From Xiphydria camelus (Eukaryota; Arthropoda; Insecta; Hymenoptera; Xiphydriidae), in assembly GCA_963678675.1 (NCBI GenBank), contig OY783194.1, positions 35,814,278 through 35,878,277 of the forward strand: a DNA stretch of 64,000 nucleotides. Direction: 5' to 3'. Shown piece after piece: positions 1-64,000 of this stretch. The notes beneath the pieces are model-generated. The model worked only from the letters and a program-made list of their open reading frames with translations, was not told the origin of the DNA and searched no databases. Every line of letters starts with the position of its first letter. Within the stretch, counting starts at the first letter, position 1. A program made the translations under genes and the position numbers.

Positions 1-748
1 CTCTCCCCTACTAACGAACAAATATTTTGATAACGATACACTAACGAGAAGAAGCATTTGACGAGACACTAGTGCAACCACGAAGCATGTGGTATGCACG
101 CGGACGAGAGAGTTTGCGGTCGATGTGATTTTCTCGCGGTTTGACTAAAAATTATAACGAGCCCGATAATCGAGCGAATCTGTTCGAAACCCCTGGGGGT
201 GGTCTATTTTCGTACATCAGCCAATAGACGGCAAAAATATACACCGGACAATCCGCGATCGAGAAAATTATCGCCTCGTTTGACTATTATTGGTAGTGAC
301 AGCCTGATTGACGTCACTGATACACAAATAAAAACGGAGATTGTAATATCGGTGCCCCAAAGGTGTGCAGGTACGTACCAACACTCAACCAAGCGCACTT
401 ATGTGCGGTTCGAGTGCGGTTAGGGAAAAATAATGAAAACTATCGAGTCTCCGGTATCGAACTATCGAAATAATGAAAGTCGTTACTGCTGACGCACTTA
501 ACACGTGCGCGGGGAGTGCATTTAACGCTCGAAGGGGGAGAGTGGAATTCCTACAATATCTGCAGGTGAGGTTGAATCACCAGTGGCCGGACACGCCCCG
601 ATATCCGGCCATATCAACATATAGGTAACATAAATTATTGTGTGAATGTGGTAAAAAGAATCAATTACTGAGAAAGAATCTTCGATAAACAAGGAACACC
701 CATGACACGTTCCATCTATAGTAAGACTACTTAATCATATCTGCTGTA
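1..748. other. Intergenic or intronic, no gene seen
   Basis: No frame has splice sites or recognisable protein sequence. A short palindromic stretch with GGCCGGACAC and ATATCCGGCC lies at about 580-610. The segment ends at the TA target site of the next transposon. Confidence 0.5.
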
Positions 749-750
749 TA

Positions 751-963
751 CAGGGTGTTCACGCCTAAGTTCCGAGAGTGTGCGGGGTTTATTTGAGATT
801 TTCTGGATACGCAAATCAATTAACGGCTCGGTTAACCTTCCCTGTCGTCACTGCTCCTATTTATTAATTGAAGACCAAATTGCATATATCACTAGTGGTT
901 TGCGTTTGCGGCAAACTCGAAAAAAGCTCTGCTCACTCTCGGAGTCTGGGCGTGAACACCCTG
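751..963. mobile_element. Short TIR transposon (MITE), TA target duplication
   Basis: The ends are inverted copies: CAGGGTGTTCACGCC at the left and GGCGTGAACACCCTG at the right, with a second inverted block (CGAGAGTG / CACTCTCG) just inside. TA dinucleotides at 749-750 and 964-965 flank the 213-bp unit. TA duplications with CAGGG termini are usual for Tc1/mariner-like non-autonomous elements. Open frames inside show no recognisable transposase, so it cannot move by itself. Confidence 0.85.
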
Positions 964-1114
964 TATATTCTTATGGATGTCCGGATACCGGTCTCGATTT
1001 TTTTACGAAGTGAAACAACGAGGTCGAGGAACATATCGATACAGTGGGAGCGATCACCAAAGTCAAGAGAGAAGCTGCGCCCGATTTGGCACCTTGCTTC
1101 CACCACAGATCGTA

Positions 1115-1337
1115 CACTGAGACAAAAATGTACTTGATCGAAATAAACGTGCCTTTGGATAGTCCCAAGAGCGTATTTATTCGATTTAAATGAATATCAA
1201 TTTGATTCAAATAACATCTAATTAACTCAATAATCTAATATTTGCGTCCAACCAATATTCATTTAAATCGAATAAATATGCTCTTGGGACTATCCAAAGA
1301 CACGTTTATTTCGATCAAGTACATTTTTGTCTCAGTG
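1115..1337. mobile_element. MITE, family with CACTGAGACAAAA ends (copy 1)
   Basis: The left end CACTGAGACAAAAATG pairs with CATTTTTGTCTCAGTG at the right, and the inverted arms extend about 95 bp (AAATAAACGTG / CACGTTTATTT). TA flanks the 223-bp unit on both sides. Two diverged relatives sit at 28,919-29,147 and 29,314-29,537, with the same AAATAAACG and TTTATTCGA internal landmarks. No coding capacity. Confidence 0.9.
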
Positions 1338-1339
1338 TA

Positions 1340-3256
1340 TTATCCAGGGGTCAACTCGAATATAATATAAATAATCTTTACCTCCTTCTCTCTCTGGAGA
1401 AGCTGAGAGATTCTTCCACGCCACCCTATTTTTATTTATAACCACCACAACACACAGTCCACCAGGTGGAAAGATCTAACCATATTTCGATCGCTCATAC
1501 CAGCGAAGCGCGCGTGTATCCCCCGACGACCTTTCGCCGATAAATATCGCGATAATCTCTCCCCGCGAGAGAAGCGACGATATATTACGACGCGTGCCAC
1601 TCGCGTCGCAAATGCCGCCGCCGCGATATCCGCGGACGCACGGTCCGACTCCGTGCCGCGAGAAAAAAAAAGAACGCGCGCGCGTAACTCGAGGATAGCG
1701 CCGCACGAGCGATTTCCCTAGGAATCCCCGGCGCGCGAGTCGCACGACTCGCCGCGTCCCACCGCTTCTCCAAGTACTCTTGCGCGGCCTACAAATACGT
1801 AGTACACATCCGCGCGCGCGCGCGTCTCGCTTATTAAGTGATACCAGTTTGAGCCGGGATCCGATGGGAACCGAGTTTAATCGTTCCGCGACGCCGGTTA
1901 TGCGCGTTAATCTGACCCGAAGGGTTAGGAGGAATCCCGAGAAGCCGCGGCAAAACGGACGATCGTTAACCGTAACGAGAGTCGACCGGTTCGATCTCGT
2001 TAACGCCAGACGATATTGCTAACTATGATTGATACAGAGGCGCGCCGCTTTTGAGTGCCGCTGGGTGAAGGGAGGCAAAAATGATAATAGGTACCCGTAA
2101 AAAGATAAATGCCGTTGCGAGAAAAAAAATGTCTTCTCCGGCGTGTGACACCTGCGGTAGAAAAAAAAAGAGAAGAGACAAAATTCGCGGTATTAACACG
2201 AGTGTGAAACGTCGTACGCGCGAATCGCTTCCGTGAAATTTGTACTCGAGTATTTGAGTGCAAATAAAAAGAGCAGAGCGAGAGAGAAAGGGATGTTGCA
2301 CGCACGAGGAAATACGCGTGTACAACAGTATTTACAGCGTTTAATTTCCTCTCCTCTCCGCCGCTCCTTTGTATTTGCCGAGCGAACAGAGATAATCTGC
2401 CCGCTCGCTGTCGCATATTCATGCGGCGGTGGACCGCGCGTCCCGGAGCCGTCGGAAAGGAACTCTTTAAACTCGTCGCTTCGCGGTAGCGGCGTCGGTG
2501 CGAATCATACATTATTAATGAATCGGACTTCCTGGAGTTCGTAGCTCGCCAGTATTCCCCCGGTTCGGTATCGCGGGCAACACGAGCGACGCTCGCTCGC
2601 GAATCGCCCCGGGGTAGAGGAGGGGGGAGCTCCGAAGGCAGCGAGAACAACGGCTCACCGTTGGCTGGTCGGACGCGTTTGATTTAATATTTAACCGCCT
2701 CTTATGGGGACGGTTCTACAGCGATTCGGGGAACCCAGACGCGACGGAACCGTTGCGGGTTGCTTTGCCGTTTAAAAAAAAAAGTGGTCAGGTGAGGTCG
2801 GACGTCTCGGAAGACGGCGAGACGACGGTTGGGTTCGACTGTACCTAGAAACGTTTCTTTCCTTCCTTCGTTGCGAGGAGAGGAGGGATCAGCCGAGCGA
2901 CGGTCTCTTCGAATCGGGACGTTCGACGTTATCTCTGAGGCTAATTAATCGTCGACCGCGATTATCTCGGTAATTACGAACTTTCGACTGATCTCGGTGG
3001 GAACTTTTTCGAAGATAGACGCATGATATGTAAGAGGGCATCTCGTCTCATCGAGCCGCAAATTCATGAGTGACGAGATAATCGGTTTGTTCTCGTTGTC
3101 TATACACTGAGTACACTCGGTTTACCACGGTATGGTATATTTACAGCTACCAGAAAGTGTAAAAAAGTGTAGTTTCCCACCGATTCTCACTTTCCCTCGA
3201 GAAGAGGTGCAAGAATTGGTGAGGAATTTTACACTGTCGACCTATTTGTGATAACT
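1340..3256. other. CpG-rich stretch without recognised gene
   Basis: Frames stay open on both strands over about 1,480-2,650, as expected from high CpG content with few stop codons. Translations are arginine/serine-rich in every frame with no domain, and no intact exon with splice sites on both sides was found. It could be regulatory or intronic. Confidence 0.5.
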
Positions 3257-3476
3257 ATACCATATGAGGCTAAACTTACTTGCTGGGAAAGAAATTTCAA
3301 TCACTATTATCTCATTATCTATGAACTTTTGGCTTACATCGATATATGACTTTGTTGTAGATAAAATTGTAATCTTCAAAAAAGTATTATACGAGTATCA
3401 GCCAAAAGCTTATAGATAATGAGATAATAGCGATTGAAGTTTCTTTCTGGCGAGTAAGTCTAGCTACATAGTGTGA
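3257..3476. mobile_element. MITE, GAGGCTAAACTTACT family (copy 1)
   Basis: The element begins near TACCATATGAGGCTAAAC. Its right end carries the inverted counterpart, degenerated to GAGTAAGTCTAGC. Arms of about 70 bp contain ATTATCTCATTATCTATGAA on the left and its inverse on the right, around a spacer with CTTCAAAAAAGTATTATACG. At least six further copies of this family are in the window (8.5, 14.4-15.1 three times, 25.8 and 32.7 kb). Confidence 0.85.
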
Positions 3477-6400
3477 AGAAATGACTGCAGAAAGTGTAGG
3501 CAACGAGAATAAACTTAACGCCGACAGAAGCGGACACCCGATACTGAAATTCTTTGCGCGAAGACGGAGGCGGTAGTTGTAACGGGAGGAACTTTTCTAT
3601 CTCGGTGTCCCGTTGACAGTTCCTTGCAGTTTTCCTCGCGGGAGATTTACGAGGGGCTCCGGGCGAGAGCCTTCGAATTAATCCGCGTGGTTATTCTAAA
3701 AAAAGGAGCGAAATAAAGATACCGGTCCTTGGACGCGACTGTCCATATAGCGTCGCCCGCGTGTCCGAGAGTGGCATTGCGGTGAAAATAGCGAGCGAAG
3801 GTGGGGGCGCACCTCTCTCCGAGAGGATCCACTGCAACTGTAAACGGAGAGGGTCGCGCGCGACTGTCTCCTCTCGTCATCCTCCACTTTCCTCGCGAAT
3901 AAATGTCTCTGGTCGCTTGCCAGACGTTCAACGGGACGACCGCCGATTTTTCTGTCACCTCGGATAAACGTCAGGGAGGGAGGGAGAGAGGGAGGGAAGC
4001 GCCGGTTCGCGAAGGTCTCAGAGAGATGATTATCAATTACTCAGGAGCGGTTAAAACGCTGACAACTCGGGGGGAAATGGAGGGCGCGACAAAAAAATAA
4101 ATCAGCAAAGATGGGAAAGACACGTATGAAACAAAAAATGTTAATTATTCTGACAAAATTTTAATCGTCATTCGAACAATCATTTTCCTTTCGGTTCCCG
4201 GCTTTCCTCGAAAAGTCTGACCGCTGACGAGGAAAATTTATGCTCCCCTTCTCTCTGCTGTGGGAAAACGGAGAACAGGTCGAACAACGATAGCGTCAGG
4301 TCATATAACTGAGCGATAAGTCTGCCGCTGTTTACGAAAAGTCGGAAGAGTTCGTTATTCCGGGAAAGAAAAGGATTTTGTCTCGTCCAACCGTCCATAA
4401 ACGAAGGGGGAAGAAGGCAGGTCGGTCTCTTCCACTTCCCTTTCTTCCCTGAATATTCCTCTCGCCTTTCATCGTCCACTTTGGTCGAAATGTCCGCCGT
4501 TTCCACGAGACAATTTCCGCAAAGTGCAGCGAAAGACGCGATTGCCGTTTCTTCTCAACAGAAATCGGATTTCTGTGAACGAGTGTAATAATCCCCCTCC
4601 CCCTTCCGGCAAAGTCACTGCACTCGCATCGCGTTGCCTTTAAAGTTCTGCGCGGAAGAAAAAAAAAGCCAATTCCCCTAAATCCGTCCAGTCATTATAA
4701 TTATATTTTTGTGCGCGGGGTACAAACTTCCCGCACTCATCCCGAAGCGGAAAAACCTATTCCTTCCCGGATATTTTCATTTCGAAAGGAAGTCCGATCG
4801 CGTGACGAATAGAAAAATGCTCGAAAAAAATAACGAAGAAGCGTCATTCGCGGTGGGAAGAATTTTGTCGAGTCACTCGCGGCGGTAGGAAGAATTGCGA
4901 TACATCGACGAGAGAGGCACATTTATTTTCTTGCAGGGGCGAAACAGTTTTTTTTTTCTACGACGAGACAAAAGAAATATACGACTTATCCTCCAGTCGC
5001 TCGTTAACAAGGAGGTGCGACGGAGAAAAATATTTGCACGATTTAATTAATTCCCGGTAAGATTCCATTCCACCTCGTCGAAAGGTCTCATCCACGTCCA
5101 CAGACGCCCGTTTAATTATCCAAAGGTCGGTCCACGGTCCCTCGACATTTTCGCCGCGAAATGCGAAACGACTCGGGCGTTAATAATTCATTGGAAATCG
5201 CTCAGGGCGGCCTGTCGCTTGACAATGTCCCGGGGGGAGGGAGGCCCCGGGAATTCGAACGCAGAAGCGCCGTTGTCAACGTCGATAATCGCCGATATCA
5301 AAGAGGCTAATTATCGTGTTGCGTCAATGGGCTCCGATGTTATTATCATTATTATTCTACCTCCCCTTCGCGCTTCGCTCTTATCGGCGAGCCAGAATCA
5401 ACCTTGGGCATATCAAAGCCTCGTCGGCGACGCGGCGTATCTTTTACGTCACGAAAGGGAACCCATTCACCTCTTTTACGCATTTTCTCCCGTGCTTATT
5501 AAGGATTAACGACGTCGGCGGGGCTACGTCGCGCGATTGTCGAGGAATTCTCGGACAGGGTTGCTGGTTTTTAAGAAAATTTCAGCAGGACACGAGATTC
5601 ACGCGCGTCAACGATACATTTGAATACTCGAAATACGTATTGATATGAAATGTGTGCATTGCGATTCAGTCCACTTTTCTCTGATAAATACACGGACGTC
5701 GGGAGGAGAAGTACTTAGCGACGAGATAATAGTCTTGGCAAAATATTATCCGCGCCGAGCGACTGCGTGAGATTTGCACAGCGTCTCGCAGGAGCGTGTG
5801 TCAGCAATTTCGTCTGGCGGCGTCTCGTCGATTTGGTTGTGCGCCGCATGACTCAATAAATCGCAACGAACGAAGGACGAGGCGATAGATCATCGACATT
5901 GAATCGCGACTGACCGTCGGGACGAAGATAACGAAATTTAATCGATTTAAAAAAAAGAGGGAATCACGCAATTTTTTTAATTTAAAAATGAATGAGTAAT
6001 TTCGTAAAAATCTATATCTGTAGAATCAAATTCTTGATAACTCTCTTCGATGCACTTTTTTTTATACCGAACTTGAAAATTAAGGATTTATCGAGCAAAT
6101 CTAAAAGGAACATCGAGATATCGATGATTTTTTTTTGAGAAGAAAAAAAAAGAATCTTGTCTTGCATAAAGTCGCTGATATCTCACGTTTCCTTCGAAAT
6201 GTCGACTTAACAACAGCGCCGTTCGCAATCAGCGCAAAAAGATACCTGCCTGATCATTTTTCGCGTTCAAACACTATTTATGGTCCGAATTAATTTGGCA
6301 AAATCATCGGCAAATCCACGTGGGATCCGTTCCCGTGTCGTTCACTCTTTGGAGAACTCGTACGATCAATCACACGACAAGGTCAACGACAATTCACTGG

Positions 6401-7566
6401 CGTCGGCAGCTGAACCGAGCCCCAATCGGCCGCAGAAGGGTTAAGTTTCTCTTAATAAAGGTTAACTCGACGAACAAGCGCATTAGCGCGCGCGCGAAGC
6501 AGTCACGGAAGCGTTAACCCTGGTTTAACGAGTCCGTCCACCGCGGAGCGGATCACGGAAAGTGCTGACCGGTGATTCCTAGATTATTTCTGGTTTCTGC
6601 TATCGCAACACAGTCCCTCTACTCGTGGTATCAAATTTCTCGCATTTTCAACGCGTACCAGCTAGCCACGGAGTGAAAACCAGAATCTTCCTAGCCTCTG
6701 CAAATTTTTTTCCCCTAAGAACTGCGTACAATTTGCAGGCACCGCAATTAATTACGAAGAAAAAGAGAATCTTAAAAAGCTTCAATTTCCGCGAGAAAAC
6801 ATTTAACCCCTTCGAGAGGTGCACCACCCAATTATTATTCATTCGATGCAATTTAGCCGCGTGCAGCGCCAGGTAGAAAAACAACCGAGAAAAAAATTCC
6901 CAACGAAAATTATGCGATTTTAACGAGTAACGGTCGAGCCGCCTTAATTATTATCATTACGCGACCCGAAGGAGGCTCGACGAAACGTTTTCGCGACCGG
7001 TTGGGCCTCCCCCTCCCCCTCCCCCTCCTATATAATCCCGACCTTTCCGACTCGCGCGGGTGACCCGAGACTCTCTCGCGAGGCGGCACGAAACGCGAGA
7101 ATGTTGACGGACCGCCGCAGCAGCTGTTGCTAAGATTACGCGCGCGAGTCTGGCCCGTTGACGAGGTGGGCTTGTCACTTTACACCTAACCGGGGGCCGC
7201 CTAGTGCGAAATTCTTCGTCCAATCTCTCGCGTCGCGCCGGAGGGACCGACCGGCCGATCGTCGTCGTCGTCGTCGCGCGTCGATTACGACAGCGAGAAT
7301 CTCTCGCGTCGTCAATGCCATCGATTTCGCAATTTTGTTAACTTCGCGCCGGTTTGCGCAGAGAGAGAAAGAGAGAGAGAGAGTGACGGCATTTATCTAT
7401 TATTATCGGTGGCGCGTAACCGGATAGTCTCAGCCTCCTCGAGGATGCGGAAAATCGATCCTTGGCATTTGCATGATCAAAAATGAGTCCTCGATGAAAA
7501 GAATGTCGATTCGTGAATTAGAGATTTTTGTAACGCCGTCGTCACCGCGATTTTTACATCCGGTTA
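3477..7566. other. GC-rich non-coding stretch with microsatellites
   Basis: No exon could be supported. A diverged repeat at about 6,060-6,180 (GGATTTATCGAGCAAATCT) resembles the block at 10.85-11.15 kb. A GTC-type trinucleotide run lies near 7,258-7,280 and a GA-rich run near 7,360-7,384. C-rich and A-rich homopolymers are common. Confidence 0.5.
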
Positions 7567-7568
7567 TA

Positions 7569-7810
7569 CAGTAATCCCTCGTTATCCGCGATTTGAAATT
7601 CCCGCGTTTTATCGTATGATTTCCACCTCCCCACAGAAAAGAACAAGCGAAAAGTTACTCGTTTAATTTTTGTTATAATTTTTGTGCTTAGAATTAGTGA
7701 GATTTGCGAATTTTCACTAATTCACTAAGTATTTTATAAATGGGCTTCTAGTTTCGTTATTCGCGGAATATTGTAAGAACATAACCCCCGCGGATAACGA
7801 GGGATTACTG
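7569..7810. mobile_element. MITE with CAGTAATCCCTCGTTATCCG ends
   Basis: The left terminus CAGTAATCCCTCGTTATCCG is matched by CGGATAACGAGGGATTACTG at the right. TA flanks the 242-bp unit (7,567-7,568 and 7,811-7,812). The CAGT start and TA duplication fit pogo/Tc1-mariner-type non-autonomous elements; that assignment is family knowledge, not proof. The interior is AT-rich and non-coding. Confidence 0.9.
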
Positions 7811-7812
7811 TA

Positions 7813-8480
7813 TTTTCATCATCAGCACAGACTACGCGGTCAATCTCAAAATGTCCTCCGGTCCGAGCTGAAGAGGACTGTGGCTTTGAAAAACTAGCAA
7901 AAAGAAGCTTCGCAATTTCGCGAAAATGAGTATCCAAGCGCGTGCAATAAAGCCAGAGCAGCAGCGGCAGCGACGGAAGACCCGCAGAAGCGGAACGTTA
8001 ATGTCCCTTTCTGTTTACGGCACGACGAGCTTCAGCTTCTAGCTTCAAAGCTGCATACACGCTACCGTCGCCGCTGCTCATCTGGATTAGAGGGAGGCGT
8101 GAGGGGGAAAAGGAGGTTGTAAACCCTTAATATAGAAACTTGGAGGCGTAATCCACCGTCGACCTTCAAAGCTCGGTATCGTGATTAAAAAAAGAAGGAG
8201 AAAAGCTCTCACGGTAATTTCGATTATTAAGACAAAGTCGATAGACCACCGCGCAGTGGAACGTGCAGTCTTTACTGCGTAGCAAAATCTACTGTTTGTG
8301 CATGGAGAGAAATGTGTGGAAGCTGTTCCTGTACCAGTAAATCAGCCGTGTATTGTGCTTTTACTGTGATGTTATTTGAGTGCACGTATAGCAATGAATA
8401 ATACTATAAGCTTGCGTTGAGATTGAGAAATATTGTAACAATTGCTATGCAGAAATGAAATTATACTCCACGGCACACAC
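7813..8480. other. No gene recognised
   Basis: Unique-looking sequence between two MITEs. No splice-bounded open frame, RNA gene or clear regulatory module was identified. Confidence 0.4.
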
Positions 8481-8703
8481 GCCATATGTGAGGCTAAACT
8501 TACTCGCCAGGAAAGAAACTTCAATCACTATTATCTCATTATCTATGAATTTTGGCCTACATCGATATAAGACTTTATTGTAGATTGAAGCGTAATTTTC
8601 AGAAAAGTATTATATGAGTATGAGAGCCAAAAGCTCATAGGTTGTGAGATAATAATGATTTGAGTTTCTTTCCTGGCAAGTAAATTTAGCCACTCCTATA
8701 CAG
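8481..8703. mobile_element. MITE, GAGGCTAAACTTACT family (copy 2)
   Basis: The left arm reads GAGGCTAAACTTACTCGCCA followed by the CTTCAATCACTATTATCTCA block. The right arm is its inverse and ends in GGCAAGTAAATTTAGCCAC. The central CAGAAAAGTATTATATGAG matches the other copies. Non-coding. Confidence 0.85.
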
Positions 8704-8704
8704 C

Positions 8705-11700
8705 TTTCTCCGTCTACCAGTGCAGCGGTGGCAGTTATCGACAAACGCGGTAAAGGATTATCGTCAAGGAAGACAAGCTGATAAGATGTAATCGCGATTC
8801 GACCACATTATCTACCTCTACTGTGTAGTTTCCTTTAAACGCATCGAAGCGCGCTTCGATTGGGCAAATCCGCAACGTCCGACGGTGAAGTTATCAGACG
8901 ACGCGATTCGATTAATTATAACTCTCCCTCCGGAGTACTCAGAGCGCTGTAGAAATTTTAACATCTTCCCAATACATCGGCAAAGGCAGTGAAAAAGTTT
9001 CCGTCTCCACAGAGCCTCCGAAGACAAGTTAAAAATAATTAAATCGCATCAGATGTCAACTTTTGACGTCGCAGATTCTACGAGGAATGACAGTGCAAGA
9101 GGGACATACTAATCGGCCTCTTATCACCTCGGCGATAAACAAATCTAAGCGCGTCGAACTGCGTATGAGACTAGAGGAAAGTATCTATTATGAACACATT
9201 CGAAAGAGTCATGTAACGATGGGCTATACTCGTTAACCGGGCGCCTGAAGATTTTAATCGCCCTGTCCATTAAATTCAACACCGACAATAACAGTCAACA
9301 AATGAAAAATATATAAATATAAAACGGAAGCGGTTGACCCGCTGCCGCCGGCGTGATCGATAAGCACGGTGCGAATCGAGGCCTCCTCCTTGACTTCCGC
9401 CTTTGAACTGCTGACCTAATTCGCCCAGGAAGCGTCGAACTGCGACATCGGTGTTACGTGTACCTACATACATACGTACCTCCGTAAGGCTCTTATCGCG
9501 AGTAACCTCAAAACGCGATTGCACGATGCGCGTAAAGCGAATATACCACATGTGGAGATCCACCGCACAACGATATGCGCAAATTGCATTGTACTCGCAA
9601 TCGCTCCTTCGTTTCCCTGCAGTGCGACTTTTACGACGCGCGGTAAATTAGAAAATCGCCGACGGCGCGCGTCGACCGCGTTTATGCGCTTCAGCCTTCG
9701 GCGATCGGGCTTCCCCCGTCGACGCGGTTCGAGATCACCCCTCAATGTCGAAACTTCGATGGAGGCATCGGGCGCGGTACAGACCGATGAGAGAGGGACA
9801 GATAGAGAGAGAGAGAAACTGCGCGACAATGTCGAGAGCGCGTCGGCATTTCGTAACGCGTGTGTCTGGCGTCGACGCTTTATTACCTACCATCTCGTAA
9901 GTCGCGTAGACGGACTCAGACGACGTCCGGCGGGGGAGGGGAGGCCAGGGGCCCGATCCGATCGCGTTCGATTCCCTTTCGGGTCCCTCCGGTCCTCCCC
10001 ACCGCGCAGTCGCCGTAAACGCGCACCTAGATCCCGAGTTTCATCGCCGCGCGGCGCGGACTCTCGACCGGAGGAAGCGGAGGAAGGAGGACTACGGCAC
10101 TCCGAGAAGGGGGGGAGAAGAAGGAGAAGGTTTTTGCGAGTCTCCCGTCTGCATTCCACCGGACGCAGGCAACAACCTCGCTCGGGAGTTCGTTGGGACT
10201 CGAGGAGGGAAAGAGGACGCGAAGCGCGCGGGGAGAGGGGAGCGGAGAAGCGGCGAGGTTAGGGTTGAGGAGCGAGACGGACCGCACGGTCTCCGCGCTC
10301 CTCAAAGAGAGCAAATAGTTCCTCTCTCTCTCTTGGCCACAAAGAACCGCGCGCGCGATCCGCGCATCACGCGTGGTCCTCCTCCCGTTCCTCTCGCTCG
10401 CGCGCGCGTGTCTAGGTCCGAGTCTCGGCGCGGCGAAAATAGCGGAGAATAGCCAAGAAAAAAGGAGAGAGAGAGAGAGCGAAGAAACAAGAGGGTAGAC
10501 GTTCAAAGTCCTGAGACGGGACAAAGACGCCCCCTCCCTTCCTCGTTATACGTTCGGGGGTCGTCGACTGGAATTTGCGAGGCAAGAGGAGGGAAAAAAG
10601 ATTTAGAGGGGCGAGGAGAAATAGAGGGGGAGGGTCTGGTCGGACGAACGGTTCGGAGATCGGTTCCTGGAAGGTGGTCGGTCGATTCGCCGCGCATTAA
10701 TCTGCACGGGATGCAGACTGGTCTGGGATGCAGAATTAGCGTGCGAAAATAAATCGGTTAGAATGCTCGAGCGAGCCGGGAAATATGAGATATATGTGAT
10801 TTTTTATGCACGAAGTAGGTTTTTTTCTTCCGAAAATCATTAATATTTTTGTGCTCCTTTGAGATTTCGCCGATAAATCGGCGATTATCAGAATTAGCTC
10901 CAAATAATAGCGATCGATTCCGGAGATTTCGGTTAAGGATTTTCTTCGAATCGATTCTCTCGAATCTAGCTTATATATTTTTCGCGCTGAATTATGATGG
11001 TTACCGATTTATCGAGGAAATCTCAAAGGGAGACCGAGATATCAGCGATCTCAGGCCGAAAAAACTTCACCTTTTCACCCACTAAATCGACGTTATCTCG
11101 GTCTCCCTTTGAGATTTCCCCAATAAATCAGCGATTATCAGAATTAGCTCGAAAAAATACCTACATAAAACTTCCACAAATTTCGATTTTCACGAATTTG
11201 TCAAGGACTCCTCGCCGAACCAGATGAAGCCTTCCCACCCGCTCGTTCCTCCGCGATGGAAATTTTTCGTCGAAGACTCATACTTATGCGACGAAAAAAA
11301 ACGAGGGCGAACAAACAAGAGTGCAATAACCTGGGTACACCGCGCAACAATAAAAACCCAGTCGGGGCAAGAGCGGATACGGATATTCCGTCGCCCGACC
11401 GTACACTCCCGTCGTGACGATACCGAATCGCGATGCCCTTGCCTACGAGATTCGCTAAAAAAAAATACGCGTACTCACCTCCGTGAACTCAAGGCGGAGC
11501 GCGCTCGCCCGCACGCGAGGAAGGGAATTCCGAAGCGTTTCCTAGTTCCGACGAAGCGAGTCGCGCGCTGAATCCCAAAGAGGATCGCGAGCGGACGACG
11601 ACGCACACGCGGAATCGATAGGAAGTCGAGGCACTCTCGCGGAGGTCTCTCTCTCCGCGCGTCGTCCCGTGCAAGGCGTAGCAGCGCGCCTTCCAATTAC

Positions 11701-12709
11701 TCGAGGCGACGGAACGTGCAGGCGGCGGCGCTCGCCGAAATGATTACGCGAGATCGTTGCGCGGCGTAATTGATCAGGTGCGAAATCATCAGCGCGCCTG
11801 TCGAAGGTTAATTAGACGGGAAATTGCGCGGTGGCTGCGATGATTGTAATTACATCAGGGAGACGAAGGGAGCCCCGGGGACGATAAGGGCGAACGGTTG
11901 CCGTCGCCGCACGAGGGATGAGAAGGTTATTTCTCGCGCCGCTGATGCGATTTCCTCGCAACAAGGTCGATCATTTTCCTTACCGCGTTCGCGTAATCGT
12001 TGCACAGCGGCGCCGGACGAGCTGCGGCGGCAGCCTTGGCGCCGGGCGCGTTTGCGAATGACTCTGCGTGCCGTGTGGAAGGTCGAGTGGAGTGCGATGA
12101 CTTGGAAGGAAGGGAGGGGAAGGGGGAGCTGCCGCAACCGAGGCGTAGCAAATGGATCGCGCGTGAGAACGCTGAAAAGGAGTTCCGAGCAATTTTATCA
12201 GACGTCGAGTGGTGACCAGGCGCCGGAGACTCGTCCCTCGGAAGAAGAGCGAAGCGAGGAGCGCGCGAGCGACACGAGCGCAGGCGGCGCTCGCGAATGA
12301 CTTCCCTCCGAGGAAGGTCGAGCGGAGTGCGATGACTCCGAAGAGACGTACATAGATGCTCGGGGAGAAGAGCAAACAGACTCCGCAAGAGAGAGAGAGA
12401 GCGCTGAAAAAAGTCGTACGCATTCTAAGCCACGAGTGACTTGCGATATACTTGTCTCTCTCGAGAAGTCATGGCGAGAGCGGTTGTCGTCGTCGTATGG
12501 CTGGGGAGGCGCTCCGGAAGGATTCCTCGGAGCGCTGCGCGCTGAAGAAGCGGCGCGGAGGAATGCGACGACTTCCAGGTGGAGAAAAAGTGCGACAGAA
12601 CTCGGCGGAGACGAAACCAGTTCATCGCTGCGACTGAGACATTCGGAAGTCGTTATAGTTACGCGTCGGACGATTGTATTTGACTTCTACCCCGGACCAA
12701 ATTGTCCTT
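8705..12709. other. Very GC-rich stretch, no supported exon
   Basis: The 9.6-12.6 kb part is among the most CpG- and purine-rich DNA of the window, with GA/CT tracts near 9,800, 10,320 and 10,470. Several frames are open on both strands at once, the mark of composition rather than coding. A GTGAGT donor on the minus strand at about 11,477 could close a non-coding first exon, but nothing confirms it. A promoter or CpG-rich regulatory region is possible. Confidence 0.45.
10855..11150. repeat. Diverged direct and inverted repeat block
   Basis: A motif containing GCGATTATCAGAATTAGCTC occurs at about 10,881 and again at about 11,133, each preceded by GAGATTTC and AATAAATC. An inverted piece (GATTTATCGAGGAAATCTCA) lies between them near 11,007. 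A weaker relative occurs at 6,060-6,130. It looks like an old foldback or MITE cluster and encodes nothing recognisable. Confidence 0.6.
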
Positions 12710-12713
12710 TTAA

Positions 12714-13236
12714 GGTTTCTCGAGCGTTATACTAAAAATAGTGAGAAATGCTTGAAAATGATTGCATTCGGTAGATTGAAGTAAAAAAAATATTCAGTTA
12801 AATTTTCAAGTCTTTTAAGAAGCTCGTTGCAAAGATCTTTGAATAACAAAATAACATGTGTTCTTATGGGTCATAACCAACAAACGGCGATATTTCTGAG
12901 AAAAACAGTGAAAAAATTCTGAAATTTTTTGAACAGCAAGTTTAATGAACTAAAATCATGTATACCAATTTTCACGTTCACTAAGAAGCCCGTTATTCTT
13001 TTTATTAATTGTTCTTTATAAATTTAACCTTTGATAAGTCAATGTGGCAGCGTTGCATGACGTACAGATGCATGACCAGATGTTTTGGGCTCCATTTTTG
13101 AACTCACAGATACACACATACTACTGTACGTCAAACATTGTTGCCACATCGCACGAAGAACATACTTTAGAGTGTTACTGTACTTCAGTGGACTAACTCT
13201 TAGTAGGGAAAAAGCCCCTGTACCGCTCGAGAAACC
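12714..13236. mobile_element. TTAA-flanked TIR element (piggyBac-type MITE)
   Basis: The inverted ends GGTTTCTCGAGCG and CGCTCGAGAAACC are each bordered by TTAA (12,710-12,713 and 13,237-13,240), the target duplication of the piggyBac superfamily. The 523-bp interior is AT-rich and holds no transposase, so it would need a helper in trans. The TIR does not begin with the CCC of classical piggyBac, so superfamily membership rests mainly on the TTAA. Confidence 0.75.
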
Positions 13237-13309
13237 TTAACCTGGGCACGGAGTATTATTCGTCGCAATCGCGTTTCGAGTATTTTCACAATTTCAAGAA
13301 CGACGCGTA

Positions 13310-13830
13310 TTGCGCCGAATTCTTTCCCTGGAAACGCGTCCGGAATGCTCGGAGGAGCCGTACGGGCGTTCCAGAAACAGGTTCCCGATTGGAAACGAGT
13401 CCCGAAGACTCCAGGCCGTCGTGCCGAATCCAGCTATATCCTCGCGACCTTCGAAGGTCACAGCCCTGGCGACGCACAGCGCGGAGAGGTGCACTGAACG
13501 CGGCCGACGGGAGGTAGCAACCTCTCCGCGGAGACCTTCTATGAAAAACGGGCTCCAGGTTGGAGAACGGCGTGGAAACAGGTTCCCGGTTGGAAACGCG
13601 TCTCGAAAGCTCTCAGCCGCGCGTCCTCCGAAGGCCACGTCCATCCTGACGCCTTACGTCATGAAGAAAAGTGCGTTAAACGTCCATCAAAAAGTACCAA
13701 TTATCGCGAAAATCTCCTCTACAAGATTTTTCTTCGATCGGCAAAAGGCTCCAGATCGAGGACCACCGCCCCAGCTGCATCGGCTCGTCGCCGTCTCGGT
13801 GTCCGCGACCTCCGAAGGTCGCAGAGCCCC
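13310..13830. repeat. Degenerate direct repeats, about 200-250 bp period
   Basis: Blocks such as AAACAGGTTCCCGATTGGAA recur near 13,374 and 13,576 (the second with GGTTGG). Each is followed by a CTCCGAAGGTC-type segment near 13,450, 13,625 and 13,810. A 209-codon frame stays open across the block on the plus strand, but the minus strand is also largely open, so coding is not supported. Confidence 0.55.
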
Positions 13831-13831
13831 T

Positions 13832-14420
13832 CCGCCGATTGTGCGGCGTCGCGATCAGCAACGAGAATCGTGCGTCGAACGCCGCAAGGGCACCGCCACC
13901 GCCGACTTATATACACGGGCGAGTGCGTGCACCGCATAATCGCTGGAGGTCACGAACCGAGAGCGGGCTTCGGTGATTTTCCAAACGATTCCAGACGCCG
14001 CGTCGTCGTCCCGACCGTCGACGAGCGTAGCCTACCGCGCGCGTGTTCCGGCGCAACCGGCTACGACCTAGAAACACCGATTTTCCTAGGCGCGATCACC
14101 TGTTGATCGAGCGTGAGTGGCATGGAAAAAAAAGAGTAGTCACCGAAGCGCTTACAGGTACACGCGCACTCGTAGCCAGGCGTTTCGTTAGCATCTCGAC
14201 GCGGGAATTTTACCGCTGAAACCAGTTCAAGGCCCGCGCGGTGATGGGAAAGTTGAGCTGGGATGGCTTACGGTGGTGTCTTTGGAGTTCCCTTATCGAT
14301 TTTTCTATCTATGTGGTAACCTGACGATAGTTTGGAGATTGCATAAAAAGTGTAGAGTTATTCTTGTAACTATACGTTCGAAGTCAGACTCGGTACAGCC
14401 TTAGAAATGGAGAATTACTA
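13832..14420. other. No gene recognised
   Basis: CpG-rich DNA that passes into AT-rich DNA at about 14,280, just before the MITE trimer. A GTGAGT at 14,112 has no coding sequence in front of it. Confidence 0.4.
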
Positions 14421-14633
14421 TGCATCATATGTATGAGACTGAAATCAGGACTCATCAGGAAAGAAACTTCAATTGCTATTATCTCATTATCTATGAACTT
14501 CTGGCCTACGTCGATATAAGACTTTATTGTAGATAAAAATGTAATCTTCAAAAAAGTATTATACAAGTATAAGCCAAAAGCTCATAGATAATGAGATAAT
14601 AGCGATTGAAGTTCCCTTCCAGGCGAATAAGCC
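14421..14633. mobile_element. MITE, GAGGCTAAACTTACT family (trimer unit 1)
   Basis: First of three head-to-tail copies. Its left end is eroded (ATGTATGAGACTGAAATCAG), but the AAGAAACTTCAATTGCTATT arm, the CTTCAAAAAAGTATTATACA centre and the inverse arm are intact. The right terminus is cut short after GGCGAATAAGCCT, where the next copy begins. Confidence 0.8.
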
Positions 14634-14841
14634 TTGTACCATATGAAGCTAAACCTACTCGCCAGAAAAGAAACTTCAATCGCTCTTATCTCATTATCTA
14701 TGAACTTTTGGCCTACGTCGATATAAGACTTCATTGTAGATAAAAATGTAATCTTCAAAAAAGTATTATACAAGTATGAGCCAAAAACTCCTAAATAATG
14801 AGATAATAGTGATTGAAATTTCCTTCCTGGCGAATAAGCCT
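14634..14841. mobile_element. MITE, GAGGCTAAACTTACT family (trimer unit 2)
   Basis: It begins TGTACCATATGAAGCTAAAC directly after unit 1 and again ends at GGCGAATAAGCCT without its terminal 15 or so bases. The same shortened junction at both boundaries suggests array growth by recombination or slippage rather than three independent insertions. Confidence 0.8.
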
Positions 14842-15062
14842 TATACCATGTGAGGCTAAACCTACTCGCCAGAAAAGAAACTTCAATCGTCATTATCTCA
14901 TTATCAATGAACTTTTGGCCCACATCGATATAAGACTTTATTGTAGATAAAAATGTAATCTTCAAAAAAGTATTATACGAGTATGAGCGAAAAGTTCATA
15001 AATAATGAGATAACAGTGACTGAAGTTTCCTTCCTGGCGAATAAGTTTAACCTCACATGGTA
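14842..15062. mobile_element. MITE, GAGGCTAAACTTACT family (trimer unit 3)
   Basis: It starts TACCATGTGAGGCTAAAC and is the only unit with a full right terminus (AAGTTTAACCTCACATGGTA). This is the best full-length example for defining the family ends. Confidence 0.85.
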
Positions 15063-18000
15063 CACACGTTCCACGGCTTGGATTTGCAGTCCAAAGTTCA
15101 CAAAAACGGAAACACTGAATAAACTCGAGTACTTTGTACCTACGTAGCCATCGGTGAGTCCCCCTCGCCGATATTCCTAGAATAGTTGGCAATGAAGCGA
15201 CAAAAAGAAATCACGGTCATCCCACGAAACTAAACTGCGCTCTACAGACTCTACTAGCGTCCCTGGCGCGGAATAACACCGAGACGCGACTACCTCCACG
15301 TTATCCGCGGTACGTGCGCGCTCGAGCCAATCCAGGATCCGCGCAAAACGGAAGAATTACGCTGCGCCTTCGCCGCGCGCTGTTTATTACGAAGACCATT
15401 ATCGGCCGAGGCCTGTGAATTCGGCTGTGTTTTATTTTGGCTTGGATGTGCGACGCGAGAGAACACCAGAGTGCGATAAGAAAGGGAAATTGATACATAT
15501 AAAGAAGCAGTAGACTCGAATTTGGAAGTCCACCGTGTCACGATTCGCGCCGCTGCGCTTTAGAGGCGCCAATACGCGCCAGCCCCCCTCGCGCGTGTTT
15601 ATCTTTCAAAGTCGTACCGCGCGACGGCGCCGCCGCCACTAGGTAGGCGTATACAGATAAGCTTCTCGCGCAGAGGTGGTACAGGATGCCACCGAGTTCC
15701 GAATCGGTTGCGGAGGGTCGATAGTGCACCGTACTCGGCGGAGACGTCGTCGTCGTCGGTGGGTCATTATTTTCAGGAAATTTCCAAAGTATCGGTAACG
15801 ACGACGATTTGCTTCCCGGTCGATAACCGGTGACGATGAATCGTATTTGGAATAATTCCGCATTCGATCTACGCGCTTCCAATAATAGACCGATATTACT
15901 TACGCGCGGTGGAATCCGGGCGAGGGCACTTCAATTAAAACTTCGTCGCGATGATAAACAGCGGATGGGATAGAATTTCAAATATTTTCCTAGGCGCTGT
16001 ACTAAGTGGAATCGTTTATTGGAGATAGCGCAAAGTCGGATATCGCATAGGAATGATCGATAGACGAAATTTGTATCGTTCGAACAAACTTTTTTCAGAC
16101 CCTACAAATATTTTCCCGTCATAGGCATAAACCGTTCTGTCGTTGTATTTACGTAACTTCGTCGAATAATATTTTTCACGCGAAAAATCGTCGGTACTGC
16201 TTTCGATTTCGTTGACTAGTTAGAATAATTTATACCGAGGAAGAGAGCGGAATACGATCAACACGGATCCAGCACCGGATGTATGGGTGGTGACATTATT
16301 CATGAATTAAAATGAAAATATCTAAATTCAAATTTAAACCACGAGACGAAGAATAATAATCGGAGAACAGGAATGAATTTCAAACATCTCCTCGGAGGCT
16401 GCGACAAAGATTTTTCTCGCGTTATCTCCATATACGGACATAATACTGGCGCCATTATATCATAGATTTATCCCATTAAATCGTTACACTTGCGCAGCTC
16501 CATCGGATAACACAATTCCGATAATAAATTACTCGAGTTCCACGTGCGCGTCAACGTGATGCCCCGTCGCCAGAGCCCAGCGTTCATGAAACGGGAATTC
16601 GCGGCGTAACGATGATCGATTTCATGCAACGCCACGTGTCACTGTAGCAGCGTGATAATTCGACGCGAAACACGCGACGCGATATTGCCAGTTAGCTCCG
16701 ACCTTCCCGAAAATTAGGATGAATATCAAATTTGGTCTTTATATAGAAAAATATATTAATTTTTTTTAAATTCAATTGTAATCTGCATACATATTCGATA
16801 TCACGCGAAAAAGAAAATATTCGAAAAAATAATTATTCGCAGTTACAAATGCGTTTCTCTCTACAATATCGTAACGTCATCGAAACCCCAAAAATACGCA
16901 CTTATTCCAAGTTGCGAGTGCGAGAGAGATAGACTCACAGCACGACGACATTGATGAATTCCTAAATGTCGCTTTTCAGCTCTGATAAGGCCGAAAATGA
17001 AAAATGAAGAAACGCAAAAAACAAGAAAAATGAAAATGATGGAGTGGATAATTTTGCCCGCATTTTTCGAATCTGCGATAAAATAATTGCCTAAAAACCG
17101 AATTACAATCTTTATCCCTTCAGACAGGTGAAGATAAAATAATAAAACGAAGAAGAAATAAATCAATAAAATAAAAAGAAATAAAAAGATCAAGCCATCA
17201 ACTGCCTAACGATAAAAGATCCACCGGCGTGATAGCCTCTATCGTCGCGGCAAATTGCTCGAATTCCATCCGACTCGCAACGCGAAACCATATTACACCC
17301 GTCCGAGCATCGGACGCGCGTTCGCGATGATGTGCGGCAGTAATGACTAATTTCACACGTCACGCGTCGTACCGTGGCAGCGCCATAGAATGCGGTAATA
17401 GAATGTGATAATGGCCGGCAAACCGCGCGCTCGCGCTCAACCCCCGGAGAGGAGACCGACAGCGGATTCCAACGGCGGAAGAGCCATTTGCGGAGAGCGA
17501 GAGATAGAGGCGCTTACATAAATTCCGCGTGGCCGCTCGACATGCCGGAAGCTGCGTCTCCCTTCGTTCCGACATGCACCAAGATGGTAACGTGGATCTG
17601 GCTCGAGAGAGGCGCGTGGGTGACCCCGTTTACCACAGCGATGACGTCAGTGGTCCAGGAGTGACGGATGGTAGCTACGCCGCACACGTGTGACGCGCGC
17701 GTGACGCTTACGCGTTGTCCGAGGATGTAAAAATATTTTTCATCGACCACAAGAGCAAAGGTCCGAGCGCTTTATATCCGTTCTATTGACTTACGGTTGT
17801 GACGCGTGATCGGTGGTATGTATTTTTAAAATCGACTTGGTTGCACGCCTTCTTTTCGGCTGTTTTGAGGTGTTTGGTTTGCGCGCCGATTTATCGACGG
17901 GGCTCGCTAAAATCTGTGCGGAGAGAAGAATGTTTTGTAATCTCGTCTGTAGACTGTTATTTACGGGTTCTGAGGCAACAAAATTGGAAGCGACTAGCGA

Positions 18001-21000
18001 AAACGACGTTCCTTGATAAGAAGTTTGGGTCGAGTTGCTACTTTGTATTGTAAGGAAGAAGTTAGGGTGGCGACGATCATCTAGTTAGGCCCTGGTTGGC
18101 GTGAATAACTGTTATGCCTGGAAGCCTGTCGAAACCGTCTAAAATTATACGCCCGATCGCAACAATTGCGGCAATTCTTGCTAAAGATTCGCTCACTTCA
18201 GTACCGAGAAAAAAATCGCAGACGGAGTTTCGAGAGATTCGCATCGCCGCTACCAAATTCGACGACCTTCCGTAGGTCAGGACGCGAGTTCCACGAACAT
18301 CTAGTCGTCAAACCGGCGTCAAAACAGGAGGAAGAGCGAGAAAGAGAGAGCGAGACCGAGAGTCAAAAGGTGACAAGCTATGTAAACATTCCCCGTTTAA
18401 ATTCGCGTTTAACTGCAGTTCCGCCGCGGCGGGGAACTTTATTTCGACACCTCGCAAAAAACAAAGCCGAAAAACATCGTAGTTCGCGTCGGGTTGGACG
18501 CGGAGCGTTGCGACGATTCGCGATGGTCCGCGAGCGGCACGGAATTTGTTTAATCACGTTGCGCCGTCTTTTTTTTCCGTGACGACGCAACAACGTACAC
18601 ACCGATCGCCCTGACCCGCGCAACGTGACTTCGCGAATGTGCTCGCTCGCGCGCGCGTGTGTGGAGGCGCCACATAGCGCGGCGTTTTCACGGAGGAGCT
18701 TCAACGGTTGCAGGTGTGGTACCCGAAGCCGTTGTGTGCGAGTCGATAAGTCGTGGGTGACCTTGAAAAGTCTGGTTCGCCCGCCCCTTCCGCGGGACCA
18801 ACTCAATCCGGATCTCTGATTGCATTTAAATCGATTGCGCAACGTAAGGAGAAGCGTAACGGATCGCCAAACGGATGAAGGGAAAAACCGTGGAATTCCC
18901 CTTAATTTGGATCCGTGGTTATGCAGTTGAACGACCCACATCCGCGAGGAAAATAAAAAATGCAATGTCGATTTAAACTCGGCCCTGTACTATCAGTGAT
19001 CTGCGCCGTTGGAAACTAATGTATTCAAATTTGTACGCGCGATAATGTCCGTGCGTTTGTATTGAGTAAATAAGCATAATAATGGAATGAATCTTTTTCC
19101 ACGAACCCCCGCAATCTCGAATTAATCGCTTCCGCGGGAACGAAATGCAATTTAATGCGATGCAAATATACGTATCTCTCGGCAGCGGTTTTGAATTCTG
19201 ACAAATTACCGCCTCGCGGAGGCCGCTGAATTTCGCGTTCGTACCGCGCGTCACGTCTGATACGAAGAAGGTTTCTGTAAACGAAATGATTTAGAAACGT
19301 GACGCAGCGACTGGCAGGTGGCAACGGATAGCGGGAAATGCGATTGAGTTATTTATAGCTTCGTTTCAAAGCCGCTTCGGATGTTTTATTATATTTACGC
19401 TTCCTTTTTGCATATGTATCGCCATGAAAAACTGAGAAATACGTAAATGAATCGCATTATCTCCCGTCCGTCTAGACCTAGAATTATCGAAAGACGACCC
19501 ATTTCCCTGTCTAGGCTCTAAAGTCAACGTAAACTAGTGCAGCGCGTGCACATAATTCAACCCAACCCACTCCGACTCCACCGATCTACTTTAAATGGCA
19601 AGGGCAGCCCTGATTACGCTAAAAGCGCGACTGGTACGGCGCACCGAGTAAATAAACGTGTATGGCTTCCGACGAACGCGACCCGGCGCACGAACGACGT
19701 ACAATTCCGCCGGTACATCCTTCAATAAACTCGAGAGTTCGAAACGAGCGGATTTCTCCGGACGCGGCTAATTAATGTCGGCGCAGCGTCGTACGACTGC
19801 GAGACTCTCGATCCGCTCGACTTTCCCCCGAATTTGTCCCCGCGAAACGGCGCGTACACCGCGCAATTACATCAGATGAGCAGCGAACAAGCAGTGACGT
19901 CTTCGTCGCGCCGAAAGTGCGCACGGAGCGCCGCCATGTTTGTTGTTGACGAGAAAAACGGGGGGTACTCACGAATGTGGAAGTACGTCGAGGAAAACAG
20001 CTCGGGTAGTTTCTCGCTTTCCACTTCCGCTTCGCCGAGGAGACACAGCGTCACGCACCGGTAATAAACACGCGCGCGAATCGAATTGTCACACGGGGAA
20101 AGCCACGGCGAGCCGGCGAAGCGCGGATTTTCGGCACGGGCGACGGACCGGCTACTGCACTAGTCACGTGAGCGCTCGACCACGCGGCGAGCGCCGGACG
20201 CTAGTCAAAACAACTGTCCCTGGGTGCCCCAGCGACCGGAAGTTTCGGCTGCGAGAAACTTTGAAAATCGCCGAGGGGAAAATCGGCGTCGCGGCCCCGG
20301 CGATACGCTCCGCTAATTGGGTATAAACTCCGTAAAAACGGATGGAAAAGGTCGCGGGATCGCTCTCCTCGACGATCGATAGGCTTCCGCGGGAAATGAG
20401 AGGAATATTCCGCTTTCGCTCCGCGCGGTTTCACGGTTCAAAGTTTCATCTCGCGATGCCCCGCGGGATGCGCTCCCGCGCGCGAAAGTTAGAGCTCGAG
20501 CTCTGCGTGATCCAAAGAGCCGTGGCATTGTTACTCAGGGATTCGTAATCGTTTTTTTCTCAGGTCGGCCCCGAAGCGGTCGAGCGCGTTCGCGTGGTCC
20601 TGCAGCGGTCGACCGAGTTCGCCGATAACGAAGGACCTCTGGGTGGGAGGCGAGAAATTCTCGCTGTATCGGAAGACGCGGCGAATTATGTATGACTTTC
20701 TCGCCGCTCTCCGTGTGGCGTTAATAAATTTCAAGCCACGCTGGATTGTTATTATTGACACGAGCACGTCACATAGTTTGCACGTGAGTGCGAAATTCAC
20801 TGTGCCGCGGGGCGAGCTTTATCTGCGATAACCCGGAAAGACGACAAAAAATCGGAACGGATGATTTTACACGTGGCGCGCGCTCGGATAGACGCACCGT
20901 CGGAAGAGCTGATGAAACGGGAATGGAGGGAGAGCAGGGAGAAGGGAAGTGTGATAAAATCGAGCGGTGTCTCCGCGCTCTTGGATATTACTCGAAGTGC

Positions 21001-22503
21001 GTAATTTCAGCTCGGCGCGGGGGTGGATAGTAAAAAACTCGAAGAGCATTGGCAAAGTGGAAATGAAAGAAATAAAAAAATGCAATCTATCGCATCGACG
21101 CTAAGTAACGGCGAAATATCATTGCTCTGATTGAATCAAAGCGAGTCCTCCGGAGAAATCGTTATCGCGCACTTCTCCAGACGAACGATCCACGAGAGGA
21201 GAAGGAAAGTTGGCGGCGCGGAAGTGGCGTTATACGCGCTATTACTCAATCGTCGTGACCGCGCGCGGTGCATAAACAAATAGAGATATAAATAAAACGA
21301 TATACGTAACGAGAAGAGCGATGGGCGCGCGTATGTAATATGCATACGATGAAGTGAGAAATGCTTTTGCCTCCAAAAAAAAGTGGCGCTCGATATCGTT
21401 TTTTTCCTCGATGGAAAAAACCTTCCAATGAAATATATACGACATCCGACCTACTTTCTCGGGCGACACGCGTAACATCGCACCGGCGATCGCGACTGGA
21501 CGAAACACTCTATTATACGTGCGCACCATATCCGGCTATTTTGGATTTGGAAAATCCCGCCGCTTCGAATTTGTCGCGCTCCGATGTTTATTGCGATTTG
21601 ACCAATTCCCCTTCCTCGATGGCTTTCCCCGTTATCCTCCGCGATAAATAATACACCGACGGCAACGCGATCGAATCGAACGCCTCGACGATTCCACGCA
21701 TCCGGACGCGTTCGATTCACGCGTGGACGCCACGATGCGACGGTATCCCGTTCGAAAATTCAAAACAAAATTATATCAAGCACATTACGACACGTGACAG
21801 ATATAGGATGTATTTTTCTCCCCGCGCCGATTAAATTGGCGCGTTTTTATCGTGCATCCTTTCGAATACATCATTTTTTTTGCACCCCACGCAGCTTTGC
21901 CGATCGAGATTAATTCAAGCTCGGAAGATTTCGAGGCATTTATCGGCGCGGTTGCAACGCGAGCCGGCCTCGAGCGGCGGACTTTCGTTACGACGGATTT
22001 CACGACTTATTAGAAATTCGAGACTGCGCCGGAGAAACGAGGCGGGTGTGCGGATTACGTGTATAAAGCGGGAGAGCAACGACGAAGCAGTCGCTCGCTG
22101 CTGCTGCTCTTTCTCCCGTCCTTTCACTTTCGTCCATTTTCACCTTTCACCGCGGCTACATTTTTTTTTTCGCAAGACTCCTCCGGGTCGCGTATCGCGT
22201 TGCGTTTGACGGGACGATCATCCGCCCTCGTCGCGCGGAATCTAGGGCAGCGGCGCGGTAAAATTTTGTATCTCGTCTTTTGCATAAGGCGAAGGACGCG
22301 ATTATTCGATTTCGCCACGATGCTCCCGCCGTCTTTCACCGCTCGCGAATTGCGCCGAGGCCTTTCCCGCTTCGCGCCGATAGTCGCGGCGATATGATCG
22401 CCGTCGGCTTCGCTGGTATAGCGCCGATATCCTGGCTTACATTCCGATTTCTTCGATATGATCCCGCCGGGAAAAAATAAAGAGAGACCAAAGTCTTGTA
22501 GAC
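15063..22503. other. GC-rich stretch, no supported gene
   Basis: No complete exon could be supported in these 7.4 kb. Two isolated splice-like signals were noted: a minus-strand GTGAGT near 19,967 and a plus-strand TTTTTTTCTCAG near 20,566 followed by a short open frame. Neither has a matching partner. AT-rich islands lie at about 16,740-17,200. It may be part of a large intron. Confidence 0.45.
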
Positions 22504-22504
22504 A

Positions 22505-22733
22505 CACTGATAAAAAAAATGGTATAATCAATTAAATCGACGTTTGCGGATGGGGGAATACAGAATTAGTTGCTTCGACTAACAAATTTGGTTATAACGA
22601 TTAACGGCTATTTGAAGGAAATAAGCTGTAGTCCATTAAAGTTAATTATCAGTTCCAGTAATTCGATCTGCATTCTCTCACCCGTAACCGCCGATTTAAT
22701 CAAATCTACCTACTATATCTTCTTTTTTCAGTG
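22505..22733. mobile_element. MITE with CACTGA ends
   Basis: CACTGATAAAAAAAATGG at the left opposes CTTCTTTTTTCAGTG at the right. Further in, AATTAAATCGACG pairs with CGCCGATTTAATC written on the opposite side. TA follows the right end, but the left flank is CA, so the duplication is imperfect. Non-coding, 229 bp. Confidence 0.7.
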
Positions 22734-22734
22734 T

Positions 22735-23372
22735 ACGTATACAAATTAAAGTCGTATGTAACGCGAAAGTGTGGTATATCGATAAAGCCTGCATCTCTCT
22801 CTCTCTCTCTCTCCGCTCTAATCGTGATCGTCTCCTCATTGATAAACATTTGGCATTTGGCATGATGACGCGGCGTTAAACTTTGCAACGTAATCCCCGA
22901 AAATACGGTCCATCGCGTCATCATAACTCGAACCTTCGCAGCGTTCGTTCGAGGACACCCGGTGTGTCGATTCCCATTTAATTTCGCCAAGACGCGAGCG
23001 TCGTGATATTTTCGAGTTCGCGTGAACTTTGGAAGTCGCGACGGGACTCGATAATCCGCTTCGACTGCGGTAATCTCGATGTTGATCCTCGTTTCTAATC
23101 CTCGCCGCGATACAAATATTCCGCGGCGCGGCGCAAAGTCGGGATGAGTTCCGTCGCCTCGGTATACATACATATATGTATGTATGTATGTATGTAATTC
23201 CGGTTGTACGTTACTCCGGCACGGGGAGAATAGCCGTAGGCGACAGCCGTAAAATATCCTCCTTTCGGCTAATTACTCGCGAGAGGCTATATTTCCGGTA
23301 TGGGTTTAACTTCGTACTTGCAAAATTAGGTATATATAGACGCGCTGCGAACGCGAGCACGTAATCCCGGCG
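22735..23372. other. Microsatellite-bearing, no gene
   Basis: It contains a CT-dinucleotide run at about 22,796-22,813 and a TATG tetranucleotide run at about 23,170-23,196. No gene is recognised. Confidence 0.5.
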
Positions 23373-23373
23373 T

Positions 23374-23799
23374 CACAGATTCTGTCTATCGCTGGTGATT
23401 TTTTAAAATGTCATTTCTAAACTTACTACACTATTAACAGGATTTGTAAATTTGTTATACATTTTCTACGCAAAAGTATTATAAAATTGCAAGTCAAGCA
23501 CAAAAATGTGAATCGCTATAAATTATTTGTAATTTTCAAAAAAAGTAGAATTTTACAGGTTTTGCTAGAAAGATTCTTCAATTTTGGTATTTTTAAAGTG
23601 GTTTTATGGTAAATTGAAATCAAATCTATAGTAAATTTAATTGTTTCATTCGCGTATAGTAATTTTAATGGATAAACTTGCATGATCGAAGCTTCGTAAC
23701 AGTAACGTGAAGTTTACTACAAAAACTGTTCATACTGTAGCCAATAAATAATTAATTAAAAAATGACATTTTACAAAATCACCAACGACAGAATCCATG
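23374..23799. mobile_element. TIR element related to the 59.7 kb MITE family
   Basis: GATTCTGTCTATCGCTGGTG and TTAAAATGTCATTT at the left are mirrored by AAATGACATTTTACAAAATC and CACCAACGACAGAATC at the right. The internal AATAATTAATTA landmark also occurs in the copies at 47,992 and 59,748. The 426-bp unit is longer than those relatives and AT-rich inside. No open frame of note. Confidence 0.75.
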
Positions 23800-25778
23800 A
23801 GGTCAGAAGTATTATACAAAATAGCTCATTGTATCGCACGCGGTCGCACTGCCGATAAATGCGCAGCGCAATCCTTCAAATTTGGACGGCCGAGCCACAC
23901 GAGCGATAAAAGCATTCTACGAAAGGAATAACGCATCCTTTTCCCGTGGACGATAACGAGCTGCCGAACGCGGTTTTACGGATACTCCCAGACGCGATTA
24001 CGAAAGCGAGCGCGCGAGACGCCAGAAAGGCGAGGCGAGGCGAGGCTGACTAGGCGAGCACAGAAATAGAGACCCGGAATAGAAATCTTTTGTTGCAACC
24101 GGTACGGCACGGGTCGAGAGCAGCGGGAGAGACGATTTCGAATCGATCTCGTCATTGCGGCGCGTAAATACGAGCGCGCGAGAAGAAGAGGAAGCTGGAT
24201 ACGATTTATCCATACATCTGCTATCTGTCGTCTACTACGAATCTACGCGTCCATCGATCTCGCGCTTATCGTCTGACGATATAACGAGGCGATACACTTT
24301 TATGCATCGAGGTACACGTGCTCAGCGATTGCCTTTCATCAGGCGTATCTGGCGTGGGTGGGGAGATGAACAATAAGCGTTATCCGTTAAAAAAATGAAT
24401 AGATAAGAATTAAATTACGCGAATAGTAGCCGCGAGAATGAAGATAAAAACATTCCTCGCGATAAGAATAATTCACGACGTATCGTTCATTGGAAAATTT
24501 AGTCACGTTTGAATTATCGAGCGTCACGACGTCTACACGTGCGCGTATAATGAGTATGCGCTCGTAAACCAAACAAAGACGGATTACTGGAAAAGTCTAA
24601 CCATTGAGTATGCGGAATTGCAACTAGTACGAAATGACAGTTTTGGTATCTCCAGGCAACACGCGACTGCATTTGCAGCGGCGAAATTTATTTCGCTCCG
24701 ATCGCCTCACGGTCAAGTTCGCTCGGCGGGTAAAGTAGGTCGGCGTCTACGCGCGAATAGACAACCAAAAGTAGAAAGATCGTGTTGGTTTGGGGACACG
24801 AAGAACGACTCGCGGGAGAGAATTTTTGAAAGGGATTCTTATGAAAGTGAATTCTGACTGGTGGCCCAATTTTTGCCGTGCAAATTTATCGTCGCGTGTT
24901 TAATACCGGGCAGTTATGACCGGAATTTCGAATAAAATTACACAACTAATTAGTAGATTCCGATGTTAATTAAAATTAATTAGGATCGGAGTTTTTAATA
25001 TATGTATTAACACATATGCATGTGTAAATGAAACTCTATTATTACGAGAAAAAAGTGACGAGCGAATAAAATGAAAAAAAAATTGGAAATTCCTACTTTT
25101 TTATCAATATCTGGATTAATTTTCTCGACTAATAGTCGCGTAGATTAAATACTCGCGAATTTTGCATCATAAAACTTTATACGCCTCTTTGATATGTGCC
25201 GCGCTGCGATATCATACTCTCTACGAAGCTATCGATTACGCAAAGGGGATATTATCTGTAACGATCGCGCCGAAGCTTTTTCTTTCGCTCTCTGGGGCGA
25301 ATCGAAGAGGTCGCGCTTATGTCGATCCTCGACAGCAGTGAATTTGTCCGTAAAACGATTTACGCATTTATATCTGACACCACTCCGGGGTTATCTCGGC
25401 CAAGCGGAAAGATCCGCGCGGTGGAAAAAAATGTTTCTAAACGTGCAAACAGCCCGTGAACTACGGTAATAAAATCGCACACTTCGATTAAAAACAAACG
25501 CCTTATTGCACGCTCGAAATACATACTCGACCTTGATCAAAATGTCAATTTCCTGGTATAATTCCAACTCGGTCGGTCACTGTGATTTCCGTCATATCGC
25601 GCAGCCACCGCGATGCGGCGAGAATGCATTAACCCAGAAGCGCGTGGCCTGTCGCTCGCCTATATATATGCATGTGAATCTGCCGTTGCAAGCATGCAAA
25701 TGCGCCGCGGTGAACGGTCCGCGGGTCGGAATATTGCAATATCTGCATATGTACTCGCATATGGAGTTTCGCGAAAAG
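23800..25778. other. No gene recognised
   Basis: Mixed composition, AT-rich from about 24,900 to 25,190. No splice-supported exon, RNA gene or transposon ends were identified. Confidence 0.4.
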
Positions 25779-25945
25779 TACTTTTCTCTTCAAGCGCGAT
25801 TATCTCGTTACCCGTGAACTTTACGCCGACATAGGTATAGAACTTTTTTGTAGTTCCAAGAATGATCTTCAAAAAAGTATTCTACGAATTTTCGCCAAAA
25901 CTTCACGGGTAAAGAGATAATCGCGATTGAAATAAGCACTTCTAT
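25779..25945. mobile_element. Diverged relative of the GAGGCTAAAC MITE family
   Basis: GCGATTATCTCGTTACCCGT at the left and ACGGGTAAAGAGATAATCGC at the right form the arms, around ATCTTCAAAAAAGTATTCTA. The architecture and centre match the family at 3.3 kb, but arm bases have changed in parallel (TCTCATTATC to TCTCGTTACC), so it looks like a separate subfamily. Confidence 0.7.
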
Positions 25946-28848
25946 AAATGGAATATGTAGATGAATTCTCTGATTAGTTTTATAATAGATCCGATCCAGT
26001 AGTGATATGATGGTAATTCCGATAATAGGTATGATGAGAATAGAAACCGCCTCGAAAGGTAGCCTCGGGCATTTTCGTTCCCACTTCGCCGACCGTAGAA
26101 ATAAATAATAATTACACGCCGCCACACACTCAAGTCTAAGTTGAACGACTCGTCTACCTTGAGAGCGACGCGGCGCTATTTTCGAATTCCCTCCCTCGCC
26201 ATTTCGCGGTCTGACAGCTAACGCATTTTGAGTTTCAAGGTCACGCCACCGAAGACGATAGAACCGTCGCGACTATAACGTTTCGCCGTCGGGCGGCCAA
26301 CAGCCTCCGCCGTGGACAAAAGACGCGAAGCTGCCGCGCGACATTTCGGGAAACCCGTCGCGTTTCGGAAAGACGCGGTTTCACACACTCGTGCGTTTCC
26401 TCTTTTAGCATTCGCCGAAAGAGTATCCGCGGAGTCGCGAGGATAAAATCGTCGTGAGAAACGCCTGGCGCTCGCTCTCGTCGAATTTCTTTGTTTGCAA
26501 TTTTTTCAAAATAAATCATCGATCACGGAAGTGTCACCGGGGGTTTCCGTTATCGTCCTTGGGGGCTCTGATCAGGTGTACAAACACCTATCGATTTGTT
26601 TGCTTTCCTCGCTATCGAACCGCTTCGACACGATAAGGGCGGCGGAAGTGACGGAGGGAGGGAATCGAAAGTGCGACAAAGCGTGGCACGCCAAACACGG
26701 GGGAAAATGAAGTACCAACCCTTTGACATTTTCTCAATTGTTCGCAAAAATCAAAATCTCTTAAATCGATTGCTGGGCCGTTATATTATATATAATATTT
26801 TTTATGTTAATTACGAAAAGCACAGTTATTAGGTTCATATTTCCAAAGAAACATATGAGATCACGAATTTTCTGTACAGTTAAGTTTTTAATTCACCAAA
26901 TATCTCATTAAAGTGAATGAAAACTTTCACAAATTCAATTTATGCCGGCAATTGCATATTTCGACTGCACCAACTATCATCAAATCGATTCGATAAAAAT
27001 ATCATTTGAGTCAACTGACCGTCAATGCGCAATGCCCCGAAGAGGAAGCAAATTAAAAATCGCTTAAACCCACCCGATCACGAAATCCCAGTTCGTCCCA
27101 CGCGCTGCCTAATCCACCGTAATTTCTTAACCTCGTCCTTCAAAAGGCGGAAGAAAAAACCGCCCAGACAGCAATCATTCATCTTAATCCCCCGCTATTA
27201 GACAGACGATGAGAACGCATAATGAATCCCCTTGCCGTCCAAGATAACAGTCGTTACCACGATCCCACGTGGTTATTATTTATTTATTTCCTTCTCCCCT
27301 CTTCCCCCGCCGCCGAGTTAACCGAGCCACGCGATAGGAAGCTTATTTCTTTCTAACCCCCCCGATGCTCTCTAATCGCTCTCCGTCCGAAGCAACTTTC
27401 TTCCTCTCTCGAGCGTCTCGTTACTTTGTTTCCTCTCCCGCTCCAGCGCCACCTGGGTCTCCTCGGGTGCGGTACGCCAACGCGCGTCGTCGACAGAGGG
27501 AAACGTCTCTCTATTTGTCAAAATAACGCGCTGTTTTGACGGGCAAATTTCGCCGAAGCGCAAAGCAAATTGGCGCGGCGCTCGGTTTCGCGCGCACACG
27601 TTATTCGCCTCCGTGAACTTCGCACCGAGCAGCGCGTGGACGTTAATCAAAACGGCACGAGGAGGAGGGAACCCGCGCCGCGGTAGCGCGAGAAGCGGTC
27701 ACGCGCGCCCGTGAATTTTCAAAGTCGCAATTCCGTCCCGAAACCGCTTTCCGTTACGCCCCTACAGCGCGCAATATCGACGCGGAGTAATCAAACCGCG
27801 CGGTTTTCCCTCCGCGCGTGTTATCAACGAGCGCAGCGTGCCGAAATCGCCGCGCGACCGCGACACGTCGACGTGAAAATGAGATTGTCGCTGGGAAGGA
27901 CGCGCGGAACGACAGTGACGAAGCGCGGACGCGAATACCTGAGTGTATTATACGTATTTTCGGCAGCGAGGTAAATGGGCTTATTTTTAAACTCGCGACG
28001 TCACTTCCCGGAATTTCCTGTCGTGAAATCGACGTGGAGTGAGATCGCACTTTGTTGCGAGGACGAACGAAAGGGGAGAAATGTGAGAATTTTATAATTC
28101 GAAACGAAGCGGTTCCACGTGACCCAGAAACGAAGGCATCGGGATGCTCTCGGCAAGCGACGAAGGGTGACGGCGACGAAGCGATGCGCGTGATCGATAG
28201 ACGCGTGTGTATTTTAAAATGGAATCTTTTCCCCCGGAAATAATTTCCCCGCTGAAAATCTACGTCGAAATGAGACGTCCCGCCGAAAGGACGGGGGCCG
28301 GGACAGTGACGAAGCGCGAACACGAATCCGAAACGAGGAACGGGCGAGTCCCATTATTTCCAGTCGTTCCCGTCATTTGTCTGTCGGCGCGTGCCGCTCG
28401 GCGTACCTATATGAAATTTTTGAAGGAAAAACGACTCGTGCGTATTTCTAGGACGAAGCGCGACGGTTATACGGCACCCGGGGAGAGCGGATAAAAGGGA
28501 AGCGCGATCTGAGGGGAAATAAAGTTGAAAGGGCGGAAGCCAGTGAGAATTCTATATATAATACGCGATATCGCGTATGGGGCTCCGTAGGTATGCGAAT
28601 AAGGAAGCGTCGGATCTCCCGCGCAATACGATCGCCCCTCGTGCGCGGCAACGGCGTACTTGGCTCGGCAAATCGCGGCGCGAACGCTCTCGCGGTCTGC
28701 TCACAGTTTGGCGTGGCTCCGCCGAAAATAACGGGAGTCACTGGGAAGATAAAGCAGGAGGTCGTCGTGCCGCATCTCGCGGACTCCCGCGCTATAGGTG
28801 GTCCGCGCGCGGAGACGTAATAGTCCCGTAATGCGTATCGGTTGGTTT
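25946..28848. other. GC-rich stretch with a degenerate duplicated segment
   Basis: GACAGTGACGAAGCGCG occurs at about 27,911 and 28,302 in similar context, indicating an old duplication of roughly 100 bp. Long frames over 27,750-28,900 are open on both strands. No splice-bounded exon was found. Confidence 0.45.
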
Positions 28849-28918
28849 GCTCGAACGTTGACTCCGTATCGAATGTAAGCGCGATCGAGTCTCTGCATGT
28901 GAACGAATTTTGCGTATA

Positions 28919-29147
28919 CATTGAGAAAAAAATTTGCTTGACTGAAATAAACGTATTTTTAAAGAGTCATAAAAGCACATTTATTCGACTGGAATGAATA
29001 TCGATTAGACGAATATAAATATTCTCGATTTAATTGAATAAGTATTATGTGGATCAAATTGGAGTTTATTCGAATCGAATAAAATATGTGCTATCAGGGC
29101 TATTAAAAAACATGTTTATTTCGATCAAGCAAATATTTTTCCCGGTG
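28919..29147. mobile_element. MITE, CACTGAG family (copy 2)
   Basis: It begins CATTGAGAAAAAAATTTGC and ends CAAATATTTTTCCCGGTG, with TA on both sides. It shares AAATAAACG, CACATTTATTCGA and TTTATTTCGATCAAGC with the copy at 1,115. 229 bp, non-coding. Confidence 0.85.
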
Positions 29148-29313
29148 TATCAATTTCTGTACAGACGATGTACTAATGCATGTGTACTCGAATTTACCAA
29201 ACATCGCAACCGAAAGAGAATTATCGCTCGAACGCGTTGACCCCGTATCGAATATAAACCTGAGGAGAAAAGTCAGCGATCGAGTATCTATATATGAACG
29301 AATTTTGCGTAAA

Positions 29314-29537
29314 CATTGTGAAAAAAATTTGTTTGATCGGGATAAACGTATTTTTAAATAGTCCTAAAGGCACATTTATTCGACTGGAATGAATATCGAT
29401 TGGACGAATATAAATATTCTCAATTTAACTGAATATTATGTGGATTAAATCGGTGTTTATTCGAATCGAATAAACGTGCTATCAGGACTATTCAAAAACA
29501 CGTTTATTTCCACTAAGCAAAATTTGTTCCCAGAGTG
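29314..29537. mobile_element. MITE, CACTGAG family (copy 3)
   Basis: It begins CATTGTGAAAAAAATTTG and ends TTGTTCCCAGAGTG. The left TA has changed to AA; the right TA remains. It is very close to copy 2 and lies at the same place in the tandem unit, so the two descend from one insertion. Confidence 0.85.
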
Positions 29538-29919
29538 TATCAATTTCTGTACAGACGATGTAAGAATGCATGTGTACTCGAATTTACCAAACATCGCAAC
29601 CGAAAGAGAATTATTATCGCTCAAACTTTGACTTCATATCGAATGCAAACGCGAGGTGGAGAGTCAGCGATCGAGTCTTTATACATTTGACGAATTTTAC
29701 GTGTATCAATTTCCACATCAACGGTATAAAAATGCATGTACCTATACTCGAATTTACCAAACACCGCAACCGAAAGAGAATTATCACACGATGCGCGTGA
29801 CCGAACAAAGAAGTACATAACCCCGTCCAGTCCAAGTGAGTGAGATGATAACAAAATCACAAACAGCAGGCGAGTAAGCATCCCGAGCAACGGCCGCGAG
29901 AATGATACCTACATTGCTA

Positions 29920-30183
29920 CACAGAGAAAAAGAATTAGTTACATCTGCTGAAAATTACTTGCGGGTTCGCAAGTAATTATTTATTGATATCAATGAAATC
30001 TTTTAATACATCAATCTGATATCTCTTCCTTGCAATCATAATATGGAATAGAATACGATCGCAATCTAGCAAACAATGTATAATTAATATGGAAAAGAAT
30101 CAAATTGATGTAAATAGATAATTATTTGCGACCCCGCAAGTAATTATATCAGCTGTAGATCCAACTAATTCTTCATCTCTGTG
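29920..30183. mobile_element. MITE with CACAGAG ends
   Basis: CACAGAGAAAAAGAATTAGT opposes AACTAATTCTTCATCTCTGTG, and TTACTTGCGGG opposes CCCGCAAGTAA further in. TA flanks the 264-bp unit. The AT-rich centre shows no coding capacity. Confidence 0.9.
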
Positions 30184-30185
30184 TA

Positions 30186-32703
30186 GGTATGCCTCAAAGC
30201 AGCGACGAGAGGAGCCCCGGAGAATTTATACAGTCGCGCCCTGCATAAAATCTACATAACTTCCTGCACGTGTCACCCATACGTACGTGCACGCGTACGG
30301 CGGGATAACGATCGCCCGCGAATTCTAAAAATAAACCGCAACGCGGCATATAAGGCTCTAATTTTAGCCACCCACGCGCGCCGTAGTGGATAGAAATAAC
30401 GTTATTTATTAGCGAGACTCACAAGCGGCGTCGCGACTACCATCACATATCATGCCTACGTGCTCTTTGATCGATAACGCGGTATATTTCGCGACTTATG
30501 TACATCGTTTGCGTGTCTCTAATTCGTAAGAAACGGAGCCACGTGTTATGTCGCTCAGATGGGTGGATGATGCGCAGTAGAGATATACGCGCAATATACC
30601 TGTTTCAATTTCAATCAATTTTCCATCGCGGTGCACGTACCTATAATACGATTTGATCGCGCGCGGTTGAATTGCTCCTCGAAACGTGACGTCGCATTTA
30701 TCCGATCCTAGAAATTCTTCGCGGGATATCGGCGTCGCGACATTGGCATTGGCGATATTGGCATTGCGATATTGACATTGAATTCTGCATGAGTAGACGC
30801 GACGGTGTATCCTTGCGTATCGAGAAAATATGCACGATCGAACAATATCCCCTGATGCAATTTATTACCCGCTAAACCGAGTCCCGTTACGCTGAAAGAC
30901 GTCGACGAACGCGACGAAATTGGCCGCAATTGTCATCACCCGGCAATTTTTCACTTGCCGGGCGCGTTAACTAATTTTCATTCCCCTCGTTTTCTCATTA
31001 TTCTCGCCGCGACGCCGTCGTTACGGGCTTCGAATAGCGGAGAGTGTAAAGATAAATGCGAACGCTCACCGCGGGGATTACCACTCGCCGTGTCATTCTC
31101 CGCGAGCGAAGATTTGAGCGCGTTATAGGGCTCTAGCGTACTTCCACAAACGTAGCTTTTGTTTGTGTTACACGTGTACATATAGAGAATGTACATCCAA
31201 GTTTCGCCAAGAAACCCAGCTTGGTGGCGCTGCTTGTATTTACCTCTTGATAACGATTTTCCAAGGAAAGAATTTATTTGAATGCTTTGAAATCCACATT
31301 CTATTATAATTGAGGCCATGTTGATTAAATCTCATAGGTAAAACACTTCAATTATTATCCAAAATAATGTGTAAACAGCGCTTATACCACGGGCATCTGC
31401 TTAATGCTTGGTGCGTGCCACAGATGGCACTCTATCTGTTTTGTGCAGTTACCCAATCGCCCTATTCGTGGCGCGAGGTACACAGCGGTATCAAAAAGGA
31501 TAAGATCCGAGCGGAATCTCTCGCGCGAAGCGCTACGGTATAAAATAGGAGAAGAAAGATTCGCGTCTCGTAATAAAATCGCTGGAGAAATTTTCTACGG
31601 TGAAATTGATATCTTCCAGAAGAATTCCCTTTAAATCGAGAACAAATTGTCGAGACTGACGAAAGAAATCGAATATAAAAATGAAGCGAAAATCGGTGAA
31701 TATCGAATAGTCAGGGAGATCAAAGTCTCCTTGAAAATTCACATACATACGCGTCGACCGTTCTAGAAAATCAGCTCAACACACGCGCTATACTAGGGTT
31801 CTCGACGCCGTCGCCCCGACGTCTCCAGCCGGTAACCTCCGCGATTCGCACGACCCGGCCGCGTGCGAGAGGAAAATACAAATTCGAATATGCATAGCCC
31901 TCCGCGCCCGAGAATTCAAAGTACAATCGATGCCCTCTGATGACGCGTTCGATGTCGCCCGCAATCCGTCCACCGCGTTAATCGCACGTAGAATCGTCAA
32001 CGGTGCGCGAACACGTGGCGATCACGTGAAAACGTCGCCGACCCTCGCGAGTTCGCTCTATTCGCTAACCCTTGACGACGAGAGAAAGAGGTTGCGGACT
32101 GTGCGGCGGTGGGTGGGGAGCGGAAGGCTGCAGGCACTTGCCCACTTCCGTCGTCTAGTTAACGAAATTGCCGCGTCGGTGTAGGAAGGCGGTAGCGTCG
32201 TGTGCGCGGGAAAGAGTCGACGCGCGCGCGTCGACTCTTTAGAAATAAAACCGAGCGAAACGAATCACCGCATGACGATCGAGAGTCCTTTCTCACTCTC
32301 GATCTCGCCGCTGTTATATTCACATGGCTACGAGTTGCTCGTACGTAATGAGCGACAGGTGGCGTGATGCGTGAAGAAATGAAACGCAACCTGCGCGACG
32401 CACGCCGCGATAACGCGATGCATAAATAAACCGCGACAACGATTCTCGGGCCGTAAGACGAGGCTGAAGGTGATATCGCTCGCGCGCGAGCGAGCGCTGC
32501 CGACGCTTCGCGCCTTCGTCGGACTGCGGGGAGTTGCGTAGGACGGTTGAGCGCGTCGTAATCGATTGGTTTGTACGTAATTTCCAGCTACTATTGGGAG
32601 GAAGACAATCGGCCTCCTCTGACGCGAGCGGTGGTTATTGTTCGTCTTGTGCGTTTGAAAGCGACACGTGAGATCGACACGTTCGACTGTTGCGCGCGAA
32701 CGT
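30186..32703. other. No gene recognised
   Basis: Mixed GC-rich sequence. GCCATCTGTGGC-like motifs (GCCACAGATGGCA at about 31,416) recall short insect repeats but were not delimited. It includes the perfect palindrome listed separately. Confidence 0.4.
32211..32240. repeat. Perfect 30-bp palindrome with alternating CG core
   Basis: AAAGAGTCGACGCGC reads identically on the opposite strand from the other side, with no loop. The core is a run of alternating C and G, a sequence able to extrude a cruciform or adopt Z-DNA. No transposon ends were found around it. Confidence 0.8.
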
Positions 32704-32704
32704 T

Positions 32705-32921
32705 GTACCATGTGAGGCTAAACTTACTGGAAAGAAACTTCAATCACTATTATCTCATTACCTATGAACTTTTGGCAGATATTTGTATAAGACTTTTTGG
32801 AAGATTACGTCTTTATCTACAATAAAGTCTTATATCGATATGGGTCGAAAGTTCATAAATAACGAGATAATAGTGATTTGAATTTCTTTCGTGGCGAGTA
32901 AGTTTAGCCTCACATTGCACA
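32705..32921. mobile_element. MITE, GAGGCTAAACTTACT family (copy 32.7 kb)
   Basis: It starts TGTACCATGTGAGGCTAAAC and ends GTTTAGCCTCACATTGCAC. The centre contains TTATCTACAATAAAGTCTTA, the reverse of the order in other copies, so the middle appears inverted or converted. Otherwise typical. Confidence 0.85.
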
Positions 32922-32924
32922 GGT

Positions 32925-35900
32925 AAGTTTACCTACTGAGCATCTATCGCGAATATAAGTGAATCTAGGTATTTCGATATTCCGAATTCGGTTTTAACGC
33001 TAATTTTGTTTATCGCAGATTCGACAAATTCGATAAAGTTATCAACCCCGTATTTTTTCAATTTTTATTTTCTGCTTTATCTAAGCTGGAAAACGATATT
33101 TTGAAATGCAGCTACGTCATAGTCTAGCAAGGCTATTTCCCTCGCACTCGTTTGCTTAGCATAAGTACGTCTCTGCCTTATCAATAACGCCACAATCTTG
33201 TAGAGAAATACTTATAACTCTGCGAATAATTATTTTTCTGGCCGTTTTTTTTTCGTTTGTCATTGAATACGGATTACAAATTAAATTAAAAAATGTGAAT
33301 ATTTTTTTATGTTAAAACAAAGTTTCTAGAAAGATTTAGCGGTATAAATAAAAAGACACTGTTAATTTTTCTTCAGTAACTCGGAGAACTATCGGAACTC
33401 GAGCTCTAATTTTTATCAATACGAACCACCGTATCGTGAAAATAACGATTGGCGTAATAGAAAAGTCAACAATCAAGACGACACAACTGATTCCCCCCCG
33501 CGAGAAGTGACGACCTGAGACGCGAGGTCCCCGATAAGAAACACGCGGACGCCAATCATGGCGCCTACGGGTTATCAGGCCCCCAACGAATCTCTCGGCG
33601 TCGCCACATTTATCAATAAAAATGGTAACGTGTCATTTTTACGGAAGGACACATGTGTTTTCTTGCGCCAGAGCGATATACCTACTCAGCGACCGCCGCA
33701 GATATTCCGCAAATAATAGCAAGCCCGTGGCAAATTCCTTCCTAAAAGGTGTTTGCGGCGGTTTGCCCCTCCAAAAAATCTAGACCTTTCCAATCGAGTA
33801 CGAGCGACGATTTAAAATACCGGTTTAACGAAAATTTACATTTCATCTAAAGTACGCGTAAACGTCAGCAAGGAGAGACCGAATACATTTCTAGGTAGAG
33901 AGCTTTGTTATCGCGCGCGACCTTGCACCGAAGCGTTCAGCGGGTAACGATGTGCGTATCCCGGAGACCAACGCGCATTCCGCGCAAAATTTGCGCTCGA
34001 ACGATCCTCGAGAGCATTCGCGTCAGCGAACGCGCGATAAATCATCGAAGTTTGTCAACTGCGCGTGTGGCGCTGAAAAAAATTCATTAGGATTGCGCGT
34101 AACGCGCTAAAATAAGCAGAGCTCGCGCGCAGTTTCGTCAAAGTATCGCAATGCCTCTGCTGACGGGGGTACGGCAAGATAAATAGAGTTCGGAAGAGTA
34201 TCCGCTCGCTGGGGGTCCGCGATAACCCCACCGCCGCCTCTGTCGTAATTCTGTCGCTCTAATAGATACTTTTGCGGAGGTTCAAGTCGCGCAAAATACA
34301 AGACATACATAAAAGGTGTGCCTCCGTGGGTGCGCGAGATAACGTTGCAGAATGGTTCTCCGTCGTAACAATTTTGCCTGCACTTACCGATGGAGCCGAA
34401 GGAGTGGACGTGGGGAAGGACGGGGACGATTACGAGTCGGCTTCCACGGGGCGGTTAATCGTGATTGTGTTGGGATTGCTGGACCTCGTTTTTCTTTGCA
34501 CGAAAGCCATACATATATACATGAGTGCACTTGAGCGCGGACGACAAATGCATGCGGTTATTCTTGCATCGCGGCGTACCGGAGCGAAACCTTACCGCGA
34601 AGGACTACGGATGATTGGATCTTTGATTAGGGCAAAACCGATAAAGCCGTACGCGAAAAGTCGGACTCGTAAATCATAAAATTCTCAAGGAGCCTGCGCC
34701 GGAGAGAATGTTAAAACGAAACACTGTAGTAGTGAAAAATGGCGGTGTCCAACGCTTGCACTTTCAGCGCCATCTGTGGCGCGACGGCGGAACTGCGTAG
34801 AGAAGGAATCTGCTTTACCTTATGTGATATTTCCGAATTTTTTTTCTTTAGATACTGAAATTTTATTGTAAAAACTCAAATTCAGGATTGAATGTACTGA
34901 AATACATTAACTCTTACTTTCCCGATCGAAATGCTATAAAATTGATCCTAAAGCTGATCATCTAAAGAATTTATTCTCAATTTTAATGCACTTTACCTAT
35001 ACTAGAACGAATGTGTGAAAATGTATCGGCAGAGAGACCGCTCCTAGGTAGATAAATTTGATTGAAAAAAATCAGTAAATTTATTCCCGGAGCCACGAAT
35101 CTACGAGTCACCGAATAGAGGGGGATTCCCCGAAATCTAGTACAGTAAAAAACTCGAAACAATCGATCCAGCCCGCCACGAGCCACGAGAAAAGCACCAA
35201 CACACGCGGCCCTGACGAAGCCTTTATCCGAGCGTCTCGGGCGTCCCAGACGGATGGGTTTATATGCAGCCAGACGTTTCTCAGGAAGAAAGACGATCCG
35301 CTGTATCCGATTTTGTCTGTAGATCGAGTTCTCCTACTCCGGGAATTGGAGGTTCACTCCTCTATACGCATTGTGCGCATCGATGGTGGCGCCGCCTTAC
35401 TCGCCTGGTGAGCAAAAAGTGCTGTACTGGGTTACACGGCACGGGGGTGTACGACTATACATGTGGTCACATGTACACTTAGGTTTGCCTGTATAAGCAC
35501 AAGCCGGAAGGTCTGATTGGTTGACAGTGTAACCCATTTATGCCAATCTTGGCCACTACGCGGCGCTTTCGGCGCACTTTCGAGATACGCACAAGGCGTA
35601 TACCCGAGTAGACGACTCCCGTCACAATAAGACGATAAGCCCAGCTGCATGTGTGTATAATACATACGTATGACGAACGAGTCGGACGAGAAATAGAGCA
35701 GGATTAACGCGGATATAACGACTCGCGCGCGTTCGCACGCCGCCGTTTCATTTTACGCTCGTATACAACGTATTCGCACTTGACGGTCTCTTTTCCTACG
35801 GTCAACTCCACTGTTTTGTAACAGTATCGACAGGACGTGTGTGCGTGTGTCTGGCCACCTAACGCGACAAGAGATCCGTATCTGCGCGCGACAGAATATT

Positions 35901-38125
35901 AGCCGTCTGTTAGCTATACGATATCACACACGGTGGAAGTATATTTATTTTACCGCTGTTCGTATTGTTGCAAAATGTAATCGTATTATTCGAGTAACTC
36001 TTTCTAAAGAATGGATGAAATAAACAAAAATAAAAACATAGTCATTATATTTTGTGATTGGTTGGTCGGAAAAAAAAAGGTTTCGATAATAAAAATTGTA
36101 AAGTTGCAAAAACTCTATAACTTTTGTTCGAAACATTTTTCTCTCCCCCGACCGAAAACGCAATACAGAAAATTATTTCCGGCGGACGAAATCGGTGAGT
36201 CGCTTCTCGAATGGTACACCGCGGCGTGTGACCGGGAACGCGACAATTTTCAACATCCGCATTTAACATTTACGCGAACACAGCTGTTTCCTCCGGCAGA
36301 ACGCCACATAACGGCGTCGTTACTCCGCGGCAAGCGTGATCGGCTCCTTCCCACGCACACGCGCCGAACATCAAAAATCCCAGCAATTTGTGTGAGCGTA
36401 AACCGTCGTCCACCCACGCCGGTAACGTGCCCACCGAGCGTGCCCGCCCAATGGCCCGAAGTGATAAATTTGCATGGGTAATTGAATTTGTGCATTCCCG
36501 AGCATCGCAGTCGCTTGCGTCACCGCGGAGTGCAAGTAAGTCTACCGGAGGTGCACTCGAAGTCGAATGAGATCAACCATGGCTGATACACTATTAATTT
36601 CGCCGTACTGAAAATCTCAAGTCAACGCTCGATCGATCGGCACGCGGAATCCCGACAATTACCGACCTTCCACGAAAAAAATCCTTCCGCCTTTCCTTCG
36701 ATCCCAATGATTTCTCCAAATAAACTCTCAGTTCGGATTCCGATAAATCGGTGTAGGAGCGAAAAACGCACGATCGTCGATTAATCAAGATACGCGAGGT
36801 GAACGCCAACGAGGGAGGAGCAAAAAAGTGTCCTCGCCAGCGGAGCCAAGAGGTTCCGGGTCAACGCTTCCGAAAAGCCTTCGAAGGGCTCCCGAACCTT
36901 CGCGATACCGCCGGTAAAGCAGATCGGCCGCTCGCGCATCGTCCACTCACCGATCCCCTTCGAAATTGTATCGGTTTCCACCCAAGCACGCGATATGGTT
37001 CCGTGTACGAACGCGGTCAAAGACACATTGCCTCGCGTGGAAAATTTCGAATGCTGTCGCGTCGGTCGGCTAGGGTCTTTCCCCTGTGCGACTACACACG
37101 ATATATTACACGTTCGCACGTCGTCGCGACGGGTGACACCTAAGTCCACACGTGGGGCCGAGAATGTGTGCGATACGTGCAACGCACTCGTTCTCCCGTG
37201 CATCGGCGTGCACGGGGCGTAGCGTGCGATGTAGAGGCGTGGGTATGCGAAGGTACGCGCGCGGATACCGGGTCATATGTGGTCTGGAAACTCGAATCTA
37301 CGCGTAGGGCGCACACACACATATGCTGCAGTGGAGCGTAGGCTGTACGATATATCGATTGGCTGTCTGAGTTGCAGCGCCTGGAAATCATTCATAGAGA
37401 TAATTCTTGGAGCGGCCAGCTTAGCGGGCTGATATCACCAATTTATCACGAGGATCTTTCTCTGACTTTTTCGTAATTCGTGAGAGATTCATACATGGGA
37501 GCTTCAAAGCTCTCATTCAGTTAGATGTTCAAAATTAGTGGATTTTAATGACTTCTTATTTGAAAAAAATTACCAAAAAATGACTAATCTTTCCTTATTT
37601 GTGTATTACGAAGGAATGAGAAAAAGCGATCTACGGTATGATAATTGAGATTTGTAATTGAAATAATTTATTTTCGTAAGGACACATCGAAATTGTGAGG
37701 TATGGAAGATAACAAATTAGATCACTCTTTAATGAACAAATAAATCGACAAATCTTTTCTCATGCTACAAGAAATAGGTACACGCGATAATACCGACTGC
37801 TCGTTACAGAATCTGGGCACTGACAGCATGACCTACTCAACATTAAGAATTCATACGAATTGTTGCAACGTTTTAACGACGGGAAGATATCGTGAAATTA
37901 TTCGATGAATCGTAGGATGAAATCTTAAAAATAATGACTTAAAAATAAAAATGACTACCATTCGATGAAAAAAAAAAGACCAATCATTAAAAAAGAAGAC
38001 CAAGTGGGAGCCCTGGAGTTTTCTTATTCTTAGTGACTAACCAAGTAGCGGTTAAAGGTACAGTTGATGTAAAAAAGAATCGACCGAGGTCGTCAGGCGA
38101 GGAATCGAAAGCGCCCAGACAACGA
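32925..38125. other. No supported gene
   Basis: AT-rich at 32,950-33,480, then mostly GC-rich. A GCGCCATCTGTGGCG motif lies at about 34,770. Plus-strand donors at about 36,196 (GTGAGT) and 36,533 (GTAAGT) lack recognisable coding sequence in front. Long frames at 34.3 and 36.0-36.5 kb have no recognised domain. Confidence 0.4.
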
Positions 38126-38129
38126 AAGG

Positions 38130-38570
38130 AGGTTGCAGCAACCGGGATACGTGCAGGACTCCACGTGCCGCTGGACGAGGGGAGAAATTCCCGTTCAGAC
38201 GGAGACCACGCGCGTGACTTTATGCGCAGCAACTTTCGGCCTATACCTAGTCCACCGAAGCATAGGGCTCAAATGCATTTTCCGGGCACTAACCCCGTAG
38301 GTATCGAGGGAGCGCGGAAGACGAGATAGAGAGGAGGCTGCAGCGGAGCCGAGAGATACGTGCAGGACTCCACGTGCCGTTCGCGACGAGGATTATAAAG
38401 GGGAGAGATTCGACAGAGAGAGAAGCCATACTAGGTTGCTCCACAGTCAATAGCGTTCAATTATGGGCGCAAACGCATTTCCCCATAAGTATCGGAGGAG
38501 GAAGCTGTGATCATGTACCCGGATACGTGCAGTGCTCCACGTGCCACGGAACCAGGGGGGGAGAGGGAGA
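38130..38570. repeat. About 195-bp tandem repeat containing ATACGTGCAG..CCACGTGCC
   Basis: The core ATACGTGCAGGACTCCACGT occurs at about 38,148 and 38,356, and a variant (ATACGTGCAGTGCTCCACGT) at about 38,523. Each is followed by GCC and a GAG-rich GGGGAGA segment, and the spacers share GGGC..CAAA.GCATTT. Each core includes the E-box palindrome CACGTG. It lies 300 bp downstream (minus strand) of a first coding exon, so it would be inside that gene's first intron. Confidence 0.75.
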
Positions 38571-38876
38571 AATTCTCGCGCCTGCATGCGGGAGAAGAGA
38601 AAACGAGAAAGTCTCCTCGATCGGATGAGAATTTTCGGCGGGGAACAAATAATTTTTGCGGTCGAACGAACAACGCTGTTATCGCTGCCTCGCTGTTGCA
38701 ACAACGACTGCGCTCCGCTGGACCGTGACGCTATCACGCGGCAGCTGTGCGCGAATATCAGTTCCTCTTTCGCCCGAAAGGATTTTTCGGAACTGGATTT
38801 TCGTAGATGCGCTCATCGTGGGTATCGAAGTTTTTTAATTAATGCGAACGAAACGTCGTCGTCGAAGATGACTCAC

Positions 38877-39018
38877 CGTTGCAGACGCTGAAGGAGATCC
38901 CAGCTAGATTTACGTTGCGGAGGATACTCTGCGTGGTCCGGGAACACGGGGGCGCGAAATCTGGGTCGTCGATGTCGAAGGATACGCTCTCTTCGAATTC
39001 GGTCATGAGTCCTTCCAT
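38877..39018 (-). CDS. First coding exon of an unidentified minus-strand gene
   Basis: Reading the minus strand from the ATG at 39,018 gives 47 codons, beginning MEGLMTEFEESVSFDIDDPD and ending in ..NLAGISFSVCN. Then comes one more base and a strong GTGAGT donor at 38,876. The peptide is acidic and low in arginine, unlike the chance frames around it, and an in-frame stop lies upstream of the ATG, so the start is natural. A second ATG four codons on is an alternative start. No downstream exon was recognised in the remaining 38.8 kb, so the first intron is either very long or holds short exons I could not see. I do not recognise the family. The intron phase of 1 should help in finding the partner. 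Confidence 0.6.
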
Positions 39019-39770
39019 TCTTCCTGCCGCTACGACGATCGACGGGGGCGGGAAGAGGCAGAATCGCGGGGTTGTATTTTTGCGTCGGTTCTGCGAGCGA
39101 GACGGAACGAAAATGAGAATAAATCACGCGCACTTTGATCGGTTTTCGTGATTCGCGTCTCGCGTTAGACCGCGAAAAGGCGCTGACTCGGTTTCTTCTT
39201 GACCTTTTGTAGTTTTTTATCGTTAGAATTACGAATAAATTTTCTATGACTAGAGCTGGGGAGGCTATTTCGAGTAACGGAACTAAACGCTTTTTGCGGC
39301 TCGGTCGATACGTTTATAGATCTGGTTATACCTACCTACTGTTTCGTTTGAAAGTCATTTGGAAATTTTTGAGATTAACTTTAATGGATTCATTTTTACA
39401 TCGCATCTATTCATTGAATTAAACTATTTAGAATGCTTTAATTACGGGGAAAAAAGATTTCCATAACAATCCAGCGATATCCTTTTTTCCCTTATCGACA
39501 ACGCTACTGATCCGCATTTACCGAACGCATTGGAACCCGTTCATCGCCCCGCGATGCGTCACTACACTCGCCCGTCGATATACCATAATAACACATGTAT
39601 CGTTCGTCTCGGGTGAACGTATGCGGAACGAAAGTAATTTCAAACCATCGGTACGACCGCAAGACGTTCGCTAATCCACTTCACATTTCTATGAATAATA
39701 ATGCAAGGTCGTCCTTAGTGAACCACATTTGAACGTAAATCCGCGCAATGGGAGAGCGCATTAATAATAT
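39019..39770 (-). promoter_or_regulatory. Probable 5' UTR and promoter of the 38.9 kb exon
   Basis: This is the upstream side of the minus-strand start. The first 150 bp are GC-rich and lack a long frame continuous with the ATG. Further upstream the sequence becomes AT-rich and ends at a transposon. No certain TATA box or initiator can be named; the assignment rests on position only. Confidence 0.3.
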
Positions 39771-39771
39771 A

Positions 39772-40339
39772 CAGGGTGTTCGGAAAAAACACCGACACAG
39801 AAATAGGGGTGATAGGTTACGTCATTACAAGTATTTTGATATAAGGGACCTATACCCGCAAGCGCCCCCTTCTGGAGATATCAACTTTTCAAGTTTATAA
39901 CGACCGAGGTTGATCAAAGTAGAATAATAAGAAACGTATCAAGATGGTAACGAATATTTAATTTTACGAGATACAAAAACAATGTACTACAGCAAATGCT
40001 CAAAATGACGGCGACCCATGTCCATGCAACATCGGAAACGATTCTGGATAGATGTGCCACTGCGCAAACTGCTTGCGGAAAGGATAACCGCTTGGCTCAA
40101 GTCCTTGTACTTTTCGAAGATGATGCGGATACAAGGAGTTTTAATTTGTTTTTCAATTGTACAGGTAGACAAAAAACTCAATATTATTCTACTTTGATCA
40201 ACCTCGGTCGTTATAAACTTGAAAAGTTGATATCTCCAGAAGGGGGCGCTTGCGGGTATAGGTCCCTTATATCAAAATACTTGTAATGACGTAACGTATC
40301 ACCCCTATTTCTGTGTCGGTGTTTTTTCCGAACACCCTG
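39772..40339 (-). mobile_element. TIR transposon remnant with long arms and transposase C-terminus
   Basis: CAGGGTGTTCGGAAAAAACA at the left is mirrored by TGTTTTTTCCGAACACCCTG at the right. The inverted arms run about 150 bp (TATACCCGCAAGCGCCCCCT / AGGGGGCGCTTGCGGGTATA). TA flanks the 568-bp unit. Between the arms the minus strand encodes a peptide ending CCMDMGRRHFEHLL and a stop at 39,987, which I recognise as the usual C-terminus of an arthropod Tc1/mariner-like DDE transposase. The catalytic domain is missing, so this is an internally deleted copy. Confidence 0.8.
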
Positions 40340-40340
40340 T

Positions 40341-41254
40341 ATAAGCCCGCGTCTAGGTATATTCGCCCGAGTGATATTTCAAGGATACCCTCGTACACGG
40401 ATAACGATACGCCGTACTTCCTGGTCCTGGGCCGTGAAAAAATCGTTGCATCAATCGCGCGCCTCGTTAGCGCGCCCGAAGCAAGCGCAAATTCCATCGA
40501 GATGTTTCATCGATTCGTCGCTAGTTGAAGAGAGGATCTTCATTTTATTGGCGCGAAATCGATGTAACGACGTGCGAATTAAATGAAGCGGAAAGTATTT
40601 TCGACGAAATTTTACGCGCGAATAGGTATTGCGCGAAAAGTACGCCGATCGAGTTCGGTGGTATCGCGCGGAAGGATGATTCGATCTTCCAATTGAAGTG
40701 GAACAACGTTTGAGAAATATCTGGGATGGAGTACGCAGCGGACTCAGCGTCTGTTCGATAAGATTTCGATTTTTCTCGGTCGGTTACGTCGCGGAGAAAA
40801 TCATGAGATAACGACGCTACGGCATACTACGATGTTTGGAATTGTGCGATGAAACGATTGTAAATTAATGCGTTTTTCGATTTTTTTTCAAATCCATACA
40901 AAATTTCGATCGTAGATTCGAATCTAATCTTTTCAAAATAGCCGCAAGGTCGTCCGGGACGCGAATATCGGTAGAGTCCTTCGAGTGTTATGTCTGACGA
41001 TTGCGGAATCGTTTCGCGCCTCGGTACAAAAAAGAGGATTACATATGTGTTCGGTGCTTCTATGTCGCGATGATCTGTCAATAACAACGACTCGCCTGTT
41101 AACAAACATTACTACAGAGCGGCGAACAAGCGATGAAGTGAAGACGATACGAGGCGAGACGAAGCCGAGCCGAGCTCAAGCAATGAAAGAAAGCGAGCGC
41201 ATTTGTTTTCTATTACGTACGGCTAGTCGTTTACTGATCGCTCCTCGATAAATT
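40341..41254. other. No gene recognised
   Basis: Mixed composition. Short frames only, none with splice support or a recognisable family. Confidence 0.4.
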
Positions 41255-41377
41255 CGTTCCAATCAGCATCAAAAGCAGTTTCTTACAGTCAGGATTCTAC
41301 GCACTAACATGGAACACATTTAAGTTAGTGCGTAGAATCCTGACTGTAAGAAACTGCTTCTGATGCTGGTTGGAACG
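41255..41377. repeat. Near-perfect palindrome, arms about 53 bp
   Basis: CGTTCCAATCAGCATCAAAA..TCTACGCACTAAC is followed by about 17 bases and then the inverse GTTAGTGCGTAGA..TTGGAACG. Arms differ at only about three positions (AATCAGCATCAAAAG versus CTTCTGATGCTGGTT). A transcript would fold into a long hairpin. No transposon terminus or target duplication is evident. Confidence 0.85.
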
Positions 41378-41490
41378 AACCTATTAACTTCTTCTACCTA
41401 CCACGGCTAATCAACGATGACACTCTGTCTAGTTCCATAAATCGTATCTATACATGATTGTTATGTCGCAGATCCAATGACTAATCTGTA

Positions 41491-41762
41491 CCGTATGTCC
41501 CATTCTGTACTGGCCAGTTTGAAAGTTACCTTCGGATAGGCTTGGTCGGTAATCGAGACATTTTATACCGTAATTATAATTATTTTCGTAATTTCCATTA
41601 TTCACAAATTCACAATTTCGAGGTTGGACACTTCGATCTCCCGAATTGACACCAACTCTAACTGCCGACTCGACTTCTACCGTATTAAATGACTCGAGTA
41701 CCGACCAAGCCTATCCGAAGGTAACTTTTAAACTGGCCAGTACAGAGTAGTGGGACATACGG
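41491..41762. mobile_element. MITE with CCGTATGTCCCA ends
   Basis: The left arm CCGTATGTCCCA..TGTACTGGCCAGTTTGAAAG..CCTATCC-type sequence is mirrored by GGATAGG..CTTTCAAACTGG-type sequence ending in TGGGACATACGG. TA lies on both sides and the unit is 272 bp. A solo right arm of the same family is at 52,265-52,345. Non-coding. Confidence 0.85.
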
Positions 41763-42079
41763 TATGTTTGATCTCAAGGATAACACCCTGTAGTATCGAT
41801 TGAGTAGAATTCAAATGAAGTGGGAAATCAGACTTTGTGTGAAAAGCTCACGCACAAATTAAATGCAAATAAGAAATGTGTCATTCTTAGAAGGAGAGAA
41901 AATGATTAATTTAAGAAAAAAGCAAATTATAATATTTACCTGAGGAGAATACTAACTACAATACAAATTAATTAAACATCACCACATTGAACAATTTTAC
42001 TTTCACACCTAAATACGTGCAACATAAATAACATTATATCTTTACTTATCTAAAATAATTTTAGTACAAAGTAGCCGAC

Positions 42080-42380
42080 GGGACCGATAAAAATTATATT
42101 CAACTTAATAAATAAAACGTCCGTTATTAATTAATCACGTCGTTGCCACGACGTCCAAAAATTATATATGCATGATATAATATCGATAGGATAAGTTAGA
42201 TGAACATAGAATTTGAAACGAATTTAAATTCTGAAAGTAGTACCTTACTTACGAGAATGACATTCGTCAAAAGCCATCTAACGGTACGTTGCAAAAGTAA
42301 AGATGAATTAGGTTTATTGACCTGGACGATAAAAACAAAATCATTGCATTTCATATGATGCATGTTTACGTCCATACATA
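42080..42380. repeat. Dispersed repeat with CACGTCGTTGCCACGACG hairpin (copy 1)
   Basis: It contains TTAATCACGTCGTTGCCACG followed by ACGTCCAAAAATTATA. About 110 bp on come AAACGAATTTAAATTCTGAA and AAAAGCCATCTAACGGTACG. The same ordered landmarks recur at 47,690 and 52,385 in the same orientation. The CGTCG-TTGC-CGACG stem is a natural hairpin. The element type is unknown and the ends are not defined. Confidence 0.75.
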
Positions 42381-44132
42381 CATATTAAGACTCTAAATAA
42401 TGACGTGAACAATTTTACAATGAAACACTGCTACATAAATAATTTTCACGACTTCAATCAATTATAGCCTATTTATAACTTATTTCCTTTGATAACAATT
42501 TCGAATAATAATGGGTATTCGTGGAGAATAACTGCGATTCGCGAAGCAGTGATTCTGTCTTATAAGAATGAAGTATGAGTCGAGTGAATGTTTTCGAAGG
42601 CTTCGAGCGCGTTTCCCTTTCAGGTGATATAATGAATGTTAAGGAATTTTTAAATAGCGTATAACTACCGCTATAGGTATATAGTTGGTGCGTGAAGAGC
42701 TGTCACTCGCTTTTAATGGCGCTAACGACATTTCATTCGCCTCTACGCGCCGCGAAAATTCGCGAAAAACTGTCGATTTCGGGTAACTCACCTGCCGCGC
42801 AGTGGCGCGTGCTTTTTGAGCAGCTGACTCTGGCAGTAGCGCTATCTCGTGGAAATTCGCCGGTTCGCGTTTCTCCCGCTTTGCCGTATACAATTTTCGG
42901 ATTCGACGGACACATGAACTGGGAACACACTTTCTCGAATCTGTGCGGGCAGTATGCGTGCCTTCGAAATTTCAGCCGTATGCGCAACAGCTATCTCGAC
43001 CAATTTTCGGAGCGGGCGAGAAAATCTGTCGTCGATTTCGCGAAAGAACTCCGGGATCCGAACGACTAACATAACCACCGCAAGGAGACTGGCGTTTGTT
43101 CCCTCCTTCTCCGGACTCTCCTACTCTGATCCAATCCCTTCCGAACGAACGAAGCGGCTGGATCCCTACCTAACCTAATCTAGCCTAACATCATGAGAGC
43201 TCCTACACGCCTGTTCGAAAAGCGTCGAATAGACGTCTGCTTTCGGATAACGAAACATTGGTTGCGTTCAGCAGATCGAGCATAAACCGCTACCGCTCAG
43301 TACTGTTGCGTGCCGGGCTGGTCTTCTTGGTCCGTTTGTAGGGGGCAGGTCCGTGCCCGTGGAGTGCTGAACCACTCTGCTCGGAAAGAGCGGGATCGGG
43401 AGATGAAGTTTTATTGCAGGTGGAGAAATGAAAACTCTTAATCCAAGAATTAGGTGATCACCAATGAATTATATTTTAACACATAGTTGGAATATAATTT
43501 GTCGTTATAAATCGGTATCTGAGTGCACCTCGAGCGGCAAAGTGCATCCTTTTAAATCAAAAGTCCCCGCTTCTCGGTAACAACGAGGAACCAATCAAAT
43601 ACTCAGCGCTAATGTGGGGACCCAATCTGATACTCGACGCTAGTCGTAGTCAAGGACTCTACTCCCACTTTCTTCGTCTACGCACAATGATCTAATCCAC
43701 GCTCCACGCGTCCACGTGCGAAGAAAGTACCTACGCATCGACCCTGACTCTGGCGTGCACAATCCCACGCACTCGAAAGAAAATATGCCCTCATCGACCG
43801 TGGGTCTACCGCGCACGAACTCCCGCAATCCGAAGCGCGTATCGATAACAAATCTTATGCGCGCACGCCTACGTGACTCAAAGAAAGGAGAACTGTTCTT
43901 GCTAGGTAAATTAACTACGACCTATCGGTCCGCGAAAGGGGATACCATATTTACAAACGGAGCTCGCAGCGGCCCGCGACTCAGATCCCCTGTCCATCAC
44001 GCAATAAAGGTGTTTATAATCTCGCGAATAGAAACCACGGTGGCCTGCGACTTATTTAACTTATCACGCAGTCTTCGACGTTCTCGTTCTTTCTCTCTAT
44101 TACAATCCATCTATACCTTACTTGCTACTTCT
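42381..44132. other. No supported gene
   Basis: A 126-codon plus frame at 42,692-43,069 has no recognised domain, and the minus strand is also open. A minus-strand GTGAGT at about 42,790 could end a non-coding exon. CCTAACCTAATCTAGCCTAA at about 43,168 resembles degenerate insect telomere-like repeats but is isolated. Confidence 0.4.
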
Positions 44133-44589
44133 TAATGTAGAACGAATTATCGAACGTCAACGTCGCGGTGGAATTTCTACTGTCCGGCGATTGCATTGCG
44201 ATATATCGTTTCCGTAAGATCTCTTGAAGGTCGTTGCAAGAGCTATTTTCTCGTTTGGCTCGCAAAGGTCTCCCACCCGGCGATCTAAAAAACACGTTTA
44301 AAAGCCCACTGTGAACAAAATCAATCTTTCGCAGCCACGACATTCTGACAATGCGAAACTCCTCTTTGTTCCTGGCGAATAAAAAGTTTACCGCGATAAA
44401 ATTGTTTAATCGTACCTTGTGACGAGTTTCATTTTGACTTTGTTGATGTTTTTCAGTATGTCGCCCATTGATTTCTGGGAGATCAGTGGCGGTTTATGCC
44501 GATCGATGAACTTGTAGCCCTGTAAACTAGCTCTCCTCGCGATGTTAGGAGTCGTTGGAGGTTGCAGAGGTGGCGGCATATAATAATGA
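44125..44589 (-). pseudogene. Captured MTFR-like gene 3' exons, copy A
   Basis: Minus-strand exons at 44,416-44,589 and 44,125-44,284 flank a 131-bp intron (GTACGA..TTTTTTAG). They encode the same peptide as copy B (..SMGDILKNINKVKMKLVTR then SPGGRPLRAK..). Two differences matter. The stop codon TAG has become TAC, extending the protein to ..DNSFYIKK. The acceptor is TAG rather than CAG but still valid. No frameshift is seen within these exons. With neither promoter nor 5' exons of the parent gene it is a fragment, called a pseudogene; a fusion transcript from the Harbinger side cannot be excluded. Confidence 0.6.
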
Positions 44590-45247
44590 CTAATTAAAAG
44601 TTTTAACATTATGATAAAAACGATTACCTACAGTAATTAGCATTGATCCCGAAGCAAGAAATCTTAAAGTCGGCAATAATTTTGTTGCTGGCTGAATTGC
44701 TGCATTTCTTGGCGACCTCGAAGCAATGCGATGTCGTATTTGTCCCAATAATCTCTGACAGGTTTGTTTTTCCAAACGAAATCAAGTGAAGAATTCTACA
44801 ACCATTGTATTCTTCGAAATAGTCAACTCTGGAATAGTTTTGTATTAGATATTGGTTATAAATTAGTAGGTATAGGTATCCTTTATTTACTTACCGGGCA
44901 CGTATTTTCCTAGGATTTCTCATTCTTTGTAAGACGTCAATTTCATCATCAGATGATGATTTGACAACTGCCACATCAATCAACTCTATTTCACAACTAA
45001 TAACAATTATTATGATTCTGTCACGGTTGTGATTCTGTCACGGAATAATAAAGACGCAAACAAAAAGTTAGGTTATCCCGAGGATAGCTAGCTTATCCAG
45101 CGCTGAAACTGCCGGATAAGCTATCCCTGCATTTATTCCAAAGTTTATCCTATTCCAGACTTATACCATCGTGGTAAAACGCTTGCGTACAGGTTATTCT
45201 CAGTATAGCGCTATACGGCGTTTATACCGTGTTGGTAAAACCGGCCC
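44133..45247 (-). mobile_element. Truncated copy A of a gene-carrying PIF/Harbinger unit
   Basis: This 1.1-kb segment is nearly identical (about seven differences seen) to 46,560-47,670. Its right end is a clear terminus, TTGGTAAAACCGGCCC, followed by TAA. Its left end is not a terminus: similarity to the complete copy stops at about 44,133, just past the stop codon of the captured gene, so the 3' UTR and second inverted end are missing. Reading on the minus strand it contains TIR, Harbinger exon 1, a Harbinger exon 2 fragment, then two host-type exons. TAA/TTA target sites and GG-starting TIRs are characteristic of PIF/Harbinger. Confidence 0.8.
44640..45003 (-). pseudogene. HARBI1-type transposase N-terminal fragment, copy A
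   Basis: The exon-1-like piece (about 44,895-45,003, minus) encodes EIELIDVAVVKSSSDDEIDV..RKIRAR and ends at a GTAAGT donor. The exon-2-like piece (44,640-44,815) encodes FRLEKQTCQRLLGQIRHRIA and ATKLLPTLRFLASGSMLITV. The second part matches the region before the first catalytic Asp in HARBI1-family transposases (pattern TKLL.TLRF.A.GS). A TGA interrupts before FRLEKQT, where copy B has TGC, and YFEEYNGC is in a different frame. The DDE catalytic core is absent, so it is inactive. Confidence 0.7.
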
Positions 45248-45594
45248 TAAGGGCCAGTTTTACCAAAGCCAAGTTATACCTAGAATAAGTATACCGAGGA
45301 TAAATTTATACTCTTCTTTATACCTGGTATAAAGCGCAGGCGTTTTACCAGCTCCAAGTTTGCCTGGGATAACTATTCCAGGTATAAGCGTTGGCCATCT
45401 AAAATTATTTTTAGGTTGGTAGTAAGAAGTACGTACTGCGCATGACATTTGGTCGTTTTGACAGCTGTTCCGGCGCGATAAATGAAATTCGGAGTTGTTA
45501 TTCTCAGTATAACCTAACTTTTTGTTTTTGACGTCTTTATTCTTTCATGATATAATCATAACCTGATCGTTGTGGTAAATTGTTATTAATTTTG

Positions 45595-45689
45595 AAATAG
45601 TTGATTGATGTACCAGTTTTTTAATCATCATCTGATGATGACATTGACGTATTACCAAGAATCAGAAATCCAAAGAAAATACGTGCCCG
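45595..45689 (+). pseudogene. HARBI1-type exon 1, inverted left arm of element B
   Basis: The plus strand reads GATGATGACATTGACGTATT..AGAAATCCAAAGAAAATACG and ends GTGCCCG before a GTAAAT donor, giving SSSDDDIDVLPRIRNPKKIR. It corresponds to the minus-strand exon 1 copies at 44.9 and 47.4 kb but is clearly diverged and has a stop upstream of the serine/aspartate stretch. It shows that both arms of the element are Harbinger 5' ends. Confidence 0.7.
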
Positions 45690-45734
45690 GTAAATAAAAG
45701 ATATCTATAACAATATATTTATATTTTCGTAACA

Positions 45735-46561
45735 ATAACTTTTATTTTCGAGTCGTCGATAAAAGCATCAGGTACAAAACACGTCCAAACATTCGATATC
45801 TCACCAACAAGAATGTGTTCAGTCTCAAAAAACTATAAGGGTCGTCACACAATAATAGTAATTACAACGTAAAATTGCACCATTTGATCCAAATCTCGTA
45901 TCGGACAAAATATATTCTAAAATCTATAAACTTTTAAATCGCTACAACTTAAGATTTATCACGCGGTGACATTACTCTGAGATTACATAGAGCGGTACAA
46001 TGTTATCGTTTTTTTAAGTATACGCGACCCTATCTAAAAAGTATACAAAGAGCGTTGTACGACTTGATGTCTAATGCCGAGGTATCTTACAAAAGTGTAT
46101 CAATGCAAATCTAAAATTTTTTCATATTCTACATCGTACGACGGATGTATCACTTCTGCTCCTGAAAACTGCAATCACGCGAATTGAAGAAAGGTATAAT
46201 GTCTACCTAGATAAATTTAAATGTTACTTATACAAGACAATGCAATGGTAGATGACTTCTTTGGTTGATATTATTGGATACCGTTGAGATTCTCGCGATT
46301 AGAGACCCGCGTGCGTCAATTTTAAATTTAAACTTGCATTTTCTGAGTAAAAGAGTGAAGAGAGAAAACAAAATTTTCCCGACGTTTCTATGAGCTTCTA
46401 TCCTCCTATTAAAAAAGAACTATAATCTAAAATGTGTCGTGCGAAATTACCTCGCAGAGAAAGACTCATTTATAAAAGAAGGCTACAATAGCCGTTCCTC
46501 GGAGCACCGTCCGACGCGATTGCTGCGACCCAGAGAACTTGAGTATCATCGAGTTCTTAAT
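45735..46561 (-). other. Probable 3' UTR of the captured host exons
   Basis: Downstream (minus) of the TAG at 46,562 the sequence is AT-rich and non-coding for about 820 bp. It reaches an AATAAA on the minus strand (TTTATT at 45,741-45,746), close to where Harbinger left-arm similarity begins. This is what a captured natural 3' UTR with its poly(A) signal would look like. The host/transposon breakpoint is inferred at about 45,700-45,735. Confidence 0.45.
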
Positions 46562-47014
46562 CTAGAACGAATTATCGAACGTCAACGTCGCGGTGGAATT
46601 TCTACTGTCCGGCGATTGCATTGCGATATATCGTTTCCGTAAGATCTCTTGAAGGTCGTTGCAAGAGCTATTTTCTCGTTTGGCTCGCAAAGGTCTCCCA
46701 CCCGGCGATCTGAAAAACACGTTTAAAAGCCCACTGTGAACAAAATCAATCTTTCGCAGCCACGACATTCTGACAATGCGAAACTCCTCTTTGTTCCTGG
46801 CGAATAAAAAGTTTACCGCGATAAAATTGTTTAATCGTACCTTGTGACGAGTTTCATTTTGACTTTGTTGATGTTTTTCAGTATGTCGCCCATTGATTTC
46901 TGGGAGATCAGTGGCGGTTTATGCCGATCGATGAACTTGTAGCCCTGTAAACTAGCTCTCCTCGCGATGTTAGGAGTCGTTGGAGGTTGCTGAGGTGGCG
47001 GCATATAATAATGA
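46562..47014 (-). CDS. Captured MTFR-like C-terminal exons inside element B
   Basis: Minus-strand exon 46,841-47,014 encodes ..PPTTPNIARRASLQGYKFID..SMGDILKNINKVKMKLVTR and ends at GTACGA. Exon 46,562-46,709 follows a TTTTTCAG acceptor and encodes SPGGRPLRAK, DLQEILRKRYIAMQSP and ..TLTFDNSF before TAG. The phase (2 then 1) joins the exons with Arg at the junction. The pattern of an ILK.hN.VK hydrophobic/basic segment, SPGG.P and a basic helix ending in a dibasic pair recalls the C-terminus of mitochondrial fission regulator (MTFR) proteins; PRR11-like is an alternative. The N-terminal exons are absent. It is a captured gene fragment with intact splice sites and could be expressed from the Harbinger exon-1 promoter. 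Confidence 0.5.
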
Positions 47015-47056
47015 CTAATTAAAAGTTTTAACATTATGATAAAAACGATTACCTAC

Positions 47057-47425
47057 AGTAATTAGCATTGATCCCGAAGCAAGAAATCTTAAAGTCGGCA
47101 ATAATTTTGTTGCTGGCTGAATTGCTGCATTTCTTGGCGACCTCGAAGCAATGCGATGTCGTATTTGTCCCAATAATCTCTGACAGGTTTGTTTTTCCAA
47201 ACGAAAGCAAGTGAAGAATTCTACAACCATTGTATTCTTCGAAATAGTCAACTCTGGAATAGTTTTGTATTAGATATTGGTTATAAATTAGTAGGTATAG
47301 GTATCCTTTATTTACTTACCGGGCACGTATTTTCCTAGGATTTCTCATTCTTTGTAAGACGTCAATTTCATCATCAGATGATGATTTGACAACTGGCACA
47401 TCAATCAACTCTATTTCACAACTAA
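47057..47425 (-). pseudogene. HARBI1-type transposase N-terminal fragment, copy B
   Basis: Exon 1 (about 47,318-47,425) gives ..VKSSSDDEIDVLQRMRNPRK and a GTAAGT donor. The exon-2-like part (47,057-47,240) gives VVEFFTCFRLEKQTCQRLLG..PATKLLPTLRFLASGSMLITV. Here TGC replaces the TGA of copy A, so the frame VVEFF..LITV is open; YFEEYNGC remains out of frame with it, implying one frameshift. Transposase similarity stops at about 47,050, where host-type intron sequence and the captured exons begin. No DDE residues are present. Confidence 0.7.
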
Positions 47426-47689
47426 TAACAATTATTATGATTCTGTCACGGTTGTGATTCTGTCACGGAATAATAGACGCAAACAAAAAGTTAGGTTATC
47501 CCGAGGATAGCTAGCTTATCCAGCGCTGAAACTGCCGGATAAGCTATCCCTGCATTTATTCCAAAGTTTATCCTATTCCAGACTTATACCATCGTGGTAA
47601 AACGCTTGCGTACAGGTTATTCTCAGTATAGCGCTATACGGCGTTTATACCGTGTTGGTAAAACCGGCCCTAAGTGACAAAAAAATAAA

Positions 47690-47990
47690 ACTCAATCTAA
47701 TGAATAAAATATCTGTTATTAATTAATCACGTCGTTGCCACGACGCCCAAAAATTATTTACGTTAAATAATATGGATATGATTGTAACTGACTGCTATTT
47801 TTAACTCTAACAAGTTAAATAAACGGAGCATTTGAAACGAATTTAAATTCTGAAAATAGTATCTTACTTTCGAGAATGACATTCGCCAAAAGCCATCTAA
47901 CGGTACGTTGCAAAAGTAAAGATGAATTAAGTTTATTGACCTCGACGATAAAAACAAAATCATTACATATCGTACGATGCATGTATACGT
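47690..47990. repeat. Dispersed repeat with CACGTCGTTGCCACGACG hairpin (copy 2)
   Basis: TTAATTAATCACGTCGTTGC..CACGACGCCC is followed by AAACGAATTTAAATTCTGAA and AAAAGCCATCTAACGGTACG, as at 42.1 kb and about 85-90% alike over the shared blocks by eye. Element B inserted at or just beside its left part. Confidence 0.75.
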
Positions 47991-47991
47991 A

Positions 47992-48090
47992 CACCCGTGC
48001 TCACGAATTCTGTCCCTGGTGACTTTTTAAAATGTTATTTTTAAACGTACTAACCAATGAACAATTAATTCTCATGCCCTCATTATCTAC
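47992..48090. mobile_element. Solo arm of the 59.7 kb MITE family
   Basis: TA precedes CACCCGTGCTCACGAATTCT, followed by GGTGACTTTTTAAAATGTTA and TACTAACCAATGAACAATTA, matching the left arm of the element at 59,748. No inverse right arm follows, so it is a truncated copy. Confidence 0.7.
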
Positions 48091-48129
48091 GGTGGCGTCT
48101 ACCGTATGTCCGTACGGAGACACGGCTTA

Positions 48130-48325
48130 AGCGTGGATTCACACGCTAGCCGCACGCAGTGCTGCCACGTAGTGGCACCACTGTGGTCTCACCGTGGCGT
48201 GATCGCGTGGCGTACACAAACTAAAAGCACCGTGGCTACACAGTGAGCACACGGAGTGGTTCACAGGATAAAGACACAGTGGTTACACTCAGTGCAGTCA
48301 CGGTGCCTTTTCGACGTGCACACTT
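48130..48325. repeat. Cluster of CAC..GTG short palindromes (copy 1)
   Basis: Within 200 bp there are many overlapping CACTGTGG, CACCGTGG, CACGTAGTGGCAC, CACAGTGAGCAC and CACGGTGCC motifs, each an imperfect dyad of the form CACnGTG. A similar cluster occurs at 52,040-52,240. The two flank the kinase pseudogene block. It is not a simple tandem array; spacing and order vary. Confidence 0.65.
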
Positions 48326-49172
48326 CGTAAATTTACCGACCATGAATATCGGTAAATTCACTGTCTTCACAAAATTGTTAACGAATTAATGAATTCGCTG
48401 CGGAACACGCAGCTCCCGCGGCACGCCAACATAGTTTTACGCAAATTTCAAGATTTTAGTACGGGGGTTAACTCAATCATTTTAATACGCAGGGAACACG
48501 CGTGTTCGTAATTAAATAATTTATTAAAGGTTCGGTGGTCGAGCAGTGCGGACGTGTGGCGGATCGCTCCTACGAAATTCGGAACTTTAGTCGGGTTTTT
48601 CGCGAGTGAGTGCGATAAAAAGTGCATGGTGGTGTTCACGGAGCAGTGCGAATAAGTGAAATGGAAGTGCGGCGAGGCCGGCGTTTAAGCAGTATTCGAC
48701 GATTACGAAGTCTGTCGTATCGAGTTCCCTCGTGGCACGAACGCCATCATGGCCGCCGCTACATAGCGTCGGTTGACGAAAGACCGCAAAGGCCAGCAGA
48801 GGAACACCAGACGAGCGACCCTCGCGAGAAACCGCCTCGGGAGCTCCGGGACACCGAAGAGGCCCTTGCGAACGACCGAGCTATGCTGGGAGTCTACAGC
48901 GAAGTGACAATAAGCCAACCTGTCATCATCCCCCCTCTAATCGCATAAACACAAGGAAACACGAGGAAAGCGCACTAAGAATCGTTTTAGGCGTATGATA
49001 TTTCCGTAGGACCTCGTTCCGTGCCATGACGACGCATCTTCCGACGAATTTCAAAATTCCAGACCATCGAGGTAATTATTCAATCAACGTCGTATCTCGA
49101 CACTTGCGATACTTTATCTTTTTTTCTTCTCCATCACTCCCTCCGTCACACTTGGTACCTCGTACGCGATAA
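48326..49172 (+). other. Unassigned stretch upstream of the kinase pseudogene
   Basis: A plus frame of 95 codons from the ATG at 48,661 is open to 48,948 and rich in Arg, Ser and Glu. It has no domain I recognise and no splice support. It may be the decayed 5' part of the duplicated kinase locus or an unrelated UTR. CCGGCGTTTAAGCAGTATTC at about 48,680 gives no hint of the kinase's C1 domains. Confidence 0.3.
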
Positions 49173-50160
49173 CGCAGGTGCAGCTCATCGCCGAGTAACA
49201 ATATACCGCTGATGTGAATAGTTCAAAGCGCCAAGCACATGAAACGACGCGGCTCCAAGATCCTGAAGGAAGGATGGATGGTGCACTCGACGAATCGCGA
49301 TCCGATGGTAGGTTGACGACGTGGCGCTGATTCGGTTTCGCTTCCCCCATCATTAAGGCGCGCGTGTTTTCAGAGGAAGAGACACTACTGGCGATTGGAC
49401 ACAAAGGCCATAATTCTGTTCCAAAGCGACAGCAGTTCCAAGTACTTCAAAGAGATTCCGTTGGCTGAAATTCTAGTCGTCGCCGCCGCCAGGGAACAAC
49501 ATTCTCGTGAATACATATGTATATCGTTAGAAATTGTCTGTGCGCGTTTAGTCGATGTACAACGCGCGCGTTCTCTCCTTCCAGGCACGATGCATTGTTT
49601 CGAATTGAGAACGGCCAACGTCGATTACTACGTCGGCGAAGATCCCCTCTATGGAGGTGCTAGTGGTCAGCTTCCACCGCCGGAAAGTGGCGTTGGCGCT
49701 CACTTGGCGAGGACCTGGAAAACGAATATCAGGCAGGCATTGATGCCCGTCACCTCCGGATCGGCAAGTACGTTCAGAGCTCGCGAGTGTGCGCGCGAAC
49801 GCGTACCGACGCTATACCGAAAAACACGCGTCGTTTTCCACAGGTCGGTAGGAGCAGTCGACAACCGAGCCAGAGGAACGCGTAACCGACATGTCGCAGC
49901 TCTATCACATCTTCCCGGACGAAGTTCTTGGCTCGGGTTAATTTGATATCATCTACGGCGGAGTTCATCGCAAGACCGGCCGCGCGATGGCGATAAAGGT
50001 GATCGACAAGCTGCGTTTTCCCACCGAGCAAAAGGCCCAGCTCAAGAACGAAGTAGCCATCCTGCAGAATCTCACCCACAGCGAAGTCGTTAATCTCGAG
50101 AGGATGTTCGAGACGCCGGAGAGGATATTCGTGGTGATGGAGAAGCTCAAGGGAGACATG
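49173..50160 (+). pseudogene. PKD: Protein kinase D partial pseudogene (PH to start of kinase domain)
   Basis: Four exon pieces with introns retained. About 49,173-49,292: SNNIPLM, stop, IVQSAKHMKRRGSKILKEG, WMVHSTNRDPM, then GTAGGT. About 49,374-49,498: RKRHYWRLDTKAIILFQSDS..KYFKEIPLAEILVVAAAREQ. About 49,583-49,765: MHCFELRTANVDYYVGEDPL..LPPPESGVGAHLARTW. About 49,845-50,160: EERVTDMSQLYHIFPDEVLG, SG, stop, [27 protein letters not shown]. These match the PH domain and the Gly-rich loop to hinge of metazoan protein kinase D. Disabling changes are TGA at 49,215 (expected CGA), TAA at 49,939 (expected CAA, inside the Gly-rich loop) and loss of everything after KGDM, including the catalytic HRD/DFG region. 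Retained introns mean DNA-level duplication, not retrocopying. The parent gene is not in the window. Confidence 0.9.
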
Positions 50161-50192
50161 CGGAAAATGAACACGGTGTACGAAAGTAATTT

Positions 50193-51034
50193 CAGGGGAG
50201 CTATTCTCGACGCGTGGGAAATGCTTTTCGTGGACGAGATATTTTTCGTTAACGGATTTAAAGTTTCGTCGATCACTTTCGTTAACGATTCGAAAATTCC
50301 TTCCAAGATAGATCTCGTCAATGAAATTAATTTTCTCACACGAAAAATGTGTTTACATCCCTTAGCGACGTCTTCTTTTTAGAATCTCGTTTAATCACTT
50401 AGCAACGACCCGTCGCATCGGCCCACCGCCTCGGACAAATACCAAACCCATTCGTTGACGAAAACAGCGAGAACGACGAATGACACTTTCGTCAACGAAA
50501 AAAGTAATTTCGTTAGCGAAGGAGTTTCGCGCGTATGGGAAAACATTTCGCGTACAAAATTTCTCAACCAAAACGCAATTGCCCCTGGGGGGCAATTCTC
50601 GACACGTCAGAAACGATTTCGTGAACGGAATTATTATTTCGTTTGAGAAATTTTGTACACGGAATTTTTTCCCATACGAAACTCCTTCGTTAACGAAATT
50701 ACTTTTTTCGTTGACGAAATTGTCATTCGTCGTTCTCGCTGTTTTCGTCAACGAATGTTGTTTGGTATTTGTATGCCGGTGAATTGCATGACGAGGTGGT
50801 GGGCCGATGCGACGGGTCGTTGCTAAGTGATTAAACGAGATTCTAAAAAGAAGACGTCGCTATAAGGGATGTAAACACATTTTTCGTGTGAGAAAATTAA
50901 TTTCGTTGACGAGATCTATCTTGGAAGGGATATTCGAATCGTTAACGAAAGTGATCGACGAAATTTTACGTCCGTTAACAAAAAATATTTCGTCCACGAA
51001 AAGCATTTCCCACGCGTCGAGAATAGCACCCCTG
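50193..51034. mobile_element. 842-bp foldback element with full-length inverted arms
   Basis: CAGGGGAGCTATTCTCGACG at the left is mirrored by CGTCGAGAATAGCACCCCTG at the right. Inverse similarity continues through both arms (about 400 bp each) to a centre near 50,590-50,620 with TTGCCCCTGGGGGGCAATTC. The arms are filled with short dyads of the type TTTCGTTAACGAA / TTTCGTCAACGAA about every 20-40 bp. Both arms contain one open frame ([20 protein letters not shown]) on opposite strands, a consequence of the repeat. No obvious target duplication. It begins 33 bp past the last recognisable kinase codon. Confidence 0.85.
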
Positions 51035-51365
51035 AGCATGTTTCGCCAAGCAATCAGCTGTTCTCATGGCGACCACGTAAAACGCGCCATGCGCAGCTTA
51101 TTGTACTTTCGTACACCGGGACTTTCAAAAAATTATTATAAATTAACCGTGCATTTTGTCAAGTAGGTTCTTGCATCAATTTCACAGTAAATTTTCCCCG
51201 CTACAAATTGGTAGCTTCATTTTTTTGATCGAGTAAATCTAGGATGCCCAGGAAAAAGAGTATAAATTTGAATAGATTGCGGAACGCGCTTTCCTCCGTT
51301 AGTTGCACGCGTAATAAAGGAGCGTCGCGTAACGATCAGCTGATCGATTTAAGCCAATTTGAATT
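51035..51365. other. No gene recognised
   Basis: Unique-looking sequence between the foldback element and the hairpin. It shows no further protein kinase D similarity. Confidence 0.4.
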
Positions 51366-51530
51366 ACATATCGATACCTTACTTTGAAAACCTCGCAAGT
51401 GCAATTTTTGACAAAAATGCCATTTATAGCTTACTGTGTTCAGATTTTAAATCTTAACGCAGTAAGCTATGAATGGCATTTTTGTCCAAAATTGCACTTA
51501 CGAGGTTTTCAAAGTAAGGTATCGATATGT
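51366..51530. repeat. 165-bp near-perfect hairpin palindrome
   Basis: ACATATCGATACCTTACTTT at the left and AAAGTAAGGTATCGATATGT at the right continue as arms of about 70 bp (CTCGCAAGTGCAATTTTTGA versus CCAAAATTGCACTTACGAGG). The loop is about 25 bp, GTTCAGATTTTAAATCTTAA. There is a handful of mismatches. Similar in size to a foldback MITE or a long hairpin RNA gene. Confidence 0.85.
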
Positions 51531-52019
51531 ATAATAATTTATTACACAAAAACGGTGCATCGTAGACTATAAGTTCCGACTTGAAATTTGTAAAGAATTT
51601 TCTCCTGTACATTGGGATATTTTTATTTATGAAATTGGTTACAGAAAAAATATAGCTTCGCGATTTGTTGGCATGTGATTTTGACAGGTAGTTTTTAATT
51701 AATTACATTATTTCTCGTCAATTTGAAGATTACCCATTTCTATATGTCATTCAGGAGATTTTTTCCTATCGATTGGTACCGGTTTTATCCTGACACTAAT
51801 AAATTGTTTCGCGAATATCTAATAAGACTATACTATAAAGTGGCTTAGGGCCAAAACTTCGATAGTTTTTAATTAATTATAAATTTTCCCGGGAATTGAC
51901 GGATAATACATTTTGATATGTTAATATTTGGATCTCCAGCTACAATATGTTCATTTAATAAATGGAATAGTAAAAGAAATGTTGTTTTTTAATATAAATA
52001 TTTTATTAGAACACATCCC
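51531..52019. other. No gene recognised
   Basis: AT-rich filler between the hairpin and the second CAC..GTG cluster. No splice-supported frame. Confidence 0.4.
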
Positions 52020-52039
52020 TGTAGTCCATATGATAACTT

Positions 52040-52245
52040 CACAGCGAAGGCACTGGGTCTACACCATCATCGCACAGTACAAGCACTGTGGAGTCACCCT
52101 GTTATGCCACAGTGCTTCCACTCGGTGCTCACACTGCGTGACTGCAGCGTGGCTTCACGGTGCACAGACAGATGGACACCCCAGTGCATGCACTCGAATA
52201 CACCGCGTGAAAGCAGTGTGCAGTCACGGTGGCGCCACTTTGCTA
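52040..52245. repeat. Cluster of CAC..GTG short palindromes (copy 2)
   Basis: Motifs such as CACTGTGGAGTCAC, CCACAGTGC, CACTGCGTGACTGCAGCGTG, CAGTGTGCAGTCACGGTGGC recur, as in the cluster at 48.1 kb. The phrase GTGCAGTCACGGTG is shared almost exactly by both (CAGTGCAGTCACGGTGCC there). Confidence 0.65.
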
Positions 52246-52264
52246 TCGGGGTTTGCTGTCGGGG

Positions 52265-52345
52265 GTATTAAATGACTCGAGTACCGACCAAGCGTATTCG
52301 AAGGTAACTTTTAAACTGGCCAGTACAGAGTGGGACATACGGTAT
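52265..52345. mobile_element. Solo right arm of the CCGTATGTCCCA MITE family
   Basis: It reads TATTAAATGACTCGAGTACC..CTTTTAAACTGGCCAGTACA..GTGGGACATACGGTA, the same as the right arm at 41,690-41,762 with few differences. No left arm is present. Confidence 0.8.
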
Positions 52346-52384
52346 TGCAGTAAAAATATTGCCCGTTTAGACGCCCCTTGACTG

Positions 52385-52620
52385 ACGAAACGTTAGTCTT
52401 AATTTAACTAATCACGTCGTTGCCACGACGTCCAAAAATTATATTGAATAATATGGATATGATTGTAATATTGAAACACACTGAATATTGTAGTGAAGTT
52501 AAGAAAGTATTGAATTTGAAACCAATTCAAATTCTAATATTAGTAGTTTGCTTACGAGATATATATTAGCTAAAAGCCATCTGGCGGTATGTTACAAAAG
52601 CATTTCGTTGCGTACAGCAA
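52385..52620. repeat. Dispersed repeat with CACGTCGTTGCCACGACG hairpin (copy 3)
   Basis: It contains AATCACGTCGTTGCCACGAC, GTCCAAAAATTATA, TTGAAACCAATTCAAATTCT and AAAAGCCATCTGGCGGTATG. This is the most diverged of the three copies, in the same orientation as the others. Confidence 0.7.
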
Positions 52621-53612
52621 AATTCAAAAGCCATATTCCTTGAATGCTTTTTGATAACTATGGGATTTTAAAGATATTTAAAACGTAAATGGTTAAAGGG
52701 AAAACATTACTAGGTATAGGTATACATTTTCTCATACTTTTAAATAATTTGGCGGAAGTTCTCATTTTCTATTCCTTAAGAGGTTATTAGCTAATGCACA
52801 TTACAAATTGCACAGCGAAAAAAGGGGAAACCGCGAGTTTTAGGATGAGAAAGGGAATACTTAAAATAATAGCAGAATAAAACAGGAATAGGGAATATAA
52901 TATGGTGAAGCCTGCTCTAAGGAAAATTATTAAATGGGAGAATAAAAATAAACTTATATGTACGTAAGAAAAGTATATAATTAAAGTTGCTTACATTTAA
53001 TGTACACTTCACAGTATATAGATTATCTTACAAGATATCACTATAAATTAGGTTTCCCTGAATAATTTAAAAAACAGGATCCTTTTAAAGAGTTGATAGT
53101 AATGGCCATTCGGAGAATGAGTTTATCATGGAAAAATTATTCAAAAATGTAGACATATTAACTTACTTCCTACGTAATGTATTAAGAAAATTTCAGTTAT
53201 CAATTTCTTGTTGTTTTCGTCACAGCGTTATTAGTACATATGACCAAACCCTGTGTGAATAAAATGTTTTCTGATTTTCTTGATACCATAATTATCATTT
53301 TAAAATTACTATTGAAAATTATAAAATACGTCAAATTTATGATATATTATAGTAGACTCTTAATAATTTTCGTTTTCAGTCATACGTATTTTCACCAACC
53401 TAATTTTATCATCACGCTTGGCGATGCCAGATTCTTTAAATTTTCCGTACATACACAAGTACTAATTTACATATACACATATATCTTTTAATGCCGCAAG
53501 CCCAAACGCACATACGAAGCAAAAGGTAAAATTTAGCCAGTTAGAAGCTGTCGGTGGGGGCTCTCGAATACTGTCTACTTCTATAGAATTTTCTGGTCCC
53601 TCGCACGAAAAA
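52621..53612. other. AT-rich 3' flank of the coiled-coil gene
   Basis: No coding sequence was recognised. An ATTAAA on the minus strand near 53,488 lies about 125 bp past the stop codon of the neighbouring gene and is a possible poly(A) signal. Confidence 0.4.
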
Positions 53613-56600
53613 TTATAGAAAGTCTACTATAGTAGATAACTTACTTTGATTTATTTTTACATTAGGTCTGAATATTTGAAATGGTCCAAATCGCGGTGAG
53701 AAAAATGGTCTTATTTTTCCTACAGGAAGCCTGCTTCTAATTAATGGAACTTGTCCTCGAATTGATATCATTGGCCCCATAATAATTGGTCTTGAAAAAT
53801 TCTATTTAGTGAATATAAATAGATATTAAACTGAATGGTAATAAAGATACATGAATCTGCTTATCAAAAATAATTTATAAATATTAGGAATTTTAAAATT
53901 GGTATACCTCATAATACACAGGTACTGGTATTGGTTCTACATAATGACGTGAGAAGGACAATGTCTCTTTTTGTAAGTTTTCTCTTTCTCTAAACTCACA
54001 CTCATTTAATCTCTCATGATAATTTTGATGCAATGCCTTCACTCTACTGAACCTATAATCATAATGTTCTTCCCTTTCTTCAGATAAAAAATGATCTCTT
54101 TTCTTGCCACGATTCCCTTTCCTGCAATAATAATTAATTAGTCAAACTTATTATAGTTTTGAAATCAAAGGAAATATCTTACCTGTCTTTTTTACGATCA
54201 CTGTGTTGATATTCGACATTTTTATAGTTATGTTTGTAATGCCTGGATAAAAAAAAAATATTTGTACACACTACAAATAATATACGAGTATCTTTAAAAT
54301 ACTTGTTTGCCCCACATATTGAAAGCAATAATATCTTTCTGTCTGGGACTTATTAATTACTAGAAATTAATTCGAATTAAATCATACAATTTTCATGAAT
54401 TTCCAAGAATGCCAGATGTAATGAAAATATTTTATATTGTTTACAACATGTAAGGCAAAAGAGGACTCCTAATTCTAATATATGATACCGTAATATTATT
54501 ATATTAACACAGTATAATAATATTATTGTATTTTATGGGCCTGCATGGTCATTGTGGGAGTGCGGCACATAAGAATCTGTACACTATAATTGACTCTATA
54601 AGCTGTACGTTATCGATTAGCTACTAATTTAACAATGAAAGCAACCCACTCTCATTATAACCTTGCATGTGCTCACATCATATCCATAAATTACACAAAA
54701 ACATTTCTCTTATATAAGGTCACAGAAGAAAAATTATACATACTAAATAGAGAGTATGTTATAAAGTTTCCAGTTTTGACTTTGTATATAAGGTCGTAAT
54801 CTATAAGTTATTTTGTTGTTTATGTTCATTTTAAACTATCTAATAAAGTGGAATAAAATCAGATATTTTAAGTTAGTTTCTAATTACGTTACCGTATTTT
54901 GTAGCGGAAAGTAGTATCCGATTTGAGTGCGTGATTTTGCTAATACATATTATTTTTAAAAAAGCAATGAAGTCAACTTAATAAAAGAATGATATCATGT
55001 ATAATCCAGTTTATGAATTCATAATCTGACTATACTACCGATGATTTAAAGAAACACTTCTCAAGATAAATTTAAATCTATAATGATTGTTATGAGAGTA
55101 TGAGCACAACCATTTTAAAAATGAATGTTTTTTCGATTTAGTTACTGATGAACTTGGTAGAAAAAAAAAGAAAGAAGTATTGGAACCCTTTCAGAATGGG
55201 TACAAATACGAGAGAAAATTATAAACAAAATTGGTGACGGGAGAAGCTTGACATTGGTCGAGTTACTATATTATACAGGGTGAGTCATCTAAGATTCAGG
55301 ATTTATATAAAATTTAAAGCAACTAATAGCAGATTACTTCATTGCATTTCCTCTGCGTAGATACACCTTCTTCTCTTTATGGGGTGTCCAACGGCCTTCG
55401 ACTCACCTCGATCAAGTAAAGACGATTAAGCTGTTGGTCGGTTGGCGACCTGTTATTAGTCGCTTTAAGCTACACATTAAGCTCTGATCTTAGATGACTC
55501 CCGTTGTGTGTATAGATGTATATTCCAAGGTATATCTGGTATGCTATACAATTCTAATACTCGAAAAAATGTTTAAAAATAAAGTATACTCGCGTGATTT
55601 AAGAAAAAGTAAATTCTCAGCAGTTCGTAGTTTGGTTCGTCACTTTATATCCGCTGCCCTGCACAATTAGAAGATTAGTTAAACAAAGAAAAGATTGTGA
55701 TAAATAGTATCTCAGAGCAAGTAGCATTTATCCGCTCGCCATTCCAGTGATCTATTGGTGTAGCTAGAACAAAATAAAATGTATTAAGATAAAACAACAA
55801 ATTCTTATCAAGTTTAAAAACCAATTTTGTACTATGCCATAATCTAAAAAATTAATAGTGTTATCATTTATATATTCACATCATTATAAAACATATACTA
55901 ATGCTACATTGCAAAAGATAGTTACTCAATTCTTGTTGATATACAATCCATACTAACACTTATTCAGTTATAAAATTTAATGCATGGTATGTGAAATTAT
56001 CGTGTGTGAATACGCTGAAAATAAAAGTTATTTTCACTGCAATACACTTACTTTACAAACTTATTGTAGATCCAGAAATCTCATTTTCATTCATAAATTT
56101 ATTGTAACAACCCCTCTTCAATCATATCCATATTATTTTCATACTGCAATTTATATTATATATAAATATCTTTAAATAATATTTGGTTTTGTTACATTAT
56201 TATATCTACCAAATTGGTTTATGAATTAAAGTTACAGAAGGCTTAAGCTTCATAATCCATTAGTGATAGAAATACCTACCTGGTATACTTAGAGGATAAC
56301 TGTTGCTGTGGACTACAACTACGATTCCTTAAAAGTCTTGCAGACGTTAATCGTTTTCTCGATAAATTACCATTTCTTACTGGAATTAAGTGGTCTTTAA
56401 TTAATATATATTTCTAATTCGTCAAGCCATATAAAGTTTTTTTTAATTAAGATAAAAAACAGAGTCCTACTTTCTTGATTTGATTCTCCTGATACGACAG
56501 TCTGAATCTTCTCTACTAGATTAGCCTGTTTTTCCCTCCTTCTTAATTCTTCCCGTTCAAATATTGGTGCGGATCCTTCTCCTATTAAGATTAAAATGTT

Positions 56601-58472
56601 ATGATAATGGAAAATTGTCATATGGGTTACAATTTATGTGATCACAAATTCTGTAAGACACTTTAATATGAGATTTCTTTTAAAAACCGTAGATTAAAGC
56701 AGAATAGTTTTTTTCAGATAAAAATTATATTTTCATTACAACCTGAAAGTCTAAAAGTTATCTCATTCTATTCAATTTTTTTTCTTTTTTCTTAAATCTG
56801 TTTCTTTTTCTTCTTTTTTGGTAAATGCTGTCCACGTGTAAATATAAAAAAGGCTTATTTCCTTAATATTTTTATAATTATGCGATAAATCATTTTCATA
56901 GTCTGCTTTATAGGTAGAGAATTTCCATACCATAATTTGAATGATTATTCTATAAAATTGTCCCAGGTGCAGTATTCTTTGGAACTACTTTTGAACATCT
57001 TCAAGTTGATGACCTTTTGATGTTATAGACCAAGCTAATTATATTTTAAGTTCACAAGACACTTTCAAAAAAAAGTGAATAATTCCTCTACAATGCCAGG
57101 TATTACACATTAAGATTTCACATTTATTTCCTAAGAAAAATTAGGTACCACAATTTAAAATCCGTTATACACAATCTGACTCTTATTTACAATGGAAAAA
57201 AAATTGTTAGTGTGAAATTATAAGTTTTACTTTAGGTGATTTTTTTTTAAATAAAAAATAAAGCATCTTATGCGAATAAAATATATGTCATGAAAATATT
57301 AAAATTGGACATCATAAATAGAAATTAAGTCGTGTAGCCAATGACGAACACAAAAGAGTGATATATCTTCTATGTCGAAAGTAGTAAAATATAGAAACTG
57401 CAATGAGAGAGAGAAAGAAGGAAGAATGCAAAATAGAGATAAGACTCAGAGTTAACATAAAATGCATTAAACTACAAAAGCTAATTGTTTCCTTGATTCT
57501 GAATTGACGTCTTATAAAATTTTGAACAAATAAAAAAATGCATTACAATGAAATGTATAAATATTCTAATTATTGGAAAATAATTTCCAATTTGAAAGAT
57601 GTCATTACTTTATCTTCCAATATCAAGTGTCTTGTTAGATGCGTGTCAGCAACATATTTTCAACTGCAGTGATTCAAAAAAAAATGTGGGAGAAACTTAT
57701 AGAATATATAAAAATTGACAGACAAAACTTCAGTCATAAATAGGCGAGCAATAAAATAGTCAATCTTGATGATCATTGTTCGTGTAACCCCTGACATCTT
57801 CAGTGTTGCAGCAATTAATTTCTTTTGTTAGCTTTACATACTGCTTCAGATTGTAACCAAAAGGAGAGTAAACACTACTTATTACCTTCTCGTCTTGCCA
57901 GTGTTATTTCCTCTGGATTAATAATATCACGTTGAAGTTCATTAGCGGTCACAGTTGAGGAGATATTACGATGAATGTTTACTTGGATCTGACGTAATTT
58001 GATTATATCAGTCGGTGTTCCCTCAGAACTTTTAAATAGGGGTGTTCTTCCCTCTGAAGACTGCAATCTTAGCAACGAATAACAGTATAGTTAAAATCTT
58101 ATAGTATAATCTTCCATTCGTAGTAACCTTCAATACTTACTTTTCTGACATGACAACTACTTTCGAGGAATCAGGTCTAAGTTTAATTCTATCTAATTCT
58201 TCTAAAGACTTGCTTCTGCAACGTTCCCTGTCATAACTAGGATTAGATGATTTTTGTTCGGAATGCTTTAGTTTCAACTTGCGCGCTCTTTCAGCTTCAT
58301 ACTCTTCGATCTTCTTCTGTTTGCGTTTTTCATGATCCTTTAACATTTTTTGTTCTCTTAACCATTCTTGTCGTCGTTTCAGCCTATCTTCTTCATATTC
58401 CATAAGGTCAGAACTATCAGGACCTCGATTGGTGTGTGATTTATTCGATTGAGAACTCATATAAAAAACCAT
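53613..58472 (-). CDS. Intact seven-exon gene for a charged coiled-coil nuclear-type protein, 395 aa
   Basis: Coding exons (minus) are 58,472-58,141, 58,067-57,886, 56,581-56,471, 56,379-56,280, 54,242-54,183, 54,121-53,908 and 53,801-53,613. All junctions are GT-AG and phases agree, giving 1,188 nt including the stop. The protein opens MVFYMSSQSNKSHTNRGPDS (a second ATG at codon 5 may be used). Residues 25-80 form a highly charged helix (EYEEDRLKRRQEWLREQKML..). The middle has EGRTPLFKSSEG, QVNIHRNISS and ELQRDIINPEEITLARREGE. The C-terminus has basic and tyrosine-rich stretches (HYKHNYKNVEYQH), PIPVPVYYE and a Pro/Arg/Phe tail (RPFFSPRFGPF). No enzyme motif or membrane segment. The pattern recalls RNA-processing scaffolds such as Flacc/ZC3H13, but it is short and this is a weak guess. 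A GTAAGT inside the last exon could give an alternative end. Confidence 0.85.
55276..55509. mobile_element. MITE inside an intron of the coiled-coil gene
   Basis: TA precedes CAGGGTGAGTCATCTAAGAT; the right end reads ATCTTAGATGACTC followed by the degenerate CCGTTGTG and TA. It lies within the 1.94-kb intron between exons 4 and 5, the gene's longest. Length about 234 bp, non-coding. Confidence 0.75.
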
Positions 58473-59050
58473 GGAAGAAGTACGTTCTATACCTACAAAT
58501 TAAATAAAACGAATGGATATTTACTGCTTTTGGCGTCAGGAAAGTTTGCCTAGACATTAATAAAATGTCTTACTTCATAATATTTTACTTTTATGCTTTT
58601 ATTAAATATACTGAATTGTTCTTAGAATATAGAGAAGATTGATAAAGTAAACAAATTAATTATATATAGATCTGCTGTTAATGTTTAACTAGTAAGTTGA
58701 GCAGAATGTATACAAATACAAATTATAGGTTAAATTTATGCAAAATGAACTTACTAACATATTCGAAAGTAAATTTGAAATGACCGAAAATATTTATTGA
58801 AATTTTCTGCATACTAAAAAGACGTAAATATTATCTTACCTTATATTGAATTTAATAACTAAATATACTTGAATTTCACAAGCGACGCACAAATTATACA
58901 CACTACGATCAACAATGGCCTCTAAATGCCATTCCGGATTCCATGCCGTTAGCAACAGCAGTGGTTGACGCAGACCAATGAGCAAAGACGATGACTGGCT
59001 GGGTGTGTTCGGCCGATACTCCGTCAGGTTGCACCAACCAACTTTTTCAA
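58473..59050 (-). promoter_or_regulatory. 5' UTR, upstream intron and likely promoter of the coiled-coil gene
   Basis: On the minus strand TTTAATTTGTAG precedes the start exon, so a 5' UTR intron is likely. The sequence near 58,900-59,040 rises in GC content relative to its surroundings, as expected of a promoter. The precise transcription start cannot be read from sequence. Confidence 0.35.
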
Positions 59051-59747
59051 ACTAACTGAAGCTTAAGAAAATAGGTCTGCTGTATGTTTAAGCTCTGCTT
59101 AAACTGCTGTGAGGTAATAACAGTAAATATTAAGATATTGTTCCTTCATATTCATGTTTTTTTCTATGCTTTAGAGATAGGTAATTGTTTATTAGAATAT
59201 ACAGGGTTATTCATTAGATCTGCAACATAACCCATTAGTGCCTATCGTATGATTTATCATACGGAGGTGAGGGTTCATTTTAAATAAATGTTGTGATCTT
59301 GCATGGGCGACTAACCGTATTTTTCTGCTGTAAAATAGTAAACAAAATATTGGAAACTGTAAATAACACATTAGAACGCTAAAATTTATAAACATACGTA
59401 CTTTGAACCAAATATTAAAACTGAGAGAACTCTGAATACAAAAATGTGTCGGGCATTAATGGGATAAGCAAATTCGTCTACACTTACATTTTACGGCATT
59501 GGGTCAAGATGGCAGACTACCTACTTTTCGGAAATACGTTAAGTTTGTTCCTGCAGAGAATCCGTAGGTCTGTTCGCGCTGCCTACACTCGCTACACTTT
59601 TCCGAAAAGTGTAGATTCTGTATTTATTAAGCAGTGGCCAGCTTAATAAATACAATGGAATACTAAGTCAGATTGTAAAGGGGAGAAATAACGGATTCCA
59701 TAGATATAACCGTGTAAATCTGATACCTGGCTTGCCATATGTAGGTA
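59051..59747. other. AT-rich stretch with a solo TIR and small palindromes
   Basis: TA followed by CAGGGTTATTCATTAGATCT at 59,202 looks like one end of a Tc1/mariner-type element whose other end was not found. CTACACTTTTCCGAAAAGTG (59,592) and TGTATTTATTAAGC..GCTTAATAAATACA (59,619-59,654) are perfect short hairpins. No gene. Confidence 0.5.
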
Positions 59748-59958
59748 CACCCGGGTTCACGGATTCTGAACATAGTGACTTTTCAAAATGTCATATTTCA
59801 ATATACTAACCAATGAATAATTAATTATCATGCTTTCATTAACCAGGGCAAAAGCCACATTAGCTAATGAAAGTTTGATGTTTAATTGCTAATTGGCTGT
59901 TACGTTTTAAAATTACATTTTGAAAAGTCATTATGTTCAGAATCCGTGAACCCGGGTG
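59748..59958. mobile_element. MITE with CACCCGGGTTCACGGATTC ends
   Basis: CACCCGGGTTCACGGATTCT at the left and GAATCCGTGAACCCGGGTG at the right are inverse, and arms extend through AAAATGTCAT / TTACATTTTGAAAAGT. TA is on both sides; 211 bp. This is the best-preserved member of the family also seen at 23,374 and 47,992. Confidence 0.9.
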
Positions 59959-59960
59959 TA

Positions 59961-60010
59961 CACCCGGGGCTACGGATTCTTCTTCTGGTTACTTTTGCAA
60001 AATGTTTCTA
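59961..60010. mobile_element. Partial second copy of the CACCCGGG MITE, directly adjacent
   Basis: After a single shared TA comes CACCCGGGGCTACGGATTCT and GGTTACTTTTGCAAAATGTT, a diverged left arm in the same orientation as the preceding element's left arm. The rest is lost or unrecognisable. Confidence 0.6.
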
Positions 60011-60169
60011 TTATAAGTACCCTACATATTAATTACTCATTCAAATTTCTAACATTAGCATCAACATCTATAGCAGAAATAATGGATTCGGTTTTTCAAC
60101 AGTACAAATAACAATTAACACATTAAGAGAGGGGGGGCAGTTTTACTTCGACCAGGGTGTACACAATAT

Positions 60170-60301
60170 CCTACAACAAATTAGGACAGTTATATTTTGG
60201 ATTAATCTATTTCTCCAGCCTTATACACTTGTAAAACGCTTGCGTGCTGGTTATTCTCAGTATAGCGCTATACCGCGTTTATGTGTTTGTAAAACCCGCC
60301 C
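60170..60301 (-). mobile_element. Orphan PIF/Harbinger terminus
   Basis: TGTAAAACGCTTGCGTGCTG, GTTATTCTCAGTATAGCGCT and the terminal TTTGTAAAACCCGCCC follow in the same order as the right end of elements A and B (GTAAAACGCTTGCGTACAGG..TTGGTAAAACCGGCCC). It is diverged at roughly one base in eight. The following bases are TCA rather than TAA. No transposase or opposite end was found nearby. Confidence 0.7.
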
Positions 60302-60304
60302 TCA

Positions 60305-62165
60305 TTCATACGAGCAGCTAGTACGCCTGCGTCGGACTAAAAGTTTCCTGACAATCCGCAAACTTTTCTGACTGTCAGCAAACTCGTCTGACTCCTGCTG
60401 GAACAGCGGATTTGGAATCAGTGACTGTCACGTACTTCTTGCTGGAACGCGAGAATCTTAATGCGCATGCGCCTGATGTCCGCTGACAGTAGGAACAAAC
60501 CTGTTATTTCCGCAAACCTTGACAATGACGTCACCTCACATAGCTAGCAACTCATGGATCTGATGTGAACCAACCCCTTGTCTCACGATTTTATAGCGGA
60601 GCAAACCAGCGTAAAGCACTAGAAAGGCCCATCGGGAAGCCCTCGCTAGGAAAGTAGCCGTAGATCGTGCTCCCTCAAATCAAAACCCTTCTATATCTGA
60701 TCCATCGGCCGATCTTTCTTCTCTCTCTCTCTAATTTCGACACCGCCAAGGCCTATTATCCCGGAATTGGACTCTTTTTTTTCCCTGACTTAAATTCCTC
60801 CACGTCCTGATACTCAACTTCCTCCCTCGACTAAAATTCCTCAACGTCACGTTACTCCTGGACTTCCTCCCATGACTACGACCTTTGGTAGAAGTCAGAT
60901 AACAACCCCCAAAAACAAACTCTGGCCGGAACTCATTTCAAACATAAATTCTGTGCGAAATTCTTGCCATCTTAGCAATCTCTCACTTGAAGATCCTTGA
61001 AGACACGTAACAAAAGCTCAATCATTGTTCGGAGAAAATCCGGAATATGTAGGGGAAATCGTCTTTAAAGTAACATGACCAGCGCGTCACACCAGAAACT
61101 GCTGACTCAAGACCGAACAAAAGCTCATTCAAATAGAAATAAGTAGGTCGAGTTAATTCATAGCAAAACGAATCTCTCACATAGGTATTTCTCTTTCTTT
61201 GCAACGACGATCTCCCCGGAGAGATCAGAGAATTATAACTTTAATCTCGAAATCATAATCGAAAACGTCCCCCCGAGACTTAACCGAGCGTTATCGCTCG
61301 ATAAACTAAGCAAGGTCAACCATGGGACGCAACACAATACAAAAATAAGAATTCCACACAACTCTTATTAATTACATAACATACGTACCTACAGCAGAAT
61401 GCCTCATAGTTTATTAGTACATAATGAAGGTATCAAGAGACACGGCAGTGTCTCGCGGCATCGTTCATCTAGTCTCGGCGTCGAAGCGTCACTTTCAGGA
61501 AGCCTGCTTTACTGGCGGTAGCACCCGGCACCCGTGTATCTATACGCCACAAATATCTACCCCCTGCACCCCTCAATTTTTACATCGAATTTTCTCAATA
61601 AATATATGGTTATAACCAAAACTATGCTTAGTTACGCCATATAAATTGATTATTCTCTATTGATATAGAGACCAGAATAAATTTGATAAGTTACATATTA
61701 ACAGAGATTCGTCCTTAGCAACGCGAAACCACGCCCCTTGCCCGTCAAAGTCGAGAGAATCCGATTTCTCGGGCGATATATATATGTAAAAATGTCACAA
61801 AAATTCCGCCTGTCTTCGGCGGTATTCGGCCATGGTCGGAAATGTGTACACAGATGCGGCCACACGCATACGCCATCAAAAATGTATGTGAGAGTGTGTG
61901 AGAGAATATATTCCTTGAATGTTTAGTTGTTTTTCAAAATTTAAAAATATTTCCATTCGCGAAACGATTTCCCTCGCATTTTTTCGATCCTCGGACGCGC
62001 TTGTTAATAAAAAGTACAAATTCAGTGTAATCGGAGTAGTGAATCTCAATAGTGGTGAATGTGACAGACGCTCTGACAGCTAGCTATTATCAAATCGTTT
62101 AGATTTTTTTTAAATAATCAAGACAGTGCACGGAAGCAGTGTCATTTTTCTTTGGTTGCTGGTGC
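60305..62165. other. No confirmed gene; degenerate short repeats
   Basis: At 60,330-60,500 short phrases (TGACTGTCAGCAAACT, TGCTGGAAC, GACTG) recur irregularly. At 60,780-60,880 a unit of about 45 bp (GACTTAAATTCCTCCACGTC / GACTAAAATTCCTCAACGTC) is repeated. 61.7-62.16 kb may contain the 5' UTR of the candidate gene that follows. LTRs were considered but no matching pair is present. Confidence 0.4.
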
Positions 62166-62373
62166 ATGAAGAGCAGGAAAGGAGACATCTCTGTATCTCG
62201 GAAGAAGTGGCATCAGATAAGTAACTTCCTAACTGACTGTCTTAACCTCATTTTCATCCCTTATACAGAACAAATATCTTTGTGGTTATTCTATTTTTTG
62301 TTTTCAGCGCCATACGAGAACGGGACGGATTGGTGGAAATTTGATTTTTCTTCGCAGTCAAAAATCAACCTAG
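62166..62373 (+). CDS. Candidate 5' coding exons of an unidentified plus-strand gene
   Basis: The ATG at 62,166 opens 18 codons (MKSRKGDISVSRKKWHQI) plus one base, then GTAACT. An 87-bp intron ends TTGTTTTCAG. The second exon (62,308-62,373) continues TPYENGTDWWKFDFSSQSK and INL, ending CTAG before GTAGAA. Phases match (1 and 1). The peptide is not repeat-like, and intron size and splice sites are normal for an insect. Downstream lies a repeat block and no further exon was found before the window ends. The family is not recognised; either exon could be chance. Confidence 0.35.
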
Positions 62374-62385
62374 GTAGAAAAGAAT

Positions 62386-63150
62386 TCTCTAGAATTGCGG
62401 TACAATGCCACGGTATGAATATCAGGTTCTACCGACATGACATGCTTCGACAAGGTCTGTATCAACTTTAGCGGTATATTGGGGGCACTGCACTAATCCT
62501 CTGGCACATTTTTCTATCTGGGAAAGCATATTATTATGGTAGTACAGCTGTACAGCGTTCCGATAATATACCGTCTTCCCGTACTGACAGTATACATGCA
62601 TTTTACCTCCAATATATGCCGGAATTAAAAATCTCTAGAACTCTGCGGTACAATGCCACGGTAGGAATATCAGGTTCTACCGACATGACATGCTTCGACA
62701 AGGTCTGTATCAACTTTAGCGGTATATTGGGGGCACTGAACTAATCCTGTGGCACATTTTTCTATCTGGGAAAGCATATTATTATGGTAGTACAGCTGTA
62801 CAGCGTTCCGATAATATATAATTGGAACTTTTAATAATACGAAAGGGAAAATATATCGATAAAGAAAAGATAATAAAATAATTACTTCATTATTGTAATC
62901 CAATTCTATCGTATCTTCTACTTTTCTACCACGGCTTTCCCAGATAGAAAAATGTGCCACAGGATTAGTGCAGTGCCCCCAATATAATGCTAAACTTGAT
63001 ACAGACCTTGTCGAAGCATGTCATGTCGGTAGAATTTGATATTCCTACCGTGGCATTGTACCGCAGAGACAGTTCTAGAGATTTTTAATTCCGGCATATT
63101 AGAGGTAAAATGCATGTATACTGTCAGAGTATGGGAAGACGGTATATTTC
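62386..63150. repeat. Repeat block: two direct copies plus one inverted copy
   Basis: A unit of about 185 bp with GCGGTACAATGCCACGGTA, CATGACATGCTTCGACAAGG and GGTAGTACAGCTGTACAGCG occurs at 62,386-62,570 and 62,634-62,818. An inverse copy covers about 62,935-63,150 and also includes the inter-copy segment (TACTGTCAGAGTATGGGAAG). The pair 62,570-62,770 and 62,935-63,150 forms a large hairpin with a roughly 165-bp loop. GTACAGCTGTAC inside the unit is itself a perfect palindrome. Element type unknown. Confidence 0.8.
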
Positions 63151-63309
63151 TACATATTGGAGAATCTAAGTCGTGGGAGAAGAACAAATCATCGGAGTAA
63201 CTACAATATCGGGGTAACTATAATACTTTATTTCTATTTTTTTCTCATCGGTGCTTGCCCTCTGCCTTCCTACTACAAGTTTCGATTTATATACTAAATT
63301 TTATTTTAT

Positions 63310-63540
63310 TTTTAGTTCATCGCCTTCACTCCATCGCCTTCGACTTCTTCTACCCAGTGAGGATTTCTCACGGACCAATAGTGGGCGTTGTGATTATTCA
63401 CTAATCCTTCGTTGTAGAATTTCGATTCATCTGTGAACAAAATCTTCTGACGAACGAGGGATCGTCCACTTGCCGTTCCAAAAACCAGTCGGAATAGTTC
63501 ATTCGTCTCGAGCTGGATTTGCTTTCTCCGGTGCATGTAT
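63310..63540 (-). pseudogene. Frameshifted Tc1/mariner-like DDE transposase fragment
   Basis: The minus strand encodes KILFTDESKFYNEGLVNNHN and AHYWSVRNPHWVEEV, matching the block around the second catalytic Asp (FTDES) of arthropod transposases whose proteins end in HFEHLL. Just upstream, NYSDWFLERQVDDPSFVR is readable only in a different frame, so one frameshift separates the two. Neither N-terminal DNA-binding region nor C-terminus is present. The MITE-like element at 39,772, which keeps only such a C-terminus, belongs to the same broad group. Confidence 0.8.
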
Positions 63541-64000
63541 GTACTTCATTTTAAAAGGATGAACATTCTTTTCTATTTCTTATAGTCTTATTCTCTCTAG
63601 GAGAGCATCGATGTTCCACTGCTCTCGTATTCTTTCAGGTCTTTCTAAAATAATTATAGAAATCACATATATAATTCAGCTCTGACAAGTACAATCTTAT
63701 CGAGCTGTCTTATTGAGCTGTTTCTTTCAATGTAATGATTCCAAAATGTTTCTATAACGTTTTGCAACTTTGTGAATTTATCGAGAAAGATATATTTCTA
63801 ACATAGGGTAGTGTTCAAAAATATTGCAAAATATCGCAAGAATATCAGAAAAATTACTTGTAAAGACGTGTTTTATGGGATGTAATTTCTTAATAAAATA
63901 TTTGTTAAGATAATTTAACATAAATCTCACTTTCGTAATTTCTGTCGGTTATGAGACTGCTGGATTGCCGTACCTTTGGTCCAATATTGAAAATAAATCT
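63541..64000. other. AT-rich end of window, no gene recognised
   Basis: Only short frames. It may hold unrecognisably decayed upstream sequence of the transposase fragment. Confidence 0.4.

Follow-up and report, generated by a model that had tools for sequence, protein, structure and literature searches.

The question raised by positions 45,251-47,670 of the window (the whole stretch of 64,000 nucleotides analysed here, from Xiphydria camelus) is how the 3' end of MTFR, a host gene for mitochondrial fission, came to lie between two inverted transposon ends. We report that this unit is very probably a non-autonomous Pack-type PIF/Harbinger element that carries a captured 3' part of MTFR and is moved in trans. 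Gene capture by cut-and-paste transposons has so far been described mostly in plants.

Boundaries and layout of the element

The unit spans 2,420 bp with TAA on both sides, and its terminal inverted repeats (TIRs) are 16 bp each with a single mismatch between the two ends. An earlier reading, made from the letters of the DNA (the sequence-only reading), had described a complete element of this length with TIRs and TAA duplications, two spliceable MTFR exons with their stop codon, and an AATAAA, all of which were located as claimed. The features are as follows (TSD, target-site duplication).

44129-45247, plus strand: truncated second copy of the element, same orientation, 99.4% identical, directly adjoining on the left
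45248-45250, no strand: left TAA TSD, seen in the sequence; common to the element and the truncated neighbour copy
45251-45266, plus strand: left TIR, GGGCCAGTTTTACCAA, seen in the sequence
45251-45723, plus strand: left Harbinger-type 5' end, inward-reading; inverted match to 47,282-47,509
within 45,499-45,723, plus strand: left exon-1-like stretch with an in-frame stop (TAA in the alignment)
45724-47002, minus strand: captured MTFR piece, matched to the parent by blastn in three segments (84-93%)
45724-46561, minus strand: captured MTFR 3' UTR, with AATAAA at 45,746-45,741
46474-46481, no strand: site of 82 missing bp (parent L050 8081-8162), kept in six older copies
46562-46709, minus strand: last exon of MTFR, captured together with its TAG stop
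46710-46840, minus strand: captured last MTFR intron (GT...AG), 131 nt (parent, 168 nt)
46841-47004, minus strand: 3' portion of coding exon 3 of MTFR, captured, ending at a GT donor
47003-47319, minus strand: Harbinger-type sequence of the right side, comprising intron 1, the beginning of a transposase-like exon 2 and a short stretch beside the junction
47320-47462, minus strand: exon 1 of the right Harbinger-type end, with an open frame and a GT donor at 47,319; 5' limit approximate
47655-47670, minus strand: right TIR, TTGGTAAAACCGGCCC on the plus strand and GGGCCGGTTTTACCAA on the minus strand
47671-47673, no strand: right TAA TSD, seen in the sequence

The inverted Harbinger-like ends (45,499-45,723 and 47,282-47,509) are 79% alike over about 230 bp, and since the left one has an in-frame TAA in the alignment they represent two diverged copies. 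The proposal of a plus- and a minus-strand copy of a Harbinger first exon thus stands as regards the inverted ends, while the name "Harbinger first exon" found no support from homology. On the right side, the transposase-like exon 2 begins at approximately 47,253 and runs downwards, and its frame is broken by one extra T. The transposase-like sequence of the element amounts to a broken N-terminal-like fragment. No Pfam model was matched by the 84-aa exon-2-like fragment, and protein searches with a 59-residue piece of it and with the 73-aa frame across the junction returned no protein. The open reading frames of this stretch include no long transposase frame.

The captured coding part comprises 104 codons including the stop, with no internal stop or frameshift in the window copy. 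The donor GT at 47,319 and the acceptor AG at 47,015 allow an in-frame join, and in the spliced frame the sole Met ahead of the cargo lies late in exon 1.

The parental MTFR gene and the captured piece

An MTFR family search of the genome of the window (357 Mb, 38 contigs) gave two matches, both belonging to a single gene on contig C29. Its four coding exons are separated by GT-AG introns, and its 231-aa product is covered end to end by hymenopteran MTFR proteins, the best being that of Cephus cinctus (82%), which points to a hymenopteran host. With this parental gene, which the sequence-only reading had proposed to look for, the last intron (131 nt in the element, 168 nt in the parent) and the 3' UTR could be compared. 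In blastn the element matched L050 7290-8943 of the parental locus in three segments of 84%, 90% and 93% identity. The cargo of approximately 1.28 kb corresponds to one contiguous piece of the parent, running from within exon 3 across the last intron and last exon into the 3' UTR, and is collinear with it apart from some small deletions and a later parental MITE that it lacks. The 3' limit of the cargo lies 17 nt past the AATAAA, and in the parent a GU-rich stretch follows right after. The captured peptide is best matched by the host's own MTFR (84/97), and the next best match, among 80 aligned database MTFRs, reaches 73/95.

A retrocopy or processed pseudogene was rejected as the origin of the piece, as the last intron is retained and the cargo terminates in an A run no longer than that of the parent. 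A blastn search with the element of 30 kb around the parental gene (C29:5,070,001-5,100,000, extending approximately 16.7 kb upstream of the matched gene and 11 kb beyond it) revealed no element ends.

The resident MTFR 3' UTR has a surplus at L050 7784-8005 (C29:5087784-5088005), which is a MITE-like repeat of palindromic structure, has 1,863 candidate places in the genome (40 scored) and contributes two AATAAA motifs to the parental 3' UTR. Reading this difference as a deletion in the element was rejected, since it is a palindromic genome-wide repeat that is absent in the captured copies compared; given this absence, it either entered the parent after the capture or was missing in the donor.

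Copies across the genome

The search for further copies suggested by the sequence-only reading was carried out with patterns, each with a reversed-pattern control that gave 0 matches. The right Harbinger/MTFR junction occurs 520 times (≤2 mismatches) and the left junction 333 times (≤3 mismatches), while the transposase-like fragment occurs 298 times in the form bearing the extra T (≤1 mismatch) and 123 times in the form lacking it (≤3 mismatches). That the two junctions are common to hundreds of copies suggests a single capture event.

These counts bear directly on the possibility that MTFR is resident in the window and that the transposon pieces were inserted later. The intact exons, intron and stop would fit a resident gene, and the sequence-only reading had named a sole genomic copy of the exons, with upstream exons beyond the element, as what would speak for one. 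However, the four-coding-exon MTFR is located elsewhere, the junction is present 520 times and the TSDs enclose the whole unit, which leaves a resident gene scarcely credible. With the parent elsewhere and the unit repeated, the data speak strongly for a TIR element that captured the 3' end of a host gene and carries it flanked by two inverted 5' ends.

Together with the window copy, 40 full-length copies from 39 fetched loci give a set of 41. The 40 others all start with GGGCCA and finish with CGGCCC, and identical 3-bp TTA/TAA duplications flank 38 of the 41, the exceptions being L009 and the pair L031/L032. The members of this pair (C20:11529587 and 11490309) have identical 15-base flanks, lie 39 kb apart in opposite orientation with unmatched TSDs, and are probably one insertion within an inverted duplication. 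The copies of exactly 2,420 bp (38, the window included) show 49 differences from the majority sequence, a mean of 1.29 each (0.05%), 32 of them private; as these near-identical copies were picked among the 40 best-scoring candidates (of 895), the value errs on the low side.

At six of 40 loci (the window, L020, L027, L040, L041 and L045) copies are nested in or adjoin another copy, a count that the choice of candidates may have shifted in favour of clusters. On contig C10 (18853918-18863902), five transposase-fragment matches in one orientation are spaced by 2.4-2.5 kb, likely a tandem array of the element.

Superfamily and source of the transposase

The putative assignment to PIF/Harbinger rests on the TIRs, the TSD and the target site. 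PIF elements have an extended palindromic target around TTA. Here we found a 3-bp TWA duplication, terminal inverted repeats and an extended palindromic target consensus, CACTTAGTG, derived from 38 sites; the base before the target is C in 25/38 and the base after it G in 22/38, but single sites are only partly symmetrical (20/38 at the first flanking base). The features of a Pack-TYPE element are likewise present, i.e., a non-autonomous unit with TIRs and TSD whose interior derives from a host gene present elsewhere.

The 19-base pattern of TIR plus TWA has 2,689 exact matches in the genome (control 0), and 20 TIR pairs spaced 111-143 bp apart were seen among the first 100 matches listed. These short elements of the same family share the 16-bp end beside TWA but, unlike the window element, are about 130 bp long and free of cargo; one with the same TIRs adjoins copy L023. 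This is most simply explained by a single TIR family that relies on a transposase encoded elsewhere. Such a transposase would recognise the TIRs and insert at sites like the consensus; the element's own ends would supply such sites, giving rise to tandem and nested copies, and the MTFR piece would be passenger DNA.

The genome is rich in open frames matching the Harbinger-type domain PF13359 (150 scored of 2,076 candidates), some of which occur in up to nine equal-scoring copies. We compared the 1.6-kb 5' sides of 20 of these (L063-L082, hand-picked from the 150 scored, mostly one per open-frame length) with the element in search of an autonomous partner; there was no DNA match at E 1e-4, and at the protein level two weak matches only (E about 0.6). 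The pattern lacking the extra T was also considered as a mark of such a partner and rejected, since it proved to tag older members of the captured family: L083, L084 and L085 (three read of the 123 matches) carry the MTFR piece.

Stages and drift of the cargo

In sequence, older copies stand between the parent and the window copy. Three forms of the junction, CTCTGCCACC (parent-like), CTCTGCAACC and CTCAGCAACC (window-like), account for 35, 46 and 19, respectively, of the first 100 of the 520 matches, counted by eye and all mismatch-free and from the first contigs. A tree built from the captured piece has the L045 fragment and L083 closest to the parent and the window copy in the youngest group. 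The 82 bp at parental positions 8081-8162 are kept in L027a, L040a, L041a, L083, L084 and L085 and are gone from the 2,420-bp copies; L020b already lacks them though the tree places it outside L027a, so that the loss was not a clean single step. L027c lacks a stretch neighbouring this segment. In the last stage nearly identical copies, that of the window among them, arose in a burst. This ordered series, from the donor gene via the oldest and intermediate copies to the fresh burst, makes a stepwise loss of constraint traceable.

Specifically, the coding changes from the parent to the node of the first wave were 14 synonymous and 3 non-synonymous, compared to 4 and 12 from this node to the window copy (Fisher p = 0.0016). 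The corresponding values are dN 0.013-0.015 and dS 0.16-0.23 before the node, and dN 0.053-0.057 and dS 0.051-0.059 after it, the node being built on three old copies (L083, L084 and the L045 fragment) with L085 and others excluded. Several of the later changes alter residues common to most of 14 hymenopteran MTFR sequences, and copy L085 has a stop codon within the cargo. In view of the shift towards non-synonymous changes and the hits on shared residues, the captured exons behave as passengers, and the cargo has evolved neutrally after the first wave.

These data weigh on whether an in-frame splice of Harbinger exon 1 to the C-terminal part of MTFR yields a protein under selection. The sequence-only reading had placed exon 1 so as to drive the captured exons, and the in-frame splice (GT 47,319 to AG 47,015) allows this in principle, though it does not speak for actual use, and the 104 captured codons read through in the window copy; the unconstrained drift after the first wave and the late Met speak against it. 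With dN equal to dS after the first wave, changes at several of the shared residues and a stop in the cargo of L085, we consider a selected protein very unlikely.

The parent-to-node dS is far above both the later neutral distance (approximately 0.05) and the early divergence of the intron (8/131) and the UTR (23/422), and such a value is not predicted by plain capture in the host's own lineage. It would be expected if capture had taken place in a related species, with later arrival of the element by horizontal transfer, as if the donor had diverged under constraint before the capture, and the mostly synonymous early changes (14:3) point the same way. On the other hand, the captured peptide is nearest to the host's own MTFR, the node peptide differs from it at only 3/101 residues and the intron and UTR divergence fit capture in the host lineage; in addition, two weak tests gave nothing, i.e., the junction frame has no protein elsewhere and two element patterns had no match in viral contigs. 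Taken together we regard horizontal transfer as unlikely. Methylated exon sites change faster in Hymenoptera, and the dS excess may be due to this, to a donor in a related species or to small numbers.

Route of capture

The two precise breakpoints allow routes of capture by the Pack-type element to be tested. Ranked first, at about even confidence, is a template switch into the MTFR gene while an excision gap was being repaired. Ranked second, and clearly more doubtful, is fusion of two neighbouring Harbinger insertions that flanked the MTFR piece in opposite orientation and then moved as a unit, which would be a sub-case of the Pack-type reading. Such a fusion would explain the two different, inverted 5' ends and follows a model described for Pack-TYPE elements (PMC8903248), but the inner parts of both Harbingers are absent, no remnant is seen in 30 kb at the parental locus and one insertion would have to sit in a coding exon. 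The third route, a rather remote one, involves an RNA template, where the gap was patched by reverse-transcribed, 5'-truncated MTFR pre-mRNA still holding the last intron; it is prompted by the limits of the cargo, one of which lies within an exon and the other 17 nt beyond the AATAAA, where cleavage is expected, while the presence of the last intron and an A run no longer than the parent's argue against it.

Relation to known gene-capturing transposons

Pack-MULEs and gene-carrying Helitrons are DNA transposons that capture and copy genes; they belong to other superfamilies, and their target-site duplications are different or lacking. The sequence-only reading had called capture by a Harbinger unusual, which is correct in part only, as there are precedents. 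Pack-PIF/Pack-TYPE elements of maize and rice demonstrate that Harbingers can take up gene pieces, and, as described in PMC8903248, these are likewise non-autonomous PIF/Harbinger elements with TIRs, a TSD and a piece of a host gene, present in tens of copies. The cargo given there for maize PIF elements is 163 and 58 bp, whereas the element of the window carries approximately 1.28 kb with an intron, a stop and an AATAAA between two inverted 5' ends and is present in hundreds of copies. Turmoil-1 of C. elegans is, according to PMC2572040, also an animal Harbinger with host exons and an intron; its pieces (205 bp and 131 bp) lie inside 760-bp ITRs in an element with its own transposase, and it is known as one complete copy and eight fragments. 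A review covers class II transduplication in plants, with Pack-TYPE elements. Among the titles and abstracts listed, with the subscription literature mostly outside their reach, none described an insect Harbinger that has captured a host gene. Gene uptake by a cut-and-paste element is thus known from plants and one worm, and the present element is a large animal example.

Hundreds of near-copies of the MTFR 3' end could mislead gene annotation and read mapping, and they raise the question of small-RNA effects on MTFR: the inward-facing 5' ends in these copies may give rise to sense and antisense RNA and thereby to small RNAs against the MTFR message.

Other repeats in the window

Left of the truncated copy (44129-45247) lies a repeat that, judged by eye, recurs in the sequence flanking copy L022. 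A dispersed repeat (47681-47993), 80% alike to 42089-42374, starts immediately to the right of the element. A large imperfect palindrome occupies 50192-51035, with an 86% match to its own reverse complement. Finally, 60214-60301 matches the right end of the element (84%) with an altered terminus, TTGTAAAACCCGCCC, and a stretch similar to it (89%) is present at L022 3451-3544.
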